From NCBI RefSeq assembly GCF_003315515.1, contig NZ_QNRY01000001.1, positions 62,001 to 126,000 of the forward strand: 64,000 bases of DNA. Reading direction: 5' to 3'. Numbering within the stretch: position 1 is the first letter of the stretch; each line of letters starts with the position of its first letter. This DNA comes from Brenneria salicis ATCC 15712 = DSM 30166 (GTDB lineage Bacteria; Pseudomonadota; Gammaproteobacteria; Enterobacterales; Enterobacteriaceae). The notes beneath the pieces were generated by a model. It worked only from the letters and a program-made list of their open reading frames with translations, did not search any database and was not told where the DNA came from. This document shows, in pieces, positions 1-64,000 of this stretch. Both the position numbers and the translations under genes were made by a program.

Positions 1-302
1 AGTTGGGCCGTAAAGACGACCTGCTGGAAGTGGCGATGGAGTTGGAAAATATCGCGCTGAACGATCCATACTTCATTGAGAAGAAACTGTATCCAAACGT
101 CGATTTCTACTCAGGCATCATCCTGAAAGCAATGGGGATCCCGTCTTCCATGTTCACCGTTATCTTCGCCATGGCGCGTACTGTCGGCTGGATCGCGCAC
201 TGGAACGAAATGCACGACGACGGCATCAAGATTGCTCGTCCGCGTCAGTTATACACCGGCTATGCTAAACGCGATTTCGAATCCAACCTGAAAAACGATT
301 AA
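1..302 (+). CDS. gltA: Citrate synthase, C-terminal part (partial at window edge)
   Basis: This is the last 99 codons of type II citrate synthase, which condenses oxaloacetate and acetyl-CoA to citrate at the entry of the TCA cycle in the cytosol. The gene enters from the left edge; the first in-frame codon (TTG at 3) is an internal Leu, not a start. If the total length is the usual 427 residues, the visible Asp in YPNVDFYSG falls at position 362, and the Arg residues of ARTVGW and ARPRQLY fall at 387 and 407, which are the known catalytic and substrate-binding positions of the E. coli enzyme. The strong hairpin after the stop closes the transcript. Confidence 0.97.
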
Positions 303-321
303 TCGCTTCAGTGAAGCAAAA

Positions 322-346
322 CAAAGGCCGGAACCGCCGGCCTTTG
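322..346 (+). terminator. Terminator hairpin after gltA
   Basis: A perfect 10-bp inverted repeat (CAAAGGCCGG with its complement) surrounds a 5-nt loop, 20 nt after the gltA stop. The T-run after it is short and interrupted, so efficiency is uncertain, but position and GC-rich stem fit an intrinsic terminator. It also separates gltA from the convergent pxp genes. Confidence 0.75.
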
Positions 347-457
347 TCGTTCGTATAATCCCATCTCAGCATTTTTCGCCCATTTTCAAACGCCGTGATC
401 AGTACGCTGTTCATCCGCTCTCGTAACCTCTCATCGCTACACTTCGAGGGGAAAGCA

Positions 458-1195
458 TTACGCCGCCGCCACTTGTATCTGATGTTGGGAGAAACAATTA
501 CGCAATTTGCGTGCGAACGTCAGCGCGTGCAGGCCATCGCCGTGTACGCACACGGTATCCGCGTGTACCTGCACCCAGGTACCATCGCTGGCCCGAACTC
601 GCCCGCGCTGGATCATTTCCAGCGTTTGCGCCAACGCCAGATCATCGCTGTTGATCAACGCGCCCGATTGCTTGCGGGGAACCAGCGAACCGTCAGGCAA
701 ATAACAACGATCGGCAAACACTTCCTGACGCGTCGCCAATCCCAGACGCTGTCCGGCGCGAATCAGTTCGCTGCCCGCCAACCCCACCAGACGCAGCGCC
801 GGATTAATCAACCTTACCGCTCGTGCGATGGCATCCGCCAGGGCCGGATCGCGCGCCGCCTGATTGTAGAGCATGCCATGCGGCTTTACATGCGACAGTT
901 TGCCGCCCTCCGCCACGACAATCGCATTCAACGCGCCAAGCTGGTAAAGCACCTGCGCAAAGACCGTCTCCGCGGGCAGATTCATCTCTCTGCGTCCGAA
1001 GTTTTCGCGATCGGGAAACCCTGGATGCGCGCCTAACGCCACGCCATAGTCAATCCCCCAGCGCACCGACTGCCGCATGGTTTGCGCATCTCCCGCATGA
1101 AATCCACAGGCAATGTTTGCCGAACTGACCAGTTTCAGTAACGCTTCATCATTTTCGCCGCCTTCACCCAGATCGGCATTCAGATCAATAATCAT
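458..1195 (-). CDS. pxpA: 5-oxoprolinase subunit A (LamB/YcsF family)
   Basis: 245 residues, as usual for the family. PxpA works with PxpB and PxpC to open 5-oxoproline (pyroglutamate) to glutamate using ATP; 5-oxoproline arises as a damage product of glutamine and glutamate. The N-terminus [12 protein letters not shown] and the later [11 protein letters not shown] and [11 protein letters not shown] segments are family signatures. An upstream in-frame start at 1255 would add 20 residues encoded inside pxpC; the start at 1195 matches the family N-terminus and gives an 11-bp overlap with the pxpC stop, typical of a coupled operon. It is the last gene of pxpB-pxpC-pxpA. In K-12 nei follows; here nothing follows before gltA. 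Confidence 0.93.
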
Positions 1196-2114
1196 GCAGC
1201 CTCCACGCCAATTGCTCCAGATAGCGCTGCTGTTCTTGTGCCGCTTGCTGAGCATCGCTCAGCGTACAACGGATGAAATGGATCGGTTCGCCAAGACGGA
1301 TTTGCGCCAGATGATAAAGATCGGCTTCAATCACGCAGGCGATGCGTGGGTAACCGCCGGTGGTTTGCGCATCGGCCAGCAGCACGATCGGATGACCGCC
1401 ATGCGGCACCTGCACAACGCCAGGCAGTAAACCATGCGACGACATTTCACGCTGCGTCGTTCGTTGCAGCGCCGGCCCTTGTAGCCGGTATCCCATCCGG
1501 TTGCTTTGCGGACTCAGGTGCCAGGGAGTTCGCCAGAATATCTCCTGCGCTTCCTCGCTGAACTCCTGATATTCCGGTCCGGGCAGCGCCCGCACACGGT
1601 TTCCAAACAGCAACTGTTTAACCCCTGTTTCCCTGGTTGGCAATCGGGTGGCGGTTCCCAGTAAAAGCTCATCGCCGTCCGCCAGCAAACGTCCGGCGAA
1701 ACCACCAAAACCCGCCTTTGAATCGGTACTACGCGATCCCAATGCTTCCGGCACATCAATACCGCCTGAGAACGCCAGATAACTGCGCATACCGTGACGT
1801 GGTAAATACATTTTCAATATCTGTCCGGCTTTTACGGCAAAACGCCAGCCGGTCCATAACGGTTTGCCATCCAAATCGGCATGGCAGTCGGCCCCGGTCA
1901 GCGCCACCCAACAAGGCGACGTAAACGTGGCGACCAATTTTCCCAGCGTAATCTCCAGCGCCGCGGCATCTTCCGCATTGCCGACCAGCAGATTGGCCAG
2001 CTTCAGCGCGGGAATATCCAGCGCGCCGGATTGACTGATCCCCAGACGGCGGAAACCCTGTCTGCCAGTATCCTGAACCGAGGTATGCAATCCAGCATGG
2101 ATGATTTTCAGCAT
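1185..2114 (-). CDS. pxpC: 5-oxoprolinase subunit C (biotin-dependent carboxyltransferase-like)
   Basis: 309 residues, matching YbgK/PxpC. This subunit belongs to the allophanate hydrolase subunit 2 (KipA/AHS2) fold and pairs with PxpB as the ATP-dependent half of 5-oxoprolinase. The N-terminal segment [17 protein letters not shown] and the [19 protein letters not shown] region are diagnostic. The ATG at 2114 has a near-perfect Shine-Dalgarno (AAGGAGG) and overlaps the 3' end of pxpB by 7 bp; its own 3' end overlaps pxpA. The three genes therefore look translationally coupled. Confidence 0.94.
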
Positions 2115-2764
2115 ACGCCCTCCTTCTGCGGCACAAAGCGAATGTTATCGCCAGGCCGCAGCAAGGTGGGAGGCATGGTTTGCGGATTGAACAACGTCAA
2201 CAATGTACGGCCAATCAACTGCCAACCGCCCGGCGTCGCCAACGGATAAATCCCGGTCTGCGCGCCGCCGATGCCCACTGATCCCGCCGCCACCCGCAAA
2301 CGCGGCTCAGCGCGGCGCGGCATATGCAGCCGTTCATCCAGCCCGCCCAGATAGGCAAAACCCGGTTGGAAACCCAGGAAATAAACGACATATCTGGCGG
2401 CGGCATGCGCCTCCACCACCTGCCGTTCGGTCAGGCGGCAATGATGAGCGACGACATCCAGATCCGGCCCGGCCTCGCCGCCGTAAAAGACGGGAACGTC
2501 AATATCACGCGGATCGAATATCAGCGACTCGCTCTGTTCCCACCAGCGTTGCAGACGTTCGACAGCATCAAGCGCCACCTGCTGCGGATGCGCCAGCAGC
2601 ACGGTCAGGTTATTCATGCCGGGAATGGCTTCCAGCACTTCGGCATGATGGTTCAAACGCTCAGCGAGGCCCCAGATACGTTGCTGACTTTGCAACGTCA
2701 TCGGCGGTTCCAGTTCCAGAACGACTGTTTTCTCGCCCAGCAGATAACACCTTGCTCTTTGCAC
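2108..2764 (-). CDS. pxpB: 5-oxoprolinase subunit B (KipI-like)
   Basis: 218 residues, matching YbgJ/PxpB over its whole length. It is an allophanate hydrolase subunit 1 (KipI) family protein and the partner of PxpC. Visible signatures are [13 protein letters not shown], the [16 protein letters not shown] stretch and [18 protein letters not shown]. The start is GTG at 2764, with AGGAG five bases before it, and the resulting MQRARCYL N-terminus agrees with the K-12 protein. It is the first gene of the pxp operon; the 200-bp gap to ybgI leaves room for its own promoter, although I cannot point to one with confidence. Confidence 0.93.
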
Positions 2765-2964
2765 CTTTTCTCCTGAATGACGCTATCATTGCTTTTTCCT
2801 ATTATTTGAAAAGCAATAAGGATGCCAACATGATAGAGATTGATCGCTAAAAATGAAAAGCGGCGGTTCCGCCAGCGAACAATACATGCCAGCGGAAAGC
2901 ACATTGCCGCGCCTTCACCCAATACAAGCCTTGCCGCGCATGATATGCGCCAGCGGACTCGCCA

Positions 2965-3708
2965 TCAGGCCGGGTTGGGAATATCAATAAATGTCACATC
3001 CACGTGGTGATGTTGAGCCAACCATTCACCCAACGCGCGAATGCCGCCCCGCTCGGTGGCGTGGTGTCCGGCGGCAAAGAAATTCAGCCTCATTTCACGG
3101 GCGATATGAATCGTCTTTTCGGACACTTCGCCGGTGATAAACGCATCAACGCCGAACCTGGCGGCTTGTTCAATAAAGCCCTGACCGCCGCCGGTACACC
3201 ATGCAATACGTTGTATCTGTTGCGGTGCATTATCCCCACAATGCAGCACAGAACGCCCCAAACGGTTTTCCAGACGGCGACAAAAAGCATCGTTACTCAT
3301 CGGCTGCGCGAGTTCGCCATAAGGTACTAGCGGTTCAACCATACCCAGCACATTGATATCCAACAGCGCCGCCAGTTGTGCGTTATTGCCTAACAGCGGA
3401 TGCACATCCAGTGGTAAATGGTAGCCATATAGATTGATATCGTTGACCAGCAGCGTTTTCAAACGATGCCGTTTCATACCGCTGACCACCGGGGACTCGT
3501 TTTTCCAAAAATAACCGTGGTGAACCAGTATGGCGTCCGCCTGATGGTCAACCGCCGCATCCAGCAACGCCTGCGACGCCGTTACGCCGGTAACGATACG
3601 TTGAACCTCATCGCGCCCTTCCACCTGCAAACCATTCGGCGCATAGTCCTGAAACATCTCGACACTCAGCAATTCATTGATTAGCTTTTCCAAATCATTA
3701 TTACGCAT
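2965..3708 (-). CDS. ybgI: NIF3-family metal-binding protein YbgI
   Basis: 247 residues from the ATG at 3708, the same length as E. coli YbgI (Nif3-like, di-metal centre, toroidal hexamer). Metal-ligand signatures are visible: the HHGYFW segment, the LPLDVHP segment, and near the C-terminus the GHHATERGGIRAL motif. The biochemical function is not firmly known; it is often described as a GTP cyclohydrolase I type 2 homolog. A longer in-frame version from 3765 would run into phrB and lacks family support. The chosen start overlaps the phrB stop by 8 bp, so the two genes are probably co-transcribed. In K-12 the transporter gene dtpD lies between them and is missing here. Confidence 0.92.
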   Translation of the reverse strand: MRNNDLEKLINELLSVEMFQDYAPNGLQVEGRDEVQRIVTGVTASQALLDAAVDHQADAILVHHGYFWKNESPVVSGMKRHRLKTLLVNDINLYGYHLPLDVHPLLGNNAQLAALLDINVLGMVEPLVPYGELAQPMSNDAFCRRLENRLGRSVLHCGDNAPQQIQRIAWCTGGGQGFIEQAARFGVDAFITGEVSEKTIHIAREMRLNFFAAGHHATERGGIRALGEWLAQHHHVDVTFIDIPNPA

Positions 3709-5167
3709 ACTTGCTCTTCTCTTTCTGTTCATTATTTGCCGCGCTCGCGCTTTTAGCGGCTGCAAATGCCGCCAGCGTTTGCTGTCTGGCCGTTTTATGA
3801 TCGACGATGGGACGGGGATAATTTAACGCACAGCGCTGTTTATCAGCCCAGCGATAAGGTTGATGGATCGCGTTATCCGGCACTTCCGCCAACTCTGGCA
3901 CAAATTGGCGGATAAACTTACCCTGCGGATCAAAGCGCTCGCCCTGAGTGGTGGGATTGAAAATACGGAAGTACGGCGCGGCATCGGTACCTGTCGAGGC
4001 TGCCCATTGCCAGCCGCCATTATTAGCCGCCAAATCGCCGTCCAGCAGGTGCTGCATAAAATAGCGCTCGCCGTGACGCCAATCGATAAGTAAATCTTTT
4101 ACTAAAAAACTGGCGCAAATCATACGTAAACGATTATGCATCCACCCGGTTTGATTTAACTGCCGCATAGCGGCATCAACGATCGGATAACCGGTTTGTC
4201 CCTGTTGCCAGGCGGCCAAATCCTGCGGCGACTGACGCCACTGAATCCCTTGCGTCCAGCGGGTAAACGGTTGGTGTTTGCATAAGGCCGGCCATGCGAC
4301 CAGCAAATGACGATAAAACTCACGCCAGATCAATTCATTAAGCCAGATAAACGCGCCGCCTTCCCGCCACTCCAGTAGATCAGGACATTCCGCACGCAGG
4401 CGATTGAAGCACTGACGCGGCGAAATCACCCCCACCGCCAGATAAGGCGAGAGTTTGCTGGTCCCTGCCAACGCTGGTAGATCGCGCTGTCGATGATAAT
4501 CCTGCACCTGCTCGCGGCAAAAACGTCTAAGCCGCTGCATCGCGGCCTGTTCGCCCACCGGAAAATCGTGGTCGATAGCCTGTAGGGGATGATTGAAGGG
4601 TGCCGGAGCGTGGATGATATCGATCGCCCCGCCGTTTCGGACAGAAGGAGCAGACACAGAGCGGGTGTCCGTTTCCAGCAGACGTTTAATAAACGCCTGG
4701 CGGAACGGCGTAAACATCTTAAACATCTCACCGTTTCCGGTCAGCACGCTTCCCGGCGGTAACAGCAAGCTGTCGTCAAAACCGTGGCATACCGCCCGAT
4801 CCGCCAGCAATATCTCGAGTTGTTGATCGCGCTGACGCTCGTTGATTTCATACTGCCGGTTATAGAACAGATGCGTTACTTGCTGTTGTCGGCAGAATGC
4901 CGCCAGCCAGTTCACCGCCTCGGCAAAATCGGGACATTCATGGTAATGAAGCGCTATCCCCTTTTCGGCCAGCGCCTGCTGCACCGCCTTGAGATTTTCC
5001 AGCAAGAATGCCGCCTGACGCGCGGGCATATCGTGCCGCCGCCATTGCCTCGGCGTCGCAATGAATACCGCTAGCACCCGCGCCTGCGGATCATCGCAGG
5101 CCGCCGCAAGCGCCAGATTATCGGTAATGCGTAAATCGTTGCGCAGCCAGACCAGGTGAGTGCTCAT
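3701..5167 (-). CDS. phrB: Deoxyribodipyrimidine photo-lyase (CPD photolyase)
   Basis: 488 residues, slightly longer than the 472 of E. coli PhrB because of a Lys/Ala/Ser-rich C-terminal tail. The enzyme uses blue light, FADH- and an antenna pterin to split cyclobutane pyrimidine dimers in DNA. The N-terminal antenna domain begins HLVWLRNDLRITDN. The FAD-binding C-terminal half carries TGWMHNRLRM, the NGGWQWAASTGTDAAPYFRI signature and FNPTTQGERFD; the Trp of the NGGWQWA motif belongs to the electron-transfer chain to FAD. The ATG at 5167 is preceded by GAGGA. It lies downstream of ybgA (21-bp gap), as in K-12. Confidence 0.97.
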   Translation of the reverse strand: MSTHLVWLRNDLRITDNLALAAACDDPQARVLAVFIATPRQWRRHDMPARQAAFLLENLKAVQQALAEKGIALHYHECPDFAEAVNWLAAFCRQQQVTHLFYNRQYEINERQRDQQLEILLADRAVCHGFDDSLLLPPGSVLTGNGEMFKMFTPFRQAFIKRLLETDTRSVSAPSVRNGGAIDIIHAPAPFNHPLQAIDHDFPVGEQAAMQRLRRFCREQVQDYHRQRDLPALAGTSKLSPYLAVGVISPRQCFNRLRAECPDLLEWREGGAFIWLNELIWREFYRHLLVAWPALCKHQPFTRWTQGIQWRQSPQDLAAWQQGQTGYPIVDAAMRQLNQTGWMHNRLRMICASFLVKDLLIDWRHGERYFMQHLLDGDLAANNGGWQWAASTGTDAAPYFRIFNPTTQGERFDPQGKFIRQFVPELAEVPDNAIHQPYRWADKQRCALNYPRPIVDHKTARQQTLAAFAAAKSASAANNEQKEKSKYA

Positions 5168-5188
5168 AAATCATCCTCTATCTGTCCG

Positions 5189-6148
5189 TCAGTGACCATA
5201 GCGCAGTCTCAGCGCTTCGGGATAAGGCTCGAAATAGCGCTGCTGCGCCAGATAAGCATCAGGATATTCCGCCATATAATGTTTGAGCAGGGTGATAGGC
5301 GCCAGCAAGGGCTGCAAGCCCTGCCGGTAGCGGTCTATCAGTTGGGCCAGTTCCTGCCGTTGCTGGGCGTTGAGTTGACGCCGGAAATAGCCCTGAACAT
5401 GCATCAGCACATTGGTGTGGTTGCGCCGCGTCGCCGGATGCGCCAGCAGTTTCATCAGCCGCAGACGATATTCCACCATAAACGCCTCCAGCGATCCCCA
5501 CTCATCAATATCCGCCACAAAGCGGCCCAGCTCACGATATTCTGGCTGCGAATGCGCCAGCAACAACAGCTTATAGCGACTGTGAAAACCAATCAGCGCA
5601 CTGCGGCTAAGCCCCTGCCGCCAGAGTTGGTGCAATTCATGCAGCGTATAAACCCGCTCAATAAAATTTTCACGTAGCCCTGGATCATGTAAACGTCCGT
5701 CTTCCTCCACTGGCAACCAGGGCATCTGGCGCAGCAATTCCTGCGTAAACAAGCCTACGCCGCTTTTACGCGCATTTTTCTGTGATTCGTCATAGACTTT
5801 CACCCGTTCCATACCGCAACTGGGCGATTTGGCGCAGACGATATACCCGCACAAATGGGTCAACTGGCTGACTTTCTGCGCTGAAAACGCCCGCATTTTA
5901 TCTGACACCTCCAGCGGCGAGCCGTTGCTGGCACGCAACGTGAGCGTATTTTCGCCCCCTTTTACCAACCTCAACGCCGGACGAGGCACCGGTAACCCCA
6001 CCGCCATTTCAGGACAAATCGGCTCAAAACGAAAATAGGGTGCAAGTTGCTCAACGGCAAATGCCAGACGCTTATGTCCCCCATCAAACCGCACCGGATT
6101 ACCCAGCAGACAGGCGCTGATACCCACCGGAATATGTTCGCACGTCAT
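5189..6148 (-). CDS. ybgA: DUF523-DUF1722 fusion protein (YbgA family)
   Basis: 319 residues in two parts. Residues about 1-150 are a DUF523 domain (ISACLLGNPVRFDGGHK, CAKSPSCGMERVKVY), with conserved Cys residues that suggest metal or redox chemistry. Residues about 190-310 are the DUF1722 domain that makes up the whole of the 169-residue E. coli YbgA (LLLLAHSQPEYRELGR, HPATRRNHTNVLMHVQGYF). The function is unknown; the conserved pairing with photolyase suggests a link to DNA damage or light stress, which is inference only. The two-domain form is known from other proteobacteria, so this is probably the ancestral version rather than a new fusion. Confidence 0.88.
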   Translation of the reverse strand: MTCEHIPVGISACLLGNPVRFDGGHKRLAFAVEQLAPYFRFEPICPEMAVGLPVPRPALRLVKGGENTLTLRASNGSPLEVSDKMRAFSAQKVSQLTHLCGYIVCAKSPSCGMERVKVYDESQKNARKSGVGLFTQELLRQMPWLPVEEDGRLHDPGLRENFIERVYTLHELHQLWRQGLSRSALIGFHSRYKLLLLAHSQPEYRELGRFVADIDEWGSLEAFMVEYRLRLMKLLAHPATRRNHTNVLMHVQGYFRRQLNAQQRQELAQLIDRYRQGLQPLLAPITLLKHYMAEYPDAYLAQQRYFEPYPEALRLRYGH

Positions 6149-6347
6149 TCTTCGCCCTTACAGAAGTTTCTCTCTGTTCAGCATAGCGGATTTTGCGCTT
6201 TTTCTGTTTAGACGACGGAGAAAATAAGGTAATAAATCATGATATTGACGGAGATTACGGACGAAAAAAACCTCGCCAGAGCAAGGTCGGACAGCGGTTC
6301 GCGATTAACCAGGACAAGCCGATGCCACGTAGCGGCATCATGTTGTA

Positions 6348-6554
6348 TCAGTAAAAATCACTGCCCGCAGCTTCGGATTGCGCCATCCATACCGGTTTGT
6401 CGCTGGTTTTTACCCATACCCGATGCAGATAGCTGTAAAAACGCGCCCGATCACGACGGAACAGCATCACCGGCAAAGCCACAATGCCGATGAATACGAC
6501 AGCAATGCGGCGCAGGAAAATACGGTGTAAAGGATAAGCAGTATAGAGTGACAT
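6348..6554 (-). CDS. ybfA: Small membrane-associated protein YbfA (DUF2517)
   Basis: 68 residues, the exact length of E. coli YbfA. The C-terminal half ([14 protein letters not shown] and SDKPVWM, ending in DFY) is nearly identical to the K-12 protein. One hydrophobic stretch at about residues 13-32 suggests a membrane anchor. The function is unknown. AGGAGGATCGTT precedes the ATG, giving a strong ribosome site. It stands alone: 200 bp separate it from ybgA downstream, and the region upstream is non-coding. Confidence 0.9.
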
Positions 6555-6870
6555 AACGATCCTCCTTTAGGGGACGCCTCACATGAATCATAAAATTGAA
6601 GCCGGGATATTGATTAAAATTTTATCGCTTTTAATGAAATTTTACTACTCATCCGACCAGGAAGATTAAATAATCGCCAGATCATTCGTAATTTCGTCAT
6701 TGAATTACGGAATAGTTAAAAACAAACGCACCACTGGTTAAATTACAGCGCAATAATTGAGGTTATACCGTTTTACGCTCAACATTTACGTCCTCATACT
6801 AGTGATTGACAGCCACTCGGCGTAGCATTGCCATTCTGTTTTTCATACCTGTTTTCGGGGAGATATCGTC
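6555..6870. other. Intergenic region between divergent ybfA and the EamA gene
   Basis: 316 bp, AT-rich in the middle (about 6600-6760), with no credible open reading frame. It must hold the promoters of both divergent genes. A possible sigma-70 -35 box TTGACA sits at 6806-6811; the hexamer 17 bp further on (TGCCAT) is a poor -10, so I do not call a promoter. A Shine-Dalgarno GGGGAGA precedes the ATG at 6871. Confidence 0.5.
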
Positions 6871-7299
6871 ATGAGCAGTTGGTTACTCTATGCGTTGCTT
6901 TCCGCACTATGCGCTGCGCTGGTTGCACTGTTTGGGAAAATTGGTCTGCAAAATCTTGATGCCAACACCGCAACGGCGATCCGTGCCGTCATCATGGCGC
7001 TCTTTCTGGTCGGCGTCGTGGTCGCTCAGGGAAAAATCGCGTTGGTGGGTGATATCCTCACCCATAAAAAAGCGCTGCTGTTCATTGTATTGAGCGGCGT
7101 GGCGGGCGCGCTGTCATGGCTGTTCTATTTTGTCGCGCTGAAAAACGGCAATGTCGCTCAGGTAGCGCCTATCGATAAGCTGAGCGTGGTGTTTGCCGTG
7201 GTGCTGGCGGTGCTACTGCTGGGGGAAAAGATTTCGCTGGTGGCCGGCGCAGGCGTGGCGCTGATTTCAGCAGGCGCGTTAATGGTGGCGTTGGGATAA
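6871..7299 (+). CDS. EamA-family membrane transporter, half-size
   Basis: 142 residues with about five hydrophobic segments, corresponding to one EamA (DUF6) unit of the drug/metabolite transporter superfamily; most family members have two such units and ten helices. The segment VSGVAGALSWLFYFVALKNG-like, followed by APIDKLSVVFAVVLAVLLLGE near the middle, is typical of EamA repeats. Half-size members probably act as dimers. The substrate is unknown. It is a single-gene unit closed by a hairpin. The start ATG has GGGGAGA seven bases upstream. Confidence 0.82.
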   Translation: MSSWLLYALLSALCAALVALFGKIGLQNLDANTATAIRAVIMALFLVGVVVAQGKIALVGDILTHKKALLFIVLSGVAGALSWLFYFVALKNGNVAQVAPIDKLSVVFAVVLAVLLLGEKISLVAGAGVALISAGALMVALG

Positions 7300-7318
7300 G
7301 GCGCTGCAAGCAGCGCCT
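7299..7318. terminator. Hairpin between EamA gene and pgm (convergent)
   Basis: A perfect 8-bp inverted repeat (AGGCGCTG / CAGCGCCT) with a CAAG loop overlaps the stop codon of the EamA gene and lies 22 bp beyond the pgm stop. There is no clear T-run on either strand, so it is a weak terminator candidate that could act in both directions. Confidence 0.5.
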
Positions 7319-7339
7319 GAGTACGATTTAACAGGCAAT

Positions 7340-8983
7340 TTAACTGGCATTCGCCAATACATTACTGACAATCTCCACCGCTTCTTTCTCGATACGTTCC
7401 CGGTGCTCAGCGCCGAGGAAACTCTCGCAATAGATCTTGTAAGCTTCTTCCGTACCAGAAGGCCGCGCGGCAAACCAGCCGTTATCGGTCATCACTTTCA
7501 ACCCGCCGATAGCCGCGCCATTACCCGGCGCCGTCGTCAAGCGGGCAGTGATGGCATCGCCCGCAAGTGTGCTCGCCGACACCTGTTCTGGCGATAGCCT
7601 GGACAACGCCGCTTTCTGCGCTTGGGTGGCCGATGCCTGAATACGGTTATAGCTCGGCGCGCCAAAGCGCTGCGCCAGATCGTCATAGTGCTGTTGCGGG
7701 TTTTTCCCGGTTACGGCGGTAATTTCCGCCGCCAACAGACACATAATGATCCCGTCTTTATCCGTCGACCACGGCGTACCATCGAAACGCAGGAACGACG
7801 CGCCCGCGCTTTCTTCGCCGCCGAAGCCAAAGCTGCCGTCGAACAGACCATCAACAAACCATTTAAAACCGACCGGCACTTCCACCAGCTTACGGCCCAG
7901 ATCGGCGACGACCCGATCGATCATGGCGCTGGAAACCAGCGTCTTACCAACCGCGACGGATTCTCCCCACTGTGGGCGATGCTGGAACAGGTAATTGATG
8001 GATACCGCCAGATAGTGATTCGGGTTCATCAGACCGGCTGGCGTCACGATGCCATGACGGTCATAGTCGGGATCATTGGCAAATGCCAGATCGAATTTGT
8101 CACGCAGCGCCAGCAATCCAGCCATTGCCGATACTGACGAGCAGTCCATGCGGATGACGCCATCGTGATCCAGCGTCATAAAGCGGAATGTCTGATCAAC
8201 GGCATCATTCACCAGCGTCAGATCCAGCTTGTAATGCTCGGCAATGCGCTGCCAGTAAGCGATACCGGAACCGCCCAGCGGATCAACGCCCAGTTTCAGG
8301 CCAGCGCGTTGAATGGCCGCCATATCCACTACGCTGGTCAGGCCTTCCACATACGGTTGCACCAGATCCTGTTCGTGCAGATAGCCGCTTTTCCACGCCT
8401 GATCCAACGTAATACGTTTTACGTCCCGCAATTCATCCGCCAGCAGCGCATTCGAGCGCTTTTCAACTACGCTGGTGAGATTGGTGTCCGCCGGCCCGCC
8501 GTTTGGCGGGTTATATTTGATGCCGCCGTCTTCCGGCGGGTTGTGCGACGGGGTAATCACGATGCCGTCAGCCTGTGCGCCGCCTTGACGGTTATGCGCC
8601 AGAATTGCGTTGGAAACCGCAGGCGTCGGCGTAAACCCATTATCCTGCTGAACAATCACATCCACACCGTTGGCGGTCAGCACTTCCAGTACCGAGATGA
8701 AAGCGGGTTCAGACAACGCATGCGTGTCTTTGCCAACGTAGCACGGGCCGCTGATGCCCTGCTTTTTACGCTCTTCAGCAATCGCCTGCGCAATCGCCAG
8801 AATATGCGTTTCATTAAAACTGTGACGACCTGCACTACCGCGGTGGCCGGAAGTACCAAACTTCACCGCATGGGCAGCATTTCCGACTTCCGGGCGCAAA
8901 ACATAGTATTGTGACGTTAACTGCGCCACATTGATTAAATCGCTTTGCCGGGTCGGTTGCCCTGCTCTTGGGTGATTAGCCAT
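7340..8983 (-). CDS. pgm: Phosphoglucomutase
   Basis: 547 residues, against 546 in E. coli. The enzyme interconverts glucose-1-phosphate and glucose-6-phosphate and links glycolysis with UDP-glucose, glycogen and envelope sugar synthesis. The phosphoserine loop [12 protein letters not shown], the metal-binding loop DPDYDRHG, the [10 protein letters not shown] sugar loop and the C-terminal phosphate loop [11 protein letters not shown] are all present. Two ATG codons are close together (8989 and 8983); AGGGAG lies 8 nt before the second but only 2 to 3 nt before the first, so 8983 is chosen. It follows seqA on the same strand with a 36-bp gap, as in K-12. Confidence 0.97.
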
Positions 8984-9019
8984 CGACATTTCTCCCTGAC
9001 GCTATTGTCAAATAAAGAG

Positions 9020-9556
9020 TTAGATAGTTCCGCAAACTTTCTCCGCCAGTTCCGCCGGGAACTGCATTGTCAGCATGATGTGCTCAATCATGCCGCGTTT
9101 ACGACCAGTATTCGTGTTGGTAATAACCCAGTATGGCGTATCCGGAATATGTTTGGGTTTGGTGTGCGTGCCATTCTGAAGTAAGGTTTGCTGATCGCCC
9201 GCAAAGTACACTCGCGTGCGGCCATGAAGTGATTCCGTCGCTTGCGCAAATTCCTGCGGCGACAAGGTGTAAAGGGTGGACAGTACCAGCATAAAGCGAT
9301 TGATTGCCTTAGACTGTTCAGCGTATTCATCCGACAACAGCAACTCGCGCATCATGCGGACCCGATCGCGCGCTCCCGGCGCCGATACCACTTGCGGCTG
9401 AGCCATGTCTGCCGGTTCCCGCGCTTGCGGCGCGGCGACCTGACCGGCGGTGAATTTCAGCATACGCCGTAAAATATCCGATGCGCTCTCGCCAATATGC
9501 TGTGTGTGACTGGCGATATAACGATAAAGCTCTTCGTCGACCTCAATAGTTTTCAT
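9020..9556 (-). CDS. seqA: Replication initiation sequestration protein SeqA
   Basis: 178 residues, close to the 181 of E. coli. SeqA binds hemimethylated GATC sites, sequesters oriC and the dnaA promoter after initiation, and organises new DNA. The N-terminal oligomerisation segment (MKTIEVDEELYRYIA) and the C-terminal DNA-binding domain (SLHGRTRVYFA, TPYWVITNTNTGRK) are highly conserved; the variable linker around residues 40-65 is shorter. An in-frame start at 9589 would add 11 residues (MIWVIKQYWIK) not found in the family, so the MKTIE start at 9556 is preferred. It is probably co-transcribed with pgm. Confidence 0.96.
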   Translation of the reverse strand: MKTIEVDEELYRYIASHTQHIGESASDILRRMLKFTAGQVAAPQAREPADMAQPQVVSAPGARDRVRMMRELLLSDEYAEQSKAINRFMLVLSTLYTLSPQEFAQATESLHGRTRVYFAGDQQTLLQNGTHTKPKHIPDTPYWVITNTNTGRKRGMIEHIMLTMQFPAELAEKVCGTI

Positions 9557-9775
9557 CTTTATCCAGTACTGTTTTATTACCCAAATCAATCGTCACGGAG
9601 TATACAAGCGATCAAACACTCGCGAACAGCAACATAGCGCAGACAAGACCAAAAGTCAGATTATGTCCCAATGTCGCCGCCTTTCCTCAAGTGGTAATAC
9701 CTGTTCTTTTGACGACAGCATAACGTTGTAAAGTCATGATACCCTAAGCGCCTGTCTCTCTGAATGAACTTCACC

Positions 9776-10543
9776 ATGAAATTGAATTATCGCCGGCATT
9801 ATGTGCATCAGCCACAGGGCAAGCTACCGGTCATCCTTATTCACGGTCTGTTTGGCAACCTGGATAATCTTGGTGTATTAGGCCGGGATCTGCAAAATCA
9901 ACACGACATTCTACAAATTGATTTACGCAATCATGGTTTGTCCCCCCGCTCACCGCAGATGACCTATCCGGCTATGGCGCAGGATGTTCTGACGGTAATG
10001 GACGAATTAAGCATTGATCGCGCTATCATCATTGGTCACTCGATGGGCGGAAAAGTCGCCATGTCGCTTACCGCGCTGATCCCAGCGCGCCTGGAAAAGC
10101 TGGTGGCTATTGATATCGCGCCGGTGGATTACAAGATCCGTCGACATGACACTATTTTCACCGCGCTCACGGCAGTCACTGAGGCTGGCGTTAGCGCGCG
10201 TTCGGATGCTGCCGGGGTGATGCGGCGTTTTATTAAAGAAGAAGGCGTGATTCAGTTTCTGCTGAAATCATTCCACCAAGGCGAATGGCGCTTTAATGCA
10301 CCGGTATTGTGGGAACAGTACGAAAATATCGTCGGTTGGCAGGTTGTTCCGCCTTGGCAAGGACCGATCCTGTTTATTCGCGGTGAAAAATCGCCCTATC
10401 TGGATGACATTCATCGTGACGCCTTGCTAAGCCAATTTCCCGCCGCCCGCGCCTATGTGATCAGCGGCGCCGGCCACTGGGTACATTCTGAAAAACCGGA
10501 AGCGGTTTTACGTGCCATTCATCGTTTTCTAGATGCGGGTTAG
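9776..10543 (+). CDS. ybfF: Alpha/beta-hydrolase esterase YbfF
   Basis: 255 residues from the ATG at 9776, like E. coli YbfF (254), a cytosolic esterase active in vitro on short acyl and acyl-CoA esters. The oxyanion region HGLFGNLDN, the nucleophile elbow GHSMGG (Ser nucleophile) and the final His in GAGHWVHSEKPE complete an alpha/beta-hydrolase triad. Another ATG at 9764 is in frame; neither has a good Shine-Dalgarno, and the choice rests on the K-12 start (MKLN). It is divergent from seqA and followed by ybfE, as in K-12. Confidence 0.93.
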   Translation: MKLNYRRHYVHQPQGKLPVILIHGLFGNLDNLGVLGRDLQNQHDILQIDLRNHGLSPRSPQMTYPAMAQDVLTVMDELSIDRAIIIGHSMGGKVAMSLTALIPARLEKLVAIDIAPVDYKIRRHDTIFTALTAVTEAGVSARSDAAGVMRRFIKEEGVIQFLLKSFHQGEWRFNAPVLWEQYENIVGWQVVPPWQGPILFIRGEKSPYLDDIHRDALLSQFPAARAYVISGAGHWVHSEKPEAVLRAIHRFLDAG

Positions 10544-10808
10544 TCAGCCAGGCCTTCCCATGCGGGATTCAACGCAAACGGTCACAGTTAACCATTGTCG
10601 CCGTCAGTGCGGCTGGGGTATGATGGCGCCCGCAGTGGAGGGACGGCTGATTCACAGCCACAAGCATTGTAACCACATCATCAAAATGCATGCCTCATAT
10701 ACCCCCCGGATTTCATGCAACAAGCAGATCAGATACAGGTTGTATGAAAGAGAAAGGAGGCAAGATTGTGTGCATTTTGGTCCGAATACCTTGCAGCATC
10801 ATTACCTT

Positions 10809-11090
10809 ATGGCAAAAGAACAAACGGATCGCACCACGCTTGATCTATTCGCAGATGAGCGTCGCCCAGGCCGCCCGAAGACCAATCCGCTTTCACGTGA
10901 TGAACAGCTAAGAATCAATAAGCGCAACCAACTGCGACGCGATAAAGTACGCGGATTGCGCCGTATTGAATTAAAAATCAACAACGAAGCGGTGGAGATA
11001 CTGAATAGTCTGGCAGAGCAACGGAATATCAGCCGTAGCGAACTGATTGAGCAAATACTATTAGCTCAATTGGCTGAAAAAACAGCCTGA
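10809..11090 (+). CDS. ybfE: Ribbon-helix-helix-like protein YbfE
   Basis: 93 residues, against 97 in E. coli YbfE, which belongs to the LexA regulon there. The N-terminal two thirds are nearly identical (TTLDLFADERRPGRPKTNPL). The C-terminal segment, with VEILNSLAEQRNISRSELIEQ, looks like a ribbon-helix-helix DNA-binding module; the target is unknown. The start MAKEQT at 10809 follows the family, but no ribosome site precedes it. An in-frame GTG at 10770 has a perfect AGGAGG at 10755-10760, nine bases upstream, and would add 13 residues. I saw no consensus LexA box upstream. Confidence 0.85.
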   Translation: MAKEQTDRTTLDLFADERRPGRPKTNPLSRDEQLRINKRNQLRRDKVRGLRRIELKINNEAVEILNSLAEQRNISRSELIEQILLAQLAEKTA

Positions 11091-11146
11091 AATAGCGATT
11101 TTCGGGAGTTTGGTGCGGTGTCATCCCTGACACCGAAAAACCACAC

Positions 11147-12817
11147 TCAGAATTTTTCCCAATTATCCTTACTGGACGGCAGTGCTTTTCTGGCAGACGT
11201 AGCGGCTACCGCTTTCGGCGCCTGCGCTGATTTTGCCACAGTTAGCGATTGTGAATGCCGCTCGGACAGTTGAAATAGCGATACCGTCTGGTTCAGCAAC
11301 GCGGCCTGCTCTTCCAGCGACAATGCGGCGGCGGAAGCCTGTTCCACCAACGAGGCGTTTTGTTGCGTTACGCTATCCATTTCCGCGATAGCCTGGCCGA
11401 CCTGCGCAATCCCTTTGCTCTGCTCTTCCGAAGCGGATGCGATTTCTCCCATGATGTCGGTCACGTTGGTTACCGCCCGCACAATCTCATGCATGGTGTC
11501 GCCGGCATCGGCAACCAGAGTCGATCCACTATCCACGCATCGAACCGACTCGGCAATCAGCCCTTCAATCTCTTTCGCCGCCTGAGCGCTGCGCTGCGCC
11601 AGACTACGAACCTCTCCGGCAACCACGGCAAAACCACGCCCTTGCTCACCGGCTCGTGCGGCTTCCACCGCGGCGTTAAGCGCAAGGATATTCGTCTGGA
11701 AGGCAATGCCGTTAATTACGGTAGTGATCTCGGCGATCTTGCGTGAACTACCGGAAATTTCCGACATGGTTTTCACTACGTTTTCAACGATATCTCCGCC
11801 TTTCCTGGCGGTGGTAGACGCTTGCAACGCCAACTGGCTGGCATGACTGGCGTTTTCCGCGTTCTGCTTCACCGTCGCCGTCAATTGTTCCATGCTGGCC
11901 GCCGTTTCTTCCAATGCGGAAGCTTGCTGCTCGGTGCGTGACGACAAATCGTTATTGCCCGCCGCAATTTCTGACGCGCCTTGATAAATAGAGTCAGTGC
12001 TGCCGCGGATAGTGCTGACCGTATTTGCCAGGCTTGCTTGCATTTCGCGCAGCAACGGAAACAATTTACCCACACAGTTACGGCCAAAATCAATAATTGG
12101 CTTACCTAACTGACCGGAAGCAATGACGCTGAAATGATCACGTAGAACATCCAATGGGCGAACCAGATAGATCAACAGATAGCGGTCCGTCAAGAACAAC
12201 ATCACCAGACCGATAATCAAACCAGCCAGCAAAATGTTTTGACCGATCGAGGTAATTTGTTCAAACCTCACCCCCGCTGCGGCAAACTTTTCTGAAGCGG
12301 CTTTATTAAACGCGGATAAAGATACGCCAAACTGACGACTTAACGGCGGGACCACACTTTTGGCGTGCTCCTGATAATCGTCCAAAGCATTGGCGACAGC
12401 CTTTTGATAAAGCGGCTCTACGCCCTCTGCAATCAAAATATTCCAGTCACGTCTGACCGCCTGCACCAACGCGTGATCCAGACCGGCATGGTCGATGGTA
12501 TTGAAGGTGGCTAAATCAGCTTTTAAGCTATTCAGCGCGCTCAAAGCGGATGTTTGTTCCTTATCCGCCGAAGCGCTATCGCCGCTGCGACGATAATCAA
12601 CCGCCCGCGACAAACGTGTGACCATACGAAAATATTGATCGTTACCCTGATTCACAAAATTCATGTTCTGCACCAGCAGGCTGCTGGTCTTGGATGTCGT
12701 CGTCATCTCTTTAAAAGAGAACATGGTATAGATTGAGACACCGCCCCATAACACACAAAAAGTGCCTAATACCCACAGCATGGCCGTTCTAATGGCGATG
12801 TTCTTTAATAATTTCAT
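11147..12817 (-). CDS. Methyl-accepting chemotaxis protein
   Basis: 556 residues with the layout of a membrane chemoreceptor: TM1 at about 12-32, a periplasmic domain at about 33-188 of the Tar/Tsr four-helix type, TM2 at about 189-212, a HAMP linker, then the signalling domain. The hairpin tip [19 protein letters not shown] is essentially invariant and contacts CheA and CheW. Methylation-region helices flank it. The extreme C-terminus NWEKF resembles the NWETF pentapeptide that tethers CheR and CheB. The ligand cannot be read from the sequence. In K-12 ybfE and fldA are neighbours; here this gene stands between them in the opposite direction. There is no other chemotaxis gene nearby, so it works with a CheA/CheW set encoded elsewhere. 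Confidence 0.95.
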
Positions 12818-13602
12818 AGCTCACTCCAGACCTAGGCAGAAAATAATAAGAATGGTTTTTGATCGTTAATCAAAAGACAGTATGCATTCCATGAATATGC
12901 ATCTCTCTTCTGTGTTCCGTTTCATTGTGTTGACAATAAAAGGCTCACGCTGACTAATCGACAAAACTCAGAAAATATTTAGAGTCGAATATCTCTTCCC
13001 TCAATCTATTTTCGAATTCGTGAATTAGGTCATATAGCAGAACATTAAACTATTTAAATATCAATGAACTGGAGAATGGCGTCGACATTTACACAAACCT
13101 TACTTAAGATGCGGAAATTTCCCTTTATCGGCCTGGCGGGATTTGGCAGGACGAGGTATAAAGCGCCGAATGAACACTTTCAATTTCATACTAAAAAAGA
13201 CTGAGGTGATAATTTAGACCCACAATCAGTTAGTCTGAAACATATAAAATTAAAATGGCATTTCATTATGACTTAAGTACAAAATAAAAAATATAACGCC
13301 ATGTTTTTCATGTATACCATGCTAATTTTTTTTGCTGACTAATACGCCGATAAAAAGAATTAGTGAATTTTAGACACTGAACTCTGATATATCGATGCTA
13401 CTTATCTACCCGTCCCCTCTGCCACTATCGCCTTGAATATAGTGGGATTCGGCGATAACACGCCGAAGCGGAAAAAATCCCGCCCAATTTACTTCTCCTT
13501 ACCGATACGAGTTTCTCATGCTGTTTGTGTCTGCTATCATGAGGCGATTAAGTGGGTGAAATATCGCACCATACCATTAAGAATCAAGAGGTTATTTAAT
13601 TC
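12818..13602. other. Long AT-rich intergenic region between the chemoreceptor gene and fldA
   Basis: 785 bp with lower GC than its neighbours and no convincing gene. It contains the divergent promoters. Near the chemoreceptor end are two inverted repeats: TTTTGAT-N5-ATCAAAA at 12857-12875 and two ATGCAT palindromes at 12882-12887 and 12897-12902. A 29-codon minus-strand frame (13100-13189, basic product) has no ribosome site and is not called. Near fldA, 13442-13483 can fold into a nested two-stem structure. Confidence 0.5.
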
Positions 13603-14130
13603 ATGGCACTGATAGGCATTTTCTTTGGCAGTGATACTGGCAATACTGAGAACATTGCCAAGACGATCCAACAGCAACTGGGCGCCGACGTTGCTGAAGT
13701 TCATGACATCGCCAAAAGCAGTAAAGAAGATCTTGAAGCTTTCGATATTCTGCTGTTGGGCATTCCGACCTGGTATTATGGCGAGGCCCAATGTGACTGG
13801 GACGACTTTTTCCCAACACTGGAAGAGATCGATTTCAACGGCAAACTGGTTGCCTTGTTTGGCTGTGGCGATCAGGAAGATTATGCGGAATATTTCTGTG
13901 ATGCTATGGGCACCATCCGTGACATCATCGAGCCACGCGGCGCGACCATCGTCGGTCACTGGCCGACAGAAGGCTATTACTTCGAAGCCTCCAAAGGGCT
14001 GGCTGATGACAGCCATTTCATCGGTCTGCCCATTGACGAAGATCGTCAACCTGAACTGACCAGCGAGCGCGTAACCGCCTGGGTGAAACAGATCAGCGAA
14101 GAACTGAGCCTGAAGGACTTGGTTGGTTAA
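13603..14130 (+). CDS. fldA: Flavodoxin 1
   Basis: 175 residues, against 176 in E. coli FldA. This small FMN protein carries low-potential electrons to biotin synthase, IspG/IspH, pyruvate-formate-lyase activase, ribonucleotide reductase and methionine synthase. The FMN phosphate loop FGSDTGNTENIAK is at residues 8-20, and the IPTWYYGEAQCDWDDF loop with its flavin-stacking aromatics follows. A weak AAGAGG ribosome site lies about 15 bases before the ATG. In K-12 fldA is partly co-transcribed with fur; here fur follows after 324 bp. Confidence 0.97.
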   Translation: MALIGIFFGSDTGNTENIAKTIQQQLGADVAEVHDIAKSSKEDLEAFDILLLGIPTWYYGEAQCDWDDFFPTLEEIDFNGKLVALFGCGDQEDYAEYFCDAMGTIRDIIEPRGATIVGHWPTEGYYFEASKGLADDSHFIGLPIDEDRQPELTSERVTAWVKQISEELSLKDLVG

Positions 14131-14140
14131 GGTTATTCTT

Positions 14141-14166
14141 TGGCCCTGATGACATGATCAGGGCCA
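14141..14166 (+). terminator. Strong hairpin after fldA
   Basis: A perfect 10-bp inverted repeat (TGGCCCTGAT / ATCAGGGCCA) with a 6-nt loop lies 10 bp after the fldA stop. No T-run follows, so it may reduce read-through to fur or stabilise the mRNA end rather than act as a classical terminator. Confidence 0.5.
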
Positions 14167-14454
14167 GATCAATAGGAAAAACCTTTCTTTATAATTGATA
14201 CATTTTTTTAACTTCCCTTCATAAACCTGTACAATAATCCTATCGGTTTTGTACGTGCATTGAGTTTCCCCATTTACCAACAACAGATTGCGTCGTATAC
14301 CTGTAGTCATTGTGGGAACACTTTTGTTAACATTCCCTTGTTTTCATTTTGAATGCACGGTTCTATAATTGAGACGCTATTACATTTTTGAGCCGACCGA
14401 TGTTATAGGCTAGATAGCCTCCATTGAATAAGTAAGCAACAGGACTAAATCCGC
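14167..14454 (+). promoter_or_regulatory. fur upstream region
   Basis: 288 bp without a credible gene of normal size. It should contain the fur promoter(s). I looked for the translated leader uof known upstream of fur in E. coli and did not find a convincing equivalent (only a 12-codon frame at about 14352-14390). No clear 19-bp Fur box was seen by eye. The segment CTGTACAATAATCC (14228-14241) contains a TACAAT hexamer that could be a -10 element. Confidence 0.35.
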
Positions 14455-14904
14455 ATGACTGACAACAACACCGCATTAAAGAAGGCCGGCCTGAAAGTCA
14501 CTCTTCCAAGACTGAAGATCCTGGAAGTATTGCAGGCCCCGGAGTGCCATCACGTCAGTGCGGAAGATTTATATAAAAAACTGATTGATATGGGTGAAGA
14601 GATTGGTCTGGCGACCGTCTATCGCGTGCTCAATCAGTTTGATGATGCTGGCATCGTAACTCGCCATAATTTTGAAGGTGGTAAATCAGTTTTTGAACTG
14701 ACTCAGCAACATCATCATGACCATCTGATTTGCCTGGATTGTGGCAAAGTCATTGAATTTCGGGATGAATATATTGAAGCGCGCCAGCGTGAGATCGCCG
14801 AAAGACATAATATCAAACTGACAAACCACAGTTTGTATCTGTATGGTCAGTGTAGTGAAGGGGATTGCCGTGAAGACGAAACCCTACACGACGCAAAAAG
14901 ATAA
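14455..14904 (+). CDS. fur: Ferric uptake regulator Fur
   Basis: 149 residues, the usual size. Fur binds Fe(II) and represses iron-acquisition genes; it also affects oxidative stress genes such as fldA upstream. The N-terminal winged helix covers about residues 1-80 (ATVYRVLNQFDDAGI is the recognition region). The metal-binding dimerisation domain shows the His cluster QHHHDHLIC and the structural zinc Cys pair at 93 and 96 (CLDC), with further Cys in QCSEGDC. It is followed by a strong bidirectional terminator against glnS. Confidence 0.98.
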   Translation: MTDNNTALKKAGLKVTLPRLKILEVLQAPECHHVSAEDLYKKLIDMGEEIGLATVYRVLNQFDDAGIVTRHNFEGGKSVFELTQQHHHDHLICLDCGKVIEFRDEYIEARQREIAERHNIKLTNHSLYLYGQCSEGDCREDETLHDAKR

Positions 14905-14920
14905 ATCGACCGCTTAAAAA

Positions 14921-14950
14921 ATAAAACCGCCGCGGCGGTTTTATTTTTCT
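14921..14950. terminator. Bidirectional terminator between fur and glnS
   Basis: An 11-bp GC-rich palindrome (ATAAAACCGCC / GGCGGTTTTAT) is followed by TTTTTCTT on the plus strand and preceded by an A-rich run that gives a U-rich tail on the minus strand. It lies 16 bp after fur and 12 bp after the convergent glnS stop. Confidence 0.85.
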
Positions 14951-14962
14951 TCAGCAAAAAGC

Positions 14963-16621
14963 TTAGCCTACCCAGGTATCACGCAAGCCGACCGTGCGAT
15001 TAAACACCAGATGCGCCTGACTTGAATAAACCCGATCGGCACAGAAATAGCCTTCCCGTTCAAACTGATAGGCCTTTTCTACTTCAGCCTGCGCCAGACT
15101 GCTTTCGACAAATCCGAGAACAACCTTTAGTGAATCGGGGTTAATGGTGGACAGAAAATCATCCGCCGCCGCCGGATTCGCTACGCTGAACAAACGATCG
15201 TACAGGCGGAATTCCGCGGGCAGCGCATGCACCACTGACACCCAGTGAATAACGCCTTTCACTTTGCGTCCGTCAGCCGGATCTTTACTCAGCGTATCGG
15301 GATCATAGCTGCAATAAATAGCGGTGATTGTCCCCTGCTCATCTTTTTCTATCCGGTTGGCCCTGACCACGTAAGCATTACGTAGACGAACTTCCTTGCC
15401 CAGCACCAGACGTTTGTATTGCTTATTGGCTTCTTCACGGAAGTCGGCGCGATCAATATAAATCTCGCGGCTGAACGCCACCTGACGCGTGCCCATCTCC
15501 GGCTTATTCGGATGATTTGGCATCGTCACCCACTCTTCATGGTCTGAAGACAGGTCTTCAATGATCAGCTTCACCGGATCCAGCACGGCCATGGCGCGCG
15601 GCGCATTTTCGTTCAGATCGTCGCGAATACAGGATTCCAGCGCCGCCATTTCGACATTGTTGTCCTGTTTGGTGACGCCGATACGTACACAGAACTCACG
15701 GATAGAGGCCGCACTATAACCACGACGACGCAAACCGGAAATGGTCGGCATACGCGGGTCGTCCCAGCCCTCGACAATCTTTTCCTCGACCAACAGGTTC
15801 AGCTTACGCTTGGACATGATGGCGTATTCAAGATTCAGACGTGAAAACTCATACTGACGCGGATGGCAAGGGATCGTAATGTTGTCCAGCACCCAATCAT
15901 ACAAACGCCGATTATCCTGAAATTCCAGCGTACACAGAGAATGCGTCACGCCTTCCAGCGCATCGGAAATGCAGTGAGTAAAATCATACATCGGATAGAT
16001 GCACCACTTGTTGCCGGTCTGATGATGTTCGGCAAACTTAATACGATAGAGAACCGGATCGCGCATCACGATAAACGACGATGCCATATCAATCTTGGCG
16101 CGCAGACAGGCGGTGCCTTCGGCAAAACCACCGTTACGCATTTTTTCAAACAACGCGAGGTTTTCCTGTACGCTGCGGTTACGATAAGGGCTTTCCTTCC
16201 CCGGCGACGTCAGCGTACCGCGGTATTCCCGGATCTGTTCTGGCGTCAGTTCATCCACATAAGCCAGTCCTTTAGTAATCAACTCCACCGCATACTGGTG
16301 CAGTTGATCGAAATAATCGGAAGAATAGCGAACATCGCCGCTCCATGAGAAACCCAACCACTTCACGTCACGTTTGATTGACTCAACGTATTCAATATCT
16401 TCTTTAACCGGGTTGGTATCGTCAAAACGCAGGTTGCACTGCCCCTGATAATCGCGGGCAATACCAAAGTTCAGGCAGATAGCCTTCGCGTGACCGATAT
16501 GCAGATAGCCGTTAGGCTCCGGCGGAAAACGCGTCTGGATATGGTCATGCTTACCGGATGCCAAATCTTCATCAATAATCTGACGAATAAAGTTAGTTGG
16601 GCGGGCTTCGGCCTCACTCAT
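14963..16621 (-). CDS. glnS: Glutaminyl-tRNA synthetase
   Basis: 552 residues, against 554 in E. coli. This class I enzyme charges tRNA-Gln with glutamine; three tRNA-Gln genes lie 8 to 9 kb away. The HIGH signature is at residues 41-44 ([10 protein letters not shown]) and the KMSKS equivalent is MSKRK near residue 270. The catalytic Rossmann half is followed by the two beta-barrel anticodon-binding domains. The initiator ATG at 16621 follows the usual N-terminus [12 protein letters not shown]. It is a single gene, between the fur terminator and the nagE terminator. Confidence 0.97.
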
Positions 16622-16716
16622 GTTTGATTCCTCAATGCGACAACGACATATAACCGCTAATGATCCAATAAGCTACGTCGGGAAACAACCGTTAGTTTCA
16701 TTAAATTATCCATGAT

Positions 16717-16751
16717 GAAAAAAAACGGGATGAGACGCTGATCTCACCCCG
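16717..16751 (-). terminator. Intrinsic terminator of nagE
   Basis: On the minus strand a 10-bp stem (CGGGGTGAGA with one G-T pair) and a 6-nt loop are followed by a run of eight T residues. It lies 75 bp after the nagE stop and just upstream of glnS. Confidence 0.85.
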
Positions 16752-16825
16752 TAAACTTAACCTGCGTCCGTCAGCCTTTATTGCGCTGACCGATATAACG
16801 CAAACACCATTCGTATTGGCGCAGG

Positions 16826-18316
16826 CTACTGTTTGACGTTCTTTAGTGCAGCTGCAATGGATTCCGCCCGCGTCCCCACCACAATCTGCACGCTTTGCTT
16901 ATTCAGACGGATAACGCCCGCCGCGCCAAGCCGTTTTGCCTCGGCATCATCAACCAGCGCGGAATCAACGACATTCAGACGCAAACGCGTAATACAGGCA
17001 TCAATCCCCACCAGATTGTCTTTGCCGCCAAGCGCTTGCAGATAGCCGCGCGCCAATTGCTCGGTATCCTGGCTGGCGGATGTCGCCGGCATCGTACTGA
17101 CGTTATATCCATCCGCCTCGCTGCCACTGACAGAGAGCTCACGTCCCGGCGTCAGCAAATTGAAGCGGGTGATGGTAAAACGGAATACCAGATAGTAAAC
17201 GACGAAGAACACCAGCCCTTGCGGTATCAGCATATACCAGTGCGTTGCCAGCGGGTTACGCGACGACAACACCATATCCACCAGACCGGCGCTAAAACCA
17301 AAACCGGCCATCCATTGCATGCTGGCCGCAATGAACACGGAAATCCCGGTAAGCAGCGCATGCAGGAAATACAGTACGGGCGCGACAAACATAAAGGAGA
17401 ACTCAAGCGGTTCAGTGATCCCGGTGAAAAAGGAAGCAAAGGCCGCCGCCAGCATAATCCCGGCGACGTTGTTCTTATTCTCAGGGCGCGCGCAGTGATA
17501 AATCGCCAGCGCCGCCCCTGGCAGACCAAACATCATAATCGGGAAGAACCCGGCCTGATAACGTCCGGTGATCCCCGCAACCGCTTTACCCGCATCAATA
17601 GACTGCTGTCCGGCAAGGAAATTCGGTATGTCGTTAATACCGGCGACATCAAACCAGAACACCGAGTTCAGCGCATGGTGCAAACCAACAGGGATCAGCA
17701 GCCGGTTAAAGAACGCATAAATTCCAGCGCCCGCCGACCCTAATTGCTGGATATGTTCGCCAAAAGTCACCAACGCATTATAAATAGTCGGCCACACATA
17801 CATTAAAATGAAGGCAACCAGAATCATCAGGAACGATGTCAGAATGGGAATTAGACGGCGTCCACTAAAGAATGACAGCGCTTTCGGTAGTTCCACCTGA
17901 CTAAAGCGGTTATACAATTCCGCTGAAATAATCCCCACCAGAATACCGATAAACTGGTTCTCAATTTTCCCGAAAGCTGCAGGAACCTGATCGAGCGGGA
18001 TCTTTTGAATCATCGAAACCGCCGCCGGCGAGCAGAGCGTGGTCAGCACCAGATAACCGACAAACCCGGTCAACGCGGCGGCGCCATCTTTATCTTTCGA
18101 CATGCCATACGCGATACCCACGGCAAACAACACCGCCATATGTTCGATAATAGCCGCCCCTGATTTGATAAACAGGGCGGCCAACGCATTTTCGCCGCCC
18201 CAGCCCACCGGATCAATCCAGTAGCCGATGCCCATCAGAATGGCGGCAGCAGGCAGCGTCGCGACTGGCACCATCAACGCCCGCCCAACTTTTTGTAAAT
18301 AGCTAACGATACTCAC
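16826..18316 (-). CDS. nagE: PTS N-acetylglucosamine-type permease, EIICB without EIIA
   Basis: 496 residues. Residues about 5-385 form the membrane EIIC domain of the glucose/GlcNAc family, starting SIVSYLQKVGRALMVPVATL and containing the FTGITEPLEFSFMFVAPVLY signature. Residues about 420-496 are EIIB, with the phosphorylated Cys in GIDACITRLRL. E. coli NagE (648 residues) has a fused C-terminal EIIA domain that is absent here, so phosphate must come from a separate EIIA, most likely EIIAGlc (Crr). The GTG at 18316 follows GAGAGGGAAAG and starts at the usual EIIC N-terminus; an upstream in-frame GTG at 18370 would add 18 residues not expected for the family. Divergence from nagBAC supports GlcNAc as substrate. 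Confidence 0.9.
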   Translation of the reverse strand: MSIVSYLQKVGRALMVPVATLPAAAILMGIGYWIDPVGWGGENALAALFIKSGAAIIEHMAVLFAVGIAYGMSKDKDGAAALTGFVGYLVLTTLCSPAAVSMIQKIPLDQVPAAFGKIENQFIGILVGIISAELYNRFSQVELPKALSFFSGRRLIPILTSFLMILVAFILMYVWPTIYNALVTFGEHIQQLGSAGAGIYAFFNRLLIPVGLHHALNSVFWFDVAGINDIPNFLAGQQSIDAGKAVAGITGRYQAGFFPIMMFGLPGAALAIYHCARPENKNNVAGIMLAAAFASFFTGITEPLEFSFMFVAPVLYFLHALLTGISVFIAASMQWMAGFGFSAGLVDMVLSSRNPLATHWYMLIPQGLVFFVVYYLVFRFTITRFNLLTPGRELSVSGSEADGYNVSTMPATSASQDTEQLARGYLQALGGKDNLVGIDACITRLRLNVVDSALVDDAEAKRLGAAGVIRLNKQSVQIVVGTRAESIAAALKNVKQ

Positions 18317-18417
18317 CTTTCCCTCTCTTCCCCTAAGGGGCAAACAAAACTGCCGTTTAGACTTGCTCACTGCCGGGTCAAACCATAGAGCATGGCTTTG
18401 GCATCGAGTGTAAGAAA

Positions 18418-18440
18418 AATATTTCGCTACGCAAATTAAA
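18418..18440. promoter_or_regulatory. Candidate NagC operator, nagE side
   Basis: The segment AATATTTCGC-TAC-GCAAATTAAA is an imperfect palindrome of the type bound by NagC at nagE (ATTT half-sites around a GC-flanked centre). Together with the box at 18511-18533 it brackets the CRP site; the centre-to-centre spacing is about 93 bp, close to the repression-loop spacing known for the E. coli nagE-nagB region. The consensus is from memory, so the call is tentative. Confidence 0.55.
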
Positions 18441-18449
18441 CCCCGGAAT

Positions 18450-18469
18450 TATGTGATAACAATCACTAA
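18450..18469. promoter_or_regulatory. CRP-cAMP site between nagE and nagB
   Basis: TGTGA-TAACAA-TCACT at 18452-18467 matches the CRP consensus TGTGA-N6-TCACA at 9 of 10 positions. The site is placed between the divergent nagE and nagB genes, as in E. coli, where CRP activates both and shapes the NagC loop. Confidence 0.75.
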
Positions 18470-18510
18470 AAATTCGCATACAAAAAATTTATACCTGAAT
18501 AAAACGCCAA

Positions 18511-18533
18511 CTTATTTCAAGATTAAAAAAAAC
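18511..18533. promoter_or_regulatory. Candidate NagC operator, nagB side
   Basis: CTTATTTCAAGATTAAAAAA carries a TTATTTC half-site as in NagC boxes, with a weaker second half. It is called mainly from its position relative to the CRP site and the nagE-side box. Low sequence specificity makes this weaker than the other two elements. Confidence 0.4.
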
Positions 18534-18628
18534 AAGGTAGACTGATTTTAGCTCAGAACTAAACCGCGCCGCTCGCGCGATTTACGCTATAACGTGTTTA
18601 ACCTCGCAGGAAAATCAGGAGATCGTTG

Positions 18629-19429
18629 ATGAGACTCATCCCACTGACCACCGCGGCGGATGTCGGCAAATGGTCCGCCCGCTATATCGTCGGGAAAATC
18701 AATGCCTTCAATCCCAGTGCGGATCGGCCTTTCGTGCTGGGGTTGCCGACCGGCAGTTCACCGCTGGCAGCCTATAAATCCCTGGTGGAAATGCATCAAG
18801 CCGGACAGGTGAGCTTTAAGCATGTCGTTACCTTCAATATGGATGAATATGTTGGTCTGCCAGCCGATCACCCGGAAAGCTACCATACCTTCATGTATCA
18901 GAATTTTTTCAATCACGTTGATATTCCGCGTGAAAACATTAACCTGTTGAACGGTAACGCCGAAGACATCACCGCAGAATGTCACCGCTATGAAGAGAAA
19001 ATTCAGTCCTATGGCAAAATTCATCTCTTTATGGGCGGTGTGGGCAATGACGGACATATCGCCTTCAATGAACCCGCGTCTTCTCTCGCTTCCCGTACCC
19101 GAATCAAAACGCTGACGGAAGAAACTCGTATCGCCAATTCCCGCTTCTTTGGCGGCAATGTCGATTTGGTGCCAAAATTCGCGCTGACTGTTGGCGTCGG
19201 CACCTTGCTGGATGCCGAAGAAGTGATGATTCTGGTAACCGGACGCAACAAGGCGCAGGCGTTACAGGCGGCAGTGGAAGGAAACGTCAACCATATGTGG
19301 ACCATCAGTTGCCTGCAACTTCACGCCAAAGCGCTAATGGTTTGCGATGAACCTTCCACGATGGAGCTAAAAGTTAAAACTGTTAAATATTTCCGTGAGT
19401 TAGAAGCGGAAAACATGAAAAATCTTTAA
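18629..19429 (+). CDS. nagB: Glucosamine-6-phosphate deaminase
   Basis: 266 residues, identical in length to E. coli NagB. It converts glucosamine-6-phosphate to fructose-6-phosphate and ammonia and is allosterically activated by GlcNAc-6-phosphate. The active-site residues Asp72 (FNMDEYVGL) and Asp141, His143 and Glu148 ([13 protein letters not shown]) are at the same positions as in the K-12 enzyme. AGGAG lies 8 bases before ATG 18629; an adjacent in-frame TTG at 18626 is ignored. It is the first gene of nagB-nagA-nagC, 20 bp before nagA. Confidence 0.98.
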
Positions 19430-19449
19430 TCTGTAGCCAGGAGTTGATG

Positions 19450-20607
19450 ATGTTCGCTTTAACAAATGGCCGGATTTTTACCGGTCACCAGGTTCTGGAT
19501 AACCATGCCGCCGTGATTGCCAACGGATTGATCGAGGATATCCGTCCGATTGCCGACCTTCCCGCCGGACTGCCGCAACGCGATGTTGGCGGCGCATTTA
19601 TCGCCCCCGGATTTATTGATCTCCAATTGAATGGTTGCGGCGGCGTCCAGTTCAACGATTCACTGGATGCGATTTCCGTCCAAACGCTGAAAATCATGCA
19701 GCAAACCAATCAGCAATCAGGCTGCACCAGTTTTTTGCCGACGCTTATCACCTCCAGCGATACGTCCATGAAGCAGGCCGTGGAGGTGATGCGCGCCTAT
19801 CTAACGCAACACCGTCATCAGGCGTTGGGTTTACACCTTGAAGGCCCGTGGTTGAACATGATTAAAAAAGGCACGCATGACGCCGCATTTATTCGCCAGC
19901 CAACGCAAGAACTGGTTGATTTCCTGTGTCAAAACGCTGATGTCATTACAAAAATCACGCTGGCGCCGGAAAAAGTCAAACCATCGGTCATTCATCAACT
20001 CACCGCTGCGGGCATCGTAGTTTCAGCAGGGCATTCCAACGCGACCTGGGCGCAGGCCAAACAAGGTTTTGCCGCAGGCATCCGCTTCGCCACCCATCTG
20101 TTCAACGCCATGCCTTATCTGACAGGGCGTGAACCCGGTCTGGTCGGCGCAGTCTACGATGCGCCGGAAGTCTATTGCGGGGTTATCGCCGATGGTTTGC
20201 ACGTCGACTGGGCGAACATCCGCAACAGTAAACGGATCAAAGGCGACAAACTGGTGCTGGTCACCGACGCCACCGCACCAGCAGGCGCGGATATTGATCA
20301 GTTCATTTTTGCCGGTAAAACCATATACTACCGCAACGGACTCTGTGTGGATGACAACGGCACCTTAAGCGGCTCCGCCCTTACGATGATTGAAGCGGTG
20401 CGCAACAGCGTGGAACATGCCGGTATTGCGCTGGATGAAGCGATCCGTATGGCGACGCTCTACCCTGCTCGCGCCATCGGCATAGACAAACAGTTAGGCA
20501 GTATCGAAAGCGGTAAGGTCGCCAATCTGGTGGTTTTCAATCGCGATTACCATATTCTCAACACCCTGGTTAACGGCGACGAGGTGTTTACGCCAATAAA
20601 ACGTTGA
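19450..20607 (+). CDS. nagA: N-acetylglucosamine-6-phosphate deacetylase
   Basis: 385 residues, near the 382 of E. coli NagA. It removes acetate from GlcNAc-6-phosphate, the product of NagE uptake, and feeds NagB. It is an amidohydrolase-fold metalloenzyme: HLEGPWLN holds the metal-binding Glu, SAGHSN and FATHLFNAM the metal His residues, and VTDATAPAG the catalytic Asp. Two ATG codons lie at 19447 and 19450; AGGAG (19439-19443) is six bases before the second, which also gives the family N-terminus [10 protein letters not shown]. Confidence 0.97.
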
Positions 20608-20642
20608 TTACAAAACATTGATTACAAGCGAGTAACTTTTTC

Positions 20643-21866
20643 ATGACCACAGGCGGACAAGCGCAAATAGGGAACATTGATCTGGTTAAGCAATTGAACA
20701 GCGCGGTCGTGTACCGCCTGATTGACCAGCATGGTCCCATCTCACGGATACAGATTGCCGAACAGAGCCAGCTTGCCCCCGCCAGCGTCACGAAAATTAC
20801 CCGCCAGCTTCTGGAGCGCGGGCTGATTAAAGAAGTCGATCAACAGGCATCCACCGGCGGCAGACGCGCTATCTCCATTGTCACCGAAACCCGTCCTTTT
20901 CATGCCGTTGCCGTTCGGCTTGGCCGCCTCGACGCCACCATTGCGTTGTACGATCTCCAGGGAAAATCGCTGGCGGAGGAACATTATGATCTGCCGGAAA
21001 AAACGCAGGAAACACTGGAAACCGCGTTGTTCAAGGCAATCAATCACTTTATCGATAGCCACCAGCGCCGTATCCGCGAACTGATCGCCATCTCCGTTGT
21101 TCTGCCGGGATTGGTTGATCCCAATGCGGGCATTATCCGTTACATGCCGCATATCAACATCAACAACTGGCCGCTGGCCGAAAACCTGCAACGCCGTTTC
21201 CACGTCACCAGCTTTGTCGGGCACGATATTCGCAGTCTGGCGTTGGCGGAACACTATTTCGGCGTCACGCATGACGCCCTAGACTCCATTCTGGTGCGCG
21301 TCCATCGCGGAACCGGCGCCGGTATTCTGGTCAACGGACAGATCTTTCTTGGCAATAGCCGCAACGTTGGGGAGATCGGTCATATCCAGATTGATCCATT
21401 AGGAGAACGTTGTCACTGTGGTAATTTCGGCTGTCTGGAAACCGTGGTCGCCAACGCCGCTATTGAACAGCGGGTACTGCACTTATTACAGCAGGGCTAC
21501 CCCAGCAAAATTTCCCCCGACAACTGCACCATTACGGCCATCTGCAAGGCCGCTAACCGGGGTGATACGCTGGCCAGGGAAGTCATTGAACACGCAGGGC
21601 AATATCTGGGCAAAGCGGTTTCTATCGCCATCAACCTGTTCAATCCACAGAAAGTGGTGATTGCCGGTGAAATTACGCAAGCCGACAAGATCCTGCTGCC
21701 GGCCATACAGCGCTGCATCAATACCCAGGTCTTGAAAGATTTCCGTATCAATCTGCCCATAGAAGTCTCCAGCCTGAGCTATCTTTCCGCGATCGGCGCT
21801 TTTGCGCTGGTAAAGCGTGCTATGTTGAATGGCGTTTTGCTGCAACATTTGCTGGAAAATCACTGA
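20643..21866 (+). CDS. nagC: N-acetylglucosamine repressor NagC (ROK family)
   Basis: 407 residues, against 406 in E. coli. The N-terminal winged helix-turn-helix at about residues 20-80 (ISRIQIAEQSQLAPASVTKI) binds operators such as those proposed upstream of nagB. The C-terminal ROK domain shows the GTGAGILVNG phosphate loop and the zinc motif CHCGNFGCLE. GlcNAc-6-phosphate is the known inducer. It lies 35 bp after nagA in the same operon. The K-12 operon continues with nagD (UMP phosphatase); no such gene is present before asnB. Confidence 0.97.
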   Translation: MTTGGQAQIGNIDLVKQLNSAVVYRLIDQHGPISRIQIAEQSQLAPASVTKITRQLLERGLIKEVDQQASTGGRRAISIVTETRPFHAVAVRLGRLDATIALYDLQGKSLAEEHYDLPEKTQETLETALFKAINHFIDSHQRRIRELIAISVVLPGLVDPNAGIIRYMPHININNWPLAENLQRRFHVTSFVGHDIRSLALAEHYFGVTHDALDSILVRVHRGTGAGILVNGQIFLGNSRNVGEIGHIQIDPLGERCHCGNFGCLETVVANAAIEQRVLHLLQQGYPSKISPDNCTITAICKAANRGDTLAREVIEHAGQYLGKAVSIAINLFNPQKVVIAGEITQADKILLPAIQRCINTQVLKDFRINLPIEVSSLSYLSAIGAFALVKRAMLNGVLLQHLLENH

Positions 21867-22185
21867 TTATCGAATTTTCCCTCTCATACCGGATTATGTG
21901 ATCTCTAAAAATCCGGCGATTACATTGCATTAACTTATGGATTACTCATCAAATTGCGATATAAATTATCGAAACATCGGCAAGATGGCTTTTTTTATTA
22001 GATGATATTGAATTATGGTGGCGTTTTGATGCTAAATCATTGGCAATGTCACAGCATCTGTAATCAGGATGCGGAAACACGGAATGCTCGGTTTGCTCCG
22101 TGAATCATATCTGGCTAATTTGAAACCTGACTAAATCTGAAATAAAGCTGCGCTTGGCGATACAAGCGAACTGAGGGAGTAACTT
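21867..22185 (+). promoter_or_regulatory. Intergenic region nagC-asnB (asnB leader)
   Basis: 319 bp with no gene, at the place where K-12 has nagD. The last part should hold the asnB promoter. A perfect 6-bp hairpin (CGCTTG-GCGATA-CAAGCG, 22151-22168) sits immediately before the asnB ribosome site GAGGGAG. I see no clear terminator after nagC. Confidence 0.4.
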
Positions 22186-23850
22186 ATGTGTTCTATTTTC
22201 GGTGTGCTTGATCTCAAGACCGATCCGGTTGAATTGCGTAAAAAAGCGCTGGAGTCATCACGTTTAATGCGTCACCGCGGACCTGACTGGTCTGGCGTTT
22301 ATGCCGGCGACAAAGCGATTCTGGCGCATGAACGTCTGTCTATCGTTGACGTGAACACCGGTGCTCAACCGCTGTACAACGCAGCACACACTCATGTTCT
22401 GGCCGTTAACGGTGAAATTTACAACCATCAGGCATTGCGTCAGCAATACGCCGACCGTTACGCGTTCCAGACTGGTTCCGACTGTGAAGTGATCCTGGCG
22501 CTGTATCAGGAAAAAGGCCCGGCGTTTCTCGATGATCTGCGCGGCATGTTCGCCTTCGCTCTCTATGACATCGAACAAGACGCCTATCTGATTGGCCGTG
22601 ACCACCTGGGCATCATCCCGCTTTACATGGGCTATGATGAACACGGCAACTTCTATGTCGCTTCTGAAATGAAAGCGCTGGTTCCGGTATGCCGCACGAT
22701 TAAAGAATTTCCGGCTGGCAGCTATTTGTGGAGCAAAGACGGAGAAATCCGCGAATATTATCGTCGTGACTGGTTCGATTACGAAAACGTAAAAGACAAC
22801 GAAACCGACGCCGATGCGCTGCGTGAAGCGCTGGAAGAATCCGTGAAAAGCCACCTGATGTCTGATGTCCCATACGGCGTACTGTTGTCTGGCGGGCTGG
22901 ACTCTTCCGTTATCTCCGCCATCACAAAAAAATACGCCGCTCGTCGCGTCGAGGACGATGAGCGCAGCGAAGCCTGGTGGCCGCAGTTACACTCCTTTGC
23001 CGTTGGTCTGGAAGGTTCCCCGGACTTGAAAGCCGCTCAGGAAGTGGCCGACCACCTGGGTACGGTTCACCACGAAATCCACTTCACCGTACAAGAAGGT
23101 CTGGATGCGATTCGCGATGTCATTTATCACATCGAAACCTATGATGTGACCACCATCCGCGCCTCAACGCCGATGTACCTGATGTCTCGCAAAATCAAAG
23201 CGATGGGCATCAAAATGGTCTTATCCGGTGAGGGTGCGGATGAAGTATTCGGCGGCTACCTGTATTTCCATAAAGCGCCGAACGCCAAAGAGTTCCACGA
23301 GGAAACCGTGCGTAAATTGCTGGCGCTGCATCAGTACGATTGCGCCCGCGCCAACAAAGCGATGTCCGCCTGGGGCGTAGAAGCGCGTGTACCGTTCCTG
23401 GATAAAAAATTCCTGGATGTGGCTATGCGTATCAACCCGCGCGACAAGATGTGCGGCAATGGCAAAATGGAAAAACACATTGTGCGCGAGTGCTTTGAAT
23501 CATATCTGCCGCACAGCGTTGCATGGCGCCAGAAAGAGCAGTTCTCTGACGGCGTGGGCTACAGCTGGATTGATACACTGAAAGAAGTCGCCGCCCAGCA
23601 GGTGACCGATCAGCAGATGGAAACCGCACACTTCCGCTTCCCGTACAACACGCCGACCTCCAAAGAAGGCTATCTGTACCGTGAAGTTTTTGAAGAGTTA
23701 TTCCCGGTGCCTAGCGCGGCTGAATGTGTTCCTGGCGGCCCGTCTGTCGCCTGTTCTTCCGCCAAAGCGATTGAGTGGGATGAGTCCTTCAAAAAGATGG
23801 ATGATCCGTCAGGGCGCGCTGTTGGCGTACACCAGTCCGCCTACCAATAA
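22186..23850 (+). CDS. asnB: Asparagine synthase B (glutamine-hydrolysing)
   Basis: 554 residues as in E. coli AsnB. It makes asparagine from aspartate, ATP and glutamine. The catalytic Cys2 of the N-terminal glutaminase (class II amidotransferase) domain is exposed by MCSIFGV, and RLSIVD and NGEIYNH line that site. The C-terminal synthetase domain has the pyrophosphate loop SGGLDSS and VLSGEGADEVFGGY. The ribosome site GAGGGAG precedes the ATG. A terminator follows. The gene is placed after the nag operon, as in K-12, and uses the same nitrogen pool. Confidence 0.98.
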   Translation: MCSIFGVLDLKTDPVELRKKALESSRLMRHRGPDWSGVYAGDKAILAHERLSIVDVNTGAQPLYNAAHTHVLAVNGEIYNHQALRQQYADRYAFQTGSDCEVILALYQEKGPAFLDDLRGMFAFALYDIEQDAYLIGRDHLGIIPLYMGYDEHGNFYVASEMKALVPVCRTIKEFPAGSYLWSKDGEIREYYRRDWFDYENVKDNETDADALREALEESVKSHLMSDVPYGVLLSGGLDSSVISAITKKYAARRVEDDERSEAWWPQLHSFAVGLEGSPDLKAAQEVADHLGTVHHEIHFTVQEGLDAIRDVIYHIETYDVTTIRASTPMYLMSRKIKAMGIKMVLSGEGADEVFGGYLYFHKAPNAKEFHEETVRKLLALHQYDCARANKAMSAWGVEARVPFLDKKFLDVAMRINPRDKMCGNGKMEKHIVRECFESYLPHSVAWRQKEQFSDGVGYSWIDTLKEVAAQQVTDQQMETAHFRFPYNTPTSKEGYLYREVFEELFPVPSAAECVPGGPSVACSSAKAIEWDESFKKMDDPSGRAVGVHQSAYQ

Positions 23851-23872
23851 CCTGATTTATTCGTACTACGAA

Positions 23873-23897
23873 ACGGGCCGTCAGCGGCCCGTTTTTC
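23873..23897 (+). terminator. Intrinsic terminator of asnB
   Basis: An 8-bp GC-rich stem (ACGGGCCG / CGGCCCGT) with a TCAG loop is followed by TTTTCT, 22 bp after the asnB stop. Confidence 0.85.
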
Positions 23898-24000
23898 TAT
23901 TTGATTTTTCATCGCGGCCCGCTTTTTGACGCTTTTCTCACCATACTGTTCACAACCCAAACAAACGGCCCTGAGTAAGCGTTTTTCGGGAAAAAATTTG

Positions 24001-24029
24001 TTGACGCAATTAGGCCAACTACGCATAAT
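24001..24029 (+). promoter_or_regulatory. Promoter of the tRNA operon
   Basis: TTGACG at 24001-24006 and CATAAT at 24024-24029 are separated by exactly 17 bp and are followed by the GC-rich stretch GCGCCCCGC, a discriminator typical of stringently controlled stable-RNA promoters. An A/T tract directly upstream could serve as an UP element. Transcription would start near 24036, about 32 bp before the first tRNA. Confidence 0.8.
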
Positions 24030-24067
24030 GCGCCCCGCAACGCCGATGAAGGTGACGCGGAAAAGAT

Positions 24068-24144
24068 GGCTACGTAGCTCAGCTGGTTAGAGCACAGCAC
24101 TCATAATGCTGGGGTCACAGGTTCGATTCCCGTCGTAGCCACCA
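24068..24144 (+). tRNA. metT: tRNA-Met (CAU), elongator
   Basis: 77 nt including the encoded CCA. The acceptor stem GGCTACG pairs with CGTAGCC, the T loop is GGTTCGATTCC and the anticodon CAT is in CACTCATAATG. It is identical to the copy at 24534-24610. First gene of the operon, in the same order as K-12 metT-leuW-glnU-glnW-metU-glnV. Confidence 0.96.
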
Positions 24145-24152
24145 TCTTTTTT

Positions 24153-24237
24153 GCGGGAGTGGCGAAATTGGTAGACGCACCAGATTTAGGTTCTGGCGCC
24201 GCAAGGTGTGCGAGTTCAAGTCTCGCCTCCCGCACCA
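24153..24237 (+). tRNA. leuW: tRNA-Leu (UAG)
   Basis: 85 nt including CCA, with the long variable arm of class II tRNAs (GGCGCCGCAAGGTGTG region). The acceptor stem GCGGGAG pairs with CTCCCGC. The anticodon TAG lies in AGATTTAGGTTCT. Matches K-12 leuW in order and sequence type. Confidence 0.96.
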
Positions 24238-24292
24238 TTACTTTCACGGTTTGACATCGCTTTTCGAAGCTTGATAGTGTTTTGTTATTGAT

Positions 24293-24367
24293 TGGGGTAT
24301 CGCCAAGCGGTAAGGCACCGGTTTTTGATACCGGCATTCCCTGGTTCGAATCCAGGTACCCCAGCCA
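24293..24367 (+). tRNA. glnU: tRNA-Gln (UUG), first copy
   Basis: 75 nt including CCA, beginning TGGGGTATCGCC with the acceptor closed by TACCCCA. The anticodon TTG is in GGTTTTTGATACC. The anticodon stem has a C-G pair that is T-A in the next copy. Confidence 0.96.
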
Positions 24368-24403
24368 TCTTCATCACATCTGCTGAAAAATTCGCTGTCC
24401 TGT

Positions 24404-24478
24404 TGGGGTATCGCCAAGCGGTAAGGCACTGGTTTTTGATACCAGCATTCCCTGGTTCGAATCCAGGTACCCCAGCCA
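24404..24478 (+). tRNA. glnW: tRNA-Gln (UUG), second copy
   Basis: 75 nt including CCA. It differs from the first copy only by a compensated pair in the anticodon stem (CCGGT...ACCGG becomes CTGGT...ACCAG). Anticodon TTG. Confidence 0.96.
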
Positions 24479-24533
24479 TCTAATTGATGTTAAAGATTTT
24501 TATTGAAACGCCATCAGATTAGCAGTAAAATCT

Positions 24534-24610
24534 GGCTACGTAGCTCAGCTGGTTAGAGCACAGCACTCATAATGCTGGGGTCACAGGTTCGATTCCCGTC
24601 GTAGCCACCA
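24534..24610 (+). tRNA. metU: tRNA-Met (CAU), second copy
   Basis: 77 nt including CCA, identical at every base to the copy at 24068-24144. It is an elongator type (GGCTACG acceptor, not the initiator C-A mismatch). Confidence 0.96.
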
Positions 24611-24616
24611 CATTTT

Positions 24617-24691
24617 TGGGGTATCGCCAAGCGGTAAGGCACCGGATTCTGATTCCGGCATTCCGAGGTTCGAATCCTCGTACCCCAGCCA
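24617..24691 (+). tRNA. glnV: tRNA-Gln (CUG)
   Basis: 75 nt including CCA. The anticodon CTG lies in GGATTCTGATTCC, and the T stem differs from the UUG copies (CGAGG...CCTCG). K-12 has two such genes at the end of this operon (glnV, glnX); only one is found here, followed by a terminator. Reads CAG codons, while the other two read mainly CAA. Confidence 0.96.
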
Positions 24692-24716
24692 AATAAAGCT
24701 GGTAAAACAGCAGGAT

Positions 24717-24753
24717 ACGGGGCGATAGTCGCAAGACGTCGCCCCGTTTTCTT
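24717..24753 (+). terminator. Terminator of the tRNA operon
   Basis: A 9-bp GC-rich stem (ACGGGGCGA / TCGCCCCGT) with a 13-nt loop is followed by TTTCTT. It lies 25 bp after the last tRNA. Confidence 0.8.
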
Positions 24754-24897
24754 ATGTGTGGCGGCAACGTGGCGATAAAAGTTTGCAGTTGCGTAACCAT
24801 TTTTTACCGCCACCGAAACGAGCAACTGAATATCTTACAATGGCGCCGTCACGCTGTCTTATCAGCAGCCAGCGCGACGCTTTAAACAAGCAATACG

Positions 24898-26064
24898 CTA
24901 AACGCCTATCGCGTACTTCAATGCTTGCTGTTTTAACTTACCGGCTCGCTGGGCGACCATCAACGCCAGATTACGAGCCAAACCCAACGGCGGCAGCGCG
25001 TTGCTGAACGCGTTGTAGAACACATCCATACCGCTTTGCATCAGCAGGTTGTCTGGCTTGCGACGATGCTGGTAACGGCGCAGCACCGGTTCGGAAAACC
25101 ATTCTTCTCCGGCGTCGCGAGCGCTGATCAACACATCCAGCAAGGTTTCCACATCGCGATAGCCCAGATTCACCCCTTGGCCCGCCAGGGGATTGATGGT
25201 GTGCGCGGCATCGCCCAACAGGGCCAGTCCGGGCTGAACATAGGTCTGCGCATGACGGCGTATCAGCGGAAACGACCCCGCGGCATGAGATTTGACCGGT
25301 CCCAAACGCTCAGGAAACGCCGCCGCAATTTCTTTATCCAACTGCGCCAGCGGCATTGCCTGAAGCTGGCGAATCCGCTGCGGACTGTCATACCAGACCA
25401 GCGATCCCCAGCGGTCAAACAGCGGCAGAAACGCGCGCGGCCCCGCGGGCGTAAACTGCTGCCAGGTGGCATCCTGTTGCGGATAACCCATTTCGACGCT
25501 GATTAACATGCAGGACTGTCGATACTGCCAGCCGCTGATGCCAATACCAGCCCACTGACGTATCCTGGAATTAGCGCCATCCGCCCCCAGCACCAGAGAC
25601 GTCGTCAGCGTCTGCCCATCATCAAGTTGCAGGCGCCAGCCCTGCCCGGTGTGTTGCAGGCTTTCCGGCGTCGCGGGGCAATAGCGCCGGCAATTAGCCT
25701 CTTCACACAAACTTTCCCACAGCGCCAGTTGCAGGACCCGGTTTTCCACCATGAATCCCAACTCCGGTAAATGGATCTCCGCCGCATCAAACACCACACG
25801 GGCATTCTCCCATTCCCAGGTTTCGAGACGTCGATACGGCGCACTGCGCATCCGTTCGACCCGCTGCCAGACGCCAAGCTGTTTCAGCAATGCAACAGAG
25901 GCATAACCCACCGCAGAAATGCGCAGATCGGGCGCGCTGTCAATATCGAAAGAGGCAGGCGCATCCTGTTCGATAACCGCAACCTGAAAACCATTCCGGG
26001 CCAGACCCAATGCGGCGGCGGCACCGACCATTCCGCCCCCGACAACAATCGCATCATAATGCAT
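24898..26064 (-). CDS. ubiF: 2-octaprenyl-3-methyl-6-methoxy-1,4-benzoquinol hydroxylase
   Basis: 388 residues, close to the 391 of E. coli UbiF. It is an FAD-dependent monooxygenase that adds the last ring hydroxyl in ubiquinone synthesis. The N-terminal dinucleotide loop VVGGGMVGAAAALGLA, the DG motif (LGADGANSRIR) and the LGDAAHTINPLAGQG flavin-binding signature are in the expected order. Convergence with the tRNA operon and divergence from miaB match K-12. UbiH/UbiI paralogs share these motifs; position decides for UbiF. Confidence 0.94.
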   Translation of the reverse strand: MHYDAIVVGGGMVGAAAALGLARNGFQVAVIEQDAPASFDIDSAPDLRISAVGYASVALLKQLGVWQRVERMRSAPYRRLETWEWENARVVFDAAEIHLPELGFMVENRVLQLALWESLCEEANCRRYCPATPESLQHTGQGWRLQLDDGQTLTTSLVLGADGANSRIRQWAGIGISGWQYRQSCMLISVEMGYPQQDATWQQFTPAGPRAFLPLFDRWGSLVWYDSPQRIRQLQAMPLAQLDKEIAAAFPERLGPVKSHAAGSFPLIRRHAQTYVQPGLALLGDAAHTINPLAGQGVNLGYRDVETLLDVLISARDAGEEWFSEPVLRRYQHRRKPDNLLMQSGMDVFYNAFSNALPPLGLARNLALMVAQRAGKLKQQALKYAIGV

Positions 26065-26289
26065 ACCGGTTCATCCCTCTCTGGCTATCATCGTTAACAC
26101 CCGTGAAAATACATAAAAACAGTGTACTGGATTTCGATTTAACTTTTCCGAAAAGCGGTTAGTTTATAAAAGTGAGGACGTTAAAAATTTGACCGTTTTC
26201 AGGCTCTGGTCACAACGTCGGCGAACGATTACAATACCCGCCCCGTATCAAGGGAATCTTTCCTACCCGTACTGAGTAATGGCAAGTCG

Positions 26290-27714
26290 ATGATAAAAAA
26301 ACTGCATATTAAAACCTGGGGCTGTCAGATGAACGAATACGATTCATCGAAGATGGCTGATTTACTGGAAAGTACGCACGGTTATGAACTAACCGAGGTC
26401 GCGGAAGAGGCCGATGTTCTGCTGCTCAACACCTGTTCAATCCGTGAGAAGGCGCAGGAAAAGGTCTTTCATCAACTTGGCCGCTGGAAGGCGCTGAAAG
26501 ATCTCAATCCCAATCTGATTATTGGCGTTGGTGGTTGCGTGGCCTCACAGGAAGGCGAGCATATCCGCGAACGCGCGCACTATGTCGATGTGATTTTTGG
26601 CCCGCAAACGCTGCACCGCCTGCCGGAAATGATTAACCACGTTCAGGGAACGCGCAGCCCGGTTGTGGATATCAGCTTCCCTGAAATCGAGAAATTTGAC
26701 CGTCTGCCGGAACCGAAAGCGGAAGGACCGACGGCATTCGTCTCCATTATGGAAGGTTGCAATAAATATTGTACATTTTGTGTCGTCCCTTATACGCGCG
26801 GCGAAGAGGTCAGTCGCCCATGTGATGACGTACTGTTTGAAATTGCGCAATTAGCTGAACAAGGCGTGCGTGAAGTCAACCTGCTTGGGCAGAACGTTAA
26901 TGCCTACCGTGGCGCGACCTACAACGGCGACATCTGCTCCTTTGCCGAACTGTTGCGTCTGGTCGCCGCCATCGACGGTATCGACCGCATTCGCTTCACC
27001 ACCAGCCATCCGATAGAGTTTACCGACGACATTATCAGCGTGTATGAAGACACGCCCGAACTGGTAAGCTTCCTTCATCTGCCGGTGCAAAGTGGTTCTG
27101 ACCGCGTGCTGACCATGATGAAACGCCGCCATACCGCGCTCGAATACAAAGCGATTATCCGTAAACTGCATCGTGCGCGGCCCGGCATCCAGATCAGTTC
27201 CGATTTTATTATCGGCTTCCCTGGCGAAACACAGGCTGATTTCGAGCAGACCATGAAACTGATCGCCGACGTTAACTTCGATATGAGTTTCAGTTTTATC
27301 TACTCCCCCCGTCCGGGAACGCCTGCCGCGGATATGGTCGACGATGTGCCGGAAGAAGAAAAAAAGCAGCGCCTGTATATTTTGCAGGAACGCATCAGCC
27401 AACAGGCGATGCAATACAGCCGCCGCATGCAAGGCACCATTCAGCGAATTCTGGTTGAAGGCACGTCGCGCAAAAGCGTGATGGAACTGTCTGGACGCAC
27501 GGAAAACAACCGCGTCGTCAATTTTGAAGGCACGCCGGACATGATTGGCAAATTCGTCGATGTGGAAATCGTGGACGTTTATCCGAACTCGCTGCGCGGT
27601 ATCGTCGTCCGTACCGAAGATCAGATGGATCTGCGCGTTCATGAGTCGCCATCCGCGGTCATTGCCCGCACACGCAAAGAAAACGAAATCGGCGTCGGCA
27701 TCTACCAGCCATAA
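26290..27714 (+). CDS. miaB: tRNA-2-methylthio-N6-isopentenyladenosine-37 synthase MiaB
   Basis: 474 residues as in E. coli. This radical-SAM methylthiotransferase modifies A37 of tRNAs that read UNN codons. The N-terminal UPF0004 domain has Cys in [19 protein letters not shown] and [10 protein letters not shown], which bind the auxiliary cluster. The radical-SAM CxxxCxxC lies at Cys157, Cys161 and Cys164. The C-terminal TRAM domain covers about residues 378-441. A strong terminator follows, but ybeZ, ybeY, corC and lnt lie downstream on the same strand as in K-12. Confidence 0.97.
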
Positions 27715-27744
27715 ACCGTATAGCGTTTTCACGCTCTTTTCTCT

Positions 27745-27766
27745 GGGTGGCATTGCCACCCTTTTT
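27745..27766 (+). terminator. Intrinsic terminator of miaB
   Basis: A perfect 7-bp stem (GGGTGGC / GCCACCC) with an ATT loop is followed by TTTTT, 31 bp after the miaB stop. It suggests that ybeZ and its followers start at their own promoter in the next 170 bp, as heat-shock control of ybeZYX in E. coli would require. Confidence 0.85.
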
Positions 27767-27943
27767 CATGCTGTTTGCATTTGGTTTTGCGAAACCGCAT
27801 CCCAATATAATGATTGTGACTTGCACCGTCGGGTATTCACGATAAATAATCTCCTGAGAGGACGTATCCCGAACGGTGCGATCTGATGATATCAGCCCTG
27901 AGCCGACAGAAGGCCGGTTCAATAATCTTCCAAGAGGAATAAT

Positions 27944-28999
27944 TTGAACGTAACGACAAAAGAGATTGCCCTTGAACCCGCAGATAACCAACGCTTGCTC
28001 AGTCTTTGCGGCCCTTTTGACAACAACATCAAGCAGCTTGAGCGTCGTTTGGGTATCGAAATCAATCGTCGGGACAATACATTCAAACTGGTAGGCAGAT
28101 CGCTGTGTATTGAGGCGGCCGCCGACATTCTTCAACGTCTGTATGTTGATACGGCGCCGGTTCGCGGCGCCATCGGCGATATCGACCCAGAGCAAATTCA
28201 TCTGGCTATCAAGGAATCACGCGTGCTGGAACAATCAGCCGAAAGCATTCCTGATTATGGCAAAGCCATCAATATTCGGACCAAACGCGGCGTGATCAAA
28301 CCACGCACGCCGAATCAGGCCCAGTACATTGCCAATGTGCTTGATCACGACATCACCTTTGGCATCGGGCCGGCGGGAACCGGGAAAACCTATCTGGCCG
28401 TCGCCGCCGCCGTTGATGCGTTGGAACGCCAGGAAATCCGTCGCATTTTACTGACGCGTCCCGCGGTTGAAGCGGGTGAAAAACTCGGTTTCCTGCCTGG
28501 CGATCTGAGTCAGAAAGTCGATCCTTATCTGCGGCCATTATACGACGCGCTGTTTGAAATGCTGGGTTTCGAGAAAGTCGAAAAGCTGATTGAGCGTAAC
28601 GTCATTGATGTGGCGCCGCTAGCTTACATGCGTGGCCGCACCCTGAATGATGCCTTTATCATTCTTGATGAAGGCCAGAATACCAGCATCGAACAGATGA
28701 AAATGTTCCTAACCCGCATCGGCTTTAACTCCAAAGCGGTGATCACCGGCGACGTGACGCAAATTGACTTGCCGCGTAACCAGAAATCCGGTTTACGTCA
28801 TGCCATCGATGTACTGTCTGACGTCGAAGAGATCAGTTTCAACTTCTTCCACAGCGAAGATGTGGTGCGGCATCCGGTTGTCGCCCGTATTGTTAATGCT
28901 TATGAAGCCTGGGAAACGGCGGAACAGAAACGCAAAGATGAACTGGCGGAACAGCGTAAACGTGAAGCACTGGCCGCCGCCGCGCAGGAGCACAAATGA
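27944..28999 (+). CDS. ybeZ: PhoH-like ATPase YbeZ
   Basis: 351 residues, close to E. coli YbeZ (346), a PhoH-family NTPase that interacts with the RNase YbeY and is linked to ribosome quality and heat shock. Walker A is GPAGTGKT and Walker B is FIILDEGQN. The family core starts at residue ~120 ([19 protein letters not shown]). The start is TTG at 27944, preceded by AAGAGGA five bases upstream; the product [15 protein letters not shown] matches the K-12 N-terminus. The C-terminal tail is charged (Lys/Glu/Arg-rich). Its stop overlaps the ybeY start (ATGA). Confidence 0.95.
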
Positions 29000-29466
29000 G
29001 TCAGGTCATTCTCGATTTGCAAATCGCCAGCGAGCAGACTCAGGGATTACCTGATGAAAAGGATTTCCAACGTTGGCTGGAAGGCGTGTTGCCCCAGTTT
29101 CAGGCAGTATCGGAAGTGACCATCCGTATCGTTGATGAAGCGGAGAGCCACAATCTGAATTTCACCTACCGGGGTAAAGACAAACCAACCAATGTGCTCT
29201 CCTTCCCCTTCGAGGCGCCGCCTGAGGTCGAACTGCCCTTGCTGGGAGATTTGATCATCTGCCGTCAGGTTGTCGAACAAGAAGCTCTCGAACAGCAGAA
29301 AACGCTGGAAGCGCACTGGGCACATATGGTTGTCCACGGTAGCCTGCATCTGCTAGGGTATGATCATATCGAAGACAGCGAAGCCGAAGAAATGGAAGCG
29401 CTTGAAACGGAGATAATGCAGAATATGGGTTATGCTGATCCGTATCTTGCAGAAAAAACAGCCTGA
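28996..29466 (+). CDS. ybeY: Endoribonuclease YbeY
   Basis: 156 residues, as in E. coli (155). A zinc endoribonuclease required for 16S rRNA 3' end maturation and 70S quality control. The metal motif [15 protein letters not shown] provides three His ligands; [16 protein letters not shown] is the other conserved block. The start overlaps the ybeZ stop by 4 bp, which supports translational coupling and the known YbeZ-YbeY interaction. Confidence 0.97.
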
Positions 29467-29512
29467 CCGAATAAATGCGATAATTATATATTCTGGTTTA
29501 TAACTTTGTACG

Positions 29513-29547
29513 TCAGAAGGCTTCGCCAAGATGCTTACGCCTTCTGA
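29513..29547 (+). other. Inverted repeat between ybeY and corC
   Basis: A 9-bp perfect inverted repeat (TCAGAAGGC / GCCTTCTGA) with a 17-nt loop lies in the 120-bp gap. There is no T-run, so it is more likely an mRNA processing or stability element than a terminator. Confidence 0.4.
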
Positions 29548-29586
29548 TTATTATCCCTTAACATGAGTGATTTTAATTAAAACGCC

Positions 29587-30465
29587 ATGAGCGACGACCA
29601 TTCTCAAAACAGCGATAGCCCCAGTCCCAAAAAGGGTTTTTTTTCCCTTATTCTTAATCAGCTTTTTCACGGCGAACCAAAAGATCGTAATGATCTGCTG
29701 ACGCTGATCCGTGATTCCGAACAAAATGATCTGATCGACCCAGCAACGCGCGATATGCTTGAAGGCGTGATGGATATCGCCGAACAGCGCGTTCGCGACA
29801 TCATGATCCCTCGTTCTCAGATGATTACGCTAAAGCGAGATCAATCTCTGGAAGCGTGCCTTGATGTCATTATCGAATCCGCTCATTCCCGTTTTCCGGT
29901 AATTAGCGAAGATAAAGACCATATTGAAGGTATTCTGATGGCCAAGGATTTGCTGCCGTTTATGCGCAGCGAGTCCGAGCCTTTCAGCATGGAGAAGGTG
30001 CTGCGCCCAGCCGTGGTGGTGCCGGAGAGCAAACGCGTTGACCGGATGTTGAACGAGTTTCGCTCCCTGCGATATCACATGGCCATCGTTATTGATGAAT
30101 TTGGCGGCGTTTCCGGCCTTGTCACCATTGAAGATATTCTGGAGCTTATCGTCGGTGAAATTGAGGATGAATATGACGACGAGGAAGATCGTGATATTCG
30201 CCAACTCAACCGCCACACCTATACGGTGCGCGCGTTGACCGATATTGAAGATTTTAACGAAGCCTTTGGCACCCAGTTCAGTGACGAGGAAGTCGATACC
30301 ATCGGCGGCCTTATCATGCAGTCTTTCGGGCACTTACCCGCCCGCGGTGAAACCATCGACATAGAAGGTTACCTGTTTAAAGTTGCGATGGCGGATAGCC
30401 GACGTATTATTCAGGTTCACGTCAGAATCCCTGACAACGCACCTCAACCGCAATTGGAAGACTAA
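29587..30465 (+). CDS. corC: CBS-domain protein CorC/YbeX
   Basis: 292 residues as in E. coli. A cytosolic protein with two CBS domains (about residues 65-185, with [11 protein letters not shown] and [10 protein letters not shown]) and a C-terminal CorC/HlyC domain (about 205-285). It is linked to Mg/Co efflux with CorA, and in recent E. coli work to ribosome metabolism with its neighbour YbeY. The N-terminal 60 residues are charged and lack membrane segments. It sits 7 bp before lnt, so co-transcription is likely. Confidence 0.95.
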
Positions 30466-30472
30466 ATAAGCA

Positions 30473-32002
30473 ATGGCTTTCGCTTCTTTACTGCAACGCC
30501 AGCAGGTCCGTATCCTGCTGGCGCTTTTATCCGGCGCCGCCGGTACATTGGCATTTTCTCCTTTTAATTTCTGGCCTGCGGCGCTGATTTCATTAATAGG
30601 GCTGCAAGTCCTGACGCTGAACCGCACGATTCGTCAGTCCGCCGGGATTGGATTCGCCTGGGGATTTGGTCTGTTTGGCAGCGGCATTAACTGGGTGTAT
30701 GTCAGCATTGCGCAGTTTGGCGGCATGCCGGGACCGGTCAATATTGCCCTTGTCGTGCTGCTCGCGGCTTATCTGTCGCTCTATCCTCTGCTATTTTCCG
30801 TGTTGATTGCCCGGCTGTGGCCGAAAACAACCTGGTGGCGGCTTGCTATCGCCGCGCCGGTATTATGGCAGTTGACCGAGTTTCTGCGCGGCTGGGTGCT
30901 CACCGGGTTCCCCTGGCTACAGTTTGGCTATAGCCAGATTAATGGCCCGTTGAAAGGGATTGCGCCAATTCTGGGCGTGGATGCCATCACTTTTATGCTG
31001 ATGAGCATCAGCGGACTCGTCGTGGTCGCGCTATACCAGCGAAAAATCGCTCCCGCCATTATCGCGTTGGCGCTGCTGGCCTTGCCGTGGCCGTTGCGTT
31101 ATATCCAGTGGTTTACTCTGTTGCCTGAGCGAGCGGTCAATGTCGCTCTGGTTCAGGGGAATATTCCTCAGTCCCTCAAATGGGACCCGAACGAACTACT
31201 CAATACGCTGAAAATTTATCTGGATAATAGTCAACCCTATATGGATACCGCGCCGATTATCATCTGGCCGGAATCAGCGATCCCCGATGTCGAAAGCCGT
31301 CAGGGTGACTATCTGACGCAGGTCGATAGCCTGCTTCGCAGCCATAACAGCAGTCTTATCACCGGTATCGTCGATATGCGACGCAACGGCGGCGAGTTTG
31401 ATTATTACAACAGTATTATCGTCCTGGGCGACAAACAGCCCTATCGCTATCCCACCGACAATCGCTATAACAAAAACCATCTGGTGCCGTTTGGTGAATT
31501 CGTTCCACTGGAAACGTTATTACGTCCGCTGGCTCCTCTTTTCGATTTACCGATGTCTTCATTTAGCCGTGGCGACTACCTCCAGCCCCAGTTGAACGTG
31601 AATGGTTTTAAGCTTAACGCGGCCATCTGTTATGAAATCATTCTGGGTCAGCAACTCCGCGATAATTTCCGCGCAGATACCGACATGCTGTTAACTATCT
31701 CGAACGATGCCTGGTTCGGCAAATCTATCGGGCCGTGGCAGCACTTCCAGATGGCGCGGATGCGGGCGCTGGAATTGGGGCGCCCTCTACTGCGCAGCAC
31801 CAATAATGGCGTTACGGCGGTCATTGCTCCAGATGGCGAAATCAGCGCCAGTCTGCCGCAATTTACGCGCGCCGTTTTGAATACGCAGGTGATACCAGCT
31901 AGCGGACTAACGCCTTATGCCCGCTTCGGCGGCTGGCCGCTGTGGATTATCACCCTGCTTGGCGGTTTTGCGGCGATGGTTTTCAGTCTGCGCCGTCGCT
32001 GA
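30473..32002 (+). CDS. lnt: Apolipoprotein N-acyltransferase
   Basis: 509 residues, against 512 in E. coli. It adds the third acyl chain to the N-terminal Cys of lipoproteins at the inner membrane (substrates in this window include LptE, RlpA and BamC). About six membrane segments in the first 200 residues and one at the C-terminus surround a periplasmic nitrilase-fold domain. The catalytic triad is visible: Glu267 (WPESAIPD), Lys334 ([10 protein letters not shown]) and Cys386 ([10 protein letters not shown]). Confidence 0.97.
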
Positions 32003-32024
32003 TTTCATTCTTTTTATTCGTTTT

Positions 32025-32054
32025 GGAGGCATGCTAGCGCCGCCTCCTCTTTTT
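32025..32054 (+). terminator. Terminator after lnt
   Basis: GGAGGC and GCCTCC pair over an 11-nt loop and are followed by TCTTTTTG, 22 bp after the lnt stop. The stem is short, so confidence is moderate. Confidence 0.6.
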
Positions 32055-32076
32055 GACGCCCCCTTTCCGGCATAGA

Positions 32077-32092
32077 TGGCACGCCAATTGCT
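32077..32092 (+). promoter_or_regulatory. Sigma-54 (RpoN) promoter upstream of gltI
   Basis: TGGCACGCCAATTGCT matches the -24/-12 consensus TGGCACG-N4-TTGCW at every defined position. The GG and GC dinucleotides have the exact spacing needed. Transcription would start near 32103 and give a leader of roughly 325 nt before gltI. Nitrogen control of glutamate/aspartate uptake is biologically sensible. Direction is plus only; the reverse strand does not give a match. Confidence 0.75.
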
Positions 32093-32149
32093 TATTACTC
32101 CCTTGTAAATGGTTGTTTCAATGTTTTTTTGCGGGCTGACCGCGGGGAA

Positions 32150-32217
32150 AGCACGCATTTGGGGCAATGAATGCACCAAATCTGTGCTGGCTAAGTTTCC
32201 TGACGCCATTTGGTGCG
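32150..32217. promoter_or_regulatory. Cluster of NtrC-like sites in the gltI leader
   Basis: Against the NtrC consensus TGCAC-N7-GTGCA, the segment 32172-32188 reads TGCAC-N7-GTGCT (9 of 10), 32150-32166 reads AGCAC-N7-GGGCA (8 of 10), and 32201-32217 has a good right half only (TGACG-N7-GTGCG). Centres are 22 and 29 bp apart, near whole helical turns. They lie downstream of the sigma-54 promoter rather than upstream, which is unusual; enhancer action is position-tolerant, or a second weaker promoter (GG-N10-GC at about 32314-32327) may be the target. Confidence 0.45.
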
Positions 32218-32429
32218 GTTTAACTCGCAAAAAACAAACATTTCTATCTCAATCTATTTACAATCGGCTTTTTTTTTAACAGTATACGTAGTTACTTCGC
32301 TCTTTATCGGTGCACGGTTTTCGTACTGCGCAAGTATCGGAACGGCATACATAATTTAGCAACACAACTTTAGATCTACCACTACAGCGCCATAACTTAG
32401 CGCCATAACGACAGCAAAGGAGTTAGAAC

Positions 32430-33326
32430 ATGCAAATGCGTAAACTGGCACTATCACTGCTTCTGCTCGGCACGACAGCCAGCCTTGCTCAAGCGGAGGA
32501 GCTCGCTGGCACTCTGAAAAAAGTTAAAGATAACGGCGTTATCGTCATTGGCCACCGCGAATCGTCAGTTCCTTTTTCTTACTACGATAATCAGCAGAAA
32601 GTCGTCGGTTACTCTCAGGCCTACGCCGACAAGATTGTAGAAGCCGTGAAAAAAGAACTGAATGCGCCTGACCTACAGGTAAAACTGCTGCCGATCACGG
32701 CTCAAAACCGTATTCCGCTGCTTCAGAATGGTACTTACGATCTGGAATGCGGTTCGACGACCAACAATCTGGAACGTCAGAAACAAGTCGCGTTTTCTAA
32801 TACCATTTTTATTATCGGTACGCGTTTGTTAACCAAGAAAGACTCTGGCATCAAAGACTTTACCGACCTGGCGGGTAAAACCGTGGTGGTCACGTCAGGA
32901 ACAACGTCAGAAATTCTTCTGAACAAGATGAATGAAGAAAAACAACTGAAATTGCGCATTATCAGCGCTAAAGACCACGGTGATTCTTTCCGCACTCTGG
33001 AAAGCGGTCGCGCGGTCGCGTTCATGATGGATGACGCGCTGCTGGCCGGTGAGCGTGCAAAAGCGAAAAATGCCGCTCAGTGGGATATTGTCGGCACTCC
33101 ACAATCCAGAGAAGCCTATGGCTGTATGCTGCGTAAAGACGATCCGCAATTCCAGAAACTGGTTAATGACACCATTGCGGAAGTACAAACCTCTGGCGAA
33201 GCAGAAAAGTGGTTTGACCGCTGGTTCACACAACCGATCCCGCCAAGAGATCTCAATTTGAATTTCGAATTGTCTGACGAAATGAAAGCCCTGTTCAAAG
33301 CACCAAACGATACGGCTTTAGACTAA
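32430..33326 (+). CDS. gltI: Glutamate/aspartate ABC transporter, periplasmic binding protein
   Basis: 298 residues with a Sec signal peptide cut near residue 22 (LAQA-EEL). The mature protein is a family 3 solute-binding protein: NGVIVIGHRESSVPFSYYDN at the start of lobe 1 and SAKDHGDSFRTLESGRAVAF in lobe 2 are typical of GltI. It delivers L-glutamate and L-aspartate to GltJKL. AGGAG lies seven bases before the ATG. First gene of gltIJKL. Confidence 0.96.
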   Translation: MQMRKLALSLLLLGTTASLAQAEELAGTLKKVKDNGVIVIGHRESSVPFSYYDNQQKVVGYSQAYADKIVEAVKKELNAPDLQVKLLPITAQNRIPLLQNGTYDLECGSTTNNLERQKQVAFSNTIFIIGTRLLTKKDSGIKDFTDLAGKTVVVTSGTTSEILLNKMNEEKQLKLRIISAKDHGDSFRTLESGRAVAFMMDDALLAGERAKAKNAAQWDIVGTPQSREAYGCMLRKDDPQFQKLVNDTIAEVQTSGEAEKWFDRWFTQPIPPRDLNLNFELSDEMKALFKAPNDTALD

Positions 33327-33467
33327 TTAATAATGAAAATAAAGGCAGAGACATCTGCCTTATGATTGCTGATTCGCAGCAGGACAGACGGGCATACAAT
33401 GGTCGTTCCCCATCGTATGTTAATTGCTGCTCATCAATCTTCAGGGTAGCCTCGCTACCCTTTTTTT
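33310..33467 (+). ncRNA. sroC: SroC-like small RNA from the gltI-gltJ region
   Basis: In E. coli and Salmonella the Hfq-bound RNA SroC is cut from the gltIJKL mRNA; it covers the end of gltI and the gap to gltJ and ends at a Rho-independent terminator. It acts as a sponge for GcvB. Here the 154-bp gltI-gltJ gap has no gene and ends in a classical terminator with seven T residues, which fits the same arrangement. The 5' end is an estimate, as RNase E cleavage cannot be placed by eye. Confidence 0.6.
33443..33467 (+). terminator. Terminator within gltIJKL (3' end of SroC)
   Basis: GGGTAGC-CTC-GCTACCC forms a 7-bp stem with a 3-nt loop followed by seven T residues. It lies 117 bp after gltI and only 14 bp before gltJ; partial read-through would make binding protein in excess over membrane subunits. 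Confidence 0.88.
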
Positions 33468-33480
33468 ACCGGAGTTAGTT

Positions 33481-34221
33481 ATGTCAATAGATTGGAACTG
33501 GGGCATATTCCTGCAAGCGGCCCCATTCGGTAATACCACCTATCTGGGGTGGTTATTGTCCGGCCTGCAAGTCACGGTCACGTTATCTATCTGTGCCTGG
33601 ATAATCGCGTTTTTACTTGGTTCCTTGTTTGGAATTTTACGTACCGTCCCCAATCGTTTTATTGCGGGAATTGGTACGTGTTATGTCGAGTTATTCCGTA
33701 ACGTACCGTTGATTGTGCAGTTCTTTACCTGGTATCTGGTGGTCCCTGAACTATTGCCGACCGATATCGGCATGTGGTTTAAGGCTGAACTCGATCCCAA
33801 TATCCAGTTTTTCCTGTCATCCATGATCTGCCTGGGCCTGTTTACCGCAGCACGTGTATGCGAGCAGGTGCGAGCGGGCATCCAATCGTTGCCGCGCGGT
33901 CAACAAGCGGCGGGACTGGCCATGGGGCTGACGTTGCCACAGACCTACCGGTATGTCTTGTTGCCTAATGCCTATCGCGTTATCGTTCCGCCGTTAACCT
34001 CGGAGATGCTTAACCTGGTCAAAAACTCCGCTATCGCCTCAACCATCGGGCTGGTGGAAATGGCGGCGCAGGCTGGGAAATTGCTGGATTACTCGGCCCA
34101 TGCCTATGAATCCTTTACCGCCATTACGCTGCTTTATATCGCTATCAACGCGATCATTATGCTGATCATGCAGTTTGTAGAGCAGAAAACCCGTTTGCCG
34201 GGCAATATGGGGAGCAAATAA
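33481..34221 (+). CDS. gltJ: Glutamate/aspartate ABC transporter permease GltJ
   Basis: 246 residues, the length of E. coli GltJ. The MSIDWNWGIFLQ N-terminus and several membrane helices are conserved; the amino-acid permease EAA loop lies at about residues 138-170 (RAGIQSLPRGQQAAGLAMGL). CGGAG six bases before the ATG at 33481 sets the start; an upstream in-frame start at 33424 would place coding sequence in the terminator hairpin and is rejected. It forms the translocation pore with GltK. Confidence 0.96.
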   Translation: MSIDWNWGIFLQAAPFGNTTYLGWLLSGLQVTVTLSICAWIIAFLLGSLFGILRTVPNRFIAGIGTCYVELFRNVPLIVQFFTWYLVVPELLPTDIGMWFKAELDPNIQFFLSSMICLGLFTAARVCEQVRAGIQSLPRGQQAAGLAMGLTLPQTYRYVLLPNAYRVIVPPLTSEMLNLVKNSAIASTIGLVEMAAQAGKLLDYSAHAYESFTAITLLYIAINAIIMLIMQFVEQKTRLPGNMGSK

Positions 34222-34224
34222 TCC

Positions 34225-34899
34225 ATGTATGAATTTGACTGGGGCTCAATCGGGCCAAGCATGCCTTACCTGCTACAGGGAATGGTGGTCACGCTCAAAA
34301 TCACGGTTATCGCGGTGATGTTCGGTATTATCTGGGGCACAATACTGGCGGTAATGCGGCTGTCTTCAATAAAACCCATCAGTTGGTTCGCCAAAATATA
34401 TGTGAACCTGTTCCGTTCCGTGCCATTGGTGATGGTGCTGCTATGGTTTTATCTGGTGGTGCCTAGCTTGTTGCAAAACGTGCTTGGCCTTTCGCCGAAG
34501 ACTGATATTCGGTTAATTTCAGCGATGGTCGCCTTTTCGTTGTTTGAAGCGGCTTATTATTCTGAGATTATTCGCGCGGGCATTCTCAGCGTGTCACGCG
34601 GGCAATCCTACGCGGCGCTGGCGCTCGGCATGACGCACTGGCAATCCATGCAGTTGGTCATTCTTCCGCAGGCGTTCCGCGCGATGGTGCCATTGTTGTT
34701 GACGCAAGGTATTGTGCTGTTCCAGGATACCTCGCTAGTTTATGTACTCAGCCTCGCTGATTTCTTCCGTACCGCCTCCACTATCGGTGAGCGTGACGGC
34801 ACACAAGTTGAAATGATCCTGTTTGCCGGGCTCATTTATTTTATTTTCAGCATTTCCGCATCAATGCTGGTCAGTTACCTGAAAAAAAGGACGGTTTGA
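34225..34899 (+). CDS. gltK: Glutamate/aspartate ABC transporter permease GltK
   Basis: 224 residues, as in E. coli. Its HisMQ-type permease fold has five membrane segments and the EAA loop at about residues 113-140 ([20 protein letters not shown]). It starts 3 bp after gltJ and its TGA stop overlaps the ATG of gltL by one base (TGATG), which indicates coupled translation. Confidence 0.96.
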
Positions 34900-35624
34900 T
34901 GATTTTCCTGAAAAATATTTCTAAATGGTATGGTCACTTTCAGGTGCTAACCGACTGCTCCACAGAAGTTAAAAAAGGTGAGGTAGTGGTCGTCTGCGGA
35001 CCTTCAGGCTCCGGTAAGTCAACCCTGATTAAAACCGTTAACGGTCTGGAACCTATCCAGCAAGGTGAAATTGAAGTCAACGGCATCATCGTTAACGACA
35101 AGAAAACCAATCTGGCGCAGTTACGTTCCAAAGTGGGTATGGTATTCCAACACTTTGAACTGTTTCCGCACCTCTCCATTATCGATAACCTGACGTTGGC
35201 GCAGGTAAAAGTGTTGAAGCGCAACCGCGACGAGTCAAAAGCCAAAGCGCAAAAACTGCTGGAGCGCGTTGGTCTGGCCGCCCATGCCAATAAGTATCCG
35301 GGACAACTTTCCGGTGGTCAGCAGCAGCGTGTCGCTATTGCGCGCGCCTTGTGCATGGATCCGATTGCCATGCTGTTTGACGAACCGACTTCCGCGCTCG
35401 ATCCGGAAATGATTAATGAAGTGCTCGACGTTATGGTTGAACTGGCTCAGGAAGGGATGACCATGATGGTAGTAACACACGAAATGGGCTTTGCCCGTAA
35501 AGTGGCGCATCGGGTTATCTTCATGGATGAAGGAAAAATCATTGAAGACACGCCTAAAGACGACTTCTTCAATAACCCGCAGTCTGATCGTGCGAAAGAC
35601 TTCCTGGCGAAGATCCTGCACTGA
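34899..35624 (+). CDS. gltL: Glutamate/aspartate ABC transporter ATP-binding protein
   Basis: 241 residues as in E. coli. Walker A is GPSGSGKST (about residue 32), the Q-loop [10 protein letters not shown], the signature [15 protein letters not shown], Walker [13 protein letters not shown], and the H-loop VVTHEMGFA. An in-frame TTG three bases upstream is not needed; the ATG overlaps the gltK stop. It powers the GltIJK importer. Confidence 0.97.
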
Positions 35625-35632
35625 TATCCCGC

Positions 35633-35661
35633 AAGCGTGCCTGTCGGCACGCTTTTCTTAT
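35633..35661 (+). terminator. Terminator of gltIJKL
   Basis: A perfect 9-bp stem (AAGCGTGCC / GGCACGCTT) with a 4-nt loop is followed by TTCTTATTT, 9 bp after the gltL stop. It stands between the convergent gltL and ybeL. Confidence 0.8.
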
Positions 35662-35684
35662 TTCCCCCAAGCTTATCCGTGTGA

Positions 35685-36167
35685 TTACGGCTGAAATGGT
35701 TGCCGGTGGAACTGATCGTGTGAACATTTTGGACAGCGCGGCAAAATTTCCGGCGTATAAAACGCCATATGATGAAAGCATTTTTCGCAAACCAGATCAC
35801 CCAACCCCACCACTTCGCCACTGTGGTAAATGCCATGATTGTTAACATCGTTGAAAATTTGATGCCACTCCAACTGGGTTTTATCCGTAATGTCCGCCAG
35901 TTCTTGCCACAAACTTTCTTTGATAACCCTCATAAACACGCTGTCGGACATCTCTTCCTGACTTTCGCTGTAGCTGCGCGCGAACTCGCCCAGATCCCGC
36001 CGGATCGCCTGAATAACCTGTTCGATTTCTTTTTGCGTCAGATCGGCGCTTTCCTGCAATGTCTCGCGGGCGCTTTGCACCAGTTCATCAATATCCCGTT
36101 CCCCGTTATTCAGCCGTGCCGTCACTGAAGCCATTAACTCGCGATAATAGCGGGCTACTTTATTCAT
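35685..36167 (-). CDS. ybeL: Zinc-ribbon protein YbeL (DUF1451)
   Basis: 160 residues, as in E. coli YbeL. The N-terminal 100 residues are helical and highly charged (coiled-coil-like). The C-terminus holds a zinc ribbon: CEKC and CPKC pairs about 22 residues apart. Its function is unknown. It is divergent from leuS as in K-12. The ribosome site GGAGGAAGC precedes the ATG. Confidence 0.93.
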   Translation of the reverse strand: MNKVARYYRELMASVTARLNNGERDIDELVQSARETLQESADLTQKEIEQVIQAIRRDLGEFARSYSESQEEMSDSVFMRVIKESLWQELADITDKTQLEWHQIFNDVNNHGIYHSGEVVGLGDLVCEKCFHHMAFYTPEILPRCPKCSHDQFHRQPFQP

Positions 36168-36353
36168 GCTTCCTCCTGATTCGTCTGATTGAAACGCGAT
36201 AAATCGCGGCTGGTCAACGCCTGAGCCGCGTCACATCCCCTCTATCTGTTTCTATTTTAGATTATTTTTCCTGCAAAACCGGTGATACGACGCATATTTG
36301 CGCAATTTCGGCAGAAAGCGCGAAAATCTTTCCCGGTCGAATACAGGGTGTTG

Positions 36354-36382
36354 TTGCCCCAGTCGCTTATCAGCTATGCTAT
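36354..36382 (+). promoter_or_regulatory. Candidate leuS promoter
   Basis: TTGCCC (36354-36359), a 17-bp spacer and TGCTAT (36377-36382) resemble a sigma-70 promoter in the 288-bp gap between ybeL and leuS. Match quality is moderate (4 of 6 in each box); a start near 36389 would leave a short leader of about 65 nt. Confidence 0.4.
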
Positions 36383-36455
36383 GCGGATCTTTTGTTATGA
36401 ATCAAAGCACGCTACTGGCGTAGCTATTCTTCACTAAACAGGACCCCTGGCAGCC

Positions 36456-39038
36456 ATGCAAGAGCAATACCGCCCAGAAGAGATAGAAGCGCACGTCCAG
36501 CTTCACTGGCAAGAGAAGCAGACATTCAAAGTGACCAAAGAACCCGGCAAGGAAAAGTACTACTGCCTTTCCATGCTGCCCTACCCTTCTGGCCGTCTAC
36601 ACATGGGACACGTTCGTAATTATACGATTGGCGACGTGATATCCCGTTATCAGCGCATGCTGGGTAAAAACGTCCTGCAACCGATTGGCTGGGACGCGTT
36701 TGGCCTGCCCGCGGAAGGCGCCGCCGTTAAAAATAACACCGCGCCTGCGCCATGGACCTATTCCAACATTGAATACATGAAAAGCCAGCTAAAACTGCTG
36801 GGTTTTGGCTACGACTGGAGCCGTGAAGTCGCTACCTGTAAGCCGGACTACTATCGTTGGGAACAGTGGTTCTTCACCAAACTGTATGAAAAAGGTCTGG
36901 TTTACAAAAAGACCTCCGCCGTGAACTGGTGTCCGAACGACCAGACCGTGCTGGCGAACGAACAGGTTATTGAAGGTTGCTGCTGGCGTTGCGACACCAA
37001 AGTCGAACGTAAAGAAATCCCCCAATGGTTTATCAAAATCACCGACTATGCCGATCAACTGCTGAACGATCTGGATACGCTGGAAAGCTGGCCTGAGCAG
37101 GTCAAAACCATGCAGCGTAACTGGATTGGCCGTTCTGAAGGGGTGGAAATCACCTTTGACATCGCGGACAGCGAAGAGAAGCTCAGTGTTTATACCACGC
37201 GTCCCGACACTTTCATGGGCGTGACCTATGTCGCCGTTGCCGCCGGTCACCCGTTGGCGCTGCAAGCGGCGGCCACCAATCCGGCGCTGGCTGACTTCAT
37301 TGCCGAATGCCGCAACACCAAAGTCGCCGAAGCGGATATGGCGACGATGGAGAAAAAAGGCATGGCCACCGGCCTGTACGCCATCCATCCGCTTAGCGGA
37401 GAGAAAGTCGCGATCTGGGCGGCAAACTTTGTACTGATGGATTACGGCACCGGCGCGGTGATGGCGGTTCCGGGCCATGACCAGCGCGATTGGGAATTCG
37501 CCAACAAATATAGTCTGCCGATTAAACCGGTTATTCTGAACAGCGATGGCAGCGAACCGGATCTGTCCACCCAGGCGATGACCGAGAAAGGTCGTTTGTT
37601 CAACTCTGGCGAATTTGACGGTCTGAATTTTGACGCCGCCTTTAACGCAATCGCCGACAAGCTGGTTGCATTGGGCATTGGCGAACGTAAGGTCAACTAT
37701 CGCCTGCGTGACTGGGGCGTTTCCCGTCAGCGCTACTGGGGCGCGCCCATCCCGATGGTGACGCTGGAAGACGGCACCGTGGTTCCCACGCCGGAAGATC
37801 AACTGCCGGTGGTGCTGCCGGAAGATGTGGTTATGGATGGGATCACCAGCCCGCTGAAAGCCAATCCAGAATGGGCTAAAACGACGATCAACGGTCAGCC
37901 AGCCTTGCGTGAAACCGATACTTTCGACACCTTTATGGAATCGTCCTGGTACTACGCGCGTTATACCTGTCCGCAGTACGATCAGGGTATGCTGGACCCG
38001 GCGGCGGCGAACTACTGGCTACCTGTCGACCAATATGTCGGCGGCATTGAACATGCCATCATGCACCTGATGTATTTCCGCTTCTTCCACAAGTTGCTGC
38101 GCGATGCCGGTCTGGTGACGTCTGACGAACCTGCCAAACGCCTGTTGTGTCAGGGCATGGTGCTGGCGGATGCATTTTACTATCTGGGCAATAATGGCGA
38201 ACGCATCTGGGTTTCTCCCACTGATGCCACCGTTGAGCGTGATGAAAAAGGCCGCATCGTCAAGGCGACCGACAACGAAGGCCGTGATGTGGTCTACGCC
38301 GGCATGAGCAAAATGTCGAAGTCCAAGAACAACGGTATCGACCCGCAGTTCATGGTGGAAAAATATGGTGCGGATACCGTTCGTCTGTTTATGATGTTCG
38401 CCTCGCCCGCTGAAATGACGCTGGAATGGCAAGAGTCAGGGGTTGAGGGCGCTAACCGCTTCCTGAAACGTGTCTGGAAACAGGCGTTCGATCACTCGGC
38501 GAGAGGAGCGACCCAACCGCTGGACATCACTATTCTGACGGAAGATCAGAAATCGCTGCGTCGCGATCTGCACAAAACCATCGCCAAGGTAACCGATGAC
38601 ATCGGTCGTCGTCAGACCTTTAATACCGCGATTGCCGCCATCATGGAATTGATGAACAAACTCGCCAAAGCGTCACAGGAGAGCGATCAGGATCGCGCGC
38701 TGACGCAGGAAGTCTTGCTGGCGGTCGTGCGTATGCTGTATCCGTTTACGCCGCATGTTTGTTTTGTCTTGTGGCAGGCGCTGCAGGGTGAAGGCGACAT
38801 TGATACGGCGCCGTGGCCGGTGGCGGACGAAGCGGCGATGGTGGAAGATTCCAAATTGGTGGTCGTTCAGGTGAACGGCAAGGTTCGTGGTAAAATCACC
38901 GTTGCGGCTGACGCCAATGAAGATCAGGTTCGTGAACGCGCTGCTCAGGAACCTCTGGTAGCGAAATACCTGGACGGCGTCACTGTACGTAAAGTGATTT
39001 ATGTCCCTGGCAAACTGCTTAACCTGGTTGTGGGTTAA
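36456..39038 (+). CDS. leuS: Leucyl-tRNA synthetase
   Basis: 860 residues as in E. coli. Class I synthetase with HMGH at residues 49-52 and KMSKS at 619-623. The CP1 editing domain (about 220-420) contains TTRPDTFMG and the [15 protein letters not shown] motif with the catalytic Asp for hydrolysis of misacylated tRNA. The anticodon-binding domain and the C-terminal appendage ([12 protein letters not shown]) complete the enzyme. It starts the run leuS-lptE-holA-nadD; lptE follows after 14 bp. Confidence 0.98.
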
Positions 39039-39052
39039 GGCAAGGAGGAACT

Positions 39053-39607
39053 GTGCGACATCGTCTATTCACGTTGTTGCTGGGGTTGGCGGTGTTAATC
39101 ACCGCTGGCTGCGGTTATCACCTGCGCGGTACGACGCAAGTCCCCGCGCAGCTACAAACACTGGTGCTGGACAGCAGTGACCCCTATGGCCCGATGACGC
39201 GTGCGGTGCGTGAACAGCTACGCCTCAGTGACGTCAAAATTGTCGATAATGCGACACGACAGGATATTCCTTCACTACGCATCATGAACGCATCCGAATC
39301 AAAGGATACCGTGTCGATTTTCCAGGACGGCAAAACAGCGGAATACCAGATGGTGTTGACGCTGCGGGCACAGGTACTGATGCCGGGTGATGATATTTAT
39401 CCGCTCAGCGTAACGGTGTACCGCACCTTCTTTGACAACCCGCTGACCGCGCTGGCCAAAGATGCCGAGCAGGATATTATACGTCAGGAAATGCGAACTC
39501 AGGCGGCCCAGCAACTGGTGCGTAAATTACTGACCATCAACGGCGGTCAGAACGTCAAAGACAGCCAGCCGCAGACGGCTTCAGCCCCCACTTCCGATCG
39601 TTCATGA
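39053..39607 (+). CDS. lptE: LPS-assembly lipoprotein LptE
   Basis: 184 residues, slightly shorter than E. coli LptE (193). It plugs the LptD barrel and helps insert lipopolysaccharide in the outer membrane. The signal peptide ends with lipobox LITAGC, giving Cys20 as the lipidated residue; [11 protein letters not shown] follows as in the family. The start is GTG at 39053, with AAGGAGG six bases upstream. Its stop overlaps the holA start (ATGA). Confidence 0.96.
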
Positions 39608-40629
39608 TTCGGCTCTACCCGGAACAACTCGCCGCGCAACTCCATGAGGGGCTGCGCGCCGGTTATCTGATCTTCGGTACGGAACCGCTTCTTCTGCAAG
39701 AGAGTCTGGATAGTATCCGACGTGCCGCGCAGCAACAGGCATTCAGCGAACATTTCAGCTTTTCTCTGGATAACCACACCGACTGGGACGCCATTTTCAG
39801 CACCTGTCAGGCGCTCAGCCTGTTCGCATCCCGTCAGACACTGCTATTGATCCTGCCGGAGAACGGGCCGAATGTCGTCATGGCTGAAAACCTGATCAAG
39901 CTGTCTGCGTTATTGCACCCGGATATTCTACTGATGCTGCGTGGTCACAAGCTGACCAAAGCGCAAGAGAACAGCGCCTGGTTCAAAGCGTTGGCGAAAG
40001 ACAGCGTGTACGTCAACTGTCTGACGCCTGAACAGGCCCAGCTTCCCCGCTGGGTGGCGCAGCGCGCCAAATCCATGAAGCTGACGTTGGATGACGCGGC
40101 AAGTCAGTTGATTTGTTACTGCTATGAAGGCAATCTGCTGGCTTTATCGCAAGCGCTGGAGCGCCTGGCCTTACTTTATCCCGATGGTAAGCTCACCCTG
40201 CCGCGCGTGGAAGAGGCGGTCAGCGACGCCGCTCATTTTACTCCTTTCCACTGGCTGGATGCGATGCTGGCGGGGAAAGGCAAACGCGCCCTGCACATAT
40301 TGCAGCAACTCCGCCAGGAAGATTGCGAGCCGGTGATCCTGTTACGGACCTTGCAGCGTGAACTGCTGTTGTTGTTGACGCTGAAACGGCAAATGGCGAA
40401 AACGCCGTTGCGCGGCTTATTCGACCAGCATAAGGTTTGGCAGAATCGTCGCGACCTGTTGACTCAGGCGCTTCAGCGATTGACGCCGTTACAATTACAG
40501 CAGGCCATTCACTTGCTGGCGCAACTGGAAATAACGTTGAAGCAGAATTATGGTCAGTCCGTGTGGGCCGAGTTGGAAACGCTGGCTATGATATTATGCG
40601 GCAAAACCTTGCCGGAAAGTCTGATGTGA
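39604..40629 (+). CDS. holA: DNA polymerase III subunit delta
   Basis: 341 residues, against 343 in E. coli HolA. It is the clamp-loader subunit that opens the beta clamp. The N-terminus [20 protein letters not shown] and the [13 protein letters not shown] segment are diagnostic. The start overlaps the lptE stop by 4 bp, and its stop overlaps the nadD ATG by one base, so lptE-holA-nadD are translationally coupled. Confidence 0.96.
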
Positions 40630-41285
40630 TGAAACAAGCCGCGCCCGCTCCGCTGACCGCATTTTTTGGCGGCACCTTCGATCCGATTCACTACGGACAC
40701 CTGAAGCCCGTCACCGCGCTGGCGAAAATCGCCGGATTAAACCAGATCGTGTTACTTCCCAACAATGTTCCGCCTCATCGTCCGCAGCCTGAAGCCAGTC
40801 CGTGGCAACGGCTGCGGATGGCGCAGCTGGTGGCGGAAAACGACACGCTGTTTACCGTCGATGACCGCGAATTACAACGCCAGAAACCGTCCTATACCAT
40901 TGATACGCTGGAAACGCTGCGTCGCGAGAAAGGGGCTGATACCCCGTTGGCGTTTATTATTGGGCAGGATTCCCTGCTGACATTGCATCAATGGCACCGC
41001 TGGCAAGACCTGCTCAGCGTTTGTCATCTGCTGGTCTGCGCCCGTCCCGGCTATCGCTCGACGTTGTCCACGCCCGAACTTCAACAATGGCTGGAATCCC
41101 ATCGCACCACAGATCCGCAATCACTGCATCAGCAAACGCACGGACGGATCTTTTTGGCCGATACGACATTGGTGACTATTTCAGCCACGTCAATACGTCA
41201 ACGGCGTCAAGCCGGTCTTGATTGTCACGACTGGTTACCGCCCGCGGTACTGAATTATATCAATGAGCACGGGCTGTACCGGTAA
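40629..41285 (+). CDS. nadD: Nicotinate-nucleotide adenylyltransferase
   Basis: 218 residues, near the 213 of E. coli NadD. It makes deamido-NAD from nicotinate mononucleotide and ATP. The nucleotidyltransferase motif [13 protein letters not shown] includes the (H/T)xGH site, and the second motif [10 protein letters not shown] lies near the C-terminus. The ATG at 40629 overlaps the holA TGA; the long upstream extension to 40437 runs inside holA and is rejected. In K-12 cobC (phpB) follows; here rsfS follows directly after 203 bp. Confidence 0.96.
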
Positions 41286-41488
41286 ACGACGCAGGCGCCG
41301 CCATTCCGTTTCTCTCTCAGCGCTTTATACCACTCACCGGCGGCGCGTGGTATACTCCGCCGCTGGTTTCAATCACAGGGAAAAACCGATAATCCGTTGC
41401 GATCCGGCAGCCAAAAACGGTCTTTCCATACTATTTCAGCGCCATAAACCATCCATCGCTATCGGATGCCGGCAACCAGGGGGAACCT

Positions 41489-41806
41489 TTGCAAGGTCAA
41501 GCACTCCAAGAATTCGTCATTGACAAGATAGATGATTTAAAAGGTCAGGATATCGTAACCTTGAATGTACAGGGTAAGTCCAGCATCACCGACTATATGG
41601 TTATCTGCACCGGCACCTCCACCCGCCACGTCGCCTCCATTGCCGATCACGTGGTTCAGTCTTCGCGGGCCGCCGGATTGATTCCATTTGGCGTGGAAGG
41701 CGAGAATATTTCCGACTGGGTGGTTGTCGATCTGGGCGATGTGATTGTACATGTGATGCAAGAGGAAAGCCGCCAGTTATACGAACTGGAAAAATTGTGG
41801 GGCTAG
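41489..41806 (+). CDS. rsfS: Ribosomal silencing factor RsfS
   Basis: 105 residues as in E. coli. It binds uL14 and blocks joining of 50S and 30S subunits in starvation. The conserved run [22 protein letters not shown] and [18 protein letters not shown] are visible. The start is TTG at 41489 with AGGGGGA four bases upstream; the product begins [12 protein letters not shown], as in the family. It is followed by rlmH after 1 bp. Confidence 0.96.
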
Positions 41807-41807
41807 C

Positions 41808-42278
41808 ATGAGACTGCAACTGGTTGCCGTCGGCACTAAAATGCCTGACTGGGTACAAACCGGTTTTATGGATTATCTGCGCCGCTTCCCCAAGGATATG
41901 CCGTTCGAACTCGTTGAGATCCCAGCCGGTAAACGGGGCAAAAATGCCGATATCAAGCGCATTCTTGAGCGGGAAGGCGATCAAATGTTGGCGGCTGTGG
42001 GTAAAGGTAATCGGATAGTGACGCTGGATATTCCCGGCACGCCGTGGGAAACCCCGCAGTTGGCGCAGCAACTGGAACGCTGGAAACAGGATGGACGCGA
42101 CGTCAGCCTGCTGATCGGCGGCCCGGAAGGACTCGCACCGGAATGTAAAGCCGCCGCCGAGCAAAGCTGGTCGCTTTCGCCGTTGACGCTGCCTCATCCA
42201 CTGGTGCGTGTGCTGGTCGCAGAAAGCCTGTATCGGGCCTGGAGTATTACCACTAACCATCCTTACCATCGGGAGTAA
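41808..42278 (+). CDS. rlmH: 23S rRNA pseudouridine-1915 N3-methyltransferase RlmH
   Basis: 156 residues, the standard size (155 in E. coli). This SPOUT methyltransferase modifies pseudouridine 1915 in helix 69 of 23S rRNA. The knot region [14 protein letters not shown] and the C-terminal [24 protein letters not shown] are typical. It starts one base after the rsfS stop; the pair is usually co-transcribed with mrdA-mrdB downstream. Confidence 0.97.
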
Positions 42279-42313
42279 GGCGATACGATGAAACACGTGA
42301 AATAAACCGCTGG

Positions 42314-44218
42314 ATGAAAATAGAACGTAAACCCTTTCGTGATTATACGGCTGAGTCGGCCCTGTTCGTGCGGCGCGCTTTAGTGGCGTTTCTGGGCATT
42401 TTGCTGCTCAGCAGTGTGTTGATCGCCAATCTTTATCATCTACAGGTTTTACGTGTCGATGACTATCGTACTCGCTCCAATGAAAACCGCATCAAGCTGG
42501 TTCCCATCGCGCCCAGCCGCGGCATTATCTATGATCGCAACGGCATTCCGCTGGCGCTGAACCGGACCATCTACCAGTTGGAACTGGTGCCGGAAAAGGT
42601 GGAAAACCTGCAAGCTACGCTGGATGCGCTGAAACCCATTATCGATTTAACCGACGACGATCTGGAAAGCTTCGAAAAAGAGCGCAAGCGTTCCCGCCGC
42701 TTCACCTCCATTCCGGTCAAAACCGGGTTAAGCGATTTTCAAGTCGCCCGCTTCGCCGTCAACCAATACCGTTTCCCCGGCGTTGAAGTCAAAGGCTACC
42801 AGCGGCGCTATTATCCCTATGGTTCCGCGCTCACCCACGTCATCGGCTATGTTTCCAAAATCAACGACAAAGATATTGAACGGCTGGGCAAAGAGGAAAA
42901 ACTTGCGGATTATGCGGCGACGCATGATATCGGCAAGCTGGGCATCGAGCGTCATTACGAGGATTTACTGCACGGAAAACCCGGTTATGAGGAAGTCGAA
43001 GTCAACAACCGTGGCCGGGTTATCCGTCAGTTGCACGAACAGCCGCCGCAAGCCGGAAAAGATATCTACCTGACGCTGGATCTCGGCCTGCAAATATACA
43101 TTGAGAAACTGCTGGCAGGCAGCCGCGCCGCCGTTATCGTCACCGATCCGCGCGACGGGGGGATTCTGGCGATGGTTTCCACGCCCAGCTATGATCCCAA
43201 CCTGTTCGTCGAGGGGATCTCAAGCAAAGACTATAATCAGTTACGCAACGATCCCAATCGTCCGCTGATCAATCGGGCGACGCAGGGCGTTTATCCGCCT
43301 GCTTCAACGGTGAAACCCTATATTGCGGTTTCCGCGCTGACGGCCGGGGTGATCACCACCAACACCACGCTGTTCGATCCCGGCTGGTGGCAGTTGCCGG
43401 GTTCAGAAAAACGCTTTCGCGACTGGAAAAAATGGGGGCATGGCCGCCTTAACCTGACCAAGTCGCTGGAAGAATCCGCGGATACGTTTTTCTATCAGGT
43501 TGCTTATGATATGGGGATTGATCGTCTGGCCGAGTGGATGCAAAGATTTGGCTATGGTGCCAAAACCGGCATCGATATTTCCGAAGAAAGCGCAGGCAAT
43601 ATGCCGACGCGGGAATGGAAACAGCGCCGTTTCAAAAAACCCTGGTATCAGGGGGATACGATCCCGGTGGGGATCGGCCAGGGATATTGGACGGCAACGC
43701 CGATCCAGATGAATAAAGCGCTGACCACACTGATTAATGACGGACAGATCAAAACGCCTCACCTGCTCTACAGCACCAGAGAGAATGGCGTAATTGTGCC
43801 GTTCCGTCAGGCAGAGCATCAACAAATTGGCGATATTCACTCTGGTTACTGGGAGGTCGCGAAAGACGGCATGTACGGCGTCGCCAATCGTCCCAATGGC
43901 ACCGCGCGTAAAAGTTTTGAAGACGCGCCTTATAAAATCGCCGCCAAATCCGGTACGGCGCAGGTTTTCGGCCTGAAAGAGAACGAAACCTATAATGCGC
44001 AAAAAATTTCGGAACACCTGCGCGACCATAAACTGATGGTCGCCTTCGCGCCCTACAGCGATCCCAAGGTCGCGGTATCGATTATTCTGGAAAACGGCGG
44101 CGCAGGCCCTACGGTGGGTACGATTACCCGACAGATCCTGGATCACATTCTGTTAGGTGACAACACGACTGACTTACCGAGCGAGCCTCCTGCGCCGCCG
44201 GGTATTGAGAGCGAGTAA
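42314..44218 (+). CDS. mrdA: Penicillin-binding protein 2 (peptidoglycan D,D-transpeptidase)
   Basis: 634 residues, against 633 in E. coli. It cross-links peptidoglycan in the elongasome and pairs with RodA. One membrane anchor at about 22-42 precedes the pedestal domain; the transpeptidase has the nucleophile Ser331 (PASTVKPY), the SADTFFYQ motif (SxN equivalent) and KSGTAQ. Downstream by 9 bp is mrdB. Confidence 0.98.
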   Translation: MKIERKPFRDYTAESALFVRRALVAFLGILLLSSVLIANLYHLQVLRVDDYRTRSNENRIKLVPIAPSRGIIYDRNGIPLALNRTIYQLELVPEKVENLQATLDALKPIIDLTDDDLESFEKERKRSRRFTSIPVKTGLSDFQVARFAVNQYRFPGVEVKGYQRRYYPYGSALTHVIGYVSKINDKDIERLGKEEKLADYAATHDIGKLGIERHYEDLLHGKPGYEEVEVNNRGRVIRQLHEQPPQAGKDIYLTLDLGLQIYIEKLLAGSRAAVIVTDPRDGGILAMVSTPSYDPNLFVEGISSKDYNQLRNDPNRPLINRATQGVYPPASTVKPYIAVSALTAGVITTNTTLFDPGWWQLPGSEKRFRDWKKWGHGRLNLTKSLEESADTFFYQVAYDMGIDRLAEWMQRFGYGAKTGIDISEESAGNMPTREWKQRRFKKPWYQGDTIPVGIGQGYWTATPIQMNKALTTLINDGQIKTPHLLYSTRENGVIVPFRQAEHQQIGDIHSGYWEVAKDGMYGVANRPNGTARKSFEDAPYKIAAKSGTAQVFGLKENETYNAQKISEHLRDHKLMVAFAPYSDPKVAVSIILENGGAGPTVGTITRQILDHILLGDNTTDLPSEPPAPPGIESE

Positions 44219-44227
44219 CAGACATTC

Positions 44228-45340
44228 ATGACCGATAGCCCACAAAAAGGTACGATCTGGACTAAGATCCATATCGATTTCCCCTTCCTGATCTGCATCC
44301 TGGCGTTGCTGGGCTACAGCCTGTTCGTCATGTGGAGCGCCAGCGGACAAGATGTGGGCATGATGGAACGCAAGATCGTGCAGATCGTGCTGGGACTGGT
44401 TGTCATGATCGTCATGGCGCAAATTCCACCGCGGGTGTATGAAGGTTGGGCGCCGTATCTTTATGTGTTTTGTGTTCTACTGCTCCTGATGGTCGATATC
44501 TTCGGGCAAATCAGTAAAGGGGCGCAACGCTGGCTGGATCTGGGTTTTGTCCGTTTTCAACCATCGGAGATCGCAAAAATCGCCGTGCCGTTGATGGTGG
44601 CGCGGTTTATCAACCGCGATATGTGCCCACCTTCTCTCAAGAATACCGGTATCGCGCTGGTGCTGATTTTCACGCCCACATTGTTGGTGGCCGCCCAGCC
44701 GGATCTTGGCACCTCAATCCTGATCGCCGCGTCCGGGCTGTTCGTGCTGTTTCTGGCGGGCATGAGTTGGCGGTTGATTGGTATCGCCGTACTGCTGCTG
44801 GCGGCATTTATCCCCATATTGTGGTTCTTCCTGATGCATGATTACCAGCGATCGCGCGTTATGATGCTGCTCGATCCCGAAAGCGATCCGCTCGGCGCCG
44901 GTTATCATATTATTCAGTCGAAGATTGCGATTGGCTCTGGCGGTCTGTCTGGCAAAGGCTGGCTACAGGGAACGCAATCTCAGCTAGAATTCTTACCGGA
45001 ACGTCATACCGATTTTATCTTTGCGGTACTGGCGGAAGAACTGGGATTGATTGGCGTGTTGATTTTGCTCGCCATGTACCTGTTCGTCATTATGCGTGGA
45101 CTGGTTATCGCCGCTAACGCGCAGACCTCATTCGGACGGGTGATGGTTGGCGGCCTGATGCTAATTTTATTTGTCTACGTTTTCGTCAATATCGGGATGG
45201 TCAGTGGTATTCTGCCGGTCGTTGGCGTACCTCTGCCGTTGGTCAGTTACGGCGGTTCGGCGCTTATCGTTCTCATGGCGGGATTTGGTATCGTGATGTC
45301 GATACATACTCACCGCAAGATGCTATCCAAAAACTTATAA
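44228..45340 (+). CDS. mrdB: Peptidoglycan glycosyltransferase RodA
   Basis: 370 residues as in E. coli MrdB/RodA. A SEDS-family polytopic protein (ten membrane segments) that polymerises lipid II during elongation. Family signatures are [34 protein letters not shown] and [22 protein letters not shown]-like at the C-terminal side. It lies in the operon mrdA-mrdB-rlpA. Confidence 0.97.
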
Positions 45341-45354
45341 CTCCGAGGTGAGCA

Positions 45355-46407
45355 ATGCGTAAGGATTGGCTTTGGATTGGCGCCATGAGTCTGGCGCTTT
45401 CCGCGTGTAGCGTCACGGAACAACAACCGGCCCCGCCGGTTAGCTCCGTTTACGGCGGCCCTGTGGAAAAGATTGGCGGCGTTGAACCGCGTTATGAACC
45501 CTATAATCAGGGCACCTTGCAGGACTACAGACTCAAAGGCAAAACGTATAAGATTGTCCAGAATCCGCAAAACTTCAGTGAAACCGGACTGGCGACCTGG
45601 TATGGCGAAGAAGCCAGCGGCAATCGGACCGCGATTGGCGAAGTGTTTGATCCAAACGCGTTGACCGCGGCACATCCAACGCTGCCGATCCCCAGTTATG
45701 TCCGTGTCACCAACCTGAGCAATGGCCGCCGTCTGGTGGTCAGAGTAAATGATCGCGGCCCTTATACGCCGGGCAGAATCATCGATCTGTCCAAAGCGGC
45801 GGGCGATCGGTTGAATATCTCCAACAACACCAAGGTCAAAGTCGATTTTATCCACGTTGCGCCTGACGGCACGCTGTCCGGCCCCGGCGCCATTGGCACC
45901 AGCGTCGCCAAACAAAGCTTTGCGCTCCCTGATCGTCCCAACTTTGGGTCCAGCGGACTCGGCACGCCAATCACAGAAAGTCAGCCCGCGACACAGATGA
46001 CGCAATCGGTCAGCAATAACACGCCGGAAAACACGACGCCAGACAACACCTTATCGCCTTCCGGCGGCTTCCTGGGCGCGCAGTCCGCTTTACCCGCCGG
46101 AATTATCGAAACCACGCCGACGACGCCATCGCCCACGGCAGCGGCCCCGACGAGCCCGCCATCAGACACAGGTGGCGGCTATGTTGTTCAGGTAGGCGCG
46201 TTGAGCGATGAGCAACGGGCGCAGACCTGGTTGCGTAGTCTGAGTGAACGTTTCAAGGTAACGGGGAAAGTGAGCGCCAACGGCGGGCTTTATCGCATTC
46301 AATTGGGGCCATTCCAAAATCGCCAGCAAGCGACTGAACTTCAACAACGTTTATCAGTCGAAGCTCAGCAGCAATCCTTTATCACTGCCGCACCCGATAC
46401 ACTTTAG
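45355..46407 (+). CDS. rlpA: Septal-ring lytic transglycosylase RlpA
   Basis: 350 residues, similar to E. coli RlpA (362). The lipobox is LSAC with Cys18. The double-psi beta-barrel domain at about residues 80-165 contains GLATWYGEEASGNRTA and RVNDRGPYTPGRIIDLS, with the family's catalytic Asp in VNDRGP. A low-complexity Thr/Pro/Ser linker (about 180-270) leads to a C-terminal SPOR domain (about 272-345) that binds denuded glycan at the septum. It lies 14 bp after mrdB. Confidence 0.95.
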   Translation: MRKDWLWIGAMSLALSACSVTEQQPAPPVSSVYGGPVEKIGGVEPRYEPYNQGTLQDYRLKGKTYKIVQNPQNFSETGLATWYGEEASGNRTAIGEVFDPNALTAAHPTLPIPSYVRVTNLSNGRRLVVRVNDRGPYTPGRIIDLSKAAGDRLNISNNTKVKVDFIHVAPDGTLSGPGAIGTSVAKQSFALPDRPNFGSSGLGTPITESQPATQMTQSVSNNTPENTTPDNTLSPSGGFLGAQSALPAGIIETTPTTPSPTAAAPTSPPSDTGGGYVVQVGALSDEQRAQTWLRSLSERFKVTGKVSANGGLYRIQLGPFQNRQQATELQQRLSVEAQQQSFITAAPDTL

Positions 46408-46465
46408 CAAGCGCCTGAACCGCATGCCAAACCAGGCGGCAAGGCTCGTCGCCACCGATATTTAC

Positions 46466-46503
46466 GCGCGGGAGCGGGTTGAGATCACATCCCGCGCCTT
46501 TCG
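46466..46503 (+). terminator. Candidate terminator after rlpA
   Basis: GCGCGGGA and TCCCGCGC pair over a 16-nt loop and are followed by CTTTCGC, about 58 bp after the rlpA stop. The stem is strong but the tail is short. Confidence 0.5.
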
Positions 46504-46601
46504 CAAAATCGCGTAACGTAATGTCTGATGCCTGCCTATTTCGCATCTGCTATAGTGTGGCTCGTTTTTAACTTATACCCACGGATGTTGTTGTTCCAAT
46601 C

Positions 46602-47813
46602 ATGAATACTGTAAACACGTCTCGTTTTACTAAACGTTCTGCGCTTGGCATTCTGCTCGCCATAAGTGCATCTTCTTTTGCTTATGCCGATGATTTCAAT
46701 CTGAAAACGATGATCCCCGGCGTACCGCAAATCGATGCGGAATCCTATATCCTGATTGATTACAACTCCGGGAAAGTGCTGGCGGAAATGAATGCCGACG
46801 CGCGTCGCGATCCGGCCAGCCTGACCAAAATGATGACCAGCTATGTTATCGGCCAGGCGATAAAGTCAGGAAAGATCACCCCGAACGATATCGTTACCAT
46901 CGGTAAAGATGCCTGGGCCACCGGCAACCCGGTTTTCCAGGGTTCTTCACTGATGTTTTTGAAACCGGGGGATCGCGTGCCGGTTTCCCAACTGAACCGC
47001 GGCATTATCCTGCAATCAGGTAACGACGCTTGCGTTGCCATGGCCGACTATGTCGCCGGCAGTCAGGATGCATTCGTTAATCTGATGAATGGTTACGTGA
47101 AAGCGCTTGGTCTGAAAAACACCAATTTTGAAACCGTACACGGTCTTGATGCGCCAGGTCAATTCAGTTCAGCCCGCGATATGGCGCTGATCGGTCAGGC
47201 GCTCATCCGCGATGTGCCGGATGAATACGCCACCTATAAAGAGAAAGAATTCACCTTTAATAATATCCGTCAGACTAACCGCAACGGCTTGCTGTGGGAT
47301 AGCAGTCTGAACGTGGACGGCATCAAAACCGGTCATACTGCGGCCGCAGGCTACAATCTGGTGGCTTCCGCCACGGAAGGCCAGATGCGTCTGATCTCAA
47401 CGGTGATGGGGGGACGCACCTTCAAAGGCCGTGAAGCGGAAAGCAAAAAATTGCTGACCTGGGGCTTCCGTTTCTTTGAAACCGTCGCGCCGCTGAAAAC
47501 CGGTAAAGAGTTCGCCTCCGAACCAGTCTGGTTCGGCGACAATGACCGGGTGGCGCTGGGCGTTGAAAAAGATGTTTATCTGACCATTCCACGTGGACGG
47601 ATGAAAGATCTGAAAGCCAGCTATGTGCTGGATAATACGGAACTGCATGCGCCGCTGGCTAAAAATCAGGTCGTTGGTTCAATCAACTTCCAACTGGATG
47701 GTAAAACCATTGATCAGCGTCCGTTGGTTGTTATGAACGAAGTGAAAGAAGGCGGCCTCTTCAGCCGCATGATCGACTACATCAAACTGATGTTTCATCA
47801 CTGGTTCGGTTAA
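46602..47813 (+). CDS. dacA: D-alanyl-D-alanine carboxypeptidase DacA (PBP5)
   Basis: 403 residues as in E. coli. The signal peptide is cut after AYA (about residue 29). The active-site tetrad is SLTK with Ser73, followed by the SGN motif ([11 protein letters not shown]) and KTG ([12 protein letters not shown]). The C-terminal beta domain ends with an amphipathic anchor helix ([16 protein letters not shown]) that holds PBP5 to the inner membrane. It trims the fifth D-Ala from muropeptides. Confidence 0.98.
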
Positions 47814-47842
47814 CCCCTCTTGCAAGGGGACAAATTGTCCCC
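47814..47842 (+). other. Overlapping, mutually exclusive hairpins after dacA
   Basis: Directly after the dacA stop, CCCCT at 47814-47818 can pair with AGGGG at 47825-47829, while the same GGGG plus AC can pair with GTCCCC at 47837-47842. Only one hairpin can form at a time. No T-run follows. Confidence 0.45.
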
Positions 47843-47860
47843 ATATAAATGTTGTCGCTT

Positions 47861-47889
47861 ACTCCCGCTCTTAGCGGGAGTTATAATTT
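47861..47889 (+). terminator. Terminator between dacA and ybeD
   Basis: A perfect 9-bp stem (ACTCCCGCT / AGCGGGAGT) with a CTT loop is followed by TATAATTTA. The tail is A/T mixed, so termination may be partial; the same TATAATTTATAC stretch could include a -10 box for ybeD. Confidence 0.6.
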
Positions 47890-47918
47890 ATACACTTGCA
47901 ACACACTCTGGAGCGCAG

Positions 47919-48182
47919 ATGAAAACCAAATTAAACGAACTGCTTGAATTTCCCTGCCCTTTTACTTACAAAGTGATGGGATTGGCGAAACCAGAGTTGG
48001 TCGATCAGGTCGTTGAAGTGGTGCAGCGTCATGCGCCCGGCGACTACACGCCACTAGTCAAACCCAGCAGCAAAGGGAACTACCACTCGGTTTCCATCAC
48101 CATCACGGCAACGCATATTGAGCAGGTGGAAACGCTGTATGAAGAACTGGGCAGCATCGAAATTGTTCGGATGGTGCTGTAA
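47919..48182 (+). CDS. ybeD: DUF493 protein YbeD
   Basis: 87 residues as in E. coli YbeD, which has an ACT-like alpha/beta fold and an unknown, possibly lipoate- or amino-acid-related role. [21 protein letters not shown] is the family start; the frame upstream to 47820 is not supported. CTGGAG lies five bases before the ATG. It sits before lipB as in K-12. Confidence 0.93.
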
Positions 48183-48292
48183 CGCCTTCTTTCGTAACTT
48201 ATCCCTTCGTCTGCGGACATAATGCTGCGGGAAAACGTGCTTAGTGTGTTTCCCGCCGTTATAATCCTCTCCATCCTTTCCTTAACCTAAAG

Positions 48293-48982
48293 ATGACACA
48301 CTTGCTACAGGATAAGATCGTCATACGTCAATTCGACGTACAACCTTACGAACCCGTTTCACTGGCGATGCATAAGTTCACTGACCTGCGCGACGCGCAA
48401 ACGCTGGACGAAATCTGGCTGGTGCAACACCCACCGGTATTCACACAGGGTCAGGCGGGTAAAGCGGAACATGTTCTCACCCCCGGCGACATCCCTGTCG
48501 TTCAGAGCGACAGGGGCGGACAGGTCACCTACCACGGCCCCGGCCAACAGGTGATGTATGTTCTGATTGATTTGAAACGGCGCAAACTGGGTGTTCGCCA
48601 ATTGGTGACATTAGTAGAAAATACAGTCGCGGATACGTTGGCTCATTTTCACATTGATGCCCGCGCGCGCGCCGATGCGCCCGGCGTGTATGTCGGTGAA
48701 CGCAAAATCTGCTCGCTGGGGCTGCGGATCCGCAAAGGATGCGCTTTTCATGGGCTGGCGCTGAACATTGCGATGGATCTGTCGCCGTTTCTGCGCATTA
48801 ATCCCTGCGGCTATGCTGGCATGCAGATGACTCAGCTTAGCGAGTTGGCCCCCGGCGTTACACTCGAAGATACCGCGCCGGTTTTGGTGAGCACATTCAT
48901 GCAACTATTTAACTACCGGGAGCAAGTGCTCATTCACTGGGATATCACGACACAAGGTGAACCGCTCCCGATAAGCCATTGA
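48293..48982 (+). CDS. lipB: Octanoyl-[ACP]:protein N-octanoyltransferase LipB
   Basis: 229 residues, some 16 longer than E. coli LipB. It moves octanoate from acyl-carrier protein to lipoyl domains of E2 enzymes and GcvH. Signatures are [13 protein letters not shown], the Lys of [12 protein letters not shown] and the Cys acyl-thioester in [13 protein letters not shown]. The N-terminus is uncertain: no strong ribosome site precedes ATG 48293. lipA follows after 215 bp; K-12 has the regulator gene ybeF in between, which is absent here. Confidence 0.95.
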
Positions 48983-49081
48983 AAAGGGCGTGAGTTCGTC
49001 GCTGGCGGTTATGAATAAGCCGTGGGACAGACGATTAATCACATTTTATTTACATAACTTCTTCATTTTGATTGCTCAAAA

Positions 49082-49111
49082 GCTGATTGTCGTCAGGCAA
49101 AATGGTATAAT
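49082..49111 (+). promoter_or_regulatory. Candidate extended -10 promoter of lipA
   Basis: TATAAT at 49106-49111 with TG two bases upstream forms an extended -10 element, which can work with a poor -35 box. It lies 87 bp before the lipA ATG in an AT-rich gap. Confidence 0.5.
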
Positions 49112-49197
49112 TTTTAGAGTTTTTTTAAAAAAATTTTAACGAAACATATAATCCTTTGAATTCAGAGAAACGATTCAGAACTGGAACTTACGCAAAC

Positions 49198-50163
49198 ATG
49201 AGTAAACCGATTCAGATCGAGCGCGGCGTTAAATACCGCGATGCCGATAAAATGGCGCTAATCCCGGTGCGTACTGTGGTAACCGAGCGACAGGAAGTTC
49301 TGCGCAAGCCTGAATGGATGAAGATTAAACTTCCGGCTGACTCCAGCCGTATTCAGGGTATCAAAGCCGCGATGCGTAAAAATGGGCTGCACTCGGTTTG
49401 CGAAGAAGCCTCCTGCCCCAATCTGGCGGAATGTTTTAATCACGGCACGGCAACGTTCATGATCCTGGGGGCGATTTGTACGCGCCGCTGCCCTTTCTGC
49501 GACGTTGCTCATGGCCACCCTATCGCCCCCGATGCCAACGAGCCGGAAAAACTGGCGCAAACCATTCATGATATGGGGCTGCGGTATGTGGTTATCACCT
49601 CGGTTGACCGTGATGATTTGCGCGACGGCGGCGCTCAACATTTTGCCGATTGCATCAGTGCGATCCGCCGTAAGAATCCCAATATTCGTATCGAAACGCT
49701 GGTGCCGGATTTCCGTGGTCGTATGGATCGCGCTCTGGATATTCTGACCGTCACGCCGCCGGACGTATTTAACCACAACCTGGAAAACGTGCCGCGTCTT
49801 TACCGTCAGGTTCGCCCCGGCGCCAACTACGACTGGTCTTTGAAACTTCTGGAGAATTTCAAGAACGTCCACCCGGATATTCCAACCAAATCCGGTTTGA
49901 TGGTCGGTCTGGGTGAAACCAATGCGGAAATTGTCGACGCCATGCGCGACCTGCGCCGTCACGGTGTCACCATGCTGACGCTGGGACAATATCTGCAACC
50001 CAGCCGTCACCATTTGCCTGTACAACGTTATGTCAGCCCGGAAGAATTCGATGAGATGAAAGGCGAAGCTATGGCGATGGGCTTTACCCATGCCGCCTGC
50101 GGCCCGTTTGTTCGCTCTTCTTACCATGCCGACCTACAGGCAAAAGGGATTGAAGTGAAATAA
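49198..50163 (+). CDS. lipA: Lipoyl synthase
   Basis: 321 residues as in E. coli. A radical-SAM enzyme that inserts two sulfurs into octanoyl domains. The auxiliary cluster motif [12 protein letters not shown] begins at Cys68, and the radical-SAM CTRRCPFC at about 94-101. The ATG at 49198 gives the [21 protein letters not shown]-terminus; the in-frame start at 49156 (14 extra residues) has no family support. A terminator follows; tatE is convergent. Confidence 0.97.
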
Positions 50164-50202
50164 CGCGCTTATATTTAGTTACAGATATTGTGTGGATAAT
50201 GG

Positions 50203-50232
50203 AACGGACGGCTCTGCCGTCCGTTTGATTTT
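50203..50232 (+). terminator. Terminator between lipA and tatE
   Basis: A perfect 10-bp stem (AACGGACGGC / GCCGTCCGTT) with a TCT loop is followed by TGATTTTG, 40 bp after the lipA stop and 12 bp from the tatE stop. On the minus strand the tail is weak. Confidence 0.75.
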
Positions 50233-50243
50233 GTTGCAATCGG

Positions 50244-50438
50244 TTAAGGCTCTTTACGAGACGTTTCGCTTAACGTCTCCGCATCGCTTTTTACCGCCTG
50301 ATCGTCGTTCATGGCTTTCTTGAACCCTTTAATCGCCGCCCCCAGATCGCCCCCCAGACTGCGCAGTTTATTCGTGCCGAACAGCAGAACGATCAATGCG
50401 GCAATGACCAATAGTTTGGCAATACTGAAACCTTCCAT
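50244..50438 (-). CDS. tatE: Twin-arginine translocase subunit TatE
   Basis: 64 residues, similar to E. coli TatE (67), a TatA paralog of the twin-arginine protein export system. One membrane helix (about residues 5-20) is followed by the hinge [20 protein letters not shown] amphipathic helix and a charged tail. TatA itself would be in a tatABC operon; convergence with lipA and proximity to crcB identify tatE. Confidence 0.93.
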
Positions 50439-50553
50439 ATCTACCTACCTGATGACAAATGCCGGAGAAACCCGGCGAACGGATAACCTTCCTCTTATGT
50501 AATAAACCTTCCGTCAGGCAACACAATCGCCATCTGTAACAAAATAAGACGTC

Positions 50554-50712
50554 TCAGCGGTGCCGTTCAATTCGCTTTACAACTTTGCCATCGGTGGAAC
50601 TACAGAAATAATTTGGGAGAGTATAGACTTCCTCCATAACCGCCATTCGGCTGACGATGGCGTCCGCGCATTCATCGAAGAGATACGTAGCTTCCCGCAC
50701 GCCGTTCTTCAC
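50554..50712 (-). other. Possible small coding remnant between tatE and crcB
   Basis: A minus-strand frame from a GTG at 50712 to a TGA at 50554 would encode 52 residues (begins MKNGVREATYLFDECAD). The same DNA is also open on the plus strand in the same register (50560-50730, 56 residues). The minus reading uses fewer rare codons (the plus one has several ATA). Neither has a good ribosome site, and I recognise neither product. K-12 has ybeM at this place, which this does not resemble. Confidence 0.25.
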
Positions 50713-50748
50713 AACCCGCTTAAGCTTTGAAAAAAATTATAGGTGCCT

Positions 50749-51132
50749 ATGTTTAGTACTTTGCTTGCTGTATTTCTTGGTGGCGGACTGGGTAGCGTCG
50801 CTCGCTGGCAGTTAGGGATGAGGTTTAACGGCCTCTACCCGGCATTGCCATTCGGTACGTTGTTCGCCAACCTGATTGGCGCTTTTATCATCGGCGGCGC
50901 GCTGGCCTATTTTGTGAGACACCCCAGCCTCGAGCAGCATTGGAAAATGCTTATTACTAGTGGGCGTTGCGGCGGATTAACCACTTTCTCAACCTTTTCG
51001 GCGGAAGTCGTGATGTTTCTGCAAAACGGTCATTTGGCCGCAGCGGGTTTACATGTGTTGTTAAATCTGGCGGGATCATTTTTGATGACCGCACTGGCTT
51101 TTACTTTAGTTACCTGGATAGCAGCCCACTAA
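50749..51132 (+). CDS. crcB: Fluoride ion exporter CrcB/Fluc
   Basis: 127 residues as in E. coli. A dual-topology dimeric fluoride channel with four membrane segments. The signatures [21 protein letters not shown] (with the key Asn) and [12 protein letters not shown] (central Na+ site and Phe box) are all present. ATG 50749 has AGGT a few bases before it; a GTG two codons earlier is in frame. A search by eye for a fluoride riboswitch upstream found none. Confidence 0.94.
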
Positions 51133-51170
51133 AACGTTACGGTAACGTCAAAAACCAGGAATGCGGCCAT

Positions 51171-51197
51171 AAAAAAACCCGCCTTACGGCGGGTTTT
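51171..51197. terminator. Bidirectional terminator between crcB and cspE
   Basis: A 10-bp stem (AAAACCCGCC / GGCGGGTTTT) with a TTAC loop. On the minus strand, the transcript of cspE reads into seven U residues (A-run at 51171-51177), so it is strongest for cspE; on the plus strand four T residues end the stem. Confidence 0.85.
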
Positions 51198-51213
51198 CAA
51201 GAAATCGGGATAA

Positions 51214-51423
51214 TTAAATCGGGATAACGTTAGCAGCAGATGGACCTTTCGCGCCGTTGGTGATTTCAAACTCTACTCGCTGACCTTCAGCCAGAGTTTT
51301 AAAACCATTGCTTTGGATGGCGGAGAAATGTACGAATACGTCTTTGCTGCCATCTTCTGGAGTAATGAAACCGAACCCTTTGGATTCATTAAACCACTTA
51401 ACGCTACCTTTAATCTTAGACAT
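51214..51423 (-). CDS. cspE: Cold-shock-like RNA chaperone CspE
   Basis: 69 residues as in E. coli CspE; identity appears very high. The OB-fold has RNP1 (KGFGFI) and RNP2 (VFVHF). It melts RNA structure and acts as a transcription antiterminator. The in-frame ATG at 51468 would add 15 residues; the [16 protein letters not shown] start is the family one. CspC is a close paralog, but the position next to crcB and tatE identifies cspE. Confidence 0.96.
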
Positions 51424-51718
51424 CAAACTTACCTTTAACATGAATGAAAGACACAAAATCTGTGTCACGTACAGTACAGCAATAGACGGCTCATTTGTCC
51501 AGTTGAAGATAGATAAAATCTGGTAAAAATAGCGTGTGAACTAAAAGGCGGATAACTTTTTATATTATTCCTGACTCAGACGGGTAATTTCCGACCCATT
51601 GACCACCTTTTATGGTATCGATTCCCAACGTGATAACACCAGGTTCGCTCAACGAAATGCATGAGAAATTCCCCTCCTTTTATTTACCGAAAAAACAAAA
51701 GGCGCTTCTTCTCCAGAT
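51424..51718. other. cspE leader and non-coding DNA
   Basis: About 295 bp with no credible gene. The part next to cspE should contain its promoter and 5' leader on the minus strand. The part beyond about 51550 leads into the ABC-ATPase remnant and does not show the missing N-terminal half of that protein. Confidence 0.4.
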
Positions 51719-52153
51719 AGTCCACAAATGCAAAAGGTGGGGATGGTTTTTCAAAATTACGCGTTATACCCTCACCTTACTGCCGCCCAGAATATTGCCT
51801 TCGGACTGAGAAAACTGCCGAAAGATATTCAACACGAACGTGTCAAGGCGATGTTAACGCTTATCGAATTGAGTGAACTGGCGCAGTGCTATTCCCATGG
51901 GCTCTCCGGCGGGCAGCAGCAACGTATCGCATTAGCCTGAGCCTGCCGTTCTGTTATTGGATGAACCAATGTCCGGCCTGGTCCAGACAGCCGTAAAAGA
52001 CCGGGACAAGATGTACGCGCTATTCTGCATGCGGCGGGGCAGACGGCGTTGCTGGTCACCCACAGTGAGCAGGAAGCTGAGATGATGGCAAGCTTTATCG
52101 GCTATTTGGAAGAGGATTGTCTTCAGTCACTAAAGACGGTCGACAGAGAGTAA
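51719..52153 (+). pseudogene. ABC-transporter ATP-binding protein remnant
   Basis: From about 51719 the plus strand encodes the middle of an importer-type ABC ATPase: QKVGMVFQNYALYPHLTA (Q-loop region), then the signature [12 protein letters not shown], then TGA at 51938. In another frame the sequence goes on as EPAVLLLDEPMSGL (Walker B) and, after one more shift, as ILHAAGQTALLVTHSEQEAE (H-loop) to a TAA at 52151. The N-terminal part with Walker A is missing, a stretch after Walker B is lost, and at least two frameshifts are present, so no active protein is possible. It resembles ferric or 2-aminoethylphosphonate/spermidine type ATPases. It marks the junction of two K-12 syntenic blocks. Confidence 0.85.
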
Positions 52154-52293
52154 AGAGTTCCCTATTTCTCTGTTAAAACAGTCCTGAAACAGATTGACGT
52201 CACAAATAAAAATGAGAAAAATCATAACAAGCTGATCTTAAAGAAAAAGAAGAATAGCCTCTTTTATTTGCTCAGGTTTCCTCATTTTGGCGC

Positions 52294-52326
52294 AAAAAAA
52301 GCAGTATTGATGTCACTCAATGCTGC
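52294..52326 (-). terminator. Terminator of ypfM
   Basis: On the minus strand a 10-bp stem (TCAAT-CTGC type, one G-T pair) with a 6-nt loop is followed by seven T residues. It lies 58 bp after the ypfM stop and supports the view that ypfM is transcribed. Confidence 0.75.
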
Positions 52327-52383
52327 CTTATTTCGTTAGTGATTTTATTCCGGGTTTGCAATGACTGGCATAACATTTAATTA

Positions 52384-52443
52384 TTATTTACGTAACATTG
52401 CTTCGATAAAGTCTTTCCAATAACCCACTTCTACTTCTATCAT
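52384..52443 (-). CDS. ypfM: Small protein YpfM (19 residues)
   Basis: A 19-codon frame encodes MIEVEVGYWKDFIEAMLRK. From memory, E. coli YpfM is also 19 residues with the shared core WKDFIE-MLRK, and it lies just upstream of yffB on the opposite strand, as here. The ribosome site AGAGG lies six bases before the ATG, and a strong terminator follows. The function is unknown; expression of YpfM was shown in E. coli small-protein surveys. The DNA around it (52154-52676, about 520 bp) is AT-rich and has no other gene that I can see. Confidence 0.85.
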   Translation of the reverse strand: MIEVEVGYWKDFIEAMLRK

Positions 52444-52676
52444 GCGAACCTCTTGATCATTAATGGCGACATATTATACGCACATTTTTTAATCAGTAGA
52501 AATACTTCTGAAAGTATAAAAAGCATACAATCCCTCATTCCCGCTTTTTAGTTCACTGTAGATCTCACCGCGCTTTTTCGGCATGCTGAATTATTACGAT
52601 ATCAGGCTCATCATTCCACGTTGCGCTGTTCAACAACCATCGCCCAACTGAATAAACAGAAAGGATTTTAGTAACA

Positions 52677-53054
52677 ATGACGCTGAACATGTATGGCATT
52701 AAAAACTGCGACACCATAAAAAAAGCCCGTCGCTGGCTGGAAGAACAACAGATTGTTTACCACTTTCATGATTATCGCGCGGATGGCTTAGACGACACGC
52801 GCCTGCAACATTTTATTGACCTGATTGGCTGGCAACCGCTTATCAACACACGCGGCACGACATGGCGTAAACTGAGCGAAGCGCAGCGCGACCTCATCAG
52901 CAGCAATACCGAGCAGAGTGAAGCGGCAGCGAAAGCCCTTATGCTTGAACAACCCGCGGTGATCAAGCGCCCCCTGCTGGTGGCAAAAAATGAAAAAACG
53001 CTGCTTGGTTTCAGCGCCGAGAGCTATCAGGAATTTATTGCGGAGAACAAATAA
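52677..53054 (+). CDS. yffB: ArsC/Spx-like protein YffB
   Basis: 125 residues, similar to E. coli YffB (118). Thioredoxin-fold protein of the ArsC/Spx family; the single Cys in [16 protein letters not shown] is in the glutathione-binding position. The segment [11 protein letters not shown] and the IKRPLL motif follow. It is not proven to be an arsenate reductase. Start ATG 52677 follows AGAAAGGA. It is linked to dapE (1-bp gap). Confidence 0.93.
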
Positions 53055-53055
53055 C

Positions 53056-54183
53056 GTGTCTTGCCCGGTCATCGAACTCGCCCAACAACTGATCAAACGC
53101 CCGTCCCTCAGCCCCAAAGATGAAGGTTGTCAGTCACTCATGATTGAACGCCTTCAAGCCATCGGTTTCACTATCGAACCCATGAATTTTGGCGATACGC
53201 TGAATTTCTGGGCATGGCGCGGCACCGGGAAAACCCTGGCATTTGCCGGACATACCGATGTCGTACCCAGCGGTGACGAAAGCCGCTGGCAGCATCCGCC
53301 TTTCGAACCGACTATCCGCGACGGGATGTTATATGGCCGCGGCGCCGCCGATATGAAAGGTTCGCTGGCCGCGATGGTGGTGGCGGCGGAACGGTTTGTT
53401 GCCGCCAATCCCGATCATCAGGGACGTTTAGCCTTTCTCATCACCTCGGATGAGGAAGCCAGCGCCGTAAACGGTACGATCAAAGTAGTCGATGCGTTAA
53501 TGGCGCGCGACGAGCGGCTCGATTATTGTCTGGTCGGCGAGCCATCCAGCACCAATGTGGTCGGCGATGTGGTGAAAAACGGTCGCCGTGGTTCCATCAC
53601 CGCCAATCTGCGGGTACAAGGCGTGCAAGGTCATGTCGCTTATCCGCATCTGGCGGATAATCCCGTACACCGCGCCATGTCCGCGCTGCATGAACTGGTG
53701 GCGACGGAATGGGATCAAGGGAATGAATTCTTCCCGTCAACCAGTATGCAGATCGCCAACATTCATGCCGGCACCGGTAGCAATAATGTGATCCCTGGGG
53801 AGTTATCGGTACAGTTCAATTTCCGTTTCGGCACGGAACTGACGGATGAGCTTATCAAACAGCGTGTTGCGGATCTGTTTGATCGTCACCAACTGAACTA
53901 CACTATCGACTGGAATCTTTCCGGTCAGCCATTTCTGACCACCCGTGGCGAACTGGTTGATGCGGTGGTTAATGCCGTAGAACATTACAACGAAGTGACA
54001 CCCACACTGCTAACCAACGGCGGCACATCCGACGGACGTTTTATCGCTCGCATGGGAGCACAGGTCGTGGAACTCGGTCCGGTTAACGCCACAATACACA
54101 AAGTGGACGAGTGCGTCAGCGCGGCGGACTTACAGTTATTAAGCCGGATATATCAACGCGTTATGGAGCAACTAATCGCATGA
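53056..54183 (+). CDS. dapE: Succinyl-diaminopimelate desuccinylase
   Basis: 375 residues as in E. coli. A di-zinc M20-family hydrolase that yields LL-diaminopimelate for lysine and peptidoglycan. His66 and Asp68 lie in [17 protein letters not shown] holds the bridging Asp, ITSDEEASA the catalytic Glu pair and GGTSDGRF the C-terminal site. The start is GTG at 53056, one base after the yffB stop, giving [20 protein letters not shown] as in K-12; the in-frame ATG at 52990 lies inside yffB. dapA lies 8 kb downstream. Confidence 0.97.
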
Positions 54184-54854
54184 TGACGCATGCCATGCTT
54201 ACCGGTAAAAGCGACCGTCATCTGGCCACATTAAGTGGCCTTCATCGTCTGCACCCTGACACCATCATCGCATTTCAGGCGATGCAGCAGGCGGCGGCCA
54301 AAGACGGGTTTAATCTGCAACCGGCCAGCACCTTTCGTGACTTTGAGCGCCAGCGTTTAATCTGGAATGGAAAATTCACCGGCGAGCGCCCGGTCATCGG
54401 CCATGATGGTCAACCGTTGGATATCCTGACCTTGAATGAAGGCGATCGCTGCAAGGCGATCTTGCGCTGGTCAGCGATGCCCGGCGCCAGCCGACATCAC
54501 TGGGGCAGCGATCTGGATGTTTACGACCCGGATTTATTGCCGGAGGGGAAAAAGCTCCAGTTGGAGCCTTGGGAATATGAGGATGGCGGTTACTTTTCGT
54601 TGCTGAATATCTGGTTGAGCGAGCATATGCACGAATATGAATTCTATCGTCCGTATGCTCACGATCTTGGCGGCGTCGCAGCAGAACCCTGGCACATCAG
54701 CTATTATCCACTGGCGCAGTATGCGGAAGAACAGCTTACCTCAGAGATTATCCGCTCGGCATGGCAAGGCGAAGATATCGAAGGTTCTGAGTGGTTATGC
54801 CGACATCTGCCCCTGCTGTTTACCCGTTTTATCCATAACGTTGATGGAGCTTAA
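54180..54854 (+). CDS. M15-family metallopeptidase (VanY-like D,D-carboxypeptidase domain)
   Basis: 224 residues. The zinc site of the M15B (VanY/DdcY) family is visible: [13 protein letters not shown] supplies His and Asp, and EPWHISYYP the second His with the catalytic acid nearby. The upstream segment [15 protein letters not shown] also fits. There is no signal peptide or membrane anchor at the N-terminus, so it may be cytoplasmic. The ATG at 54180 overlaps the dapE stop (ATGATGA), and ypfN starts 2 bp after it. K-12 has no such gene between dapE and ypfN. A role in recycling or trimming DAP-containing peptides is plausible but unproven. Confidence 0.88.
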
Positions 54855-54856
54855 TC

Positions 54857-55048
54857 ATGGCATGGCTGGCTGACTACTGGTGGATAATCCTGATTATCCT
54901 GATAGGCATGTTGATCAACGGCATCAAAGAACTGCGCAATGTTGATCACACTGGCTTTTTACTCAATAAACCAAAACTTCCCCCACATCGCGACAATAAC
55001 GATAAATGGGATGACGAAGACGATGACTGGCCGCAGAAAAAGCCCTGA
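54857..55048 (+). CDS. ypfN: UPF0370 membrane protein YpfN
   Basis: 63 residues, near the 66 of E. coli YpfN. One N-terminal membrane helix ([20 protein letters not shown]) is followed by a charged tail with [18 protein letters not shown]. The function is unknown. It ends the yffB-dapE-M15-ypfN operon. A palindrome (CCCTGATG / CATCAGGG, 55043-55065) overlaps its end but lacks a T-run. Confidence 0.93.
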
Positions 55049-55090
55049 TGGCACAGTCATCAGGGTGCCGGAACAAAGCTTTCCGCCCGT

Positions 55091-55723
55091 TTATGCCGTC
55101 ATGCCTTGCCGTAAATACCCCAGCGCATGATTCAGCATCTGTTCATTAATACCATGCCCGACGCCCGGTAAGGTATCCAGCGTGAAATGGGTTCCCAACG
55201 CCTCAAAGCACTGAGCGACGGCGCGGGCATGCTCTACCGCGACCACGCCATCCGCTTCGCCGTGAATCAGATGTACCGCGACATCCTTGAACACGTTATC
55301 GGGCAGCACGGCAAAACGTCCGCTGAAAGCCACAATCTGTCCGGCGAGTTGCGGTGCGGACTTTAAAGATTCCAGCGACATAATGCTGCCTTGCGAGAAA
55401 CCAATCAGCGCCGTATGGGTGAAATCCACCCCGCTTTTCTGTTGCCAGAAACGGACGGTTTCCACAAACAGCGGGACAGCCGGTTCAACGCGCGCGTGAC
55501 GATTTTCTTCCGTCACGCCTTGTACGGAAAACCACTGGCGCCCGTCCCCATATCCGGTGCTGAACGGCCCGCCAATGCTGACCACCAGCGCATCAGGAAA
55601 CGCCGCGGCGAAATAGCGGCCAATCGGCGCCATGCCGCCCGCCGTATCGCCGACGCCATGAAAGAGTAAAAAAAACTGTTTTGGCATCGTGGGATTTTGT
55701 ACCACAAGATAGTGCTGATTCAC
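55091..55723 (-). CDS. ypfH: Carboxylesterase YpfH
   Basis: 210 residues from a GTG at 55723. It is an alpha/beta-hydrolase related to E. coli YpfH (phospholipase/carboxylesterase family). LLFHGVGDTAGGMAPIG forms the oxyanion region, GFSQGSIM the nucleophile elbow; HGEADGVV and VGHGIN give Asp and His. The GTG is preceded by AGGAG seven bases upstream and gives the family N-terminus (N-Q-HYLVVQNP). An in-frame start at 55789 would add 22 residues that the family lacks. Divergent intergenic DNA to tmcA is about 150 bp. Confidence 0.92.
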   Translation of the reverse strand: MNQHYLVVQNPTMPKQFFLLFHGVGDTAGGMAPIGRYFAAAFPDALVVSIGGPFSTGYGDGRQWFSVQGVTEENRHARVEPAVPLFVETVRFWQQKSGVDFTHTALIGFSQGSIMSLESLKSAPQLAGQIVAFSGRFAVLPDNVFKDVAVHLIHGEADGVVAVEHARAVAQCFEALGTHFTLDTLPGVGHGINEQMLNHALGYLRQGMTA

Positions 55724-55871
55724 TTTGTTGCTCCTGCAAGCAACCGCTGCGTGATGGATATCGGCAACGGCCAGGTCATGATTTGACATTTACTATACGC
55801 CACGCGTCACAGGGAGAAATCGGGATTTATTGAATGAGATGTTCCATTTTTTGCAACAACGCGGTATTCCA

Positions 55872-57932
55872 TCAACCCGCCGCCGGTCCAAATGTCGTCC
55901 AGTCGCGCCAATACGCATAAGATGCAACATCCTCATCATGCAGTGCGGCGGCGGTTTCCTCACGCCACTGCCGTAATAACGCCTTTTTCCCCGACCAGCC
56001 GGACAGAGTTGTTGACGACGCTTCATCAAGCGATTTTTCAATCAGCAGACGCAATGCCGGCAACGCCAGCCGGGAACGATAAACCAAGCGGCACAGCGAC
56101 GCATAACAAGACGCCATCGGGCGGCTGGCAAACGCGAATCCGGCTAATGTGCGCCAGTCCTGCTCATCCAGCCCGGCGTTCTCATCCAGCGGCAGCGATA
56201 AATCAAGCGGAATGATGCGCCGCAGCCAGCCCCAGTCCCGCGCCAGTTGTCCCACGGCCTGTTCTACACATTGCCGCCCGGCGTTACTCAGGGGAAATAA
56301 CGCCATCGCGTTGTAACAGCCGCTGCTGGATTCAAGATGGCTGCCGATACGCACCAGTTGAAAACCACATGACTGCCAGAACGCCGATAAATCCGGCTGA
56401 TAACCAAAACTGACGGACAAATAATCCAGCCCCTGCGTCTGAGCCAGGCGTTTTTGTTGTTCAATCAACGCGTGCCCAATGCCTTGCCGACGGTGCGCCG
56501 CGGCGATGGCGATACGGCTAATACGCCGCGCCCGCAACATTGGCGCGTACCATAATCCGCCATGCGCCGCCAGCGACTGCGCCACCAGGTTTCCGCGAGG
56601 ACGCCGCACCCCGGCCCAAACCGCATGCGCCAGTTCCGCGCACAACCCGCCCTCATCCACCATCCACAGCACGCCGCTTACCTCACCCGATGCGCGGGCG
56701 CTGTACACATGCATGCCGGGCGCATCCAGCAAGCGCCGCAGATCCAGCGGCGAGGTACGATAATGGGCGCTGCACAATAACGCGTAACATTGCCGCATCC
56801 GCGACGGCTGGCGCAGCCAGTCATCGGGATGCTCTTTGGTGATGTCCCATGACGAACACGACTCGCTAGTCGCGCCATCCGTCTGATTTTGCGCATGGGA
56901 TAACGGTTCAGCGAACAGCAACGCATTATCCAGCACCCGCTCCAGCGGATCGTGACGCGCCCAACGCAACGGTTCGTCCAGCGTAAATGCCTGCCACTGC
57001 GGTAAACCCGCACAGAACTTCAGCAGAAACCCGCGTCCGGTGCCCTCATATCCCTGCACGGTGGTCGTCATCAGTATGCGGGGAAAATAGTGGAGCAGCG
57101 CGCTCAGGCGCGGCGATGGGATCGCCGCGGCTTCATCAATCAACAGCCAGTCAATCTGCGGCTGTGGATTGAGTCGGCAATACTCCAGCAGCGCATCGGG
57201 CGCCCAGAAGCGGACATCAGAGCGCGCATAGTGTTGGAGCACCGCCGTCGCCGAACGTGACGGCGCGGTTATCCAGCAGGGGCCGGCACAGCGTTGCGTC
57301 AACATGCCTGCCAGCGTCGATTTTCCCCGTCCGCGCGGCGCGGTAATGACATAAACGCCCGGCTGGGCGGCGAGCAGTTGAGCCAGAATATGTTGTTGTC
57401 CGGCGGTAGGTTCTCCGCTGACGGGCCGCCAGTCGGGTCGCCGGGTCAAGGGGGTGATCGTCAACGCCTGCCCCTGACGCCAGATCGCGACCTCATCATC
57501 CGCGAGCAGATGGCGCTGGGAATACTGAATAAATCGCGGTGCGGCAATCGGCTGCGTCTGTTCGCTCCAGCGCAGGCTGTCTTCATCCGGCAAGTGTCGC
57601 CACGTCCGCCACGGGGGAACCAACAATAATAGCCAGCTTCCCGCCTGAAGCGTCCCGGACAACATCGCCAGCGCCTCGACATCCAGCCCATAACGGGCAT
57701 CAAACACCACGTGACCAAGTTCATGCCCAAGCCGTGTGCGAACTTTACCTGGGGCTAACGAGGTTACGCCCGTCGGCGCACGATCGCTGAGCCATAGCCA
57801 GTTTCCCCCGGCGTGAGCCGTGAGCGACAACGCCTGGGCCGCGCTCCACTCCTGCTCGCCGCTCAATACCAGCATGCGGCGAACACCGTAGCGGCATTGT
57901 TGAGATTGGCTGCTTAAAAAGTCACGCAACAT
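55872..57932 (-). CDS. tmcA: tRNA(Met) cytidine acetyltransferase TmcA
   Basis: About 686 residues, near the 671 of E. coli TmcA. It acetylates C34 of elongator tRNA-Met (two such tRNA genes lie in this window) with ATP and acetyl-CoA. The N-terminal DUF1726 part is followed by the RecD-like ATPase (Walker A APRGRGKST, Walker B WLLIDEAAAIP, TTTVQGYEGTGRGF) and the GNAT domain (SRIAIAAAHRRQGIGHAL acetyl-CoA loop). A GTG at 57941 is also in frame; neither start has a good ribosome site. It is 16 bp after the DUF441 gene. Confidence 0.95.
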   Translation of the reverse strand: MLRDFLSSQSQQCRYGVRRMLVLSGEQEWSAAQALSLTAHAGGNWLWLSDRAPTGVTSLAPGKVRTRLGHELGHVVFDARYGLDVEALAMLSGTLQAGSWLLLLVPPWRTWRHLPDEDSLRWSEQTQPIAAPRFIQYSQRHLLADDEVAIWRQGQALTITPLTRRPDWRPVSGEPTAGQQHILAQLLAAQPGVYVITAPRGRGKSTLAGMLTQRCAGPCWITAPSRSATAVLQHYARSDVRFWAPDALLEYCRLNPQPQIDWLLIDEAAAIPSPRLSALLHYFPRILMTTTVQGYEGTGRGFLLKFCAGLPQWQAFTLDEPLRWARHDPLERVLDNALLFAEPLSHAQNQTDGATSESCSSWDITKEHPDDWLRQPSRMRQCYALLCSAHYRTSPLDLRRLLDAPGMHVYSARASGEVSGVLWMVDEGGLCAELAHAVWAGVRRPRGNLVAQSLAAHGGLWYAPMLRARRISRIAIAAAHRRQGIGHALIEQQKRLAQTQGLDYLSVSFGYQPDLSAFWQSCGFQLVRIGSHLESSSGCYNAMALFPLSNAGRQCVEQAVGQLARDWGWLRRIIPLDLSLPLDENAGLDEQDWRTLAGFAFASRPMASCYASLCRLVYRSRLALPALRLLIEKSLDEASSTTLSGWSGKKALLRQWREETAAALHDEDVASYAYWRDWTTFGPAAG

Positions 57933-57948
57933 GCCAGTCACCGCGAGA

Positions 57949-58401
57949 TCAGTTCTTGCCGATCAGCAGAGACAGCAAACCGGCGGCGATTAATGGCCCG
58001 ACAGGAACGCCGCGAAACAGAGCGACGCCCATCACTGTGCCGACCAGCAACCCCGCCACCACCGAAGGCTGGCTGCTCATCAGGGAAACACCGCGCGCGC
58101 CCAGCCACGACACCGCGACGCCAATCAACATCGCCAGCAGCGATTTCCAGTGCAGGAACGCGCTCATCACCTCGTTAGCGCTGATTTTTCCGCTGGCGAT
58201 AGGCGCCATAACGCCAATGGTCAGAATGACGATCCCGATACTCAGACCGTATTTTTCCACCCACGGAAAATAGTTATTCAGCGGTGTAATACGCACCGCC
58301 AGTAAAATCAGGATCGCCAGCGTCACCGTCATGTTATGGCTGATAACGCCCAGTGCTGCCAGCGCCAGTAAAATTAACAAGGTCGGATCAAAATAGGCCA
58401 T
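57949..58401 (-). CDS. DUF441 (YeaL-family) membrane protein
   Basis: 150 residues with four hydrophobic segments, matching the UPF0756/DUF441 family (E. coli YeaL, 148 residues). Typical parts are [23 protein letters not shown] and the C-terminal [19 protein letters not shown]. The function is unknown. The gene is placed directly upstream of tmcA on the same strand, unlike K-12 yeaL, so it may be transcribed with it. AAGGA precedes the ATG. Confidence 0.88.
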
Positions 58402-58421
58402 GAAAAATCCTTGCCCATGAA

Positions 58422-59624
58422 TCAGAAAAATGTCGGCATTATTTCAACAACGTTCAACTCATCATCCACCAGACTGACCTGACGCCACTTATCGAACGTC
58501 AGGCACGGATGAGAGGCGCCAAACGCAATGATGTCGCCGACACGCAGGCCATGTTGCGCCGGTATTTGCAAAAAGACGTGCTGATCCATTATTGCCGTGA
58601 CGCGGTAATCCGCCCCGAAGACCACGGCCTCGCGCTCATCCTCTCCAACGGGATAATGGCGCAACGGTTCGGGATAGTGCGCGTCAAACGCAATATCTCG
58701 TTTACCCAGCGCGATAATGGCGCATCCCGCTTCGGGCAGAGATTGCACATGCGCCCACACTTCCATGGCTGGCTGCAAGGCGCCGTCCATTTCCGGGTGA
58801 CGGTGCAATACGCCAGTCTGCGCTGCTTTATATAACCCATGATCGTGAACCAGATAACATCCGGGCCGCAACAACGGAATAAAGCGCGAATCCACCTGTA
58901 AGCGCGTAAACTCGCCCGCGATCAAATCGTACCAGGCGGAGCCGGATGCGGTGACATAAGGATGACCGATGCCAAATTTTCCCTGTTCCTGTAACGACAC
59001 CGCGGTTTCCACCAGATAAGCGGCAAACGCCCGGATCGCGCTTTCCGGTTGTTCGCCGTGGATCACGCCTTCATAGCCTTCAATGCCCGTCAGCGTCAGT
59101 GCAGGCGCGGCGTCGATAGCGGCCAACACCGCGTTAATCTGCTGATCGTTGCGGCACCCGCAGCGCCCCTGCGACACGCCGATTTCCAGCATCACGTTCA
59201 ACTGCAATCCCTGAGCGCCAAAGTAATCTCCCAGCGCCCGCACATTATCCGGGTTTTCCACCAGACAGTGGAACTCCAACCCGCCTTGCTTCAGCAAACC
59301 GGCGATAATCGCCATATTGGGCTCGCCGACAAGCTGATTAGCCATCAGAATTCGCCGCACGCCGTGCTCATAAGCCACTGTGCTTTGTACCGCCGTCGCC
59401 AGCGTAATGCCCCATGCGCCCTGGTCTAGCTGACGCTGAAAAAGTGCGGGCGTCATGGTGGTTTTTCCGTGCGGCGCCAATTGCGCACGATGTTCATCAG
59501 CATAATTCTGCATCCAGCGCAGATTGTGCTCCAGCGCCCGTTGGTGCAGCACCAGTGCGGGCAGACTCACCTGTTTCAACAAGCTATCTTCCGGTCGGGC
59601 GGCGCCTTTCTCTCTATAGGACAT
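58422..59624 (-). CDS. PLP-dependent D-amino-acid enzyme (alanine-racemase N-terminal fold, DSD1/D-threonine-aldolase-like)
   Basis: 400 residues. The N-terminal fold III PLP barrel has the cofactor Lys in APHGKTTM (about residue 54), and the C-terminal beta domain has [12 protein letters not shown], whose His and Cys bind zinc in eukaryotic-type D-serine dehydratases. This family includes D-serine dehydratase, D-threonine aldolase and the bacterial amino-acid deaminases; the exact substrate cannot be decided. There is no regulator or transporter beside it. The DUF441 gene begins 20 bp after its stop, so the three genes may form one transcript. GGAG lies nine bases before the ATG. Confidence 0.85.
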
Positions 59625-59827
59625 GTCATGTACTCCAGTTTACCTTCTAACCAGGATCATCCGGTCCGTTCGATGTTCTACAGTGGATCATTTATGCGTC
59701 AATGCACAGAGAATGCGCCACTCATGAAACAAACGGGCATACGTGACCAGTGAGCGCAAGGCATCAGGGTAATGGTAATCAGAAGAGGATCATAGATTGA
59801 TAAATTATAGATCGAAGCACACAGTCA

Positions 59828-59878
59828 GTCTGTCAGACGCATCACCAGTCTGACGGACCGCTACGTAAACGATTGCGC
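59828..59878 (-). promoter_or_regulatory. Hairpin and PurR-like box after purC
   Basis: 59828-59858 forms an 11-bp stem with one G-T pair and a 9-nt loop, 22 bp after the purC stop, without a T-run; it may end the purC transcript. The segment 59863-59878 (ACGTAAACGATTGCGC) matches the PurR consensus at 13 of 16 positions, but lies downstream of purC and upstream of the D-amino-acid enzyme. Confidence 0.35.
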
Positions 59879-59880
59879 TG

Positions 59881-60594
59881 TTAGTCCAGTTTTACACCGA
59901 TACGGAGTGCGACTTCTTCATACGCTTCAATCAGACCACCCAGACTCTGACGGAAACGGTCTTTATCCATTTTATTCAGCGTCGCTTTATCCCACAGCCG
60001 ACTGCCATCAGGAGAAAACTCATCGCCCAACACGATTTCACCGTTGAATAAACCAAATTCCAATTTGAAATCCACCAGAATCAAACCGGCATCGCCAAAC
60101 AGTTTGCTCAGCACATCATTCGCTTTGTAACTGAGTTCTTTCATGCGAGCCAGATTTTCTTCACTCACCCAGCCGAACGTCTTGCAGTAAGACTCGTTCA
60201 CCATCGGATCGTGCATCGCATCGTTTTTCAGGAACAAATCAAATAGCGGCGGGTTCAATTCGATACCTTCCTCGATCCCCAGACGTTTTACCAGCGACCC
60301 GGCGGCACGGTTACGCACCACACACTCTACCGGCACCATCTCCAGTTTTTTTACCAGCACTTCCGTATCGGAAAGCAGGCTTACCATTTGCGTGGGGATC
60401 CCGGCTTCTTCCAGTTTGCTCATGATGAAATGGTTGAACTTGTTATTCACCATCCCTTTACGATCAAACTGTTCAATACGAGCACCATCCCCTGCTGACG
60501 TATCATTGCGAAACTCCAGCACCAGCAGATCAGGATCTTCAGTGGTGTAGACTGTTTTCGCCTTCCCACGATACAACTCAGCTAGCTTTTGCAT
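59881..60594 (-). CDS. purC: SAICAR synthetase
   Basis: 237 residues as in E. coli PurC. It joins aspartate to CAIR with ATP in the purine pathway. [17 protein letters not shown] is the N-terminal nucleotide-binding strand-loop; [18 protein letters not shown] and LVDFKLEFG are family motifs. GGAG precedes the ATG. It lies downstream of bamC on the same strand (230-bp gap), as in K-12. No PurR box was found in that upstream gap. Confidence 0.97.
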
Positions 60595-60787
60595 CTTTTA
60601 TTACTCCGCACAGTGAGGGCCAACCACAGACGGCCCGAGAATTTAACGCTTATCCCCTTCTTATTTGAAGCGACTACCGCCAGCGGTATTGGCGCCTCCC
60701 GCCCACTTGTCTGCACAAGCTCGTCAGGATGCCTGGTTTACTGCCGGACAGCGACTTCAATTACTTTGGGTATCAGGTTGTTGAATA

Positions 60788-60815
60788 ATGAAGAAGGGCC
60801 GGAAAATCCGACCCT
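60788..60815 (-). terminator. Terminator of dapA-bamC
   Basis: On the minus strand AGGGTCGG-N5-CCGGCCCT (one T-G pair) is followed by TCTTCATT, 10 bp after the bamC stop. The tail is only partly U-rich. Confidence 0.6.
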
Positions 60816-60824
60816 GACACGTTA

Positions 60825-61859
60825 CTAATTAAACGCCGCCTGAAGTACGGCCACCAGCGCATCGTTTTGCGATTGGCTTAGCGTATGTCCTTTGCCGTCA
60901 ATAAATTGCAGACTGCTGCGGTTATCAAGATCGCCGACCTGCAATTTGTAATCGCCATTAGGCAGTTCAGGATCTTTCGCGCCTAAATCATCCCAGGTGC
61001 CGCTGCCGGGCGCCTTGTAGGTGAGGGAAACCGAACCCTGCGGACGACTGCGATCATTGATGGTCATGCCGATCTTGCTCAAGGCCGCGGGCAGACGCTC
61101 CCACACCACGGTGTAAGGGCCACGGACAATCAACAGCGGCAAGCCGGTATCGTCCGAACCGCTCTGCACATCCAGCGATCCGCTGGCGCGGTTTGCCAAC
61201 GCATTCTCGCGGGCGGTCGCCTGGCTGTCCAATGCTTCGCTGAGGGTGTTCAGCATCAGTCCGGTATAGCGCTGAATCTGGTCGGGCGCGGCGACAGGAT
61301 TATTGTTCAACTGCAACGCCAGCAGTTTTACCACCAGCGCTATTTGGTAGCCCTGCTGCTGAACCGCAATCTGGTAACGTCCCTGATACGGGACATCTTC
61401 ATCCTGACGTGGCCATGAGATCCAGTCCGTCGTCAATGTCTGACTGGCATCCTGACGATCGGCGATAGTGAACGATTTCTCTTGTAAAACACGGATGACC
61501 TGAGACCAAAGCTGGCTATTTTGCGCGTTGTTTTCTAACAACAACGTTGCCGTACCACCCGCAATCTGGGTTCGGGAACCATTCAACAAAGCCAATGGCT
61601 GCACCGGCGGGCGGATATCCAGATCTTTGCCGATAGCGCCCTTCAGGGTAGCGGGCGGTATATCATAGTCTCCGTTCTGAACCGGTAGAATGATCCCGCC
61701 CGGCGTGTTCAGCGCCTGGTGCTCCGGCGTCTCCAGATAGGATTCATCGCCGCTGACCTGACGCTTATAGCGTTGATCGCTGGAACAAGCCGCTAACAAC
61801 ATAACCAATGATATGCCAACGACTTTCGCCACCATCGACTTTTGTAATGAATAACTCAT
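60825..61859 (-). CDS. bamC: Outer-membrane assembly lipoprotein BamC
   Basis: 344 residues, the length of E. coli BamC (NlpB). Part of the BAM complex that inserts beta-barrels, bound through BamD. The lipobox LLAAC puts the lipidated Cys at 25. The unstructured N-terminal lasso ([14 protein letters not shown]) that binds BamD is conserved, and two helix-grip domains follow (e.g. [35 protein letters not shown]). AGGGAG precedes the ATG; dapA ends 16 bp upstream, as in the K-12 operon. Confidence 0.96.
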
Positions 61860-61875
61860 TAAATCTCCCTAACGA

Positions 61876-62754
61876 TTACAGCAAACCCGCCTGCTTTAGC
61901 ACTTGCCCGACCACCGTGCGACCAGAATCGGTTAACGGCGTCATCGGCAGGCGAAGCGTATCGGTCGCCATCAGTCCCAACTCCTTGCAAGCCCATTTCA
62001 CCGGGATAGGATTGGGTTCGATAAATAATTTTTTATGCAACGGCATCAGACGCTGATTCAAACGACGCGCTTCAACAAAATTCCCCTGCGCCGCCAGCTT
62101 GCAAAGCTCGGCCATTTCACGGGCCGCGATATTGGCGGTGACGGAAATGACGCCTTTGCCGCCAAGCTGCATAAAGTCCAGACCACTGGCATCATCACCG
62201 CTCAGCAGAATAAAGTCTTCTCTGACCAGTTCTTGGATCTGACTAACCCGGCTTAAGTTCCCCGTGGCCTCTTTAATCGCAACAATATTTTTAATTTCAG
62301 ATAAACGCGCGACCGTCTCCGGCAGCATGTCACAGCCAGTGCGGGAAGGCACGTTATATAGGATCTGCGGTAAGTCGGTATGCTCGGCAATCGCTTTGAA
62401 ATGCTGATACAACCCTTCCTGAGTCGGGCGATTGTAATACGGCGTGACCGTCAGGCAACCCACCACCCCCGTACCGTGAAAACGTTTGGTTAATGAAATA
62501 CCTTCTGCGGTAGCATTGGCGCCCGTGCCGGCAATAACCGGAATACGGCCATCACTCAGTTCCAGCGTCATCATCACCACATCGCCATGCTCATTATGGC
62601 TCAATGTGGCCGACTCCCCTGTCGTTCCGACAGAGACAATCGCTGATGTTCCGCTAGCGACATGATAATCAATCAGTTTTTTCAGGCTCGCACGATCGAC
62701 GGCGCCTTTGGCGTCCATCGGTGTAACCAGCGCAACAAGACTTCCCGTAAACAT
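61876..62754 (-). CDS. dapA: 4-hydroxy-tetrahydrodipicolinate synthase
   Basis: 292 residues as in E. coli. It condenses pyruvate and aspartate semialdehyde, the first step of the diaminopimelate/lysine branch. The Schiff-base Lys161 lies in [10 protein letters not shown], and the YYNRP and GTTGESATL motifs form the active site. The start at 62754 gives [14 protein letters not shown]; six more upstream residues are in frame but not in the family. bamC follows. gcvR is divergent, as in K-12. Confidence 0.97.
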
Positions 62755-62989
62755 TGGCCATTCCCTCCACAAACAAGTGCTTCATGGTACTTTTGACGTC
62801 TATGCAAAAGCAAGCGCGCAACAGCGTTGTCGGCGTCCGGCGCAGGTTTTTTTATGATACTGCGATCAACATTAAAAACGCTTCTGACGTTTTCTTCCAC
62901 AGGCCGCCGCAAGCGGCGTTAAAAATGGCTCCCGGCAATTTTTTATGTTTACCATGTGGTTTTGATGAAGAAGGACAGGAAGCATCATT

Positions 62990-63562
62990 TTGCCGAGCTC
63001 ACAAGAACATTATCTGGTCATTACGGCTCTGGGCGTCGATCGCCCCGGAATTGTCAACGCGATTACCCGCCACGTCAGCAGTTGCGGATGTAATATCGAA
63101 GATAGCCGTCTTGCCATGCTGGGCAAAGAATTCACCTTTATCATGCTACTTTCTGGAAGCTGGAACGCGATTAACCTGATCGAATCCACCCTGCCGCTAA
63201 AAGGGGCGGAAATGGATCTGCTGATCGTCATGAAACGCACCGAATCCCAGGCCCGGCTCCCCATGCCTTCCACCGTGTGGGTGAAAGTGGATGTCGCCGA
63301 CTCGCCTCATATCATCGAGCGTTTTACCGACTTGTTCGATTCCCACCAGATGAACATTGCCGAACTGGTTTCCAAAACGCAAAGCGCCGAAGGCGACAAA
63401 CCGCCGCAGTTGTATATTCAAATCACTGCGCACAGCCCTGCCATGCTGGACGGTTCAATAATTGAGTCGGCCTTCCATCAGCTATGTACAGAACTGCACG
63501 CACAAGGCAGTATTAGCGTCGTGAACTATCCACAGCATGAAGAGAAAAGACGGAGAGTAGTG
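62990..63562 (+). CDS. gcvR: Glycine cleavage system regulator GcvR, without own stop codon
   Basis: 191 codons, against 190 residues in E. coli GcvR. Two ACT domains (about residues 8-90 and 95-175); the start TTG at 62990 gives MPSSQEHYLVITALGVDRPG, and AGGA lies nine bases before it. GcvR binds GcvA and relieves activation of gcvTHP when glycine is low. The regions HVSSCGCNIEDSRLAMLG, LLSGSWNAI and ELHAQGSISVVNYPQH agree with K-12. The reading frame does not end: after the codons for EEKRRRVV it goes straight into the ATG of bcp in the same phase. The end given here is the last codon before that ATG. A TAG at 63558 and TGA at 63561 exist only in another frame. Confidence 0.88.
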
Positions 63563-64000
63563 ATGAATACACTGAAAGCCGGTGATATCGCACCGAAATT
63601 TAGCTTGCCCGACCAGGATGGCGAACAAGTAAATTTGACCGACTTCCAGGGACAGAAAGTGTTGGTGTACTTCTACCCCAAAGCCATGACGCCGGGATGT
63701 ACCGTACAAGCCTGCGGACTGCGCGACAATATGGATGACCTGAAAAAATATGGCGTTGAAGTGCTGGGCATCAGCACCGACAAACCTGAAAAATTGTCCC
63801 TCTTCACCGAAAAAGAGCTATTAAATTTCACGTTGTTATCGGATGAAAATCATGAGGTCGCCGGCGGATTTGGCGTCTGGGGCGAAAAAACCTTCATGGG
63901 GAAAACCTATGACGGCATTCATCGCATCAGCTTTCTGATCGATGAAGACGGTAAAGTGGAAAAGGTTTTTGACGATTTCAAAACCAGCAATCATCACGAC
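63563..64000 (+). CDS. bcp: Thioredoxin-dependent thiol peroxidase Bcp (partial at window edge)
   Basis: 146 codons of about 157 are in the window. A bacterioferritin-comigratory-protein type peroxiredoxin that reduces peroxides. The catalytic Cys46 and resolving Cys51 are in TPGCTVQACGL; YFYPKAM and RISFLID are family segments. CGGAG lies seven bases before the ATG (63551-63555), so independent initiation is possible even though the upstream gcvR frame is open and in phase. The 3' end lies beyond the window. Confidence 0.95.
   Translation, partial: MNTLKAGDIAPKFSLPDQDGEQVNLTDFQGQKVLVYFYPKAMTPGCTVQACGLRDNMDDLKKYGVEVLGISTDKPEKLSLFTEKELLNFTLLSDENHEVAGGFGVWGEKTFMGKTYDGIHRISFLIDEDGKVEKVFDDFKTSNHHD

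What the first reader, a model, noticed from the sequence alone, without database searches (positions are those of the whole stretch)
62990..64000. gcvR and bcp form one uninterrupted reading frame
I read every codon from the gcvR TTG at 62990 to the window end and met no stop. The GcvR part is full length (191 codons against 190 in E. coli) and is joined to the Bcp ATG at 63563 by EEKRRRVV. In E. coli the two genes are adjacent but separated by a stop. Here a GcvR-Bcp fusion could be made, linking an ACT-domain glycine regulator to a peroxiredoxin, while a ribosome site before the bcp ATG would still give free Bcp. A one-base sequencing error is the simplest alternative: the TAG at 63558 and TGA at 63561 lie in a neighbouring frame.
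Basis: partly seen in the sequence, partly recalled or inferred. Interest (0 to 1): 0.62.

Follow-up and report, generated by a model that had tools for sequence, protein, structure and literature searches.

The report
Two neighbouring bacterial genes became one
In two sister species of a tree-dwelling bacterium one extra DNA letter has put a glycine regulator gene and the peroxide-removing enzyme gene behind it into a single reading frame; it is real and inherited, but an ordinary kind of gene fusion.

Summary
From TTG 62990 the frame is open through gcvR, across the bcp ATG at 63563, to a TAA that ends 30 bases beyond the window: one ORF of 346 codons. A sequencing slip is very unlikely: the same 42-base junction occurs in a separate assembly, Brenneria izbisi, 95.1% identical over the window region. 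Of the other seven genus genomes held, six end gcvR at a TAG two bases before bcp and one (B. alni) runs 23 nt into bcp in another frame. Against these the pair carries one extra A (run 63545-63548). Both halves are complete by family models and were under purifying selection since the pair split (dN/dS 0.040 and 0.073). The linker RRRVV is the bcp ribosome-binding block read in a new frame. Most likely products: a 38.6 kDa GcvR-Bcp chain, plus free 17.4 kDa Bcp from its retained start site. No protein data exist here. No other open fusion appears in the printed rows of searches of 392 family and 369 class genomes. New variant of a known kind; modest interest.

The parts
62990..63547 (+). gcvR part shared with relatives: 186 codons, TTG start (TTG in all 9 genus genomes compared)
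   Evidence: NF008612 367 bits against a cut-off of 267
63545..63548 (+). AAAA run holding the one extra A relative to the other Brenneria genomes; source of the frame change
63548..63562 (+). new linker codons AGA CGG AGA GTA GTG (RRRVV), the bcp leader read in a new frame
63552..63555 (+). Shine-Dalgarno GGAG for free Bcp, starting 11 nt before the ATG
63558..63560 (+). former gcvR stop TAG, now in the +1 frame
63561..63563 (+). TGA, in the same +1 frame, overlapping the bcp ATG by one base
63563..64000 (+). bcp part (155 aa in full; the last 9 codons and the stop lie past the window end), cysteines at Bcp residues 46 and 51
   Evidence: NF006960 291 bits against a cut-off of 140

Best explanation
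An ancestor of two sister Brenneria species (the window genome and B. izbisi) gained one A near the 3' end of gcvR, turning AAA into AAAA. (Shown by comparison.) The change moves ribosomes out of the frame that ended at TAG 63558 and into the one frame across the bcp leader that has no stop, so gcvR and bcp form one ORF of 346 codons. (Shown in sequence.) Ribosomes that start at the gcvR TTG should therefore make a 38.6 kDa protein: the two-part GcvR regulator, a short flexible linker and a complete thiol peroxidase. (Inferred.) The bcp leader and ATG are kept, so some free 17.4 kDa Bcp should still be made by internal initiation, no longer helped by a ribosome that stops 2 bases upstream. (Inferred.) Both halves probably keep their separate jobs: GcvR holding GcvA in check when glycine is low, Bcp removing peroxides. 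The fusion was probably tolerated because the GcvR tail is unconserved, rather than selected for a new joint function. (Inferred.)
For: Open frame to TAA. The 42-nt junction is exact in 2 of 9 genus genomes and unmatched at up to 3 mismatches in the other 7. The two are held as separate species, one genome each, and align at 95.1% over 62,981 bases. B. izbisi was assembled from Illumina reads that were mapped back to correct errors (passages of PMC9730526; contig name cov_272.585). In the seven other genus genomes the two genes are out of frame. dN/dS between the two fused genes: 0.040 for gcvR codons 1-182 (2 nonsynonymous, 14 synonymous changes) and 0.073 for bcp (3 and 10); two unfused pairs gave 0.043-0.059. 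The GcvR end varies: 182 to 203 codons in 77 of 80 named loci. GcvA and GcvB are present in the window genome. No second bcp: the only other match scores 23 bits. Predicted fold: two folded domains, residues 180-192 under pLDDT 50.
Against: No transcript, ribosome or protein data. A +1 slip at AAA-A before the rare AGA codon could restore the old end in part (codon counts). The identity of 95.1% is at the usual species border, so the two genomes are close kin and the base is one inherited event, not two. Bcp dN/dS (0.073) is slightly above the two unfused pairs computed. The AlphaFold model rests on 14 sequences, 12 of them read through a stop, with pTM 0.49, so it says nothing on how the domains sit together. 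One genome per species was held, so variation inside each species is unknown.
Confidence: 0.77

Rival explanations
1. Sequencing or assembly error: the extra A is not in the organism and gcvR ends at TAG as in most of the genus.
For: It is a single base in a short A run; the other 7 genus genomes lack it. How the window genome was sequenced is not known to me.
Against: The same base is present in two assemblies, one corrected by mapping reads back. A run of four A is easy for short-read sequencing (general knowledge).
Confidence: 0.03
2. Leaky recoding: ribosomes pause at the rare AGA with tRNA-Lys on AAA, slip +1 onto the overlapping AAA and end at the old TAG. The locus then gives ancestral-type GcvR, the fusion and free Bcp together.
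For: The AAAA run allows re-pairing after a +1 slip. AGA is the second rarest sense codon (2.7 per thousand). AGA-CGG-AGA in frame occurs in 1 of 189 sampled ORFs (presumably this one; not printed) and in-frame AGR-N-AGR in 7 of 76,718 triples.
Against: AAA-AGA pairs are not avoided in the sampled genome (5 seen, 5.7 expected); the site is in only two sister species. The rare codons are a by-product of reading the leader out of frame. Stimulatory elements were not searched for beyond the local fold.
Confidence: 0.08
3. Early gene decay: one or both genes are on the way out and the fusion is a harmless scar.
For: The two fused genomes are the smallest of the nine held (3.9 Mb).
Against: Purifying selection on both parts since the pair split; GcvA and GcvB retained; no other bcp copy.
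Confidence: 0.04
4. Selected fusion: tethering Bcp to GcvR lets peroxide state modulate GcvA/GcvR control or places a peroxidase at the regulator.
For: Both domains are intact and the fusion is found in two species. Seven residues are private to the fused pair (three in GcvR, four in Bcp) against four for one unfused sister pair, which could be read as adjustment but is a small difference.
Against: Persistence is also expected for a neutral change; the linker is simply the translated leader; no other lineage showed it in the printed rows.
Confidence: 0.08

Closest known systems
Separate gcvR and bcp of Enterobacterales (E. coli, Citrobacter, Dickeya, other Brenneria)
   Same: Same gene order; stop and start within a 1-nt overlap to a 2-nt gap in 45 of 80 named loci; gcvR and bcp listed as separate features in 29 of 30 E. 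coli rows shown, the 30th showing gcvR alone
   Different: They keep a stop between the genes; here there is none in frame
Close stop/start gene pairs with termination-reinitiation (passages of PMC6728339)
   Same: The junction in six of the seven unfused Brenneria genomes is of the close stop-start kind that allows coupling
   Different: The upstream stop is out of frame, so translating ribosomes run through instead of reinitiating
PDB 4eo3, 'Bacterioferritin comigratory protein/NADH dehydrogenase' (named)
   Same: A Bcp-type peroxiredoxin joined to another domain in one chain
   Different: The Bcp match is at the N-terminus there (residues 7-127 of 322) and the partner is an enzyme
Programmed +1 frameshifting, as in release factor 2 (a +1 cluster listed in PMC3711429, passages)
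   Same: A slow codon next to a slippery run (inferred)
   Different: No site conserved across genera; the fusion needs no frameshift

Membership tests
GcvR (glycine cleavage repressor) | Match above the curated NCBIfam cut-off over nearly the whole profile | tested here: met
   NF008612 1-187 of 189, 367 bits against 267; solved relative 1u8s, E 1.4e-34
GcvR (glycine cleavage repressor) | Partner regulator GcvA and its target sRNA GcvB in the same genome | tested here: met
   G000:C7 GcvA model 495.9 bits, no stop inside; GcvB 125.3 bits next to it
GcvR (glycine cleavage repressor) | Represses GcvA-dependent genes without glycine | not testable with these tools
   needs a reporter assay
Bcp / thiol peroxidase | Match above the curated cut-off and a cysteine in the TPGC motif | tested here: met
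   NF006960 192-344, 291 bits against 140; C237 invariant in 14 of 14 aligned rows, C242 present in the window and absent from 3 of 14 rows, the distant ones
Bcp / thiol peroxidase | Peroxidase activity | not testable with these tools
   needs an enzyme assay
Gene fusion by loss of a stop between neighbours | Single open frame, with relatives split at the same point | tested here: met
Gene fusion by loss of a stop between neighbours | Fusion protein is made | not testable with these tools
   needs proteomics or immunoblot
Sequencing error | Absent from an independent genome | tested here: not met
   the same base is in B. izbisi
Programmed ribosomal frameshift | Slippery site conserved across many genomes | tested here: not met
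   2 of 9 genus genomes, both sisters

The most novel reading that the evidence does not exclude
The locus is a three-product gene. Ribosomes reading through make a GcvR-Bcp chain in which a peroxidase is tethered to the glycine regulator. A +1 slip at AAA-A, favoured when the arginine tRNA for AGA is scarce, gives free GcvR; internal initiation gives free Bcp. The ratio would tie glycine-cleavage control to redox state and arginine supply.
Probability: 0.05. Interest if true: 0.6.

Novelty: new variant of a known kind. Interest (0 to 1): 0.3.

Why it matters
It is a minimal example of how two adjacent genes become one protein: a single base in a target of about 21 nt, the old ribosome site turned into the linker, both halves kept under selection, and near relatives that show the state before. 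It offers a clean pair for testing whether loss of termination-reinitiation lowers Bcp, and whether GcvR works with a C-terminal partner. It does not by itself show a new regulatory link. On print: a full-text search for gcvR with bcp gave 5 papers, seen in the listing only, none with a title on a fusion; nothing wider is claimed.

Tried and rejected
Sequencing error: rejected because B. izbisi shares the base. Second copy of bcp: not found. Decay: not supported by dN/dS. A bcp promoter inside gcvR: the consensus scan of 62700-63620 found no promoter-like site (0 found, 1.0 expected from shuffles) and no terminator-like site on the + strand inside gcvR; weak evidence either way. Special RNA structure at the junction: 8 of 9 genus genomes share the same small predicted hairpin, B. 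alni differing, so nothing sets the fused pair apart. Unpaired alignment of GcvR and Bcp rows put Bcp on top of GcvR and was dropped; one search replaced it. Paper searches: GcvR with glycine cleavage and ACT domain found none; GcvR with GcvA gave 29 papers, 12 listed, of which I read passages of one; rare arginine codons with frameshifting gave 16, 8 listed, and the review passages seen did not treat this kind of site. A fold search against libraries was not run. A repeat block seen in passing at 24.06-24.69 kb looks like tRNA genes (I did not run the tRNA finder).

Limits: one genome per species; the printed rows of the family and class searches are cut, so an open fusion in a low-scoring lineage could be missed. 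Counts of rows that span both domains (37, 40 besides the window) are hand counts from the printed rows. The output was cut; one search recounted the 80 named loci, which were the best 80 of 107. Dropped from that count: the unnamed loci, seen only one by one. The name B. salicis for the window species is inferred, not read from a record.

Full report
What was checked. The window's last kilobase was read and its ORFs listed. The frame from TTG 62990 is open to the window end. The window is G000:C1:62001-126000 of a 3.9 Mb genome in 93 contigs. The DNA beyond shows the frame ends at a TAA after 346 codons.

Which organism. The window aligns to it at 95.1% over 62,981 bases, at the usual species border; the collection holds them as separate species. 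The B. izbisi paper gives 94.5% ANI to B. salicis and under 87% to other Brenneria (passages), so the window is probably B. salicis (inferred). A B. salicis genome of similar size from Illumina MiSeq is described in PMC6412055 (passages); whether it is the one held here is unknown.

The junction across the genus. In nine genus genomes the distance from the gcvR start to the bcp ATG is 573 in the window and G003 (in frame), 572 in five, 575 in B. roseae (one codon longer) and 571 in B. alni. The six with 572 or 575 end EEKDGE-stop, the TAG two bases before bcp; B. alni runs 23 nt into bcp; the fused pair has one more A and reads EEKRRRVV-M. The 42-base junction is exact in 2 of 9 genomes and unmatched at up to 3 mismatches in the other 7. 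A base shared by two assemblies makes error very unlikely and, by parsimony, places the insertion before their split.

Why one base is enough. Across the conserved block GACGGAGAGTAGTGATG one frame meets TAG and then TGA (the ancestral gcvR frame), one runs a short way into bcp (the B. alni and Erwinia type), and one is the bcp frame itself, without a stop. In G005 and G006 the bcp frame is open for 162 codons, seven more than Bcp, so a one-base insertion within about 21 bases opens the fusion. The linker is the translated ribosome-binding region. In loci of three other genera (g66, g72, g76) the same RRRVV frame is already in register with gcvR and kept apart by one TAA.

How rare. Among 392 family genomes 308 matched the fused protein; 37 printed rows span both domains in one frame, and only the window and G003 have no stop. 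Among 369 class genomes, 40 printed rows besides the window span both domains and each has at least one stop. In E. coli 5,374 of 5,426 genomes hold the region at 80% coverage or more; 29 of 30 rows sampled down the ranking list gcvR and bcp as separate features, the last gcvR alone. In 80 named loci the pair abuts (2-nt gap) or overlaps by one base in 45, is more than 3 nt apart in 22, overlaps by 23 nt or more in 12 and is fused in 1, B. izbisi. The end of GcvR is therefore variable (182 to 203 codons in 77 of 80), which may explain tolerance.

Are both halves intact. NCBIfam models cover GcvR 1-187 of 189 positions and Bcp 1-153 of 156; Pfam finds an ACT domain and AhpC-TSA above their cut-offs. 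dN/dS between the two fused genes is 0.040 for gcvR codons 1-182 and 0.073 for bcp; two unfused pairs (G006-G005, G002-G007) gave 0.059 and 0.043 for gcvR and 0.050 and 0.048 for bcp. So gcvR is slightly below and bcp slightly above these, on few changes (16 and 13). Seven residues are shared by the fused pair and absent from the other seven genomes; the pair G002/G007 has four such. GcvA and the GcvB RNA are present. An AlphaFold model shows two folded domains and a low-confidence linker at 180-192 (mean pLDDT 80.4, pTM 0.49).

How it likely works. In E. coli gcvB is activated by GcvA with glycine and repressed by GcvA with GcvR without it (passages of PMC1557403). Bcp is named a thioredoxin-dependent thiol peroxidase. 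Ribosomes from the gcvR start should now make a single chain. The bcp leader pairs with the anti-Shine-Dalgarno at -7.0 kcal/mol, and the predicted openness of its Shine-Dalgarno (0.53) lies among the values of the unfused genomes (0.33 to 0.67), so independent initiation is plausible. What is lost is termination two bases before the start. In a study of overlapping pairs, E. coli pairs were coupled with one exception, and coupling can coexist with direct initiation (passages of PMC6728339). Free Bcp may thus fall while tethered Bcp rises in step with GcvR. This is inference.

Alternatives. A +1 slip at AAA-A before rare AGA could return some ribosomes to the old TAG. AGA is used at 2.7 per thousand codons and AGA-CGG-AGA occurs in frame in 1 of 189 sampled ORFs. 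But AAA-AGA pairs are not avoided (5 seen, 5.7 expected) and the codons arise merely from reading the leader in a new frame. A selected redox-glycine link is possible but nothing here requires it.

Verdict. Real, inherited and unusual for this gene pair, but of a well-known kind: fusion of neighbours by an indel near the stop.

Noticed in passing
L007 (B. alni; also L035): A different indel removes the gcvR TAG, so gcvR runs 23 nt into bcp in another frame, the same end type as in several Erwinia, Pantoea, Mixta and Winslowiella loci.
   Followed up: partly
L036, L037, L039-L042, L045, L047-L050 (Pectobacterium, Samsonia), between gcvR codon 182 and bcp: gcvR stops at codon 182 and 52-108 nt follow, with the old tail sequence still just before bcp. 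In six of these loci looked at, the insert holds one or more degenerate copies of a unit like GCCCARTAGYATTTG.
   Followed up: partly
L055 (Candidatus Symbiopectobacterium sp. 'North America'): The gcvR frame stops after 36 codons while bcp remains; possibly decay in a symbiont.
   Followed up: no
window 24061-24694: Cluster of repeated tRNA-like sequences: two copies of a 91-nt and three of a 79-nt unit; looks ordinary.
   Followed up: partly
L117, L118, L121, L128: gcvR and bcp are already in the same frame and separated by a single TAA followed by RRRVV.
   Followed up: no
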